DNA from: a virus
Direction: 5' to 3' (one strand)
Virus record (IMG/VR): IMGVR_UViG_3300009790_000035
Location: 1-34,567 of that record
Length of the DNA: 34,567 bases
Within the stretch, counting starts at the first letter, position 1; each line of letters starts with the position of its first letter. The notes beneath the pieces are model-generated. The model was not told where the DNA came from. It was given only the letters and a program-made list of their open reading frames with translations, and made no database searches. Below, in pieces: positions 1 through 34,567 of the stretch. A program made the position numbers and the translations under genes.

Positions 1-930
1 TGAGCACCATATAACGTTGTCGGGTGCTTTAGTAGGATTAACGCTAGTAACAATAAGGTCAGCATTCTTAAGAGGAAACTTCTCAGCGTCACTAAGGGTT
101 GTATCCAGCTGGAACTGAAGCGTAAAGTTGCTTCGTCCCATTGCAGCTTCTCTTTCGAGTAAGTCTTCATTAGTAAATCTATCTGGGTCAGTTGGTTGCT
201 GTGCTTCAGCACCGTTATCTATATCTTCTTGTAGCTGAGGTGCTATTAATCCTTCGTATGGTGTAACGTCTTTTGGGTATCTAGCAGGCCAGACGAAGGG
301 ACGATACGCACGCTCTGCCAACTTACGATAAACAGTAAAAGTAGTCTGAGGAGTCCCGAGATACATAATACGGCTATCGTCTTTCGGGGTAAGGATACTT
401 TCGGCTTCTGTACAGAGTTGAAGAAGTTTTTCACGCATCAACTCCGTCATGCTGTTCCCGGGAACCTCGATGTCGTCCAGAATCATTAGGTCGGCTCTGC
501 TTCCCGTTAACTGACCAGTAATACCAACACTCTTCACGGATGGTGCCTGATGAGGTGAGCAGTTTACGTCGAAGGAAATTCTTGACCATCTGCTGTCGTC
601 TGATTTTGGTCTTAAGTGACTTAGCCATGGTGTTTCGATAATTAGTTTCTGTAAGAAGATACTCATGTTGTCCGCCCTCTCCTTAGAAGCGGAAATTATC
701 ATTATTTTCTTTTCGCAGTTATTAAATAGAGTCCATAGAACGAAAGCTCCAGTAATCCAACTTTTTCCGACTCCTCGGAAGGCTTGGATCTGTAGTCGTT
801 TTGGACCATTCTGTAAATAGTCTGCAATAGCATATTGAGCCCTCGTAGGTGAGGGTAGATCAAGCTGGTTCCATAATGCTTGCAGAAACAGCTTGAAATC
901 GCCCTGTAAGGCTTCTAATTGATCATTCAT
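1..930 (-). CDS. terL: Terminase large subunit (gp19-like), 3' end outside window
   Basis: This is the ATPase and nuclease motor that packages phage DNA through the portal. The frame is open from ATG at 930 to the window edge (310 codons) with no stop, so the nuclease domain lies outside. The N-terminal ATPase half is clear. A Walker A motif FRGVGKS sits at residues 51-57, a Walker B LMILDDIE at about 148-154, and a YLGTPQT coupling motif at about 190-196. The order and spacing match T7 gp19 and its cyanophage relatives. The start lies about 24 nt after the stop of the 346-aa gene. TerS lies upstream in the same cassette, separated from TerL by three small genes instead of being adjacent. Identity is near certain; only the C-terminus is unseen. 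Confidence 0.95.
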   Translation of the reverse strand, partial: MNDQLEALQGDFKLFLQALWNQLDLPSPTRAQYAIADYLQNGPKRLQIQAFRGVGKSWITGAFVLWTLFNNCEKKIMIISASKERADNMSIFLQKLIIETPWLSHLRPKSDDSRWSRISFDVNCSPHQAPSVKSVGITGQLTGSRADLMILDDIEVPGNSMTELMREKLLQLCTEAESILTPKDDSRIMYLGTPQTTFTVYRKLAERAYRPFVWPARYPKDVTPYEGLIAPQLQEDIDNGAEAQQPTDPDRFTNEDLLEREAAMGRSNFTLQFQLDTTLSDAEKFPLKNADLIVTSVNPTKAPDNVIWCS

Positions 931-953
931 ATACAAATGTGTATAAATACGAT

Positions 954-1994
954 TTACATCGTTGTGAAGTCATATTTACCGCCTTCTGTCTGGTTCTTTA
1001 CCGTCTTATCATTGTCAGGTTTAACATGCCCGGGTTTGGATGCTTCTATACCTTCATGGGCAATCATTAACCCAATCTGCAAAGGTGTAGTAATTAAAGC
1101 TCCAGTACCGCCAGTTGCTAGTTCAAATCCTTCTAAAGCACTTTCAACGGATGCTATTCCCAATTGCCATCTGTTTTGCCAAGTATTCTCGGCTTTAAGT
1201 TCATCAGCTTGGGCTTTTAGGTTTAATGCGACAATACCTGTTCCAACATAAGGCACCCATTTAAGTAACCTCTTTATTGGTCTAGCAGTCTTAGTAACTT
1301 TATATCCATCAGCCAAGCTCATAGCTTTGACGTATTTATCGTCTAAGTGTCTAGTACTAGGATTAAGCTCTTCCATTTTCTGAAGAGTCTTATTCTTAGC
1401 TTCGACTATATTCTTTTTATTCTGGTTAGCACTTTCACTTAAGTCTTGAAAGTTGTGAATACTATCGCCAACACCTTGGCTTTGAAGTATCTTTTTACGT
1501 TTAAGATATTCAGCTTCTGTTATAGCACCAGATTTAAATTCTTTTTCAAGTAATTCTTGAGCAGGACCAAAAGTCTGCACTTCTAGGATATGATCAGCGT
1601 TTCTACCCGGAGTACTAGATACTTCCTTTTGAAACTTCTTACCAGCTTCTAAGTCTCCCGGATCAACAAGGGAATTGGCGTTATTTAAACGATTAACTCT
1701 GGAATTACTAGCATCTTTCAGATTCTTTACTCTGACAGTCTTCTGCTTTCTTTTAATATTCCATTCACCGGTTCTTTTATTAGTAGTCCGGTTAAAGCCA
1801 TACTCTACTTTTCCTTGATCCTCAAATTCCCATAGACCTTTACCTAGCCTACTAATAATTTCAGCTTGCCAATCTTTACCATGAGGTAGGTCTTGAATAA
1901 TTTTATTAGCTTCCTTCTGATACTCTTTCCAAGGTTTTGTAGTAAACCCATTTTTGTCTACCCACCCCTTATAAGGGTTTTTATCTGTTGCCAT
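954..1994 (-). CDS. Protein of unknown function with HNH-like signature and hydrophobic C-terminal half
   Basis: I do not recognise this 346-aa protein as a named family. The first 130 residues are basic and lysine-rich. A degenerate HNH-like pattern follows: NADHILEV (Asp134-His135), then a charged helical insert, then IHNFQDLS (Asn181) and ANQNKK (about 190-194). This resembles the DH...N...N..K order of HNH nucleases but has no zinc cysteines. The second half has two hydrophobic stretches (about residues 245-258 and 293-312), which could be membrane or amphipathic segments. The gene sits between the HNH endonuclease and TerL. A terminator-like hairpin (2002-2015) ends 8 nt before the ATG, so the only SD-like sequence (AAGGGG) is inside that hairpin. 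It could be a packaging-linked nuclease or an ejected virion protein. That it is a gene is certain; the function is inference. Confidence 0.6.
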   Translation of the reverse strand: MATDKNPYKGWVDKNGFTTKPWKEYQKEANKIIQDLPHGKDWQAEIISRLGKGLWEFEDQGKVEYGFNRTTNKRTGEWNIKRKQKTVRVKNLKDASNSRVNRLNNANSLVDPGDLEAGKKFQKEVSSTPGRNADHILEVQTFGPAQELLEKEFKSGAITEAEYLKRKKILQSQGVGDSIHNFQDLSESANQNKKNIVEAKNKTLQKMEELNPSTRHLDDKYVKAMSLADGYKVTKTARPIKRLLKWVPYVGTGIVALNLKAQADELKAENTWQNRWQLGIASVESALEGFELATGGTGALITTPLQIGLMIAHEGIEASKPGHVKPDNDKTVKNQTEGGKYDFTTM

Positions 1995-1995
1995 T

Positions 1996-2015
1996 AAAAA
2001 AGCCCCTTACGGGGC
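1996..2015 (-). terminator. Rho-independent terminator after HNH gene
   Basis: Read on the minus strand, GCCCC-GTAA-GGGGC (2015-2002) is followed by six T (2001-1996). It is a classic short stem with a four-base loop and U-tract. The ATG of the next gene begins at 1994, one base after the U-tract, so the hairpin also occupies its translation initiation region. Confidence 0.8.
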
Positions 2016-2025
2016 GGTTAATTAT

Positions 2026-2358
2026 CTATGCAGCGAGGTGGTCGCTTATCGTTTTTTCTCTATGTGGTAAATGTCCAAACTTGGCTCTCATCCATTGGAG
2101 CCAGTTTCTACTACCTTTATCCTGATTGCACGCTTTGCAGGCACATACGATATTTTTCGTAAGAGTCTCTCCACCTCTGCTAAGAGGTTGGACGTGATCG
2201 AGTGTAAGTTCGTGTTCTTCATAATTCTTTCCGCAATAAACACATTGACAATTGAAGTGCTGTTTTACAGCTCTTCTCCAGAGCCGTTTAGAGTCTGAAC
2301 TTGTCATGGTTATTAAGTTGTGTAAGTAATGTTTTGGACTAGGTAGTAGAGGGGTCAT
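2026..2358 (-). CDS. HNH endonuclease
   Basis: This is a small (110-aa) HNH nuclease with all the hallmark residues. A zinc-binding CVYC pair lies at 39-42, LDH (Asp54-His55) starts the catalytic motif, Asn69 is in the TKNIV segment, and CKACNQDK (Cys74, Cys77, Asn78, Lys81) closes the fold. Its ATG at 2358 overlaps the TGA of the preceding basic protein (ATGA), which favours that start. A second possible start is ATG 2307 (MTSSDSK), but it has no better SD. The gene sits in the packaging cassette between TerS and TerL. In several tailed phages an HNH protein next to the terminase assists DNA cleavage during packaging, so a packaging role is plausible. A free-standing homing endonuclease is the alternative. 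A terminator follows immediately. Confidence 0.88.
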   Translation of the reverse strand: MTPLLPSPKHYLHNLITMTSSDSKRLWRRAVKQHFNCQCVYCGKNYEEHELTLDHVQPLSRGGETLTKNIVCACKACNQDKGSRNWLQWMRAKFGHLPHREKTISDHLAA

Positions 2359-2612
2359 GCTTTATGGATTTTGAGTCTGCTTTTTCTGTTCTTGGATGGA
2401 GACTGCAAAGTTGCGTCTTTTGGATCTTTGCTTTTTTGTTTTCCCGGCTTATGGGCGACATCTTTCCCATCACCATTTCCATAAGTACCTTTGGCTCGGT
2501 TAATAGCATTCGCATTGACACGTAGTTCTAACCCCTTCTTTGTTTTGTTATATGCTTTTTGTTGTGACTTATAGTTGCCATTGGCATACTTAGGTCCGCT
2601 GAATCCTGCCAT
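2355..2612 (-). CDS. Small basic protein of unknown function
   Basis: This 85-aa protein is rich in Lys, Asn, Ser and Gly (it begins MAGFSGPKYANGNYKSQQ). It has no hydrophobic segment and a very basic C-terminal third (repeated KSK, KPGK and KNRKSRLK patterns). It overlaps the end of terS by 23 nt and ends in an ATGA overlap with the HNH gene, so it is translated as part of the packaging operon. A partial SD (AAAGG) lies about 8 nt before the ATG. Its composition suggests a nucleic-acid-binding or disordered protein. I do not recognise a family, and nothing more can be said about function. Confidence 0.7.
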   Translation of the reverse strand: MAGFSGPKYANGNYKSQQKAYNKTKKGLELRVNANAINRAKGTYGNGDGKDVAHKPGKQKSKDPKDATLQSPSKNRKSRLKIHKA

Positions 2613-2841
2613 AGAGTTTTGCCTTTACTAAATCTGGATCTATTTCAGGCAATACACTTGCCAGTTTTGATAATGGGCTGCCATCATAAGCAACACCGGA
2701 TATATCGTTTGATTTCAGCCAATCACAGGCTGCTTTTAAGTCTTGAGTAGTAGCTTCGCCACTTTTAACTCTTGCTAAAAATTCTTGCGTGACTAACTGG
2801 TGGAGTTCGTTAAATTGCTCTTCAGTTGCCTTTTTCTTCAT
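2590..2841 (-). CDS. terS: Terminase small subunit (gp18-like)
   Basis: This 83-aa protein is mostly helical. It has the cyanophage TerS pattern ATEEQFNELHQLV, then a Lys/Arg-rich helix, the DLKAACDWLKSNDISGVA segment (about 39-56), and a C-terminal PEIDPDLV stretch. Small terminase recognises concatemeric DNA and regulates TerL. The position, first in the packaging cassette and upstream of terL, agrees with T7 gp18. The ATG follows a terminator hairpin by only a few bases beyond the U-tract. A GGAGGGG sequence inside the hairpin is about 14 nt from the ATG, rather far for an SD. Identification rests on my recall of the family pattern and on position. Confidence 0.75.
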   Translation of the reverse strand: MKKKATEEQFNELHQLVTQEFLARVKSGEATTQDLKAACDWLKSNDISGVAYDGSPLSKLASVLPEIDPDLVKAKLYGRIQRT

Positions 2842-2848
2842 TTTCTAT

Positions 2849-2882
2849 AAAAAATGCCCCTCCAGAATCGCCTGTAAGGGGC
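2849..2882 (-). terminator. Rho-independent terminator between 2OG oxygenase gene and terS
   Basis: On the minus strand GCCCC (2882-2878) pairs with GGGGC (2860-2856). The stem continues inward through CAG/CTG with one bulge, and six T follow (2854-2849). The hairpin lies between the oxygenase stop (2918) and the terS ATG (2841), so it separates the virion/lysis cluster from the packaging cassette. Confidence 0.8.
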
Positions 2883-2917
2883 TTGTAATTTTGTCTGGGT
2901 ATGTTTGTACCCCCCAT

Positions 2918-3490
2918 TTAGAAGGGATTTCCCCTTCCCGGTGCATTAGGAGATAAATAATTTACATTAAGTACATACCTCATTAAGCTGTCAGTTTGTG
3001 GACATCCAGCATGTGCTAAGTGAGATCTAAAGATTATTGCTCTATTTCTTTTAGATTTGACAGGTGCTCCGTCAGATTCAAATATAGTTGCCCCATTGCA
3101 ATCAGAGAAGTTTAAGATACAAGTCCAAAAGCAATTATCCTCAGTTACATAATGATGATCAGTATGGAACTTATATTTGTCTCCAATTTTCTCATGTCTT
3201 AGATCAAGATTTAACTTTGCTCTTAAAAGTGGTTGAACTCCTAATTCGTTAAAGATAGGTTCAAATCCTGCATAGTTATTAGACTGGATTCCATTTGCAC
3301 CATAAAGACTATGGACAAATCTTGTTCTACCATCATCATCATTTACAACACCATCATGTTTGTACCATGGTGTCTCTTCGCCTAATACCCAATTTTCAAC
3401 AGGTTTATAAACATCTAAAGGTAAGAAGTTATCAATAATCCATCTATCAGGTACACGGGAATTATCTTTGTTGGGTGTTTTTTTAATCAT
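2918..3490 (-). CDS. 2OG-Fe(II) oxygenase family protein (copy 1 of 4)
   Basis: This is a 190-aa double-stranded beta-helix dioxygenase-like protein. The iron-binding triad is visible as His109-x-Asp111 (FHTDHHY) with a distal His160 (LAHAG). Arg171, 11 residues further, would bind 2-oxoglutarate (LMRYVLNVNYL). The family couples decarboxylation of 2-oxoglutarate to hydroxylation of a substrate, often a protein side chain. The substrate here cannot be read from sequence. The start is fixed by a TAATG overlap with the preceding 51-aa gene. It closes the small-gene cluster and is followed by a terminator. It is not a recent duplicate of the other three oxygenases in this window, because sequence outside the motifs differs. 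Confidence 0.85.
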   Translation of the reverse strand: MIKKTPNKDNSRVPDRWIIDNFLPLDVYKPVENWVLGEETPWYKHDGVVNDDDGRTRFVHSLYGANGIQSNNYAGFEPIFNELGVQPLLRAKLNLDLRHEKIGDKYKFHTDHHYVTEDNCFWTCILNFSDCNGATIFESDGAPVKSKRNRAIIFRSHLAHAGCPQTDSLMRYVLNVNYLSPNAPGRGNPF

Positions 3491-3645
3491 TAGACTCCTA
3501 GACCTTTTTTAACTATTGCTAGTGCTTTGTCATCTAGGTCGTTATCTGATTGTTCGACTAACTTCTGTAGTAGATCAATAACGAATGTTTTAAATTTTGG
3601 ACTTCTTAATGCAGAAAGTACGAATGGTCTTGCGATTGCTAACAT
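3490..3645 (-). CDS. 51-aa small helical protein
   Basis: This short gene runs from ATG at 3645 to TAA at 3490. The protein begins MLAIARPFVLSALRSPKF, continues through a helical FVIDLLQKLVEQSDNDLDDK segment, and ends ALAIVKKGLGV. It joins both neighbours by one-base TAATG overlaps, which is strong evidence that it is a translated gene in a coupled operon. Hydrophobic residues fall with amphipathic-helix spacing, so it may associate with membrane or with a partner protein. I believe similar small proteins occur in other marine cyanophages, but I know no function. Confidence 0.8.
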   Translation of the reverse strand: MLAIARPFVLSALRSPKFKTFVIDLLQKLVEQSDNDLDDKALAIVKKGLGV

Positions 3646-4214
3646 TATTGTTTCTTGGGTAAAAGTGATTGAATAGGAACTACGTCAGAACACAAGTGAT
3701 ATACACGTGATCCGGGTAGCAGGGTAAACCCCTTCTGTTGTAGCTCGGCACATTTAAGTGCACGAACAAGCTCAAAGTCGAGCTTATTTTTTTGTATCTG
3801 ACTTTCAGCCATACGTTCGCATTGCTTTGTCAGATCTCTATTTAAAGGAACTGAGAAGTTTATTTGAAACCCCCAATTCTCTGTAATTACGTAACCATCT
3901 TCTGTCTGTGGTTCCGTATCGTTGCCCATATAAAAAGGAGATAAAGTCATCGTGCTTCCATTACACGAAATGTTATTACCGAAAGATTGACGACTTGGTG
4001 CTCCGTTATTTTGAAATTGGACAGCTTGATTCGTAACGTTTCCAGTCGCTGCTGCTACTGGGTTACTTGAATTATTGGTGTCTCCTTCAGCCAGTACTGG
4101 ACTTATTGAGAGAAGACAGACAGCGAAGTAGTAGTAGAGTTTATTGTGAAATTGCGTGTATAGTCGCGCTGCTCTACTAAGCCTGCTGGTCTTACTGTTG
4201 TTTCTAAGCTCCAT
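3645..4214 (-). CDS. Putative secreted protein with N-terminal hydrophobic leader
   Basis: This 189-aa protein has a hydrophobic segment KLYYYFAVCLLSISPVLAEG (about residues 25-44) that ends in a signal-peptidase-like LAE. It is followed by a Ser/Asn/Thr-rich region with a GNVTNQAVQF motif and two further cysteines near the middle and end. The only usable start in frame is ATG 4214. That gives an unusually long basic n-region and a 112-nt out-of-frame overlap with the preceding signal-peptide gene. The mature part therefore begins where the upstream gene ends. A TAATG overlap couples it to the 51-aa gene. I recall GNVTNQA-type proteins from other cyanophages but no assigned function. Export suggests an envelope or virion-surface role. 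Start and role are uncertain. Confidence 0.65.
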   Translation of the reverse strand: MELRNNSKTSRLSRAARLYTQFHNKLYYYFAVCLLSISPVLAEGDTNNSSNPVAAATGNVTNQAVQFQNNGAPSRQSFGNNISCNGSTMTLSPFYMGNDTEPQTEDGYVITENWGFQINFSVPLNRDLTKQCERMAESQIQKNKLDFELVRALKCAELQQKGFTLLPGSRVYHLCSDVVPIQSLLPKKQ

Positions 4215-4459
4215 GGATTAGCTGCGTTTGTCACAGAAAATGTTGTACCACTTGTAGTGATATCTGCTGACGGAGTTATGTTTGTACCTGACCAAGTATT
4301 TACGGCTGCACCAAAAACTTGGACTTGCTCTGTTTCCACTATAGTTTGAGTCGTAGTGGTCGTTGAGTTCATCGACCCTGTTGTGAACTGGGGAGTGACT
4401 GTGTTGGCTCTAGCTATGCTGGGTGATAACAGAGCTAAAAGCAGAATAAATTTCTTCAT
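4103..4459 (-). CDS. Small secreted protein with signal peptide
   Basis: The start is ATG 4459, set by an ATGA overlap with the holin-like gene, giving 118 aa. The N-terminus is a textbook signal peptide: KK, then a Leu/Ile/Ala core (FILLLALLSPSIA), then an ARA/N cleavage candidate near residue 19. The rest is rich in Thr, Ser and Asn (TTTTTQTIVETEQVQVFG) with few charges, typical of an extracellular or periplasmic beta-rich chain. No enzymatic motif is visible. It is one of two adjacent exported products, so the pair may act together in the envelope during lysis or infection. That link is inference from adjacency only. Confidence 0.75.
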   Translation of the reverse strand: MKKFILLLALLSPSIARANTVTPQFTTGSMNSTTTTTQTIVETEQVQVFGAAVNTWSGTNITPSADITTSGTTFSVTNAANPWSLETTVRPAGLVEQRDYTRNFTINSTTTSLSVFSQ

Positions 4460-4767
4460 GCTTTTGTTGTTGGTTTTTTTGCCATAGGGCATTCAGGTTT
4501 TTTACCGTTGCCATTTTTTCCAGTCGTCAGACCGAATGTGGCTAGGGCTCCCGTAAAGACGCTGGCTACGAAAGTGATATCGCTATTCCCAGACTTCTTA
4601 ACCATTGGTATATCAACGTAGTTCATAGTAATAATGAACCCAGACCAGACAACTACGCCCAGTCTTACGAAGGTACCAAGTATTTCTATTTGATGTTCTT
4701 TATCTTCGGCTGCATCTTTTAGTTTTCCAATCAGCCCTTTTTTTTCTTCTGGCTTAATTTCTTCCAT
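4456..4767 (-). CDS. Small two-segment membrane protein, holin-like
   Basis: Starting from ATG 4767 (MEEIKPEEKKG), this is about 103 aa. It has a charged N-terminal helix (EKKGLIGKLKDAAEDKEHQ), then a hydrophobic segment ILGTFVRLGVVVWSGFIITM, a short charged turn (VDIPMVKKSGNSD), and a second hydrophobic segment ITFVASVFTGALATFGL. It ends in a Lys-rich tail. Size, two hydrophobic segments and charged ends fit a phage holin, which would form membrane lesions at lysis. An in-frame start further up (4806) would add a Cys-containing leader inside the upstream gene and seems less likely. No endolysin is nearby, so the holin label is provisional. Confidence 0.6.
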   Translation of the reverse strand: MEEIKPEEKKGLIGKLKDAAEDKEHQIEILGTFVRLGVVVWSGFIITMNYVDIPMVKKSGNSDITFVASVFTGALATFGLTTGKNGNGKKPECPMAKKPTTKA

Positions 4768-5117
4768 GTGGTTTTTAGTATTGGTTTTAGTGCAGTAACA
4801 GCCCATTTAAAAGCTGCTGTAGCCGTAAGGGTGGCTGCTACAGAAACAACCGCAGTTGTTCCAGCCGTTACTAATATCTCGTTCTCCGGGACAGGCATTT
4901 TAAGATTAGTAAACGGTACGTCTACTCTTCTAATACCTGTTTCTGGTTCTTCTGAAGCTTCCGCTTCTACTCCTTCAGGAGCTTCCAAATCACTAGGAGG
5001 AACTACTAAAGGTACATAAAAAGGAACATCAGCTGTTGGTAAAGGTATTGATATTGTCTCTATTTCAGATATCGCGGGAATCTCTATATTTGGTAAGTTT
5101 ACTGAGGTCATTATCAT
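4731..5117 (-). CDS. Small protein with acidic N-terminal half and one hydrophobic segment
   Basis: This protein is about 128 aa. The first two thirds are acidic and Pro/Val/Ile-rich (PNIEIPAISEIETISIPLP, then PEGVEAEASEEPETG). A hydrophobic Ala/Thr/Val segment follows (ILVTAGTTAVVSVAATLTATAAF, about residues 81-103), then a basic tail ending KKKKG. The topology is that of a single-pass membrane protein with a cytoplasmic basic end. The start could be ATG 5117, ATG 5111 or TTG 5120; none has a good SD, and all overlap the preceding ParB-like gene. It lies just before the holin-like gene, so a lysis or virion-membrane role is possible. I do not recognise a family. Confidence 0.6.
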   Translation of the reverse strand: MIMTSVNLPNIEIPAISEIETISIPLPTADVPFYVPLVVPPSDLEAPEGVEAEASEEPETGIRRVDVPFTNLKMPVPENEILVTAGTTAVVSVAATLTATAAFKWAVTALKPILKTTWKKLSQKKKKG

Positions 5118-5394
5118 CAAGAATATAAAACATGCCTGATTCTTTCTTAGACAGGATCTGTTTCCAAAGTCGATGATTACCGTCTATCATTTTAAACTTT
5201 GGTTCTGTCTTATAAATAATTCCCGGGTAAGATATATCACATTCATACAACCTAAGTGTGCAGTTGTAGTATGGAATATCTATCTCTTCAAATAAAACTG
5301 TGGTTGGAGTTTTGTCTTTACAGACTTCCAACCAAGTATCTAAAGGATAGGAATAATGATAATCACGTAAATACAAATTACATTTCCTTACCAT
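5065..5394 (-). CDS. Small ParB-like-motif protein
   Basis: This is a 109-aa protein. The segment KFKMIDGNHRLWKQI (Asp71, Gly72, Asn73, His74, Arg75) matches the DGxHRL core of ParB/sulfiredoxin-like nucleotide-binding folds. It is preceded by a beta-rich region with the conserved-looking VLFEEIDIPYYNC. ParB-like domains in phages can be nucleases, NTP-binding proteins or remnants, and no catalytic role can be inferred from this motif alone. The ATG (5394) overlaps the stop of the zinc-finger peptide gene. It has several aromatic residues and four cysteines. Confidence 0.6.
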   Translation of the reverse strand: MVRKCNLYLRDYHYSYPLDTWLEVCKDKTPTTVLFEEIDIPYYNCTLRLYECDISYPGIIYKTEPKFKMIDGNHRLWKQILSKKESGMFYILDDNDLSKLTKYRDSRDI

Positions 5395-5528
5395 TTTTCT
5401 AATGGACAGTGCATTCCCGGTATATGTACTTTAATTTTCATAAAACACTTGCACTTTTTACAGGTCATTGTAGGTTTAAAGATTTCTGGACATTTACGGC
5501 AAATATCCAGTTTTTCCTTCCATTCCAC
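5388..5528 (-). CDS. 46-aa Cys-rich putative zinc-finger peptide, GTG start
   Basis: This short gene runs from GTG 5528 to TAA 5388. The peptide carries ICRKCP, then TCKKCKCFMKIK, then MHCPLEKW at the C-terminus. That is CxxC, CxxCxC and a last HC, enough for one or two zinc sites. The GTG begins on the base after the stop of the upstream gene (TAA then GTG), with an AAAGG about 11 nt upstream. The end overlaps the ATG of the ParB-like gene. I recall small phage proteins with the same CxxCP...CxxCxCxM..K...CPxxKW pattern, usually left unnamed. A nucleic-acid or protein-binding zinc knuckle is the reasonable reading. Confidence 0.8.
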   Translation of the reverse strand: MEWKEKLDICRKCPEIFKPTMTCKKCKCFMKIKVHIPGMHCPLEKW

Positions 5529-5942
5529 TTAGATGTCAGCCTTTTTATAAGGTCCTGAACCTTTAGGGAATTTATCTTTAACTGCTTTAATCTCGACATC
5601 TAAAGCTTTCTGAGCTGTATCATCACCATTTCTAGCCCAGTATGCAGCGTCTAATTGATCGCCAATATCTGGATATGACCTTTCACGAGCCATTACCCAT
5701 GGGATATCTAAATCTTCTTCGGGTTTAGATGATTCTATTTTGTCATCTGTATCACCTTTTTCACCTTCTGCGTATGGAACGTCAGTTGCCTTAGTAAATA
5801 CAGGAATGGTCATATGACCTTTGATAGAAGAATGTACTGCACGTTTATCCATATCTTTAGAGATAGGTATTCTCGCCCAAGCACCATCTTCATAATCAAC
5901 AGTTATATAACCTGTTTCGATTGTTCTGATTGTAAATTTCAT
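5529..5942 (-). CDS. Small tail-associated protein (putative fibre accessory/assembly)
   Basis: This 137-aa protein has a beta-rich N-terminus (MKFTIRTIETGYITVDYEDG), a hydrophilic linker rich in Asp/Glu/Lys, and a C-terminal RSYPDIGDQLDAAYWARNGD motif. YPxIxDQLDxxYW-type motifs are common in small proteins encoded next to phage tail-fibre genes. The gene follows the glycine-rich adhesin by 2 nt and precedes the zinc-finger peptide with no gap. Role in fibre assembly or as a virion accessory is inferred from motif and position; no direct evidence is available. Confidence 0.65.
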   Translation of the reverse strand: MKFTIRTIETGYITVDYEDGAWARIPISKDMDKRAVHSSIKGHMTIPVFTKATDVPYAEGEKGDTDDKIESSKPEEDLDIPWVMARERSYPDIGDQLDAAYWARNGDDTAQKALDVEIKAVKDKFPKGSGPYKKADI

Positions 5943-5944
5943 AG

Positions 5945-7234
5945 TTATTGACCGGCTACTGTACCGGAATTGTTTAATGTTACGTAACTGCGGTTATAGA
6001 CGTAATATCCAGCAGATCCACCGCCAGATCCTCCAGATCCTCCAGATCCTGATGATCCTCCAGATCCTCCAGAACCATTACCATGGTTTCCGTTAGCACC
6101 TGAGTTTCCTGTGGCTCCTTGGTTACCTGTAGCTCCAGTGCTTCCAGATGCGCCACTGTTTCCAAATGACCCTCCGGCTCCTCCGGTTCCTCCAGTACCA
6201 CCTGTACCACCTGTTCCTCCAGTACCACCTTGTCCAGAGTTGCTTCCATTATTACCACCGCTAGATCCTCCAGATCCGCTAGAACCACCGGCTCCACTGC
6301 CACCAGATTCTGCTGACCAATTATCTCCTTGTCCTTTACCGCCGTAACCACCGGCTCCACCGGAACCTCCAGATCCACCGGAACCTCCGCCAGCTCCTGC
6401 TTGGTATTGGGTATAGTTACATGCTTGACACCAACCCCAAGTACTTCCGTCATCACTGTCATCTCTACATGCGGTGCAACCCCAACAATGGTGAGAGTTA
6501 GTGTTTCCACCACAATTCCAGCGTGAACAATCTCCACCGAAAGTTGTTTTACACATATCTACTCTTCCACGACAGGCAGACCAGAAACTAAATCCCCATG
6601 CAACACCTGTGCATGGACCAGACCTTGACGGCCAAGAGTAATAGTCTCCACTGTGACCATAACTTTGGTCATAGGATCCAGTACCGCCTTGTCCGCCGGT
6701 ACCGCCTTGTCCACCAGTACCGCCTTGTCCACCTTGACCTCCTCCGCCACCACCAGCTTTGATAGTAGCTCCGGAATTATTGTTTATAGTAACTCCTGAA
6801 GATTGCTCACAGTAAACAGCATGTCCACCGTTTCCGCCATTTCTAGCTCCACCATATCCATGAATATTTCCACTGTTGTCTATAACTAATGTTCCTCCCA
6901 TTCCAGCAGGAATGTAGAAAGCATGAGTATTATCTGCACCTACAGTAACTCCTGAGTTAATAACAACTCTCTTAGGAACTGTTGATGCCCAGTTAGAACC
7001 AAATGTATTAGATGCGTGGAAGTGATCTGTATTACTGTCAATAACGTGTTGAATTTCATTAACAGCTGAATAGCAGTTAGAAAGAGAAAAGGTTCCAGAT
7101 GTAGGTATAGATGTATTATTTCCCGGTACGTATGCTCCATCTCTATAGTATTCGTTCATAGAGTGAGGGGCGTTACCCCCAAACTCATCAACTAAATCTT
7201 GAATGGAAATAGTACCACTTGCAGGACATGGCAT
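5945..7234 (-). CDS. Glycine-rich tail adhesin with Cys-rich insert
   Basis: This 429-aa protein has three parts. Residues 1-55 are a tail-protein attachment module (TISIQDLVDEFGG, then SIPTSGTFSLSNCY), a type seen at the start of many phage tail proteins. Residues 60-155 are beta-rich. Residues about 160-407 are Gly-rich runs of GGTGGQ, GGSGG and GATGNQ type, compatible with a polyglycine-II helical sandwich as known for the S16 gp38 adhesin. The Gly-rich region is split by residues 190-278, which carry ten cysteines and many aromatics. The start has a good SD (GGAGG) and a TAATG overlap with the S74 gene. It is probably the distal receptor-binding protein, contacting the host surface. Gene identity is firm; the receptor-binding role is inferred from fold type and position. 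Confidence 0.75.
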   Translation of the reverse strand: MPCPASGTISIQDLVDEFGGNAPHSMNEYYRDGAYVPGNNTSIPTSGTFSLSNCYSAVNEIQHVIDSNTDHFHASNTFGSNWASTVPKRVVINSGVTVGADNTHAFYIPAGMGGTLVIDNSGNIHGYGGARNGGNGGHAVYCEQSSGVTINNNSGATIKAGGGGGGQGGQGGTGGQGGTGGQGGTGSYDQSYGHSGDYYSWPSRSGPCTGVAWGFSFWSACRGRVDMCKTTFGGDCSRWNCGGNTNSHHCWGCTACRDDSDDGSTWGWCQACNYTQYQAGAGGGSGGSGGSGGAGGYGGKGQGDNWSAESGGSGAGGSSGSGGSSGGNNGSNSGQGGTGGTGGTGGTGGTGGAGGSFGNSGASGSTGATGNQGATGNSGANGNHGNGSGGSGGSSGSGGSGGSGGGSAGYYVYNRSYVTLNNSGTVAGQ

Positions 7235-8646
7235 TATTTACCTCCTTTTAGTTCGTCTACTTCTGCTTTAAGTTCGTTTATTGCGTTTATAAGTACGCCT
7301 ACTATTTTTCCGTAGTCAACTGATTTGATTTCTTCAACTTCGCCTGTAGAAGGATCTACATCATGTGAAGTTAAAACTACTTCTGGTATTACTTCTTCTA
7401 CTTCTTGTGCAATTACACCAATAGAAGGTTTACCATTTCTTATCCACTTATAAGAAACACCACGTAACTTACCGCAGATACCAAGAGCATCATTGATAGT
7501 ATGTATGTCTGTTTTTAGTCTTGCGTCAGAGTAAGCTGTTACGTTACCGAGAGCAGTGCAGTTACCAGAAGAGTCTACGGTAAAGTTATTATTTCCAGCA
7601 CTATCTCTTATATAACAAGACCCTGCATCTGGGTAAACAATATACAAACCATTATTATGTCCTTGTATCTTAGCTGGGGTGCCATTACCTGACCAACTAC
7701 CATCAGCTAATTGAATATCACTATTTGCAGCAATAGTTACAGCACCAGCTCCACCAGCAAATGTGATGTCTCCAGTAGCTTGGTCACCAGCAACAGCTAA
7801 AAATTCATTAGCGTGCATACCATCAACTTGGTCAGCATTAATGTTTAGTCCATCAATATCTGCTTTAGTCTGATCGGCAGTGGCTCCAGATTCAATATTA
7901 TCTAATTTTGTACCGTCAGCAGCTACGTCTCTACCGTCAACTGTTCCTGTAACTGAGATGTTTCCTGTTACGTCAATACCAGCACCAAAGTCTACGTTAG
8001 GGTTTAAATCTATATGTCCATCAGCTTGGACAATTAATTTGTCAGTAGAGTTTGTATTATCTCTAATTTTAAACTGTCCACCTACGTTTTCAATTTGATA
8101 ATCAGGGTTATCATTAGAATCATTAAAAACAATTCTAGGTTGCGTATTTGTTAAAAGAATATCACCTGTTGAAGTAATATTTCCTGTTGTTGTGAGAGTT
8201 CCTGTTACGTCAATACCACCTGTAAAATCAGGTGCATCAAGTTTTGCTAGTTTTATCCAGTTACCACCATGAGCGTAATAAGCTAGTCCTGTACTGTGGA
8301 CATGAGCAAACATACCGTGGTAAGTACTTGCACTCGGCAAGTCAGATTCATTGGTGTAGACGTTTGCAAACTTAATTTTTCCTGTAGTAGTTATTTCCTG
8401 AGAACCAAAGTCAGGAGAAATCTTAGTTCCTGATATTGCAGCAGATGCGTTAATGTCTGCATTGTCTATTGTTCCTGCTGGGAGGTTAGACATGTCTTCT
8501 CTAAGAAGAGGTCTTCCACCAGCTTGTGATCCGTCATGTACGACGGCTGTATCTTTTGTGGTATCTATAGTTACTTCGCCTTCGGCACCAGTAAAGGACC
8601 CGTGTTGCGTTGTAGTACCACGTCTTAATTTTAATAATTTTGCCAT
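7234..8646 (-). CDS. Tail fibre/spike protein with C-terminal S74 intramolecular chaperone
   Basis: This 470-aa protein begins with a fibre N-terminal module (KLRRGTTTQHGSFTGAEGEV). Repeated beta-strand motifs of DVTGTLTTTGNITSTGD type follow. The C-terminus is an S74-type chaperone: AYSDARLKTDI at about residues 375-385, then GVIAQEVEEVIPEVV and a terminal helical coiled coil (KIVGVLINAINELKAEVDELK). S74 domains trimerise the fibre and usually cut themselves off at the serine of the SDxRLK motif. That serine and lysine are present, so self-cleavage is expected. It follows the gp17-like fibre with only the stop codon between them. It is likely an additional or receptor-binding fibre attached to the tail. 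Confidence 0.88.
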   Translation of the reverse strand: MAKLLKLRRGTTTQHGSFTGAEGEVTIDTTKDTAVVHDGSQAGGRPLLREDMSNLPAGTIDNADINASAAISGTKISPDFGSQEITTTGKIKFANVYTNESDLPSASTYHGMFAHVHSTGLAYYAHGGNWIKLAKLDAPDFTGGIDVTGTLTTTGNITSTGDILLTNTQPRIVFNDSNDNPDYQIENVGGQFKIRDNTNSTDKLIVQADGHIDLNPNVDFGAGIDVTGNISVTGTVDGRDVAADGTKLDNIESGATADQTKADIDGLNINADQVDGMHANEFLAVAGDQATGDITFAGGAGAVTIAANSDIQLADGSWSGNGTPAKIQGHNNGLYIVYPDAGSCYIRDSAGNNNFTVDSSGNCTALGNVTAYSDARLKTDIHTINDALGICGKLRGVSYKWIRNGKPSIGVIAQEVEEVIPEVVLTSHDVDPSTGEVEEIKSVDYGKIVGVLINAINELKAEVDELKGGK

Positions 8647-11409
8647 TTAAAGTGTACCGAAATCGAGTTGTAAATTGTTTCCGCTTATAGTTGCTACTTC
8701 TGTTAAATTCTTATCGTTGCAATCCAAGTGATTAGCAAGTGCAGGGTTAGCATCATTAATCAGACCAGCAATACCGGGAGATATTCCTACCCATGAACTA
8801 CTGTTGTAGTAATTAAGTGTATTAGATGTGCTGCTATACCAGAGATCTCCTTCCGAAGGTGATGACGGAGCACCACTCTGTATTAGGTATTCAGCTGCAT
8901 ATCTATTGACATCTGCTATTGCAGTACTAACTGTATTTACGTTTGCTATCGCACCAGCTACGGTGTTGACATTAGCTATATCTCCAGCAGTTGTATTGAC
9001 ATTTGCAATACTTCCAGCGACTGTAGTAACGTCCGATATGTTTGAACCAACAGTGTTAATTGAGTTATTTCCTGATCCTGTATTTACAGAGTCAGTAATT
9101 AATCCGTTATCTTCTACGAATGTCACAAAACCAGTAACATTGGCGATATTTTGTATTACTGTTGCACTTGGTTGTATAGGTGTATAACCATCTCCAGCAC
9201 TACCGTCATAGCTTTCCATAGCTTGGGAGCTGTTATTAAACCAGAGGTCACCATTTTGTAATGCTGTACCATCATCCCTTTGTGTAGGAGCTGTGTTAGA
9301 TATTTGATATCTATCTACAAAGTTATTAACGTCAGCCACATTAGTAGCGACTGTATTGATGTTTGTAGCGTTGGAAACAGCTGCATTTATATTTGTCTGG
9401 TTTGCAACGGCTGCATTTATATTTGATGTGTTATTTGCAACTGTCGTAACGTTAGAACTAATTCCTGCAACTGTATTTATGTTGGAAGCGTTGCTTACAG
9501 CAGCGTTAATGTTTGAAGCATTAGCTACGGCTGCATTTATATTTGTTGAATTATTTTTAACAGCATTTATATTTGTCTGATTATTAGCTACCGCATCAAC
9601 GTTTGCAATACTATTACCTACGTTATTTACGTTTGCAATATTGGTTGCAACTGTATCTATTTCAGATGTTGTTTCGTTTAAGTCAGCAGCAACTGTGTTA
9701 ATAGAAGCTATGTTAGCTCCACATGTATTAATAGAGTTATTTCCTGAGCCAGTATTAACTGAGTTAGTTATAAGACCTAAGTCTTCTGTAAATGTAACGT
9801 GACCAGAAACACTATTAATAGCTGTAATAGTTGATGCGTCAGGTGTGATAGGTGAGAAGCCGTCTCCTGCGGAGCCGTCATAAACCATCATCACTTGGTT
9901 AGAAGAACTATCAAACCATAGGTCTCCAACTGTTAGTGCTCCTCCGTCAGCTCTAGTTGTAGGAGCTGAAGTAGCTATCTGATATAAATCAGCAAAGTTT
10001 TCAATATCAACTAAGTTATTACCACAAGCCACCACCTGATTGATGTTTGTAGCAACAGTATTAACGTCTAAAGCTTTAGGAACTAATCTATGGAATTTAT
10101 ATGTATGTAATGTTGAAGTAGATTCAACTAACAATCCAAATCCTTGAGGAATTGAACTAGCAGTGACACTATTAATAGTTACTGTATTTCCAGTTCCAGC
10201 TCCGTTAGCAATAGTAATTACGTTATTGCTTGGAGTTAGAGTTGCAGATACAGCAGCAATACTAAGAATCGCAGATTGTCCAGCTGTACCTTGAGGGTTT
10301 GTAGCTGGGAAACTTGTTTCATTTGCTATTGCATCAAATCCACCAACGTCATCAATAAGGTCAATAACTCTAGCTTCAACAGCTCCAGTTGTAGCAACGT
10401 GAGTATTACCTACTGTCCAAGTTGCGTTAGTGTCTATAACGTCAGTTGAGTCTTGACGTAGAAATCTAGCGTCAGCTTCAGTTTCTGTGAAATATCTGTT
10501 GTCTAATTTACCAGCGTCTAATTCGGTTTCTGTGTAGTATCTATTATCTAATTGCCCAGTATCTAGTTGGGTTTCAGTGTAATATCTACTATCTAACTGA
10601 CCATTGTTTAGTTCAGTCTCTGTGTAGTATCTACCATCTAGAGCACCACCATCAAGCTGAGTTTCGGTATAGTATCTATTATCTAACTGACCAGCATTAA
10701 GCTCAGTCTCTGTGTAGTATCTATTATCTAAAGTGCCAGTTTCAATATCAGCAGACTGGATAGTTCCATTAACGATATTGTCTCTGTGGATTGTTATGTC
10801 AGTTGGTAAAGCACCACTGCCAAGTTTATCTAGAGTTACACTATCGTCTAATAACTTACTTCCAGCAATATCAGCTGTAGCTGAGATATCTTCGTTGACT
10901 ATAGAACCGTTAACTATGTTAGCTGAATTAACAGTTATGCCACTAGGTAGGTTCCCTGTAGCAATCTTGCTGTGTGCTATAGCAGCACTTCCGCTAATGT
11001 CAGCATCAACGATAGTTCCGTCTTTAATTTTTGCTGAAGTTACAGCCTGATCTTTTATGTCAGGAGTTTTTTGTAACTGACTTTGTTCTTGACTAGCAAG
11101 TCTAATTTGGTCATTAATAGCATTTAAGTCAGCTGCTCTGATAGAAGAACCAGCAGCAAAAACTACAGCTGGTGTATCTAAGCCAGTCTCTCTAAATATA
11201 TGAACATTCCCTGTACCCGCTGCTGCTTGAGCACCGAGAGTAGCGGTTGTACCTACTACTTTATATTGACCAGATGTTGGGTTTGTATTTGTTGTGTATG
11301 TGAGCGCAGTTCCATCAATTTCGATTTTAATGTCACTGGCATTTATGTATTCAATTGAGAACGGATAGGAGGTACTCCCACCGTTTTTAAATTCTTCGGT
11401 TGTCGCCAT
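8647..11409 (-). CDS. Tail fibre (gp17-like) with T7-type N-terminal attachment domain
   Basis: This is a protein of about 920 aa. Residues 1-115 match the T7 gp17 N-terminal domain that docks fibres to the tail nozzle (PFSIEYINASDIKIEIDG, then the IFRETGLDTPAVVF and RAADLNAINDQIRLASQEQ helix). The rest is unlike T7. A 15-residue RYYTET(E/Q)L repeat spans about 227-318. Next come two copies of a roughly 97-residue module and long runs of a seven-residue NIN(A/T)V repeat that should form a trimeric coiled or beta-helical shaft. SD AGGATC precedes the ATG. Being longer than T7 gp17 (553 aa) is common in marine podoviruses. Host-contact function may be shared with the two downstream adhesins. 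Confidence 0.9.
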   Translation of the reverse strand: MATTEEFKNGGSTSYPFSIEYINASDIKIEIDGTALTYTTNTNPTSGQYKVVGTTATLGAQAAAGTGNVHIFRETGLDTPAVVFAAGSSIRAADLNAINDQIRLASQEQSQLQKTPDIKDQAVTSAKIKDGTIVDADISGSAAIAHSKIATGNLPSGITVNSANIVNGSIVNEDISATADIAGSKLLDDSVTLDKLGSGALPTDITIHRDNIVNGTIQSADIETGTLDNRYYTETELNAGQLDNRYYTETQLDGGALDGRYYTETELNNGQLDSRYYTETQLDTGQLDNRYYTETELDAGKLDNRYFTETEADARFLRQDSTDVIDTNATWTVGNTHVATTGAVEARVIDLIDDVGGFDAIANETSFPATNPQGTAGQSAILSIAAVSATLTPSNNVITIANGAGTGNTVTINSVTASSIPQGFGLLVESTSTLHTYKFHRLVPKALDVNTVATNINQVVACGNNLVDIENFADLYQIATSAPTTRADGGALTVGDLWFDSSSNQVMMVYDGSAGDGFSPITPDASTITAINSVSGHVTFTEDLGLITNSVNTGSGNNSINTCGANIASINTVAADLNETTSEIDTVATNIANVNNVGNSIANVDAVANNQTNINAVKNNSTNINAAVANASNINAAVSNASNINTVAGISSNVTTVANNTSNINAAVANQTNINAAVSNATNINTVATNVADVNNFVDRYQISNTAPTQRDDGTALQNGDLWFNNSSQAMESYDGSAGDGYTPIQPSATVIQNIANVTGFVTFVEDNGLITDSVNTGSGNNSINTVGSNISDVTTVAGSIANVNTTAGDIANVNTVAGAIANVNTVSTAIADVNRYAAEYLIQSGAPSSPSEGDLWYSSTSNTLNYYNSSSWVGISPGIAGLINDANPALANHLDCNDKNLTEVATISGNNLQLDFGTL
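9025..10002 (-). repeat. Duplicated ~97-residue module in tail fibre
   Basis: Two copies of the same module occur at about 9705-10000 and 9030-9325. Each runs YQI..TAPT.R.DG..L..GDLWF, then YDGSAGDG(F/Y)(S/T)PI, then a VTF(T/V)ED.GLIT(N/D)SVNTGSGNNSINT segment. They flank the NIN(A/T)V array. A third, shorter version (APSSPSEGDLWYSS) is near the C-terminus. This is an internal duplication that lengthens the fibre. Ends are approximate. Confidence 0.8.
9316..9702 (-). repeat. Heptad-like NIN(A/T)V repeat array in tail fibre
   Basis: Within the fibre gene, about residues 570-698 consist of consecutive seven-residue units such as NINAAVA, NASNINT and NVADVNN, coding for about eighteen units. 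Units are imperfect at DNA level, so this is protein-level selection and not a simple tandem DNA repeat. A shorter array of the same type lies near 8890-9030. Coordinates are approximate. Confidence 0.75.
10456..10731 (-). repeat. 15-residue RYYTET repeat, about six copies
   Basis: Six consecutive 45-bp units code for the pattern RYYTET(E/Q)L.xGxLDx; the last copies diverge to RYFTETEADARF. The repeat is visible in the DNA as recurring gtgtagtatct(a/c) blocks. It probably forms a regular shaft segment. Such 45-bp repeats could recombine and change fibre length. Confidence 0.85.
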
Positions 11410-11437
11410 CGTGATCCTTTAGGATTGATGGGTGGAT

Positions 11438-14400
11438 TTATTGAAGCCTTTTAGCTTCGTTTTGTAATCTGAGTATTTCTTCTAAATCTCCTTTCTGTTG
11501 TGCTTTTTCTATCGCCTTGTTGTAGTACTGTTTCTTATCTACTATTCCTCTTTCTGCAATTCTAGCTTCTGCTATATTCTGAGATTTTCTTAAAGCTCTT
11601 TTAAGCAATCTATGAATATTTTTATATTGACTTTTATCTAGTTCTATTCCAAGTTTCTGAGCTTTTAGAAAGTCTTTCCTGAAGTTCTTACCTTCTGGAG
11701 TATTCATTATCCTTTTAATCTCTTTCTGGAATATCTTGTCCTTACCCATGATGTATGTAACTTGTGAACGTTGAGCTGGAGAATATTCCACTCCATTGCC
11801 ATTCGTATTAAGTTGTGGTCTTCCATCAAATTCAATATCAATTAAGAATTGTTTTTCAGGAGATAGAGCATCACTTTGTTTAAAAGTAGGAGAATAAGTA
11901 TTAACTAATCTTTGCCAGAAATTTAATGGTTCTCTTATTAAACCACCATCTACCCAGTCATAAGCATCAGGTAATCCATCTTTAGTTAGTGGGTTTCTGT
12001 TGGCTAGTAACTGAGAGAAATCTTGTTCTAGTTCTTTTAACTGTGGTGTAAATAATCTAGAAAATTCATTTCTTAAGCCACTACCGGGAATGAAACTACT
12101 ACCAAAACTTGCAAGCCATCTATTCATAGCTGCTGGGTTTCCAGCTAACACATCATTCATTGGTTCAAGACCAGCTAGGAATGATTTGTTAGTAATGTTA
12201 GTAGCTAGGATATAGCCCATTTTATTAAGCCATAGTTCTAGACTTGGTGTGTCTAAAGTCTCAAAGTTATCCATAACGTCAGCAGTTAAAGCAATCCAAT
12301 CGCTTATAGCTCCTAATCCGTCATAGCTATACCATTTACCATCCCAACCTTTATAGGTACGAGCTGTCCAACCAAGTTGTTTTCTTGTCGATTGTGTAGT
12401 CTTGTCGTAATGACCATTACCACGAAGAGCATCAGCACTGAATAATCCAACAGCACTAAATACTGAAATAGTACCTATAGCTTTTCTACCTTTTAATTCA
12501 GCACGAATAGTCTCATAAGCTGCTTCAACATTTACGCTGTCTACATCAATTTGATTTGCTCTTAAAAGTCTTTCTACTTCACTACCATCCATTTGAGCGA
12601 ATGGTTTTCTAAACGCATTTAAACGATCAATAAACAAACCCATAGGGTTATGACTACCAGCAAAACGCAGCATGTTTACAGCTGTTCTTGGGAACATGAG
12701 GAATGGTTTAAATGCGGGTGCATAAGAAAGCAAAGTATTGATACCATCAACTCCAGGATTATCGAGGTTCATAGCTATCTCTCTACTTGCATACTCCACA
12801 CCTTTATCTGTAATCATTCCGTTCTCATCGAACATCTGTTTATATAAATTTGTACTTGCTTTCTTTAATTTCTTCTCTGTAACCTTCTGACCTTTACCAA
12901 TAATGGCATCATAAGCTCTACCTCTAGATTCAACACTAGCAATGAAAGATCTGGTAAATCCGTCAAATGCTGTCATGGAGTTAGCTCCAAATCTTAGCCA
13001 AGGATGTTCGGCAAGATCATTCATAGCTTCAACTCTAGCCATCATTGCTTTTGGACCATCAAAACCATCTAAAGACTTAGCATCTGCATAAGCATTTAAA
13101 GCTTCTAATGTCTTTGTATTCTTAAGTTGAAAATCTTTACGCATGATGTATTCAACAGAACTAGGATCTCTCGAAGCCTGTCTGAACACTATGTTCATAT
13201 GCTTAGTAGCTTTTTGTAAGGTATCAACAAATCCAACTGTGTACATATAGCTTGCTCTTCTTAAAGTAGCCACATCACCCTGAATCATTGCTCCAGCAAA
13301 AGTAGCTATTGGTCTTTCAATCATAAGAGCCAAGTTAGACATACCAGCTTTAAGTGGAGTACCTATAGCAGATAGAACAGAGTTATAGATATTTCCCCAT
13401 CCAGCCTGTACAAGTACAGAAGGCATATCTGGGTTTAAATCAATAAAAGCTTTTTTCCATAAACCTGTACGTTCTACAAATTGTCTATTTAATTTTGCAA
13501 TAGTATCTACGTTTCCGTCTGTAGTTTCATACATCAACATCAATGGTTTTAACATTGAAGGTTTTTCCTTATTCAACATACGGATTAGATCAATAGCATC
13601 TCTAGACTCTTTAGTTATTTTCTTAAGAGCATCTATTGTTTCTTTCTTATTTTGCCTAATGTACTCAAGTGCATTATTTAAGATTTGACCTTTACCACCT
13701 TTATTACTGAAATCTAATGTTTTAATACGATTCCAAAGATTAACCATGTTTAAAGCTCTACCTCTTGCATAAGAAGTTTGGGCTTTAAGATTCATAAGAT
13801 ATTGCAATCTATCTAACACTTGCTCTTGAGCTCTTTGTACAGCTTGTGGAACATCTTCCATAAGTCTTGCACCTTCAGCTAAATCAGAAACCTGACCACC
13901 TAATGATGTACCTAAATATGCTTGAGCACGTGCTAAGTCCATATTCATATAGTCATCAAAGTATTTCTTTATTGCATTAAATACTCCGACATACCCTTCT
14001 GAACTAAGAACTTTTATTCCTGTATCAGCATCTACACCAGTCAGGAAGTTTTCCATTACACGTTTCATCTCTGGAGTTTCCATCTCATAAAGCGCAGCAG
14101 CTAGATCTTCTCCAACTTCTTTAGCTTCTTTGTGAGTTATGACCTTTCCAGTTTGACCATGCCAGTCAATATCTAATTTAAGATCTTTGGATAATTCACG
14201 CATTGTACCTAATCCAGCATCATCTAGATTTAAACCATCTCTTAATGCAGAATCAGTAAATACACTTCCAACTCTTCCCTGAACACTATCTATATTCTTA
14301 GTAATACGTACAGCATCAAATTGAGCTGATACGATACCACCGTCATCAGCAGTTCTAAAACCTAATTCGTAGTCATCATATATATCATGCACACCTTTAA

Positions 14401-15454
14401 TTGGATTATCTAAATCAACACTTTGAGAAAGATTATATTGACCCATTTCGGTGAACTGTTCTTTTCTCTTCGTGCTGTTTATGATCATCTCATTTTCAGA
14501 TGGGTCAGCAGAGAAAACTTTCTTTGTATTTTTATTCTTAACCCACTCTTTAGCTTGTTCAGACTTTGGAACCCATTGAGTTGCATCATCAATTCCTTTT
14601 AGCTCTCTAAGTAATTTGGTACCACCTAGCAAAATATCTCCGAAGAAACTTAATCCAATTCCTTCGTTGACGTTTTTCATCCTTTTAACTTCAGGAGAAT
14701 CACTATCTAGTGTTGCTATATTATTTGGTATCCAACCGTAAGTCTGTGGCCACGCTTTCTTTAACGAACCAGCAGCGTTGTGATCTGTTTCGTTTACTGT
14801 GTTAATCCTATCGACTACACCACCAGCAAAAGCATCAGCTCCGGCATTACCCATGAATTTCATTAAAGGGTTATTACCAACCGACCAAGCAACTTTTGCA
14901 TGAGCTGCTCTACCTAAACCTTTTAACCAAATTCCTCCATATAAAGAAGGGATAACGATTGAGGATATTTCTCGAATACCTTGTAAAGTTGCACTTTCGT
15001 ACTGTGGTAATTTAGGGATATTTACCCCGGGAAGTATGTTGACTGTATCAATAGCAAAGTCAACCATACCAGCTCCCATAGCTGCTGGATAGTTAGCCCA
15101 GTTAAGAGGATTTCTTAGATCTGCTCTGTTATGAGCAAAGGTATCAGCAAAGGTAACTTTTTCACCTTTTCTGATCTTCTCATTTATTCTGTCGGCATTG
15201 TCTTTTCTACTTAAAGCGTGTCCTTCTTGTTGGACAGGCTCAATTGTATTTTCTATTTTGTTGGATTCCGTAGAATCGGAGTCGGACGTATCTAAAAATT
15301 CATTTGTCGTTTGACCTTGGTCAGCAGCTGTTGGATCGGATAACATCTGTTGTCTAGAAGCAGCTTCATTTTTAAGCTGTTCTAAATTATTCAGAAATTC
15401 TCCAGTCAACTGTGGCAAATTATTGTTCAGCTCATCCGTTATTGGCTGATTCAT
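11438..15454 (-). CDS. Internal core/ejection protein (gp16-like)
   Basis: At 1338 aa this is close to T7 gp16 (1318 aa) and last in the gp14-gp15-gp16 order. In T7, gp16 is ejected with gp14 and gp15 to build the channel that brings DNA into the cell. The N-terminal 90 residues are polar and probably disordered. The region about 110-260 has several hydrophobic or amphipathic helices (AMGAGMVDFAIDTVNILPG, IVIPSLYGGIWLKGLGRAAHA). I do not see the lytic transglycosylase (SLT) motif found at the N-terminus of T7 gp16. The start is an ATGA overlap with the gp15 stop. The C-terminus is basic and helical. Assignment rests on size, order and composition. Confidence 0.88.
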   Translation of the reverse strand: MNQPITDELNNNLPQLTGEFLNNLEQLKNEAASRQQMLSDPTAADQGQTTNEFLDTSDSDSTESNKIENTIEPVQQEGHALSRKDNADRINEKIRKGEKVTFADTFAHNRADLRNPLNWANYPAAMGAGMVDFAIDTVNILPGVNIPKLPQYESATLQGIREISSIVIPSLYGGIWLKGLGRAAHAKVAWSVGNNPLMKFMGNAGADAFAGGVVDRINTVNETDHNAAGSLKKAWPQTYGWIPNNIATLDSDSPEVKRMKNVNEGIGLSFFGDILLGGTKLLRELKGIDDATQWVPKSEQAKEWVKNKNTKKVFSADPSENEMIINSTKRKEQFTEMGQYNLSQSVDLDNPIKGVHDIYDDYELGFRTADDGGIVSAQFDAVRITKNIDSVQGRVGSVFTDSALRDGLNLDDAGLGTMRELSKDLKLDIDWHGQTGKVITHKEAKEVGEDLAAALYEMETPEMKRVMENFLTGVDADTGIKVLSSEGYVGVFNAIKKYFDDYMNMDLARAQAYLGTSLGGQVSDLAEGARLMEDVPQAVQRAQEQVLDRLQYLMNLKAQTSYARGRALNMVNLWNRIKTLDFSNKGGKGQILNNALEYIRQNKKETIDALKKITKESRDAIDLIRMLNKEKPSMLKPLMLMYETTDGNVDTIAKLNRQFVERTGLWKKAFIDLNPDMPSVLVQAGWGNIYNSVLSAIGTPLKAGMSNLALMIERPIATFAGAMIQGDVATLRRASYMYTVGFVDTLQKATKHMNIVFRQASRDPSSVEYIMRKDFQLKNTKTLEALNAYADAKSLDGFDGPKAMMARVEAMNDLAEHPWLRFGANSMTAFDGFTRSFIASVESRGRAYDAIIGKGQKVTEKKLKKASTNLYKQMFDENGMITDKGVEYASREIAMNLDNPGVDGINTLLSYAPAFKPFLMFPRTAVNMLRFAGSHNPMGLFIDRLNAFRKPFAQMDGSEVERLLRANQIDVDSVNVEAAYETIRAELKGRKAIGTISVFSAVGLFSADALRGNGHYDKTTQSTRKQLGWTARTYKGWDGKWYSYDGLGAISDWIALTADVMDNFETLDTPSLELWLNKMGYILATNITNKSFLAGLEPMNDVLAGNPAAMNRWLASFGSSFIPGSGLRNEFSRLFTPQLKELEQDFSQLLANRNPLTKDGLPDAYDWVDGGLIREPLNFWQRLVNTYSPTFKQSDALSPEKQFLIDIEFDGRPQLNTNGNGVEYSPAQRSQVTYIMGKDKIFQKEIKRIMNTPEGKNFRKDFLKAQKLGIELDKSQYKNIHRLLKRALRKSQNIAEARIAERGIVDKKQYYNKAIEKAQQKGDLEEILRLQNEAKRLQ

Positions 15455-17823
15455 TTGATCGGTACGTTTCTATTTTTTGGATCTAAATGGTTGATTTTTT
15501 CTAAATATATTTCTTTCTCAGTTAGAGCAACCGTATCAGTTTCTCCTGATTCTGTAATCAAACTTTTCTTAATTTCAGGATATATCAGATTGTCTAAAGC
15601 AGTTTTATTCTCACCACCACTGTATTTATAAAGTAGTCTGTTGTAGTCTAATTTGTATTTCTCAGGGATAATTTCAAAGTCACCTCCAAAATCTATCCCA
15701 TCGTACTCTAGTAATTCACCTAATTCGACTCCAGCTGTAAGCTCTGGAAAATTTAAGTTTAAATTAGTACTAATTAGTTTTAGTTTTTCACCATCAGGTC
15801 TTATAGATATAACTTCTTTACCATAAGTACCCCAAGCTCTAGCAGATGAGACGCTAGTGGAGGAGTAATTAAGTAAGTGTTTAGCTTCAGTACCTAAGCC
15901 ATTAAACTCTTCTAAAGCATTACTTGTGAGTGGCTCCATACCTAACGCTGCACGCTGCATATTGATCACATCAATCGCATTGAGACCATCAAATTGTTTA
16001 GCTATGAATTTAGCTTTTTCAGGTATCATTATGATTCCTGCACTAGCAGAATCATTCTGCATTTTGATTAGCTCTGCTTCACTAAAGAACATACGTGGCT
16101 TATTAAGACTCTCAACTCCGTGATGTTCGATCATTGTTAGAGTCAGAAGTCTAGATTTATCTATACCAGCAGCATTAGCTTTTATTTCTTTATCACTAGA
16201 AGCACCCGGAACTACAAAGTTACTATTTTCATCCTGATAAGGATTTTGTGTAGGACCTAATTTCATACCGTTCTCAAACTCAAGTTTGATCTCGTCATAA
16301 GCCATCTTTGGAGCCAGATGTTTTTGATCATCTGGAAGCCCTTGAAGAATTTCTATAGTTCTCTGTTTCCATCTAGCTTGGAAATATCTGGTTAGCTGGT
16401 TAGCACCATCGTCATATCCATCAGCTGTTAAGTCAGCTGCTTTCTTAACCATGGCTTCTAGGTCTGTGTTGTAGTCTTCTTCATTAGCAATAACTACATC
16501 TCCAGCTTTAGCTTTCTTCTTAATCTCTTCATCCAACTGAACCATTATTGGATAATTTTTAAGAGTTTCTGAATTTAACTCTCCATTTAAGAAAGCTTCC
16601 TCTGCATCTAATTTTCTTTGTTTTATGATGTTTTTATCTTCACGTAAACTCTCAAGCATTGTTGTGAGATATGGGTCGTGGTGACCGTTGTATCTCATCT
16701 TTTGATCAGTAATTAAAGCTTCGACTTGTTTAATAATTTCTATGTCATAACCTTTCTTACTAATCTTGTCCTTCGGAATATTTTTAAGAAATTCTTGAGT
16801 TTCATTATGAGCGTTTACTTTATGCTCATTCTGAGTTCTGTTGTATTCGTTAGTTTTATAGTCGTTTACAGCATCTTCTAATTCATTAGCTTCAATTTTG
16901 TATTGATCTCTATAAGTAGTTTCGTGACCATCTTTATGTAAAAATTTCATGTCTAACAAATCGTTAGCTTGATCCTCTGTTATGACACCATTACTTGCTA
17001 AATCTTTTAAATGCCCGATAGCTGCTAATCTGGCTTTTCTTAAAGAGCCATCATATAAATGAGTATTGTTAGTGGTGAAATTCATTATGCAGTTAACACC
17101 ACTTGCTCCGGCTAAGGTACAAGATTCAAGTGCTTTCTTAGCAGTACCTATCTCTTCTTCTTTTATTGCTGCGGTTCTTGTAGCATTCCAGTTTTCATAT
17201 GCAGCTGCTTCTTTTTTTCTTTGACCTTCAAAGAGATGCTTATGGACTAGAGCTGGGTTAATGTCACCAAGTTGTCTGTATAACGATAATCTGTATAACG
17301 ATTCAGCAGCTTTATACTCTTCGTATGAAGTTGCATTCTTCATCTTCTCGTTATTGTTTGGGTCATACTGTTGTAGTTTGCTTTCTACAAATGCGACCAC
17401 AGCTCCATGTTGTTCAGCTTTATTTAATTTCTTAAATTCAACAGAGTTCCATATATCTCCATTATTCGATTCCCAATTAAAACGCATGTCATTAATAACA
17501 CGCCCTTCTTCATATAATTCTGATGTTGCTTCGTCATAGGCTCGCATGGATTCCTCGGGGATTCCATTCTCATAGAACCACATATGACCTTTAGCAAAAT
17601 CTTCTTGTTTTTTCTTAGCTTCTCTTTTTGCTAAGACATCACCAATAGTTGTAGAAACATCGGCAAGCTGTTTTAAACCATCACCAGCGAAAGAAGCTGC
17701 ATAATTATAGTTGTCAATTTCTTGACTCCAGAAATTATCCATTCCTTCGTTGATCTGTTTATAGCTCGTTACGAGTTCCGGGACATAATCACGTGATGTT
17801 ACTGGATCAAATGAATCTGTCAT
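15451..17823 (-). CDS. Internal core/ejection protein (gp15-like)
   Basis: This 790-aa protein (T7 gp15 is 747 aa) is largely helical and charged. It is the middle member of the internal core that leaves the capsid with the genome. ATG 17823 is chosen over an in-frame start 27 nt earlier. It has a strong GGAGG SD (17834-17838) about 10 nt upstream and forms a TAATG overlap with the gp14 stop. The sequence begins MTDSFDPVTSRDYVPELV. Two cysteines (CTLAGASGVNC) near residue 240 stand out in an otherwise Cys-poor protein. No enzymatic domain is recognisable. Identity is inferred from size and from its place between gp14 and gp16. Confidence 0.88.
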   Translation of the reverse strand: MTDSFDPVTSRDYVPELVTSYKQINEGMDNFWSQEIDNYNYAASFAGDGLKQLADVSTTIGDVLAKREAKKKQEDFAKGHMWFYENGIPEESMRAYDEATSELYEEGRVINDMRFNWESNNGDIWNSVEFKKLNKAEQHGAVVAFVESKLQQYDPNNNEKMKNATSYEEYKAAESLYRLSLYRQLGDINPALVHKHLFEGQRKKEAAAYENWNATRTAAIKEEEIGTAKKALESCTLAGASGVNCIMNFTTNNTHLYDGSLRKARLAAIGHLKDLASNGVITEDQANDLLDMKFLHKDGHETTYRDQYKIEANELEDAVNDYKTNEYNRTQNEHKVNAHNETQEFLKNIPKDKISKKGYDIEIIKQVEALITDQKMRYNGHHDPYLTTMLESLREDKNIIKQRKLDAEEAFLNGELNSETLKNYPIMVQLDEEIKKKAKAGDVVIANEEDYNTDLEAMVKKAADLTADGYDDGANQLTRYFQARWKQRTIEILQGLPDDQKHLAPKMAYDEIKLEFENGMKLGPTQNPYQDENSNFVVPGASSDKEIKANAAGIDKSRLLTLTMIEHHGVESLNKPRMFFSEAELIKMQNDSASAGIIMIPEKAKFIAKQFDGLNAIDVINMQRAALGMEPLTSNALEEFNGLGTEAKHLLNYSSTSVSSARAWGTYGKEVISIRPDGEKLKLISTNLNLNFPELTAGVELGELLEYDGIDFGGDFEIIPEKYKLDYNRLLYKYSGGENKTALDNLIYPEIKKSLITESGETDTVALTEKEIYLEKINHLDPKNRNVPIK

Positions 17824-18563
17824 TAATAGATGACCTCCGCTTGTGACCAATCAGTAAATCCATCAGATCCAGTTGGGATAGGATTGATGTCCCAATCTGA
17901 CTGCATATCTCCTTGATTATCACTAAATAAATTATTACTATCATCACCTTCCATCGCACCAGCTATACTTCCAGCTGCACCAAGAATACCCATCATTATT
18001 GGCATGTTGGCATTCTGCATTGGAGGATAGTTAGGAGCTAATGTTGGTACTGGAACTAATGGTTCTGTTAATTTGTTTCTTCCAGACAACGCTTGTCTTC
18101 TTGTTCTCTGAATACTTTCTCTATACGCTTCTTGACCTCTAGTTAAAGCAAATGCTCTCGCACCTACAGAACGTCCGTAAGCTGCTGCCACCATAGTTTC
18201 ATAACGTGCTGCTGATCTACCAGTAACACCGGCTGCTGCAACTTTTCCGACTTTCTCTTTAACCATTTTGATGAAACCCTTTTGGTTAGCTGCCAAGGCT
18301 TTAGATCGGGTTTGATTTAGTTTTGATCTAGCTTTTTCGTAAGCACGATTTGCTGCTAGATCGTTTTCATTGATATCAATGGCGCGTTTAGTAGTCTTAG
18401 CTTGGTAAACGGTCCTATCTTGTAGCCACTTTCTATGGCGAATCTCCATCTGACGTTCCCAGTTGCGCCTTTTGGCTGCGTTCTGAGCTTTAATCTGTTG
18501 GCTTTGACCTATACCGCTAAGTATCTTTGACGCTCCACCGATAGCTGCACTAGGACTGCACAC
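17823..18563 (-). CDS. Internal core/ejection protein (gp14-like), GTG start
   Basis: This 246-aa protein (T7 gp14 is 196 aa) starts at GTG 18563, overlapping the gp13 stop by 14 nt. The N-terminus is Ala/Gly/Ser-rich (SPSAAIGGASKILSGIGQSQQ). A long, very basic helical region follows (AKRRNWERQMEIRHRKWLQDRTVYQ to about residue 165). A hydrophobic Gly/Ala stretch comes near 190-205 (IMMGILGAAGSIAGAM), and the tail is acidic. In T7, gp14 inserts into the outer membrane after ejection, and the hydrophobic stretch here would suit that. It is the first of the three core proteins in order. Confidence 0.85.
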   Translation of the reverse strand: MCSPSAAIGGASKILSGIGQSQQIKAQNAAKRRNWERQMEIRHRKWLQDRTVYQAKTTKRAIDINENDLAANRAYEKARSKLNQTRSKALAANQKGFIKMVKEKVGKVAAAGVTGRSAARYETMVAAAYGRSVGARAFALTRGQEAYRESIQRTRRQALSGRNKLTEPLVPVPTLAPNYPPMQNANMPIMMGILGAAGSIAGAMEGDDSNNLFSDNQGDMQSDWDINPIPTGSDGFTDWSQAEVIY

Positions 18564-18987
18564 GGCAAAATTCTATAAAGGATAAATTGTTTGGTCCATG
18601 TTTTAGTTCCCGTAAAAATTTGAACCCAAGGAACTTAAGTAGTTTTAAATGAACTCTGTTTCGTTTATCAACGATATTCCAAAGAACTTTCTCTTCTCTA
18701 CTCTTTATAAATCTCTTTGCTTCTCTAGCAAAGGTGTGTGGATATTTAAGGATAGCGGGTGTACAGAGCATCCAGATCTGCCCATTATGATATACGCCAG
18801 CTAGTCCAGCTATTTCACCATTCGGTACTTCAAAATACACAGAGTCACAGTTGTTAATTCCTACGACTATTGCATTCTCAGGATCATGTCCATGACCCTC
18901 AGCTACTTCCGAACGATCCTCTGGTAACAAATTAGAAGCCACATGAAGTGCAGCTTCCAATGTTGCAGGGTGAATGTATTTAGACAC
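18550..18987 (-). CDS. gp13-like virion assembly protein with acetyltransferase-like fold, GTG start
   Basis: This 145-aa protein (T7 gp13 is 138 aa) is encoded between tail tube B and gp14, exactly where gp13 lies in T7. The central pattern EIAGLAGVYHNGQIWMLCTPAI, with the following helix HTFAREAKRFIKS and the NRVHLKLLKFLGFKFL segment, looks like a GNAT-type scaffold. The acyl-CoA binding residues are not evident. T7 gp13 is needed for proper internal core and virion assembly. The start is GTG 18987, 8 nt inside the end of the tail tube gene. Assignment depends on position plus fold-like pattern. Confidence 0.75.
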   Translation of the reverse strand: MSKYIHPATLEAALHVASNLLPEDRSEVAEGHGHDPENAIVVGINNCDSVYFEVPNGEIAGLAGVYHNGQIWMLCTPAILKYPHTFAREAKRFIKSREEKVLWNIVDKRNRVHLKLLKFLGFKFLRELKHGPNNLSFIEFCRVQS

Positions 18988-21898
18988 GCTTATATGATTT
19001 CGTTGTATATTGTCCTTCCCATTGATACGCCAGCATTGTTGCCGGTGATGGGTGTTTAGAGGACACAGTTATTGTTAAATTCTTATTTCTTTCATAAGTT
19101 GGTATTGTCTCTATATCTTCAGCTAGGAAGGTTGGAGTGTTTGCAGTTTGTTGGTTAGCTCTGTTAACTTCTTTTTGTTCTACATATTGAGGTTTACCAT
19201 CTCTATCTAAAGTGATCTTATAAACACCAATATCTCCAAAGCTAAATTTAACTCTATGAACTATTAGATCAGATCTTGTATCAGCTCTGAACTTCTCTCC
19301 ATCTTTATATCCAAAGAATATAGTAGGTATCTGAACTTGCATATCAAACAAGTAACCAATAGTAAATGTCTCGTTAGACCAGTCCCCAGTTATTTCTAGG
19401 TTTGACCCATTAACAGTTATCTCGGCATATCTACCAAAGTTATTTCCTGCGTCTGTATCGTATGCAGCTAATTGATTACTACTTTCCAAACCAACAGGCT
19501 TAGGGAAAGTCGTCTTACCGTTAGCATATGTACCAGCAGCAGTAGTAACTGATTGAGATTGATCTAAGTGAATAGTAAATTCATCTGTATTAGTTACATA
19601 AACTCCATCTTCATCTTGTTTAATCGAATATTTAACTAGCTGATCTTTACCATTATTTCTAACTACCACATATAAAGCATCATCGAGCATACAGTGATAG
19701 ACAATATTTCCAGTAAGTGTCCAGCTAAACCAAGCTGCTAAAACTCTTTTACGTGCAGAGTCAAAATATCTATATCCATACAGTTTATTAGTATCGACTT
19801 CACTAAAGAAAATTATATTATTTTCATTAGATTCAGAAATTAATTTTAAATCTTTAGCAAATAATCTAGAGACTACTTGACTTTGACAAACTACACTCGG
19901 CTCTCCTTCACGTCTGATATTAGCCATCTCAAAGAATCTGCTGTATTTACCAGCATTATCTAAGAAACCTACTGTAGTACCTAGAGAGATTGGATTGGTT
20001 TTATGATTAAAGTTGTAAGTAGATAATGAGTTAATCTTTGCAGTACTTGGATTTAATATGTCACTATCTGTTGTCAGCATAAATTGCTGGTTCTTAGTAA
20101 ATATGACTAATCCTGAGTTGACCTGTATAGCATCATAGACAATAGCAGGAGTTTCAGAACTACACGCCAAATCAATAGGGTCTATATTTGAAAACGTAGT
20201 TGCAGTTTTAGCCCAAAAATCAAAGAAGCTCCCGGGACGGGACATGATTATGTTGGCACCACTAAGCATTACTAGACGGTTTCTAAAGAAAACCATCTTG
20301 TTAATAGTTGCGTCAACAAAACTTGGACGAGGGTTTGTACCTCCGTTAGCAGCTGTATCTCCAACAAGTGCTTGATCCCAACTGACTGTAGATAAAGTAA
20401 ATGTAGTAGCGTTAGTTCTGACTAACTGGAGTGGCATAGTGTTTGCATCAAACTCAATATCTACATCTGGTTTGGCGCACTCTTCCCATGTACCATTACC
20501 ATCTCTACCATTATTTCCATCAAACCTTACGTAGTAATCATCCCTTTCATCAGCACTATTTCTGACTAGAACGATCATTCCATTTTTACATTGTCTTGGT
20601 AAGTCATCGACAGTTAGTACACTTCCAGCTACCACGTTCATTAGCTCTGAGTTAGGAGCTGACATGTTGAAGCTACCAGAAGGTCTAGTTATATAAAGTC
20701 CATTACCTATGATCTGTACATTTGAGCTAGTGAAATTACCTGTAGCTATGATCTCAGATCTTAAAGTACCTAAGATAGATTCTCCTGTAACAGTAGTCTT
20801 AGTATCGAAGGATGTAGGATTAGGTCTAATTAAACCAAGGTTTGCTTGAACACTTGAAGTACTGGTTTCATCAACATTGATTTTGTAATACCCATCTTTC
20901 ATGTAGACATAGAAATAATCTCCTGTCTGCCAACCCTCTCCGCCATACAACATATCTACGTTGCTGGTATATCTAGTTCTGTACTCAACGTTTTGTCCAG
21001 AACCTACGGGTGTTGATTGACCAGTAGTAGTAATCCTGAAATATAAATTAGATCTTCCAGTCTGTCCTGACTGACCAGCTGCATTGTAGATATTGACTTG
21101 ATATGAGAAATCAGTTCCTCCGTCTGTAGAGATAGCATCAGTATCAACTAATGTTCCTCCACTAGCTACTTCAAATATTCTTGTACCAACATTAGGAGCT
21201 AAGTCATCATCATTTGGTGACTCTGAACTAGCACTACATCTTGTTGTGTTATTGACTCTGGCTGTATGACTAGAGATATTACCGTTTGAATCACAATAGT
21301 TATTACTAGATCTCACCATCTCACCAGTAAGTCTTGTAACTGTACTGACGCTTTGAAAGTTTGTATTGTCAAATATATTGAGTGAGTATTGTGCAGCATA
21401 TTTAATCTGATCTAACTCTAGATAAACTTCTGGAGGTCGAGAAGGTGACTTAGTACTCGACATGCTGACAGTCTTTGTCCTGTTAGTAATAAAGGTATAG
21501 TCATTAATAGTTAGAGTCTGAATATCTTCATCATCACTATGTTGTAGATAAGTAGTTAATGCACCAGTGTTACCATTGACAGTCATTTCAAAACCGTCAC
21601 TACATCTCCACATCCTGATAGTTCCATCATCAGCGTGACCACTACGTCTAATTACTTGACCTATATATTGTTCATTCTCATCCCTGTAGTAATGAAACCA
21701 TTTCCCAGTTGTGTAAGAATTTTTTGTCCCATCACTTAAGGACTTTACTAATTGACCTCCGGGACGTTTAAGCAAACCATGTGTTACATCAGGTAATACA
21801 TTGTCTGCAACATTAACTTGTCCCGGTATTTTTAAATCATCTGGTTGCTGTGATATTCCACCAGTTAATGTTGGTACTAATTGTGTAACACTTGCCAT
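18980..21898 (-). CDS. Tail tubular protein B (gp12-like nozzle)
   Basis: This 972-aa protein (T7 gp12 is 794 aa) would form the hexameric tail nozzle. The N-terminus VTQLVPTLTGGISQQPDDLKIPGQ with the following NVLPDVTHGLLKRPGG is the well-known conserved opening of this family. The body is beta-rich. The C-terminus contains KVSFGDIGVYKITLDRDG-type strands and ends QWEGQYTTKSYKRV. The extra length relative to T7 falls in the first half (about residues 150-350), rich in Ser, Thr and Asn, where marine podoviruses often carry insertions. The ATG overlaps the gp11 stop as TAATG. Confidence 0.95.
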   Translation of the reverse strand: MASVTQLVPTLTGGISQQPDDLKIPGQVNVADNVLPDVTHGLLKRPGGQLVKSLSDGTKNSYTTGKWFHYYRDENEQYIGQVIRRSGHADDGTIRMWRCSDGFEMTVNGNTGALTTYLQHSDDEDIQTLTINDYTFITNRTKTVSMSSTKSPSRPPEVYLELDQIKYAAQYSLNIFDNTNFQSVSTVTRLTGEMVRSSNNYCDSNGNISSHTARVNNTTRCSASSESPNDDDLAPNVGTRIFEVASGGTLVDTDAISTDGGTDFSYQVNIYNAAGQSGQTGRSNLYFRITTTGQSTPVGSGQNVEYRTRYTSNVDMLYGGEGWQTGDYFYVYMKDGYYKINVDETSTSSVQANLGLIRPNPTSFDTKTTVTGESILGTLRSEIIATGNFTSSNVQIIGNGLYITRPSGSFNMSAPNSELMNVVAGSVLTVDDLPRQCKNGMIVLVRNSADERDDYYVRFDGNNGRDGNGTWEECAKPDVDIEFDANTMPLQLVRTNATTFTLSTVSWDQALVGDTAANGGTNPRPSFVDATINKMVFFRNRLVMLSGANIIMSRPGSFFDFWAKTATTFSNIDPIDLACSSETPAIVYDAIQVNSGLVIFTKNQQFMLTTDSDILNPSTAKINSLSTYNFNHKTNPISLGTTVGFLDNAGKYSRFFEMANIRREGEPSVVCQSQVVSRLFAKDLKLISESNENNIIFFSEVDTNKLYGYRYFDSARKRVLAAWFSWTLTGNIVYHCMLDDALYVVVRNNGKDQLVKYSIKQDEDGVYVTNTDEFTIHLDQSQSVTTAAGTYANGKTTFPKPVGLESSNQLAAYDTDAGNNFGRYAEITVNGSNLEITGDWSNETFTIGYLFDMQVQIPTIFFGYKDGEKFRADTRSDLIVHRVKFSFGDIGVYKITLDRDGKPQYVEQKEVNRANQQTANTPTFLAEDIETIPTYERNKNLTITVSSKHPSPATMLAYQWEGQYTTKSYKRV

Positions 21899-22509
21899 TA
21901 TCTAATTAAGGATCTATAAGGTTGATAAGCTCTGTAAACACTATTCTTCGGCCAGCCAAAGAAGGAAGGATCTCCTTGTTCGCACTCGTATTCCATTAAG
22001 GAAGCTCGAGTTAATGCTTCTTGCTGTTGTAATAGTTTTACTAATTGTGGATTTGTAACTAGCTGTGTTGCTGCTCTGGTTGAAGAACGAGCAATGATAT
22101 ATCTCTGATATACAGAAGGTACCTCTTCAAAAGTTACGTGATAAACAACATCTAATTCCAAGTCATGGTCAAAAACATCTGTGTGATCTACTTTGTCATA
22201 TAGTTTTCCATCTCTTTTAACTAAATCCATTTGCCTATTAGCTTGACCATCGTTAAGGTCGTAGCGTAGGTAGTTAGTTGGAATAGTTATATGTCCATTT
22301 GCATCTGGACTAACTGTTACATGTTCTTCTGTATTGAAATGCCAACCCTCATTTAGAAGATCCTTTGTTACTTCACTAAGGATGTTGTAAATGAATGAGA
22401 TTTCTGGATTAGCAAAATTAAGTGTTGTGATTGGAGATTGACCTATGGCACCCAAAATAGAATTGACTGCGGATAGTTCTGTATCGCTTGCGTTAGTTGA
22501 AGTTGCCAT
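21898..22509 (-). CDS. Tail tubular protein A (gp11-like gatekeeper)
   Basis: This 203-aa protein (T7 gp11 is 196 aa) forms the ring between portal and nozzle. The opening SELSAVNSILGAIGQSPI-like pattern (residues 11-24) and the later EVTKDLLNEGWHFNTEE segment are characteristic of the family. So is the central DLVKRDGKLYDKVDHTDVF region. It is the first gene after the capsid terminator. The ATG (22509) is 5 nt beyond the U-tract, and no separate SD is visible, so initiation may depend on the local structure or on a weak leader. Confidence 0.95.
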   Translation of the reverse strand: MATSTNASDTELSAVNSILGAIGQSPITTLNFANPEISFIYNILSEVTKDLLNEGWHFNTEEHVTVSPDANGHITIPTNYLRYDLNDGQANRQMDLVKRDGKLYDKVDHTDVFDHDLELDVVYHVTFEEVPSVYQRYIIARSSTRAATQLVTNPQLVKLLQQQEALTRASLMEYECEQGDPSFFGWPKNSVYRAYQPYRSLIR

Positions 22510-22513
22510 AAAT

Positions 22514-22538
22514 AAAAAAAAAGGGACCCGAAGGTCCC
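22514..22538 (-). terminator. Strong rho-independent terminator after capsid gene (T-phi analogue)
   Basis: On the minus strand GGGACC-TTCG-GGTCCC (22538-22523) is followed by nine T (22522-22514). The six-base GC-rich stem is closed by a UUCG tetraloop, and the long U-tract makes it the strongest terminator in the window. It lies 17 nt after the capsid stop, the position of T7 T-phi after gene 10. It should lower transcription of tail genes relative to capsid. Confidence 0.93.
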
Positions 22539-22554
22539 GTAAAAAATGTATAAA

Positions 22555-23679
22555 TTAGAATGCAGATGGTGCAGTTGCGCCAACATATAGTTCTACAGCA
22601 GCAGCTGGGTTTAGATAATCTGCTCCCATAGCTAGTCTGCCAAGGATAACATCACCTTGGTAAACCACTGATATGTCTCCTGAAGTTACCTGAACCTGTG
22701 GGCCGATAGCTTCTACAACTCCAGCAGCTTCTTTCTGGAAGATAAGTCCACATGACTTAGCTCCTACTTCAGCAGCTTGACCGTAGTCGTTATTGATACC
22801 AGTCTGAGAACCGTTAGCGTTCTCTAATGCTGTACCGATTCTGTCACCCATGTTTGTTGGGGAGACTTTACCTGTAGTACCCGCGAAAGCAGTACCATAC
22901 TTACCAAGGAACGGAATGTTCATTGACTTGTAGATCTTGATTCCAGCGATTTCTACAACGCCATTACCACCTTGTAATGCAGAACCTTGAACGTCTCTGT
23001 TTACAAGACCGTTTGATGCTACATCGGTTATAAGTGCGTAGTACTGACGTGGGTTTAGAACCGCACATCTTCCAGAGGAACTGACTCCTTTTTCATCTAA
23101 GGCAGCAGCAGCGTCATAGAATGCTGTTACTAAGTTGCCTGCGTTGAAAGCGTCAGAATCATTAGTTGTTGAACCAACTCTGATTTGTGTTCCACCGGGT
23201 TCTTTGAAGTTTGTCTTCGTGATTGGAGAAGCACTTCTTGCTCCTCTTGTGATCGCTCTAAAGATTAAGCGGTCATACTTTTCTGCAAGAGCGTATCCGA
23301 TCTTACGAGAAATTTCTCCTCTCAACTCATAGTGTGCGAGAGTTTCATCTAGCTCATATACGAAAGCACTAGATATTAATAGGTCGTCAACAGTTATAGT
23401 TTTTTCTGCGACTGGAGGTGCGCCGTCACTGTTACCTAAGATGCTGTTTCCGGGAGTATGGAACTCGGCAGTTGTACTACCTGTGTAGATGAACTGAAGA
23501 CTCTTACCGTTCTTCAAAGTTCTCTTCATTACCATGTCACGTGCAATTGCTTCGTGCTGGAAGCCTTTGAACATTTCTCCACTGAACAATTTAAGGTAAA
23601 GGGCGCGAGGATCTGTACCACCATTATTAGCACCCGGACGGGTTAGTGAGGTAGTCAGAGCCGTAGCCTGATGTGCCAT
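22555..23679 (-). CDS. Major capsid protein (gp10-like)
   Basis: This 374-aa protein (T7 gp10A is 344 aa) is the HK97-fold shell protein. Recognisable segments include the LYLKLFSGEMFKGFQHEAIARD opening (about 28-49), the TAEFHTPGNSILGN and DDLLISSAFVYELDETLAHYELR region typical of podoviral capsids, and the late GDVILGRLAMGADYLNPAAAVEL end. It follows a 170-nt structured leader and is followed directly by a strong terminator, which fits an abundantly and separately expressed gene. The SD is weak (AAGAAAA before ATG), so the leader may matter for translation. No frameshifted 10B-type extension is apparent because the terminator follows at once. Confidence 0.96.
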   Translation of the reverse strand: MAHQATALTTSLTRPGANNGGTDPRALYLKLFSGEMFKGFQHEAIARDMVMKRTLKNGKSLQFIYTGSTTAEFHTPGNSILGNSDGAPPVAEKTITVDDLLISSAFVYELDETLAHYELRGEISRKIGYALAEKYDRLIFRAITRGARSASPITKTNFKEPGGTQIRVGSTTNDSDAFNAGNLVTAFYDAAAALDEKGVSSSGRCAVLNPRQYYALITDVASNGLVNRDVQGSALQGGNGVVEIAGIKIYKSMNIPFLGKYGTAFAGTTGKVSPTNMGDRIGTALENANGSQTGINNDYGQAAEVGAKSCGLIFQKEAAGVVEAIGPQVQVTSGDISVVYQGDVILGRLAMGADYLNPAAAVELYVGATAPSAF

Positions 23680-23850
23680 TTTTTCTTAAAAAGTAAGGGT
23701 ATATATTGTCGTCTACGCGCGTAAAAAGTTGCGAGTCTCAGTTAGACTCAGTGATATTGTGGTCTATCCCACCGTCTAGACGGCTAATTGGTATCCGCGT
23801 ACGGGCAAAAAGCCAAATTGAATAGGGAGGACTTGCACCTCCCAGATCGC
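23680..23850 (-). other. Structured leader upstream of capsid gene
   Basis: About 170 nt without a convincing gene, dense in symmetric elements. GGGAGG-TGCAAGT-CCTCCC is a 6-bp hairpin at 23825-23843, and GGC-TTTTT-GCC lies near 23804-23814. CCGTCTAGACGG is a perfect 12-bp palindrome (23772-23783), GAGTCT-CAGTT-AGACTC is a hairpin (23733-23749), and TACGCGCGTA is a palindrome (23714-23723). The position matches the promoter and RNase III-processed leader of T7 gene 10. It may hold the late promoter for the phage RNA polymerase plus RNA processing structures. No promoter consensus was recognised, so the function is inference. Confidence 0.6.
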
Positions 23851-23904
23851 TTAACCGATTATTCTTGTGTAAGCAACGCCACGATATACGAAAGTAACTT
23901 TCAT
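23851..23904 (-). CDS. 17-aa YRG-motif peptide (micro-ORF under riboswitch)
   Basis: The micro-ORF runs from ATG 23904 to TAA 23851 and codes MKVTFVYRGVAYTRIIG. It has the best-placed SD in the region (GGAG at 23914-23911, six bases before the ATG). The MK(L/V)T..YRGV.Y pattern resembles the start of small cyanobacterial proteins with a YRG..Y motif (I believe DUF4278-like). It also fits the short ORFs that follow 'downstream-peptide' RNAs in Prochlorococcus, Synechococcus and their phages. It lies directly after the riboswitch-like RNA and before the capsid leader. The peptide could be functional or could serve as a leader whose translation controls downstream RNA. Being a real translated ORF is likely; its function is unknown. 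Confidence 0.75.
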   Translation of the reverse strand: MKVTFVYRGVAYTRIIG

Positions 23905-23918
23905 GGTTATCTCCATAT

Positions 23919-23971
23919 ACTAAGCCCCGTTCCATGCTTAGTGGTCATGCGTCCCCGAAGGGATGAACGGA
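23919..23971 (-). promoter_or_regulatory. Glutamine-II ('downstream-peptide') riboswitch
   Basis: On the minus strand, P1 is CCGTTC (23970-23965) with GAACGG (23932-23927). P2 is TCCC-TTCG-GGGA (23963-23952). P3 is CATG (23949-23946) with CATG (23936-23933). The P3 loop ACTAAG (23942-23937) pairs perfectly with CTTAGT (23924-23919), forming a pseudoknot that ends four bases before the SD. The arrangement, the CGTTCATCCC...GGGACGCATG core and the short YRG ORF behind it match my recollection of the downstream-peptide motif, shown to bind L-glutamine. Control is probably translational, given the distance to the SD. It starts about 8 nt after the stop of the upstream oxygenase gene. Confidence 0.85.
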
Positions 23972-23978
23972 CGTAGCT

Positions 23979-24560
23979 TTATATTCTGTAGTGACCTACA
24001 TCATTTTTATATTTCATTCCTAAATAAGGAAGAACATTTTTTTGAAAAATATTAAAAGCAATAGTGACTCTAAGTTCATCGGTGTTGTTAGGTTCAACCC
24101 AATGCTTCACATCACTATTGAAATAAGTAAACGTTCCCGGGAAATGATTCTCAGGTACGTCAATTTCAAAGCTTGTACTTATAGGTGGTCCAGATAAAAA
24201 TATATTTCCTGCAAAAGTTTGAGAAACATTATCTGTTAGATGTTCAGGTTGATGCTGATGTGGAGCAATTCCTTCACCTCTTCTAAAAATATTTGCCCAA
24301 CAATTAACAGTACATTTACCAAACAATTCTTTAAATTTTGGGACAAGAATACTACGCATAGGTTCCATATACAAATAGTTAAACAACCTATTCCTTCCTG
24401 TCAGTGAGTCTTCACTTGTACCGGGATAGGTGTCTGGTCCCATTGATTTAACGAAGTCTTCTGTCTCAATAATGTAATCAGATATTTGTTTAGCTTCTTC
24501 TTCAGTAATGAAATGTTTTTCAATACGAAGGATCTCCTTCTGGTTCTTTAAGTTTTTCAC
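23979..24560 (-). CDS. 2OG-Fe(II) oxygenase family protein (copy 2 of 4), GTG start
   Basis: This 193-aa protein has a dioxygenase-like jelly roll. The metal site reads His101-Gln-His103 (APHQHQPEHL) in place of the usual HxD, with distal His153 (VKHWVEP). Arg164 lies 11 residues on (ELRVTIAFN) for 2-oxoglutarate. HxH at the first site occurs in the phage-enriched oxygenase group, so activity is possible but unproven. The start is taken as GTG 24560, because no ATG occurs in frame before residue 40; it overlaps the small membrane protein gene by 41 nt. It ends 8 nt before the glutamine riboswitch. The substrate is unknown. Confidence 0.75.
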   Translation of the reverse strand: MKNLKNQKEILRIEKHFITEEEAKQISDYIIETEDFVKSMGPDTYPGTSEDSLTGRNRLFNYLYMEPMRSILVPKFKELFGKCTVNCWANIFRRGEGIAPHQHQPEHLTDNVSQTFAGNIFLSGPPISTSFEIDVPENHFPGTFTYFNSDVKHWVEPNNTDELRVTIAFNIFQKNVLPYLGMKYKNDVGHYRI

Positions 24561-24741
24561 CTGTAAGTGCTTCTTCTAGTGATTGATATTCTTCTTCTTT
24601 TTTCTCTGGCTCGGGTGCGAAGTAAGTAACCGATGCTTTTAGTTTGTCAGATTGATGTGGCATATTATTCCAGTGGCGCATTACGCCGAACATAATAAAA
24701 AAGTTTGTAATTAATGTTGTAAATGTGAGAAAATTTTTCAA
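24520..24741 (-). CDS. Small single-pass membrane protein between two oxygenases, TTG start
   Basis: This 73-aa protein starts at TTG 24741, inside a TTGA overlap with the stop of the upstream oxygenase. The N-terminus is hydrophobic (FLTFTTLITNFFIMFGVM, residues 4-21), followed by a polar, charged domain with an acidic Glu/Lys-rich end (EPEKKEEEYQSLEEALTGEK). Topology suggests a membrane anchor with a soluble tail. It has no cysteine for lipidation. It sits in the psbA-oxygenase cassette, so it may localise or regulate those enzymes, or act at the thylakoid or plasma membrane. That is inference from context only; I do not recognise a family. Confidence 0.65.
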   Translation of the reverse strand: MKNFLTFTTLITNFFIMFGVMRHWNNMPHQSDKLKASVTYFAPEPEKKEEEYQSLEEALTGEKLKEPEGDPSY

Positions 24742-25340
24742 TTCATTTTACGAACGTTGAAGCTTAGAGACACTCGATACCCATCGACTCTGTTAGGAGA
24801 CTTAGGTACCAAGTGAGTTAAGTTGCTTGGAAATATAATTAGATCCCCTTCTTCAATATCTAATATGAACTGTGAATTTTGATCCCATATTCCATTATTA
24901 ATTGTTATTCCCTGTGCACTACAAACAAAACCATAGGTATTGTTGTCGCGTACAAAGATAGCAGGATAGTCTAGATCCTTATCAAAGTTAATATAGTAAA
25001 TTCCAGATAATATATTTGGCATATGATTATGAGCTTCTTGGTACATCCCGGGGGAGTGTACATTAAACCAAGTTTCTAGTTCATAATTGAAAGGATCAAA
25101 GTTATAATAATCCAGTACTTTTTTACACTCTCTTTCAATCTGTGGTATCACATAGCTTTTGCTATTTTCATATACTTCCTCTTGCCACGTATTGCAGTAC
25201 ACTGCCCACGGTGCTTTGTGAGTATCGTTATTACGAAAAGATTTAATTAGCTTTGGTAGTACAAGTCTCTTATAACTTTGATGATTTTCTATTTTGCTGT
25301 GATATATCGGATTACTAAATAGGGGGATAAATTTATTCAA
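24738..25340 (-). CDS. 2OG-Fe(II) oxygenase family protein (copy 3 of 4), TTG start
   Basis: This 200-aa protein is of the phage/cyanobacterial 'putative 2OG-Fe(II) oxygenase' type. It reads [28 protein letters not shown], with His104-Asn-His106 as first metal ligands. LTHLVP contributes distal His176, and YRVSLSFNV contributes Arg189. The SGIYY strand after the HxH is typical of this group. The start is TTG 25340, overlapping the TGA of psbA, with no obvious SD, so expression probably depends on coupling to psbA. Co-location with psbA and hli suggests activity during light-driven infection, but the substrate is unknown. Confidence 0.82.
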
Positions 25341-26419
25341 GCAATTTGTGGTGCTGTTAAAGCAATTTGTGTGGATTCACTTGAAGCTAAATCAAGTGGG
25401 AAGTTGTGTGCGTTTCTTTCGTGCATAACTTCAAAGCCAAGGTTCTGTCTATTAACAATGTCAGCCCATGTAGGGATAACTTTGCCATTAGTATCAACAA
25501 CTGATTGGTTAAAGTTAAAGCCGTTAAGGTTAAATGCCATAGTGCATATACCCATAGATGTCAGCCATATGCCAACAACCGGCCAAGTACCAAGAAAGAA
25601 ATGAAGAGCACGGCTATTATTAAATGACGCATATTGAAAAATCAGTCTCCCAAAGTACCCGTGTGCAGCGACAATATTATATGTCTCTTCATCTTGCCCA
25701 AATTTATAGCCATAGTTCTGCGATACTTCGTCTGTCGTTTCTTTAACAAGTGAGGAAGTAACCAGACTTCCGTGCATAGCAGCGAAAAGAGCTCCACCGA
25801 ATACCCCAGCAACACCAGCCATATGGAATGGGTGCATGAGGATATTATGCTCGGCTTGGAATACGAACATAAAGTTAAAAGTACCAGAGATACCCAAAGG
25901 CATACCATCACTGAAACTCCCTTGTCCGAAAGGGTAAACTAAGAACACTGCGAGAGCTGCGGATAGTGGTGCTGTGTAAGCAATAAATATCCATGGTCTC
26001 ATTCCTAGTCTGTATGAAAGTTCCCACTGTCTCCCTGCATATGCTGCTACTCCTATTAAGAAGTGGAAGATAATGAGTTGATATGGTCCGCCATTGTATA
26101 GCCATTCGTCTAAAGTTCCGGCTTCCCATATCGGATAAAAGTGCAGTCCTATTGCATTGGAGCTTGGAACTACTGCTCCTGATATTATGTTGTTTCCGTA
26201 CAACAACGAGCCTGATACTGGCTCACGTATGCCATCTATATCAACAGGCGGTGCTGCGATAAAGGCGAGAATAAAACATGTAGTAGCTGCTAGTAAACAA
26301 GGGATCATTAACACACCAAACCAACCTACATATAGGCGGTTCTCTGTGCTAGTAACCCACTCGCAAAACCTTTGCCAATTACTACTGGTGCTTTCTCTTG
26401 TTAGTGAGATTGCTGCCAT
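25337..26419 (-). CDS. psbA: Photosystem II D1 protein
   Basis: This is full-length D1 (360 aa), without intron or disruption. Ligands are intact with a one-residue offset from the standard numbering: Tyr162 (YZ), Asp171, Glu190, His191, His199, His333, Glu334, His338 and Asp343. Ala345 is the C-terminal processing point, followed by a normal extension ([15 protein letters not shown]). Position 131 (standard 130) is Gln, the form usually associated with low-light D1. The [16 protein letters not shown] end is typical of marine picocyanobacteria and their phages. Phage D1 replaces the fast-turning-over host protein so photosynthesis continues during infection. The ATG overlaps the hli stop (TAATG), so both are translated together. 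Confidence 0.99.
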
Positions 26420-26610
26420 TAAAATATACCGGGGATAATTTGACCGGTTGTTACGTATGCGCCAACGGCTGCTACGAAGCCAAGCATTGCTGCCCAGCCA
26501 TTAAATCTTTCTGCTTCTGGTGTCATAATTGGTTGTTTAGGAAGAACCTCGATAGGAGGTTCATAAGGGTATTCATTATCGAACAGGGTATCTAAGTCTT
26601 TTGTTTTCAT
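26419..26610 (-). CDS. hli: High-light-inducible protein
   Basis: This 63-aa protein has a hydrophilic N-terminus and one transmembrane helix carrying the chlorophyll-binding motif [16 protein letters not shown] (about residues 33-48). It is followed by the TGQIIPGIF ending that marks the marine phage and Prochlorococcus hli group. HLIPs protect photosystem II and its repair intermediates from excess light. The gene lies immediately upstream of psbA with one-base overlaps at both ends, so photoprotection and D1 supply are made together. The place between scaffold and capsid is the same as in P-SSP7-type podoviruses. Confidence 0.97.
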
Positions 26611-26759
26611 TACATCCCTGCATCTTTCATTGCTTGTTCAAGCTGTGAATAGTGTTTCTTTTTAGCCTTCCCGGTCATAATGTCATTTTTCATTGTGTCC
26701 CAAAGAGTTGGCTTCTTCTTTTTCTTCGTCTTCAGCTTGTCTTTATTAGAAGTTGACAT
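26610..26759 (-). CDS. 49-aa basic small protein
   Basis: This short gene runs from ATG 26759 to TAA 26610. The product is very basic at its N-terminus (DKLKTKKKKKPTLWD), then helical (TMKNDIMTGKAKKKHYSQLEQAMKDAGM). It begins inside the last codons of the scaffold gene and ends in a TAATG overlap with hli, so it bridges head morphogenesis and the photosynthesis cassette. Composition suggests nucleic-acid or acidic-surface binding. I do not recognise a family and infer nothing about function. The strict coupling makes translation likely. Confidence 0.75.
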   Translation of the reverse strand: MSTSNKDKLKTKKKKKPTLWDTMKNDIMTGKAKKKHYSQLEQAMKDAGM

Positions 26760-27537
26760 TGGATCTATCTAGTTTGTCTATTACGTCCTGTCTGTATGCA
26801 GGATCTTTGTCATACCTAGGATCACCAACAGCTGCGACTAATTCAGCTTGACTGCGGAATACTTCTCCGCTTGACTTAGCTGGTTTGCCTTGTAAGGTTG
26901 TACCTTCATAGCCATTAGCTCCTTCGTATTGAGCTTTTAAACCAGCCACTGCAAGTTTGATCATCTCAACATTGCCTGTCTGGACTACGCCATCAAAGGC
27001 ATCGGTTTGTGTCTTAGATAAGTTCTGTCCAGCCCAAGACACAATTTGGTTGTATTGCTGAACACCTCCTACGGAGTTTTGTACTTGATTAACTTGTGCG
27101 TCAGACATGTCAGCAGCTTGTTGTTGCTGCGGAGCATTTTTTATTGACTGAACATACGCATTAACTAAGTCCTTACTACTCATAGAGGAGAACTTCTCAA
27201 TCGTTTCATCAGATAAAGAGTTCTCATTGCCGTAGTACTCAGCAGATGCTTCTGCAATCAGAGACATTGCTGGGCTCTCTTCGGCTTTAGGTTCTTCGGT
27301 TACTTCTTGGGTTTCTTGTTCCCCTTCTTGTACCCCATCTGAATCTCCTAATTTCTTTTGTAATTCAAGGTAAGCATTCTCTAAGTCTTGTGGATTCTTA
27401 TACTTACCAGCTAGTAGCCCTTCTTGTTCTGCTACTAATTCTTCACCCACCTTAAGGGAGTCCTGCTCTTCTGGAGTAAGGACTTCCGTTTGTTCAGGTG
27501 CGTCACTAATTGTAAATGTTTGATTTTCTTCTGCCAT
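26746..27537 (-). CDS. Scaffolding/capsid assembly protein (gp9-like)
   Basis: This 263-aa protein (T7 gp9 is 307 aa) is encoded between portal and capsid. It is acidic in its first half (TEVLTPEEQDSLKVGEELVAEQEG, then QEGEQETQEVTEEPKAEE). It contains the LLAGKYKNPQDLENAYLELQKKLG pattern that is typical of podoviral scaffold proteins. The C-terminal part is helical and ends VIDKLDRSNVNF. Scaffold proteins shape the procapsid and leave before DNA fills it. The start follows the portal stop directly (TAA then ATG). Confidence 0.92.
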   Translation of the reverse strand: MAEENQTFTISDAPEQTEVLTPEEQDSLKVGEELVAEQEGLLAGKYKNPQDLENAYLELQKKLGDSDGVQEGEQETQEVTEEPKAEESPAMSLIAEASAEYYGNENSLSDETIEKFSSMSSKDLVNAYVQSIKNAPQQQQAADMSDAQVNQVQNSVGGVQQYNQIVSWAGQNLSKTQTDAFDGVVQTGNVEMIKLAVAGLKAQYEGANGYEGTTLQGKPAKSSGEVFRSQAELVAAVGDPRYDKDPAYRQDVIDKLDRSNVNF

Positions 27538-29139
27538 TTATTCTGTTGGTGGTGGTGCCTGTTCATCAGCTACCATTTGTTGTTGCATCTCAGCAGCAAG
27601 CTGTGGATTCTTTTGTGGGTCCATCATTGGAGTACCAGCTAATTGTCCTGCTTGATCTAGTAAAGATTTCTGAGTTGCTTGAGCTTGCTGTTGTTGCATC
27701 TCTTGAGCCATCTGCTCTTGAGTCTTAACAAGGTTCAAGATATCAATACCTTGAGCAGCAGCTAACCTCTTGATTGCTTCTAGTGGCTGTACATATTTCA
27801 TCAAAGCTTCTGGTCCAAGGGTCTGTGCAATAGTCCCTATGAACTGGGTCAATGATTCTCTATCTTGTCCTCTACCCAAAGCATTTATACCAGCTACGAT
27901 TGTAGGTCTGACTATATCTTTAGGTAGTTTTGGTATTTGATTACTTCTCTGTAAAACTAATAGAGTTCTGTTGAGATAAGGTATCAAGAACTCAACAGTT
28001 AATAGTGAAAAGATTCCACCTAGCTGTTGCTCTAGTTCCAACTGAGTAAGGCGTACCTCCTCTGCTGTTACCCTCTCTGCATTCCTTACATTCATAACAA
28101 GGAAGTTTTCTTTTAGTCGTCTTTCAATACCGACAGCCATTCTTTCTGCTGTTGCAAAATCTGCTGTCTTACCTACTTGAACGACCTGTACATCCTCAGC
28201 TCGTCCTTGGACGATTGCACCATTACCAGCTTTAGCAATGGTTTGTGGTTTGGTTGTACTTGATGGGGATACCAGAAATATAACTTTGGCTGCTGCTGCA
28301 CTACCTTCAACGAGAGCTTGAGATAATCCTTCGAGAGTTTTTAAATCTCCCATGAACTCCTCTACTCTTCCTCTTCCATAGTCTTCGCCATCAACAGTAT
28401 TGAATCTTAAAACTAACCAAGGACTAGCATCTTTAGGTGCAGTGCTTTTGCTCTTAGGTAGAACCTTACCAAATACTTCTTGGTGCCACTGCCATCTGCC
28501 ATCTACTAATTTGACATATGTATATACTTCTACGTCATCTTTGTCACTGTTCTGAGTTTCATCAACAACTGTGTTGGGAACCTCTTCAGGGATATCAAAC
28601 TCTAATACCTTTCTACTGATTAATTCTTTAGTGACTATCTCTAAAACGTTACCGTTACCATCTCGGTTAACGACATACCTTGAAAGAGGGAAGGTCTTTA
28701 GACCATCTTTGCCCATAAAAATTAGTGCATTGCCACCAACAATTAAATGTTTAAGTGCCTGATGAATAGTCACCCTGTCACTTGACGCAGCAATGTAGTC
28801 CATGATCATCTTCTCAATCTTGGAGAAAGATAAATCAAGTTCTCCCTTTATTTTTGGGTCATCTTGAAATTCGCCTAGCTTGTCTTCTCTTACTTGGAGT
28901 TTGAAGAAGCTTGTCTGTGGAGGTAGGACAGCCAACATAAGTTTGGCTGCCAACGTCACACAGCAGGAAGCTCCTACACTTTGCCAAGGTACTCTTAAGG
29001 TTTCGTGGCTTGGTTTTGACGATGTGTCGTCTTGTATAAGGTACGGCAACGTGAGTTCTGAACATTCAACTGCTTTATCTAAGAACTGTCTTCGATCATT
29101 GCTTAGTTGATTGTATCTTTCACGTGCTGATGTCTTCAA
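27538..29139 (-). CDS. Portal protein / head-tail connector (gp8-like), TTG start
   Basis: This 533-aa protein is almost the length of T7 gp8 (536 aa). Recognisable blocks include RYNQLSNDRRQFLDKAVECSELTLPYL at the start, the WQSVGASCCVTLAAKLMLAVLPPQTSFFKL region (about residues 50-80), and LVEGSAAAAKVIFLVSPS. MNVRNAERVTAEEVRLTQLELEQQLGGIFSLL is the central block that lies near the channel. The C-terminus is Gln-rich (MQQQQAQATQ) and low in complexity. Twelve copies should form the DNA entry and exit ring. The start is TTG 29139 in a TTGA overlap with the proline-rich gene; there is no ATG nearby in frame. Confidence 0.96.
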   Translation of the reverse strand: MKTSARERYNQLSNDRRQFLDKAVECSELTLPYLIQDDTSSKPSHETLRVPWQSVGASCCVTLAAKLMLAVLPPQTSFFKLQVREDKLGEFQDDPKIKGELDLSFSKIEKMIMDYIAASSDRVTIHQALKHLIVGGNALIFMGKDGLKTFPLSRYVVNRDGNGNVLEIVTKELISRKVLEFDIPEEVPNTVVDETQNSDKDDVEVYTYVKLVDGRWQWHQEVFGKVLPKSKSTAPKDASPWLVLRFNTVDGEDYGRGRVEEFMGDLKTLEGLSQALVEGSAAAAKVIFLVSPSSTTKPQTIAKAGNGAIVQGRAEDVQVVQVGKTADFATAERMAVGIERRLKENFLVMNVRNAERVTAEEVRLTQLELEQQLGGIFSLLTVEFLIPYLNRTLLVLQRSNQIPKLPKDIVRPTIVAGINALGRGQDRESLTQFIGTIAQTLGPEALMKYVQPLEAIKRLAAAQGIDILNLVKTQEQMAQEMQQQQAQATQKSLLDQAGQLAGTPMMDPQKNPQLAAEMQQQMVADEQAPPPTE

Positions 29140-29396
29140 TTATTGAGTCCTCCACCTTGCCCTTGCTGGGCTTGAACATTAGTTTCAGGTTTTAAAGGAA
29201 TCATTAACTGACTTGATCCTTGGGCGTTTTCGCCTGTTGCTCTTTGTGATTGAGCTTGTTGTACCTGTGGGTTCACGTCCTGCTCAACTGGTTCCGGTGT
29301 AGGAAGTGGAGCTGGAGGTGCGGGAGGTACTGGTGGTGGTGGGGGTAAGGGAGCTGGTGGTGGTGGTGCGGGGTTGCCCCCTCCAAAAATACACAT
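29136..29396 (-). CDS. Proline-rich small protein upstream of portal
   Basis: This 86-aa protein starts MCIFGGG and continues into a 30-residue Pro/Ala run (PPPPAPLPPPPPVPPAPPAP). It then has a polar Gln/Glu-rich part ending GQGGGLNN. It has one cysteine at position 2; MC followed by a non-charged segment could suggest an acylation site, though no signal peptide is present. The ATG overlaps the preceding stop (TAATG) and the TGA overlaps the portal TTG. I recall similar MCxFG-Pro-rich proteins before the portal in other cyanophages, possibly virion-associated, with no known activity. Confidence 0.75.
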   Translation of the reverse strand: MCIFGGGNPAPPPPAPLPPPPPVPPAPPAPLPTPEPVEQDVNPQVQQAQSQRATGENAQGSSQLMIPLKPETNVQAQQGQGGGLNN

Positions 29397-29587
29397 TAGA
29401 TTTCTTCCTCCATGATGGATCTTATATATTCAATGACGCTGGCTTGACCAGCTCTGTACATAATTGTGTTTATGTCTTCTTTAGGATGGATTGGTTTCCA
29501 ACCAAAATTTTCCTCAAGTTTATCTATCAGCTTGTCTAACCTTTCGTTGTGAAGCTTAAGCGTATTGAGGGAGATTTCTGTTGTCAT
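29396..29587 (-). CDS. 63-aa small helical protein
   Basis: Taken from ATG 29587, 32 nt inside the end of the RNR beta gene. An in-frame start 39 nt upstream is possible but adds only residues read inside nrdB. The product has a charged amphipathic helix (LKLHNERLDKLIDKLEENFGW), then KPIHPKEDINTIMYRAGQASVIEYI. Leu and Ile at heptad spacing suggest a short coiled coil. It ends in a TAATG overlap with the proline-rich gene. No family is recognised. It marks the switch from nucleotide metabolism to head genes. Confidence 0.7.
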   Translation of the reverse strand: MTTEISLNTLKLHNERLDKLIDKLEENFGWKPIHPKEDINTIMYRAGQASVIEYIRSIMEEEI

Positions 29588-30269
29588 GTTCAAAGAACGC
29601 AGGCATTCTGGCTGCCTTGGTGCCATTTAATTGTGGTGCTTTGCCTTCATACATAAGGCGATCACTAGCATCGAGCCAAAATTTTTTGCTCAAATATTTA
29701 TCGGAGTTTTCCATAGCCAATGGTTGCATGATCCAATTAATAGTTGCCTTTCTTAGTTTGTCTAATGACTGACTAGGTTTTAGACCTAGCTCGGCACAGA
29801 CTAAGGAGTTAGTTGCCACGTGGACTTGTTCGTCCCGGGAGATGTCTGCCGAAACAGTCATCAACCCAGCATCTCCGTTAAATCTGAAGAAAGGTAAGAG
29901 AACAAAGAAGATTGCTCTCTCGATAACTAATGCTTTTGTAATTGTGTGATCAGGATGAGCCATCCAAGCATCTCGTAGGCGTAAAGCTTCAGCTTCGGCT
30001 TTGTCATCTACGCCGTGGGCGTTGGTGATGTATCCGAGTGCTAGGTCATGCTTGATCTCATCTTTTACGTTTGATTCCAAAAGTTTTCTACTCTTTTCAG
30101 GAATTTCAGAGAGTGCTCCAGATATAAAGTCGCCAACCGGCAGTTCCATGTGGCGTATTGCAAGAGCACGGTAGATGGTTTCTTCTGCTCCATTTTTAAA
30201 AGTTCCTTTAGTAGGTTGGACCGGTGTCCAAGTTCTTTTTCTTTCTAATAATTTGTCGTAGGGGTTCAT
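29556..30269 (-). CDS. nrdB: Class I ribonucleotide reductase small (beta) subunit, radical tyrosine absent
   Basis: This 237-aa protein is shorter than typical R2 proteins (about 320-380 aa). Di-metal ligands are visible as Glu71-x-x-His74 (DEIKHDLAL), Glu117 (VIERAIFF) and Glu147-x-x-His150 (RDEQVHVA), with Glu42 a candidate for the first carboxylate. The position of the radical tyrosine, seven residues after the first Glu of ExxH, is Leu78, so a stable Tyr radical is not expected there. This resembles class Ic or Id enzymes that use a metal-based oxidant. It partners with the alpha subunit encoded just upstream (ATGA overlap) to make deoxynucleotides for phage DNA. I recall that P-SSP7-type RNR was reassigned to class I with an unusual beta subunit. 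Confidence 0.85.
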   Translation of the reverse strand: MNPYDKLLERKRTWTPVQPTKGTFKNGAEETIYRALAIRHMELPVGDFISGALSEIPEKSRKLLESNVKDEIKHDLALGYITNAHGVDDKAEAEALRLRDAWMAHPDHTITKALVIERAIFFVLLPFFRFNGDAGLMTVSADISRDEQVHVATNSLVCAELGLKPSQSLDKLRKATINWIMQPLAMENSDKYLSKKFWLDASDRLMYEGKAPQLNGTKAARMPAFFEHDNRNLPQYA

Positions 30270-31666
30270 TGTTGACAGTCACAAGCTAATTCATCGGGTT
30301 TGTTGCTCATTATGTCTGCCAAGTAAGCGTCAACTTCGGACTCATCCAATGCAGCGTAAGCATCTGACTTGTCCTGAACGTCTCCCATTACTTGCAGAGA
30401 ATAATAGAGAGAAGTCTGTGGACTAGAAAGCCACTCTTCTACAAATGCTTCATCGTAAGTCACCATGTCGCTCCAAGAATTGAAGCTATAGCCATGAAGC
30501 AAACCAGTTCTATTTAGCATAATCATTATTTGATCAGCTACTTTCTTATACGCATCCCAGCCTACCTCGCTGGCTATTTCTACGTTGCCATATTCAACTC
30601 GTTCTACCCCAAATTCACCCGAATCCCTGTCAACTGTACGTGATATAGGAGGTGCGATCTCAGGAGTTGCTGTGTAGCCATTGAGATCCCTGCTTCTATA
30701 CGAACAACTAGCTGTTGGAGCTATGGCAAATGCTCTAATCATGTTGTTCTCTCTTGCTATGTTAGCTGCTTCTTGTATGCCGAGATAAAGTTCACGCGCA
30801 GCTAACCCTGCGTATCCTTCGTAAGGTTGAGCATCATTAGTTGCTTCAAGAGCCTTACCAAACTCGGCATATGTAATCTTATTATTTGCTAGGAAGTTGG
30901 CTAGACCTAAGAGTCCGAAGCCGACTTGCCTGTCGATATCTGGTGTAAGATATTCTCCAGATTCTCCAACCCCTGTGACACCATGGAGCTTACACAAGCT
31001 GGACATGCCTTCACGGAAACCTGATCGTAGGTCGCCGATACGACAGGCAGACATATTAAGGTGCTGTAAGAGACACGTTCCGCGTGAGGGCAAGTAAACC
31101 TCAAGACAGACGTTTGAGTAGATTCGTTTTCCATTTTTATCGTGTTTTATTTTGTTGAGCCAGATGTCTCCCCTAGCAATTCCTCGTATAATTGCTTCCT
31201 TTGTTTTAGCTGAGGAATTAGCCCACCCTGATTGGGTAAGGTCAACACATCTTTTAACCCATGGGAGTTCTTCTCTTTTGACTTGCAAGAAGTCAATAAT
31301 ATCGGGGTGATCAATATCAAGGTGAAGAACGCACGCGCCATTGCGGTACGTCCCACCGCGTCTAAGTATTTCATTTAATGTTGAGTAGATTTTTGCGAAC
31401 GACACTGGACCGCTTGCAACAAGCGTGTCAGGTCCTTTATTAGTTCTCGTTCCCTTTGGTCGTAGTTTCGACAGGTGGACTGCGACTCCTGCTCCATAGC
31501 GGAGAGCGTGCGATACAAATCGCCAGCTTTGTTCGATTCCATCGCTTCCTTCCATTGAGTCTTCAACAACGAAGACAGTACATGATACGGGTAGACGAGA
31601 TTGTGGATTATCAATCCATGCTTGGACTCTTCCAGTCCGAGCTATTATGTTTGCGGTTTCTGCCAT
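30266..31666 (-). CDS. nrdA: Class I ribonucleotide reductase large (alpha) subunit, compact form
   Basis: This 466-aa catalytic subunit lacks an ATP-cone and is much shorter than bacterial NrdA (about 760 aa). Catalytic residues are present: Cys29 (LPVSCTVF), Asn185-x-Cys187-x-Glu189 (SNVCLEVY) and Cys198 (GTCLL). Tyr421-Tyr422 (TSLYYSLQ) match the radical-transfer tyrosine pair, and Cys462-x-Cys464 close to the C-terminus would re-reduce the active site. The YY pair and adjacent beta gene make it class I instead of the class II name often given to this phage enzyme. Loss of the ATP-cone suggests it is not shut off by dATP. It overlaps the preceding oxygenase by 22 nt. Confidence 0.92.
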   Translation of the reverse strand: MAETANIIARTGRVQAWIDNPQSRLPVSCTVFVVEDSMEGSDGIEQSWRFVSHALRYGAGVAVHLSKLRPKGTRTNKGPDTLVASGPVSFAKIYSTLNEILRRGGTYRNGACVLHLDIDHPDIIDFLQVKREELPWVKRCVDLTQSGWANSSAKTKEAIIRGIARGDIWLNKIKHDKNGKRIYSNVCLEVYLPSRGTCLLQHLNMSACRIGDLRSGFREGMSSLCKLHGVTGVGESGEYLTPDIDRQVGFGLLGLANFLANNKITYAEFGKALEATNDAQPYEGYAGLAARELYLGIQEAANIARENNMIRAFAIAPTASCSYRSRDLNGYTATPEIAPPISRTVDRDSGEFGVERVEYGNVEIASEVGWDAYKKVADQIMIMLNRTGLLHGYSFNSWSDMVTYDEAFVEEWLSSPQTSLYYSLQVMGDVQDKSDAYAALDESEVDAYLADIMSNKPDELACDCQQ

Positions 31667-32292
31667 CTAAAGTCGTAAGGGTAGAAGTTAAAATTAATTG
31701 CGATGCGTGGTCCCGGAGTTGTGTGACTTACGCCCGCGTGCATAGTGTTAGTAGGAAATACAACTATTCGATTCGCTTTACATTCCACGTCACCAATACC
31801 TCTGAACCTTGTCGGTCCATCTGAATCAAGTACGTAGTAGATGGCAGTAAACATATGTTTTCTGGCGTATTGATAGTCGTAGTCAAAGTGATATAAATTA
31901 CATCTGTTCTCTTTCTCAGGGTGAGTTAGGTTCACCTGTATTCGAGCAATGCAGTGCATACCTAACGGCTTGATAAACATATTGATGATGTCTTTCTTAG
32001 CCGTATCGAAATGCTGGGAAGTCCATTCCCCATTACTAAACACGTCAGGTGCTCTGATAATGGGAGCAACCATGAAGAATCTTTTAACATCTTCTACTTT
32101 CTCGTTAACAATCCCTGCGTTAAATTCCCAGAAGAATTTATCTTCTAATTTTCTATTGGTATCTGTAGTAGACATCCACATCTGGAGGTCATAATGATCG
32201 AGTTCATTTAAGAAATTATCGACAATACAAATCCCTGCTTGCTGAAACTTATCCAGCTTTAGATCTCTGACCTTGGCGATATTCGATTTCAT
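31645..32292 (-). CDS. 2OG-Fe(II) oxygenase family protein (copy 4 of 4)
   Basis: This 215-aa protein has a canonical facial triad His135-x-Asp137 (LYHFDYDY) with distal His185 (TMHAGVSH). Arg196, 11 residues later (GPRIAINFNF), binds 2-oxoglutarate. The first half contains FFWEFNAGIVNEKVEDVKRF and RAPDVFSNGEW. Of the four copies here, this and the copy at 2918-3490 have the classical HxD...H...R set. It is embedded in the nucleotide metabolism group, overlapping the DUF3310 gene by 44 nt and nrdA by 22 nt. That placement leaves room for a role in nucleotide or nucleic acid chemistry, but the substrate is unknown. Confidence 0.85.
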   Translation of the reverse strand: MKSNIAKVRDLKLDKFQQAGICIVDNFLNELDHYDLQMWMSTTDTNRKLEDKFFWEFNAGIVNEKVEDVKRFFMVAPIIRAPDVFSNGEWTSQHFDTAKKDIINMFIKPLGMHCIARIQVNLTHPEKENRCNLYHFDYDYQYARKHMFTAIYYVLDSDGPTRFRGIGDVECKANRIVVFPTNTMHAGVSHTTPGPRIAINFNFYPYDFRWQKPQT

Positions 32293-32473
32293 TTTCTAGA
32301 TAGTGGATTGCTTTTTTTAAATCTTTTAAGTCGTCTTCTTTGTATCCAGATCGACATACATATTTGACTACGTTTCCTAGGTGGTAGTTAAGTCCTTGAT
32401 CTCTAATGAAATCCCATACCTCTATGTTTCCACGTTGGTAATAGTCTGGACCTTTAATTAATTGAGTATTCAT
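32249..32473 (-). CDS. DUF3310-family small protein
   Basis: This is about 74 aa from ATG 32473. The family pattern is clear: DYYQRGNIEVWDFIRDQGLNYHLGNVVKYVCRSGYK with a following EDDLKDLKKAIHYLENEIE helix. DUF3310 proteins (also called SaV-like) are common in phages, with a helical fold reminiscent of nucleotide pyrophosphohydrolases, and lack a proven function. An in-frame ATG 48 nt earlier (32521) lies inside the exonuclease gene and adds residues not usual for the family. The start overlaps the exonuclease end by 20 nt. Its place next to exonuclease and RNR agrees with a nucleotide-related task. Confidence 0.82.
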   Translation of the reverse strand: MNTQLIKGPDYYQRGNIEVWDFIRDQGLNYHLGNVVKYVCRSGYKEDDLKDLKKAIHYLENEIEYRQGQRSKAG

Positions 32474-33188
32474 TTGGGGGTGTCCAAAGTATTGGTTGTT
32501 TATTTTCAAAGTCGTAGTCATCAGCAGTTAAAATCCTTGCAAGTCTGGCGTTACATAACGCATCCTCTTCAGTCATTTCCTTTTCTTCAAAGGTTTCTAC
32601 TACTGCTTTCCATGTGTATCCTTTCTCTTCAAAGATCTTTGTAGCTTTCTTAACTCCGATCCCGGGAACACCCGAGTAACCGTCAGTATTATCTCCAGCT
32701 AGTGTCTGAATTAGATGCCACTTAGCACCCTCTTCAGGTGTAATATCTACATGCTCTTTGAAGTCATATAGTTTACCGGGAATCTGTCTCATATCTTTAT
32801 CAGGTGAGACTATCACGTTACCGGGATACTTAGTAGCGTAAACACCCATGGTGTCGTCCGCTTCAAGCGTATCCTTTTCGATCACTTTATATTCAAGTTT
32901 TAAGTTATTTATAACTCTTTTGAATCCACAGGGCTTTTTTCTCTGTCGATGACCCTTGTATTCCGGTAAAATTTTTTTCCTAAAATTATTAGGGCTTGTA
33001 AAGAACAAAATCATCTCATCAAATGAGCCAAATTCGTCTTTTATCTTATTTAAGTCTTTTTTGACGCAATTATAAGCTTCTTCAAAGTTAGAAGTTACAA
33101 CAATAAGGTTTTCGCCAAAATCAATTTCTGTTTCGGTTGCTGCACAACATTTATAGACAATGTAGTCGCAATCTATTAATAATTTCAT
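32454..33188 (-). CDS. 5'-3' exonuclease (T7 gp6-like, FEN family)
   Basis: This 244-aa protein carries the FEN metal-binding acids: Asp6 and Asp8 (LIDCDY), Glu109/Asp111/Asp112 (LEADDTMG), Asp130 and Asp132 (SPDKDMRQ), and Asp166 and Asp169 (GDNTDGYSG). The helix-hairpin-helix segment VPGIGVKKATKIF (about 174-186) binds DNA. T7 gp6 degrades host DNA, removes primers and helps concatemer processing. This protein is shorter than T7 gp6 (about 300 aa), mainly at the C-terminus, like other cyanophage versions. ATG 33188 follows the polymerase stop by 3 nt. All catalytic acids are present, so activity is expected. Confidence 0.93.
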   Translation of the reverse strand: MKLLIDCDYIVYKCCAATETEIDFGENLIVVTSNFEEAYNCVKKDLNKIKDEFGSFDEMILFFTSPNNFRKKILPEYKGHRQRKKPCGFKRVINNLKLEYKVIEKDTLEADDTMGVYATKYPGNVIVSPDKDMRQIPGKLYDFKEHVDITPEEGAKWHLIQTLAGDNTDGYSGVPGIGVKKATKIFEEKGYTWKAVVETFEEKEMTEEDALCNARLARILTADDYDFENKQPILWTPPNEYSIN

Positions 33189-33191
33189 AAA

Positions 33192-34463
33192 TTAGTGTAC
33201 TTCTGCCCAATTTTTTCCAGTTTTTGCTTCTGCTGCGATTGGGCATCTTAAGTTGTAGTATTCCCCAGCCAATTTTGCTGAATTTTCCAGTATTTCCATC
33301 AACATGTTTGCATATTTAGGAAGTGTTTCATATTGCAGCTCGTCATGTACGAACGCTAGTTGATGAGTGTGGAGATCTTGTGCACATTCAAATGAATTTG
33401 CTATAACCATCCATCTCTTCGCGACTATACCAGCACTGCATTGGAGGAGATAATTTAAAGCTTTGTGTGGACTATCAACTAGGACTCTCCGTCCATCAAT
33501 TGCTTTTAGCCATCCACCTTCCGCTTTTTTAGAAACAGCTTTTTGTAGGTCGGATAAACCATCAATAGCTGCAACAAAAGCTTCTCGAATTTCTTTTCCT
33601 TTCTTACTTGCTTGTCTTTCATTTAAGGAGTTGTCATAGGATAGACCTAATTTGATATTCCCGGCTCCATATAAGTACGCATAGGATACAGTCTTGACCT
33701 GTCTCCTTGATATACCTATCTTGTCAGCATTCACTTGGTGGATATCTCCATTAAGAAGGATATCTGCATAGCGACCTCCGTCATATGCTCCTAAGTAATG
33801 AGCAAGCATTCTTAATTCGATTCCGCTTAAATCAGCACCGACCATTACTAGCTCAGGACTAGCAGTAAAGAGTTCTCTAAACTCAGTAGAGCTGGGGACT
33901 TGGGCTAAATTCGGTTTACGATGAGCACATCTAAATGTGTTCGTACTAACCGAGCAATGGTGGTGTATCTTACCCTCAGTCGTAACGAGCTTGTTCCAAG
34001 CGTTCACGCCTTCGGATATCATTCCAAGCTTCTTCTTTATCGTCAAACATTTCGCACATAGAAGCGAGAAGGGAATATTTATCTCCGTCAATATAATCTC
34101 GTCGATAATTGGTTTCCCAGTCGTGGTGGTCTTGCTCAATTTGACATTCAAACGATTCGTCAGAATCCATGCTATGTGATCTCTTGATGTTGGGTTAAAC
34201 TCCTTTATTCGTTGTATTTCACATCCTTCTCTGTATCCTTGTGTTGCGTTATCTCGTTTAGGAGTGAACAACGATCCTGCAACGTAAGGGAATTGTCCTC
34301 GAAGTATTGCTTCAGTTTCTTCCATCTCGTTTCGGAGAGATGACTCAAGTTCGAGAGCTTTTTGTTGGTTAAATGTCCATCCATGTATTTCTTGTTCAGT
34401 TAATATCTGAGCGACTCGGTGCTCTAATCTACACGAGTCATTAAGGGGCGGAAGTGCTCGCAT
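33192..34463 (-). CDS. DNA polymerase, family A (T7 gp5-like), polymerase domain in separate frame
   Basis: Numbering is from ATG 34463 (423 aa); the frame itself is open to 34529. Motif A is DLSGIELR (Asp211). Motif B is Arg253-x3-Lys257-x3-Tyr261-x3-Tyr265-Gly. Motif C is VHDE (372-375). The C-terminal AEAKTGKNWAEVH matches the T7 ending. The residue equivalent to E. coli 762 is Tyr261, as in T7 (Tyr526), a form linked with fast virulent phages. Homology begins at about RLEHRVAQILTEQE; the exonuclease domain that should precede it is read in another frame (34424-34567). One extra base in the C4 run (34445-34448, G on the plus strand) would restore a single reading frame. No good SD precedes 34463. 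Confidence 0.92.
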   Translation of the reverse strand: MRALPPLNDSCRLEHRVAQILTEQEIHGWTFNQQKALELESSLRNEMEETEAILRGQFPYVAGSLFTPKRDNATQGYREGCEIQRIKEFNPTSRDHIAWILTNRLNVKLSKTTTTGKPIIDEIILTEINIPFSLLCAKCLTIKKKLGMISEGVNAWNKLVTTEGKIHHHCSVSTNTFRCAHRKPNLAQVPSSTEFRELFTASPELVMVGADLSGIELRMLAHYLGAYDGGRYADILLNGDIHQVNADKIGISRRQVKTVSYAYLYGAGNIKLGLSYDNSLNERQASKKGKEIREAFVAAIDGLSDLQKAVSKKAEGGWLKAIDGRRVLVDSPHKALNYLLQCSAGIVAKRWMVIANSFECAQDLHTHQLAFVHDELQYETLPKYANMLMEILENSAKLAGEYYNLRCPIAAEAKTGKNWAEVH

Positions 34464-34567
34464 AATTTTGTTGTTACTTGTACGTCTTGTACGCAATAAT
34501 CTTGCATTTCTTGGCTCCACTCTGACCAATCAGTAGTCTTGCCAAATTCACCTTTATATTCACCTAA
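34424..34567 (-). CDS. DNA polymerase 3'-5' exonuclease domain end (partial, stops at frameshift)
   Basis: The frame enters from the right edge and ends at TAG 34424 after 47 residues. It includes EMQDYCVQDVQVTTKLCEHF, the ExoIII motif (YCxxDV) of family A proofreading domains, which in T7 gp5 lies just before the polymerase domain. In frame it continues HFRPLMTRVD and stops, whereas the polymerase frame at the same place reads PPLNDSCRLEHRVAQ. A -1 shift near CCCC (34448-34445) joins them as HFRPLNDSCRLEHRVAQ. Whether this is a genuine split gene, programmed shifting or a base error cannot be told from one sequence. Confidence 0.85.
   Translation of the reverse strand, partial: LGEYKGEFGKTTDWSEWSQEMQDYCVQDVQVTTKLCEHFRPLMTRVD

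Follow-up and report, generated by a model that had tools for sequence, protein, structure and literature searches.

Glutamine-II is a known riboswitch class, and one phage example of this motif, also called Downstream-peptide, was previously known. Type-2 glutamine riboswitches have been linked to DUF4278 genes, whose expression is activated on glutamine, and the host DUF4278 proteins encoded behind them have no assigned function (reviewed in PMC6316151). The original description of the host RNA Yfr6 was of a long RNA that contains a frame of 33 aa (PMC1242208, PMC2518516). In Synechocystis, gifB encodes the glutamine synthetase inactivating factor IF17, whose N-terminus is DUF4278 and is reported to be dispensable for glutamine synthetase inhibition (PMC6316151). 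Glutamine aptamers have also been described in other marine phages, namely T4-like cyanophages and the OM43 phage Melnitz (PMC9602691, PMC9964418, PMC9004378). The podovirus element described here is a well-supported further member of the class, and a literature search found no description of the podovirus YRG cassette. New here are the strict linkage of aptamer and peptide across podoviruses, the lead to DUF4278 and the evidence against control of the capsid gene.

The stretch of DNA that we analysed, hereafter the window, is 34,567 nucleotides long and comes from a T7-like cyanophage, a virus of marine cyanobacteria. The genes that surround the element are as follows.

27538-29139: portal
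26746-27537: scaffold
26419-26610: hli-like, named from its position and from annotated relatives
25337-26419: psbA
23979-24560 and 24738-25340: a pair of neighbouring 2OG-Fe(II) oxygenase-like genes that separate psbA from the riboswitch
22555-23679: major capsid protein

Like the picocyanobacterial RF01704 RNAs, the phage copy matches the full-length model, has two helices and a pseudoknot and stands before a very short motif-bearing ORF. In contrast to them, its carrier is a lytic podovirus, where it stands with psbA-region genes on one side and the capsid gene on the other, and the ORF has shrunk to 13-20 codons in many phage members. Yfr6 and the Prochlorococcus riboswitch-DUF4278 gene PMM1846 share with it the aptamer class and a short ORF with a YRG/YRR motif, whereas the host proteins are 33-57 aa long, one host type having three YR motifs, and the phage peptide has one YRG unit. 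What it would share with gifB is a small DUF4278 protein that acts in nitrogen control and is gated by glutamine (PMC6316151); the aptamer there is type 1, however, and the part of IF17 that inhibits glutamine synthetase is missing from the phage peptide. Melnitz differs in having a glnA-type motif, located at its tmRNA gene.

A cmscan search of the whole window returned a single Rfam match, RF01704 (Glutamine-II), at 23972-23919 on the minus strand, covering the full model (1-60) with 46.8 bits against a curated cut-off of 33 bits. At an E value of 1.6e-8 this is far beyond chance. The glutamine-II identity that the first-pass annotation had put forward is borne out by this match, and the window element is a genuine Glutamine-II class aptamer, for which glutamine binding is predicted. 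The RNA is 54 bases long and starts a few bases past the stop of the 2OG-Fe(II) oxygenase-like gene at 23979-24560. Its parts, and those of the ORF behind it, are listed in 5' to 3' order of the RNA, with counts over relatives being among the matches listed.

23919-23972, minus: Glutamine-II (type 2 glutamine) riboswitch aptamer, RF01704, with homologues in the same place in isolates and contigs
23965-23970, minus: 5' strand of the pseudoknot, CCGTTC, partner 23932-23927; CGTTC core in 57/57 relatives
23952-23963, minus: first hairpin, TCCC-UUCG-GGGA (stems 23963-23960/23955-23952), base pair conserved
23936-23942, minus: 5' arm of the second helix, ACTAAGC, from pairing and pair types in relatives
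23927-23932, minus: 3' strand of the pseudoknot, GAACGG; GAACG in 57/57 relatives
23919-23925, minus: 3' arm of the second helix, GCTTAGT, with its end four bases 5' of GGAG, from the same pairing data as the 5' arm
23911-23914, minus: Shine-Dalgarno GGAG, six bases 5' of the ATG, read from the sequence and the commonest among relatives; predicted hairpin partner, codons 2-8
23851-23904, minus: ORF of the YRG microprotein, MKVTFVYRGVAYTRIIG, 17 codons and stop (ATG 23904-23902, TAA ending 23851), from YRG..Y kept in relatives and co-occurrence with the aptamer

All sequence features described in the first-pass annotation, that is CCGTTC/GAACGG, the UUCG hairpin, GGAG and the 17-codon ORF on the minus strand, are present, but its helix labels need revision. 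The strands that it called P1 are real and form the pseudoknot of the Rfam model, and its six-base "pseudoknot" is a real pairing that corresponds to the second helix, with seven pairs here. A third helix that it had drawn, CATG/CATG, falls away: it lies outside the Rfam model, and because it is almost invariant and is broken in 6/57 relatives, among the matches listed, covariation gives it no support. The stability of the aptamer region in thermodynamic folding is ordinary (z 0.36 and -0.03), so that the evidence for the element is the covariance model together with the comparative data.

The isolates P-SSP7, P-SSP2, P-GSP1, S-RIP2, NATL2A-133, S-TIP37 and S-TIP28 carry the cassette in the interval from the psbA/scaffold region to the capsid gene, and many IMG/VR contigs carry it at the same position. 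In a covariance-model search of 50 related records, 15 scored above the RF01704 cut-off, including all seven isolate podophages, and Syn5 gave no RF01704 match. We retrieved 80 IMG/VR loci via the capsid protein and more via a scan for the aptamer pattern, whose abundance in genomes and viral contigs is a lower bound. Among the matches listed there were at least 57 distinct podovirus-type aptamers (the 57 listed relatives), collected without requiring the peptide. Pairing in their second helix extends to 98.2% of cells; 2000 shuffles averaged 76.0% and never exceeded 79.4%, all counts being uncorrected for kinship. Each of its pairs 2-7 shows three to six standard pair types, and one pair occurs in the compensatory forms G-C, C-G, U-A and A-U. 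The covariation anticipated for the RNA is thus present in what had been called the pseudoknot, but not in the former P1, whose core is kept in all 57 listed relatives and, being invariant, offers no covariation of its own. The outermost pair of the pseudoknot is C-G in 43 of the 57 listed relatives, and the first-hairpin base pair is T-A in 56 and G-C in one. Three podovirus aptamers (L025, L030 and L031) have a long insertion in the first hairpin and score 27-29 bits, just under the Rfam cut-off; in L025 and L031 a YRG ORF, read directly, still lies downstream.

An ORF with YRG..Y follows every one of the 57 listed relatives. Within Y-R-G-x-x-Y the residues Y, R, G and Y never change over 41 distinct nucleotide cores, whereas the synonymous codons that encode them do, the arginine codon being CGT in 26, CGC in 11, CGG in 2, AGA in 1 and CGA in 1. 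Synechococcus phages carry in-frame N-terminal extensions of the peptide of 10-20 residues. Of the 67 capsid loci whose upstream sequence was long enough, 48 had both the aptamer and the YRG ORF and 19 had neither; none was discordant. The earlier reading therefore holds in that the phage aptamer comes with a genuine coding sequence for a 17-aa YRG peptide, and the unit of selection is the aptamer plus the microprotein, which many related viruses inherit together. The absence of the cassette from 19/67 loci means that it is dispensable in some lineages, as would be expected of a decayed or hitch-hiking host fragment that is functionless in the phage; we consider this extremely improbable, however, given the compensatory pairs, the invariant pseudoknot core and the coding constraint across genera.

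The Shine-Dalgarno strand of the short-peptide class, which includes the window, is predicted to pair with codons 2-8 around a loop that contains the start codon. Against synonymous shuffles the hairpin comes out stronger, at a mean z of -1.06 and with 94% of values below zero, and the pairing of the Shine-Dalgarno with its cognate codons is -13.5 kcal/mol versus -10.5 kcal/mol with the codons of other phages. The outer part of the hairpin shares sequence with the 3' arm of the second helix. The long-peptide class has no consistent Shine-Dalgarno hairpin (mean z -0.07 against synonymous shuffles). A simple model in which formation of the second helix frees the Shine-Dalgarno found no support in constrained folding: when this helix was enforced in a nearest-neighbour model of 41 short-class loci, the mean unpaired value of the Shine-Dalgarno went only from 0.20 to 0.24.

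The location of the YRG codons within this predicted hairpin bears on the idea that the RNA itself is the product, as a Yfr6-like small RNA, or that the peptide is a cis-only leader whose amino-acid sequence has no partner. The codons could in principle be conserved at the RNA level, and Yfr6 itself entered the literature as a long RNA, one that contains a 33-aa frame (PMC1242208, PMC2518516). We nevertheless find this idea unlikely: synonymous codons vary while Y, R, G and Y stay fixed, some phages have in-frame extensions of 10-20 codons, and YRG is invariant in the long class although the hairpin is inconsistent there.

If the peptide is taken as a protein, its closest affinity appears to be with DUF4278. 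The longer phage peptides have Pfam DUF4278 (PF14105) as their only shared match, with a sub-threshold best value of 3.3e-4 and scores of at most 21.4 bits among relatives versus a gathering score of 25.3. A 21-aa version of the window peptide gave no DUF4278 match in Pfam, the peptide being too short for the Pfam threshold. The gathering score is passed by a Prochlorococcus protein of 57 aa whose gene follows an aptamer of this class (42.9 bits) and by a phage double-YRG protein (29.4 bits). The window peptide may be derived from DUF4278 or work alike. It has two arginines and, by its length, no IF7-like part, and since the DUF4278 part of IF17 is dispensable for the inhibition (PMC6316151), glutamine synthetase inhibition by the phage peptide is not implied.

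We think it likely that T7-like cyanophages took up a type-2 glutamine riboswitch with a minimal host-type YRG (DUF4278-like) microprotein, that glutamine raises the translation of this microprotein and that the peptide acts on host nitrogen control. As glutamine goes up in the infected cell, the aptamer would fold via its second helix and pseudoknot, and the folded aptamer would allow more microprotein to be translated, an ON direction suggested by the literature on host type-2 copies. In the short-peptide phages the Shine-Dalgarno would lie in its predicted hairpin with the YRG codons, the outer part of which overlaps the second helix. The target would most likely be the control of nitrogen assimilation in which the host's own DUF4278 proteins serve, and the peptide may act on glutamine synthetase regulation. 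If the peptide is made on demand at rising glutamine, very common ocean viruses would sense host nitrogen via a 54-base RNA, and their answer to the nitrogen state of the host would be a peptide of about 17 residues. Because nitrogen is limiting over large parts of the surface ocean, a control point of this kind would matter for virus production in those waters. The phage version cuts the DUF4278 protein to one YRG unit, so that the core motif and its partner become open to direct tests.

Besides control of the tiny peptide, the first-pass annotation had offered a different role, in which the riboswitch acts on the capsid gene at the start of head production. Glutamine would then alter how the capsid leader is translated or the continuity of its transcript, and head production would track host nitrogen. 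The arrangement in the window and many relatives is compatible with this, as the cassette ends about 170-300 bases 5' of the capsid ATG with two terminator-like hairpins between. The proximity breaks down at five loci, however, where extra genes or 0.8-1.2 kb intervene: NATL2A-133 has four annotated genes between cassette and capsid gene, and L009, L045, L051 and L063 have 845-922 bases. The cassette is missing altogether from the 19 loci mentioned above, and those examined keep the same structured capsid leader RNA. Moreover, directly 3' of the aptamer there is a Shine-Dalgarno and an ORF, and no terminator. We regard capsid control as very unlikely; the cassette is a neighbour of the capsid gene and probably not its regulator. 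Two RNA features lie between them.

23757-23814: structured capsid leader RNA, with covariation in T7-like cyanophages
23825-23843: hairpin GGGAGG-TGCAAGT-CCTCCC, tRNA T-arm-like, ahead of the capsid leader RNA

The outer helix, inner hairpin and last hairpin of the leader are paired at almost every position in 64/64 distinct sequences, and compensatory changes occur. The leader matched no Rfam family, a weak opposite-strand match to a frameshift element being below the cut-off. The T-arm-like hairpin is one of two that are interchangeable, the alternative in relatives having the loop CACCTCAGAGTCGGA and different stems, and ARAGORN found no tRNA gene at this place.

Glutamine-II motifs are also found in T4-like cyanophages, where in our viral-contig pattern scan, among the matches listed, they are often tandem and lie upstream of double-YRG DUF4278 proteins. 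It is possible, if doubtful, that two cyanophage groups turned the host glutamine-riboswitch/DUF4278 pair into a viral nitrogen-control cassette, with the microprotein acting on host glutamine assimilation, and that the T4-like phages placed a gene inside the hairpin loop of the second aptamer, its last codons serving as an aptamer strand. In at least 40 distinct cases the loop of an aptamer's first hairpin, mostly that of the second aptamer, holds an ORF, in the arrangement CGTTCATCC-ATG...ORF...GGACGCA...GGAACGG. Carriers are L090 (1998-2240), L091, L092 and at least about 37 IMG/VR contigs, and in three annotated T4-like genomes the nested ORF lies between nrdB and talC. The usual nested ORF is PHROG 504, and the 3' aptamer strand encodes its C-terminal residues WDAND; in two nested cases a U-A base pair is changed to C-G with a coupled protein change from WDAND to WGAND. 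A 251-base query across the nested arrangement matched 412 phage records.

Follow-up and report, generated by a model that had tools for sequence, protein, structure and literature searches.

Where does a class I-type ribonucleotide reductase (RNR) keep its oxidising equivalent when the small subunit, beta, has leucine at the position that normally holds the radical tyrosine? The question is raised by a pair of genes in a virus record of 34,567 bases (the window, meaning here the whole stretch of DNA analysed), which a preliminary description read as a compact class I RNR with Leu78 in place of that tyrosine. The finding of a Tyr-free beta is correct and already known. Harrison 2019 (PMC6370689) reannotated the RNR of phage P-SSP7 as class I, located its beta, recorded the lack of the radical Tyr and proposed a novel subclass ('If', Table 4), and Burnim 2022 (PMC9531940) set up the class Ø clade, presented a cryo-EM structure of the alpha of Synechococcus phage S-CBP4 and described the C-x-C tail of alpha, the short tail of beta and 'Phe or Leu' at the site; the substitution is thus not new in itself. 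What is added here is a wider census of betas, with Tyr at the site in 0/223, natural Tyr80-to-Phe variants that settle the doubt over Tyr80, and a set of invariant residues (W14, D70 and Y236) that can serve as a mutagenesis list. The cofactor of class Ø matters because this lineage, frequent among marine cyanophages, has been put forward as ancestral to both class I and class II. Burnim 2022 (PMC9531940) describes metal work as still difficult, a 2026 preprint (PMC12918982) describes the group, there named Cyano SP, as yet to be biochemically characterized, and a literature search covering mainly open-access papers found no class Ø biochemistry. The reading favoured here, which is probably right, is that class Ø RNR uses a Tyr-free, metal-centred oxidant that is relayed along a path in beta, through Tyr236 and the paired tyrosines of alpha, to Cys187.

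The gene pair and its neighbourhood

The window carries a cyanopodovirus gene set, including photosystem II D1 (25337-26419), a head-tail adaptor (27538-29139), internal virion and tail proteins, a family A DNA polymerase and an exonuclease. The two RNR genes lie between the head-tail adaptor and the exonuclease side, both on the minus strand: alpha at 30266..31666 (466 aa) and the ferritin-like beta at 29556..30269 (237 aa), with a 4-base overlap between the start of beta and the stop of alpha. The start of alpha is in turn overlapped by 22 bases by a minus-strand gene at 31645-32292, encoding a 215-aa Fe(II)/2OG-oxygenase-like protein (PF13640, E 2.5e-5, just under the cut-off; best PHROG label 'DNA endonuclease V'), which tblastn found in 3 of 344 loci (L001, L003 and L022), many of the loci ending before that upstream region. 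Together with those at 2918-3490, 23979-24560 and 24738-25340, this makes four Fe(II)/2OG-oxygenase-like genes in this one 34.6-kb record, some of them on weak matches. For two of the four, the best match is phrog_274 ('DNA endonuclease V'); phrog_274 members here also match oxygenase families, and the label may be a misnomer. The suggestion that the enzyme is an adaptation to iron-poor ocean is not supported, given four genes of this family in the same window, and the anti-correlation of Cyano SP abundance with predicted iron is explained in PMC12918982 by host range and intracellular metal. The drivers proposed in Harrison 2019 (PMC6370689) are of another kind, B12 limitation and nitric oxide, both of which the enzyme would escape.

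Among PDB sequences, alpha matches the 7URG chain, which is the S-CBP4 alpha (phmmer E 2.9e-213), and its sole Pfam match is the barrel domain PF02867 (E 4.4e-25), with no ATP-cone family matched. The missing ATP-cone suggests, as far as sequence can tell, an enzyme free of dATP shut-off; the S-CBP4 homologue has a specificity site with TTP bound (Burnim 2022, PMC9531940). The functional residues, all on the minus strand, are as follows. Cys29 (31580..31582) and Cys198 (31073..31075, placed by the alpha alignment) are the reducing cysteines, paired as are C30 and C196 in S-CBP4, and Cys187 (31106..31108), the thiyl-radical cysteine in N185-x-C187-x-E189, corresponds to C185 of S-CBP4. They are followed by the Tyr421-Tyr422 dyad (30401..30406) and, read from the sequence, a C-terminal C462-D-C464 tail (30275..30283). 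Across 180 aligned alphas (179 complete frames plus the window), C29, N185, C187, E189, C198 and the dyad are invariant except for single X letters, Y421 standing in 180/180 and Y422 in 179/180 with one X; before restriction to complete frames, YY lay inside the last 90 residues in 229 of 233 alpha frames.

The preliminary description had cautioned that RNRs of this group are often labelled class II, and the P-SSP7 alpha in AY939843.2 is indeed still annotated 'ribonucleotide reductase class II'. In NCBIfam the window alpha has its best partial match with NrdJ_Z, a class II model whose cut-off lies far above the score reached. Class II enzymes have no beta, and a cobalamin pocket replaces YY; with a beta gene adjacent and YY present, class II was rejected.

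The beta subunit and its radical-tyrosine position

The window beta matches phrog_6799 ('ribonucleotide reductase class Ia beta subunit', E 3.7e-132). Its identity to the P-SSP7 beta is 84.4%, and 56 of 50,697 phage records contain a match to it, almost all of them from cyanophages. Because it has no match in Pfam (PF00268 is also absent from the window's own record, 0/1) and a PDB sequence search with it alone gave no RNR among the matches, the case for R2 homology is carried by its relatives, the profile and the fold. PF00268 was matched by 25 of 54 beta relatives with E values of 1 or below (2.5e-5 for the best), and a profile of 54 betas searched against the PDB gave Chlamydia R2 as its best match, at a non-significant E of 0.24.

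All six ligands of an ExxH/E/ExxH metal site are kept, as had been claimed: Glu42 (30144..30146), the first ligand; E71 and H74 within D70-E71-I-K-H74 (30048..30062); Glu117 (29919..29921); and E147 and H150 within D146-E147-Q-V-H150 (29820..29834), all on the minus strand. These six, the second-sphere Asp70 and the radical-path Asp146 were listed by Harrison 2019 (PMC6370689), with the ligand role of Glu42 in its Table 3. Two further residues on the same strand are Trp14 (30228..30230) and Tyr236 (29562..29564), the latter a Y356-like inter-subunit relay (Burnim 2022, PMC9531940). The census of such residues drew on 344 loci (viral contigs, genome contigs and named phages) that gave 223 distinct betas besides the window; the viral scans took the best 80 loci at most for each of five queries, so that the sample leans to relatives of the queries and is uneven across lineages. 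Identical betas were merged, near-duplicates with another start were kept, and some records entered twice under different loci. Among the 224 aligned betas, the six ligands, D70, D146 and W14 are invariant where present, except for one X, with Asp70 in 223/223; W102 and W179 are likewise invariant wherever present. Tyr236 is Tyr in 219/219 rows that reach its position, which five rows lack, and is the sole invariant Tyr, while Y4 is Phe in 6 of 202 rows.

The AlphaFold model of beta (pLDDT 91.9, pTM 0.88, with the C-terminal 17 residues poor at a pLDDT of about 55) shows a class I R2 fold. Foldseek ranked Chlamydia trachomatis NrdB (class Ic) first, with a best E of 8.3e-4, followed by other R2 proteins, and on this ground beta might belong to class Ic proper and carry a Mn(IV)/Fe(III) cofactor. 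Class Ic also has the same six first-sphere ligands (Harrison 2019 Table 3, PMC6370689), the radical site of its reference sequences is Phe or Leu (PMC12918982), and Leu stands there in 18 of 128 class I R2 proteins surveyed (below). However, Asp70 takes the place of Glu119 in the second sphere, the group stands apart from class Ic in published beta phylogenies (Harrison 2019, PMC6370689), and VIA-align of the model to class I R2 chains (Z 19-21 over about 217 residues at about 3 Å) gives equal Z for R2 of classes Ia, Ib, Ic and Ie. A class Ic identity is accordingly judged unlikely. As modelled, the fold of beta is that of an R2, and fold does not tell the subclasses apart.

In class I R2 proteins, the radical Tyr lies four residues after the His of the first ExxH. 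In beta this position, H74+4, is Leu78 (30036..30038, minus strand), and H123 and F127 read in the 1syy chain of Chlamydia agree with the spacing. The AlphaFold model shows no break in the first metal-ligand helix (residues 58-85), and residues 71-80 align without a gap across nine diverse relatives. A profile-profile alignment of 224 betas with 61 class I R2 proteins matches E71 and H74 to metal ligands, L78 to the radical Tyr and W14 to a pathway Trp that is W in 61/61 of the class I set; the alignment is weak overall (probability 15%, P 0.0018), and given this modest score the placement of L78 is relied on because it agrees with the fold. Leu occupies site 78 in 220 of the 223 distinct betas and Phe in the other 3, so that Tyr stands there in none, L099 being a fragment without the site. 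That Leu78 occupies the canonical radical-Tyr position is thus confirmed at the level of sequence and predicted structure.

A Tyr in the neighbourhood had been raised as a challenge to this placement, namely Tyr80 (30030..30032, minus strand; H74+6), and if it were the radical site the enzyme would be an ordinary Tyr-radical RNR of class Ia or Ib. No conserved Tyr other than Tyr80 lies close to the metal ligands in the sequence, and 211 of the 223 betas retain it, but in the other 12 it is Phe, with at least six changes on a FastTree tree of 220 rows. Its side of the unbroken helix is also the wrong one, about 180 degrees from Glu71, whereas Leu78 is within about 40 degrees of both ligands (angles obtained by arithmetic at 100 degrees per residue), and shifting it to the canonical place needs a 2-residue indel within the helix. 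Chlamydia R2, moreover, has the same pair of positions, F127 and Y129 in the 1syy chain, with a Tyr-free site; Y129 is reportedly an activation-specific relay. Tyr80 was therefore rejected as the radical site, and a Tyr-radical enzyme of the ordinary kind is highly improbable. Since Tyr80 varies, site 78 is never Tyr and only the C-terminal Tyr236 is invariant, no Tyr near the metal site is indispensable.

An association between Tyr at H+6 and loss of the radical Tyr was considered in a survey of class I R2 proteins from sampled genomes, in which the searches supplied the best-scoring loci, at most 30 each; 149 loci gave 148 with an R2-like frame, from which 17 under 100 bits, repeats and the odd row L482 were dropped (n=128). 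Tyr at +6 was present in 42 of 47 proteins without the site Tyr vs 18 of 81 with it, and in a smaller set (n=61) in 25/25 vs 14/36. The pattern failed in five rows, contributed by the phylum search, that have Phe and His, and on the R2 tree the trait has only four changes, with two well-supported independent pairs and a sign test that is not significant; no claim is made from it. Additionally, the phylum of the Verrucomicrobia MAG behind L098 yielded class I R2 proteins (L363-L378) whose radical site, within the motif EENIHADSL(L/V)YM, is Leu.

A probable metal-centred oxidant and its proposed route

By analogy with classes Ic and Id, the loss of Tyr likely leaves a metal-only oxidant, a consequence that the preliminary description had drawn and that the sequences support. 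Its premise that classes Ic and Id both substitute the Tyr holds for the class Ic references and not for class Id, which keeps a Tyr that is unused (Harrison 2019, PMC6370689). For class Ø we infer the following path and direction. Beta, as a shortened R2-type ferritin fold, would bind a dinuclear metal site, whether Mn/Fe, Mn2 or Fe2, through E42, E71, H74, E117, E147 and H150 and there activate oxygen or reduced oxygen species. Because Leu78 cannot hold a radical, the one-electron oxidising equivalent would stay on the metal cluster, to leave by way of H74, D146 and W14 and then the C-terminal Tyr236 toward Tyr421-Tyr422 of alpha. The YY pair would then oxidise Cys187 and so start ribonucleotide reduction, while Cys29 and Cys198, along with the C-D-C tail, would cycle the reducing electrons. 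If the equivalent were stored on protein instead of metal, a conserved tryptophan might hold it, given the invariance of W14, W102 and W179 in the 224 rows. W14, however, which we take to be the counterpart of W48 in E. coli, aligns with the class I pathway Trp, so that a relay role explains its conservation. We know of no precedent for a stable Trp radical as a store in RNR, and storage of this kind seems very remote.

The beta tail is without the roughly 10-residue alpha-binding extension of class I (Burnim 2022, PMC9531940), and docking to alpha must therefore differ. It is conceivable, and offered tentatively, that the class Ø beta has a Tyr-free metal oxidant of its own, e.g., a Mn2 or Mn/Fe site tuned by Asp70, and docks without the usual tail. 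If so, it would add one more subclass by cofactor and might, of all living systems, come nearest to showing how a first ferritin subunit came to drive an RNR.

Class membership and nearest systems

Judged by its sequence, the window RNR belongs to the class Ø (Cyano SP) group already described in print, for which a clade of its own in an all-RNR phylogeny has been published with close relatives (Burnim 2022, PMC9531940). Its alpha is homologous to those of S-CBP4 and P-SSP7, minimal and free of an ATP-cone, with a YY dyad and a C-x-C tail; directly downstream lies a ferritin-like gene of ~240 aa with two E+ExxH motifs, and the radical-Tyr position, Phe or Leu in the group, is Leu78. Class Id, defined by a Tyr kept at the site and a Mn2 cofactor, does not accommodate Leu78, and class Ie, in which the metal ligands are lost and a DOPA-forming Tyr is kept, does not accommodate six ligands without that Tyr.

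Gene layout varies among related viruses. In Microcystis phage Mic1 (L345/L346), a class Ø-type beta (61615-62385) and an alpha (74598-76109; 42% identical to the window alpha) are about 12 kb apart, a layout that differs from the 'immediately downstream' rule for beta in Burnim 2022 (PMC9531940), and in eight related viral contigs (L102-L109) the 1.3 to 3 kb upstream of beta likewise show no alpha. The S-CBP4 record NC_025464 (L086) has a frame break in beta: the deposited frame at 3001-3618 stops early, at 205 aa, and the tblastn match to the window beta continues as a second piece.

With S-CBP4, the class Ø example of Burnim 2022, and P-SSP7, the Cyano SP example of Harrison 2019, the window RNR has in common an alpha without an ATP-cone, the YY dyad, the C-x-C tail, a small adjoining ferritin-like beta, Leu or Phe at the radical site and a short beta tail with a penultimate Tyr, and there is no difference of substance. 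Chlamydia trachomatis NrdB (class Ic; 1syy/4d8f) is alike in its Tyr-free site, with ligands E, E, H, E, E, H, its Tyr at H+6 and its fold, but it has E119 in the second sphere (FEEAVH motif) where the window beta has Asp70, and it is about 346 residues long, in contrast to a beta of 237 that is without the long alpha-binding tail; the published phylogeny separates the two. The class Id R2 of Flavobacterium johnsoniae has the same first-sphere ligands as the window beta but differs from it in retaining the Tyr and in its second-sphere Cys/Ser (Harrison 2019 Tables 3 and 4, PMC6370689).
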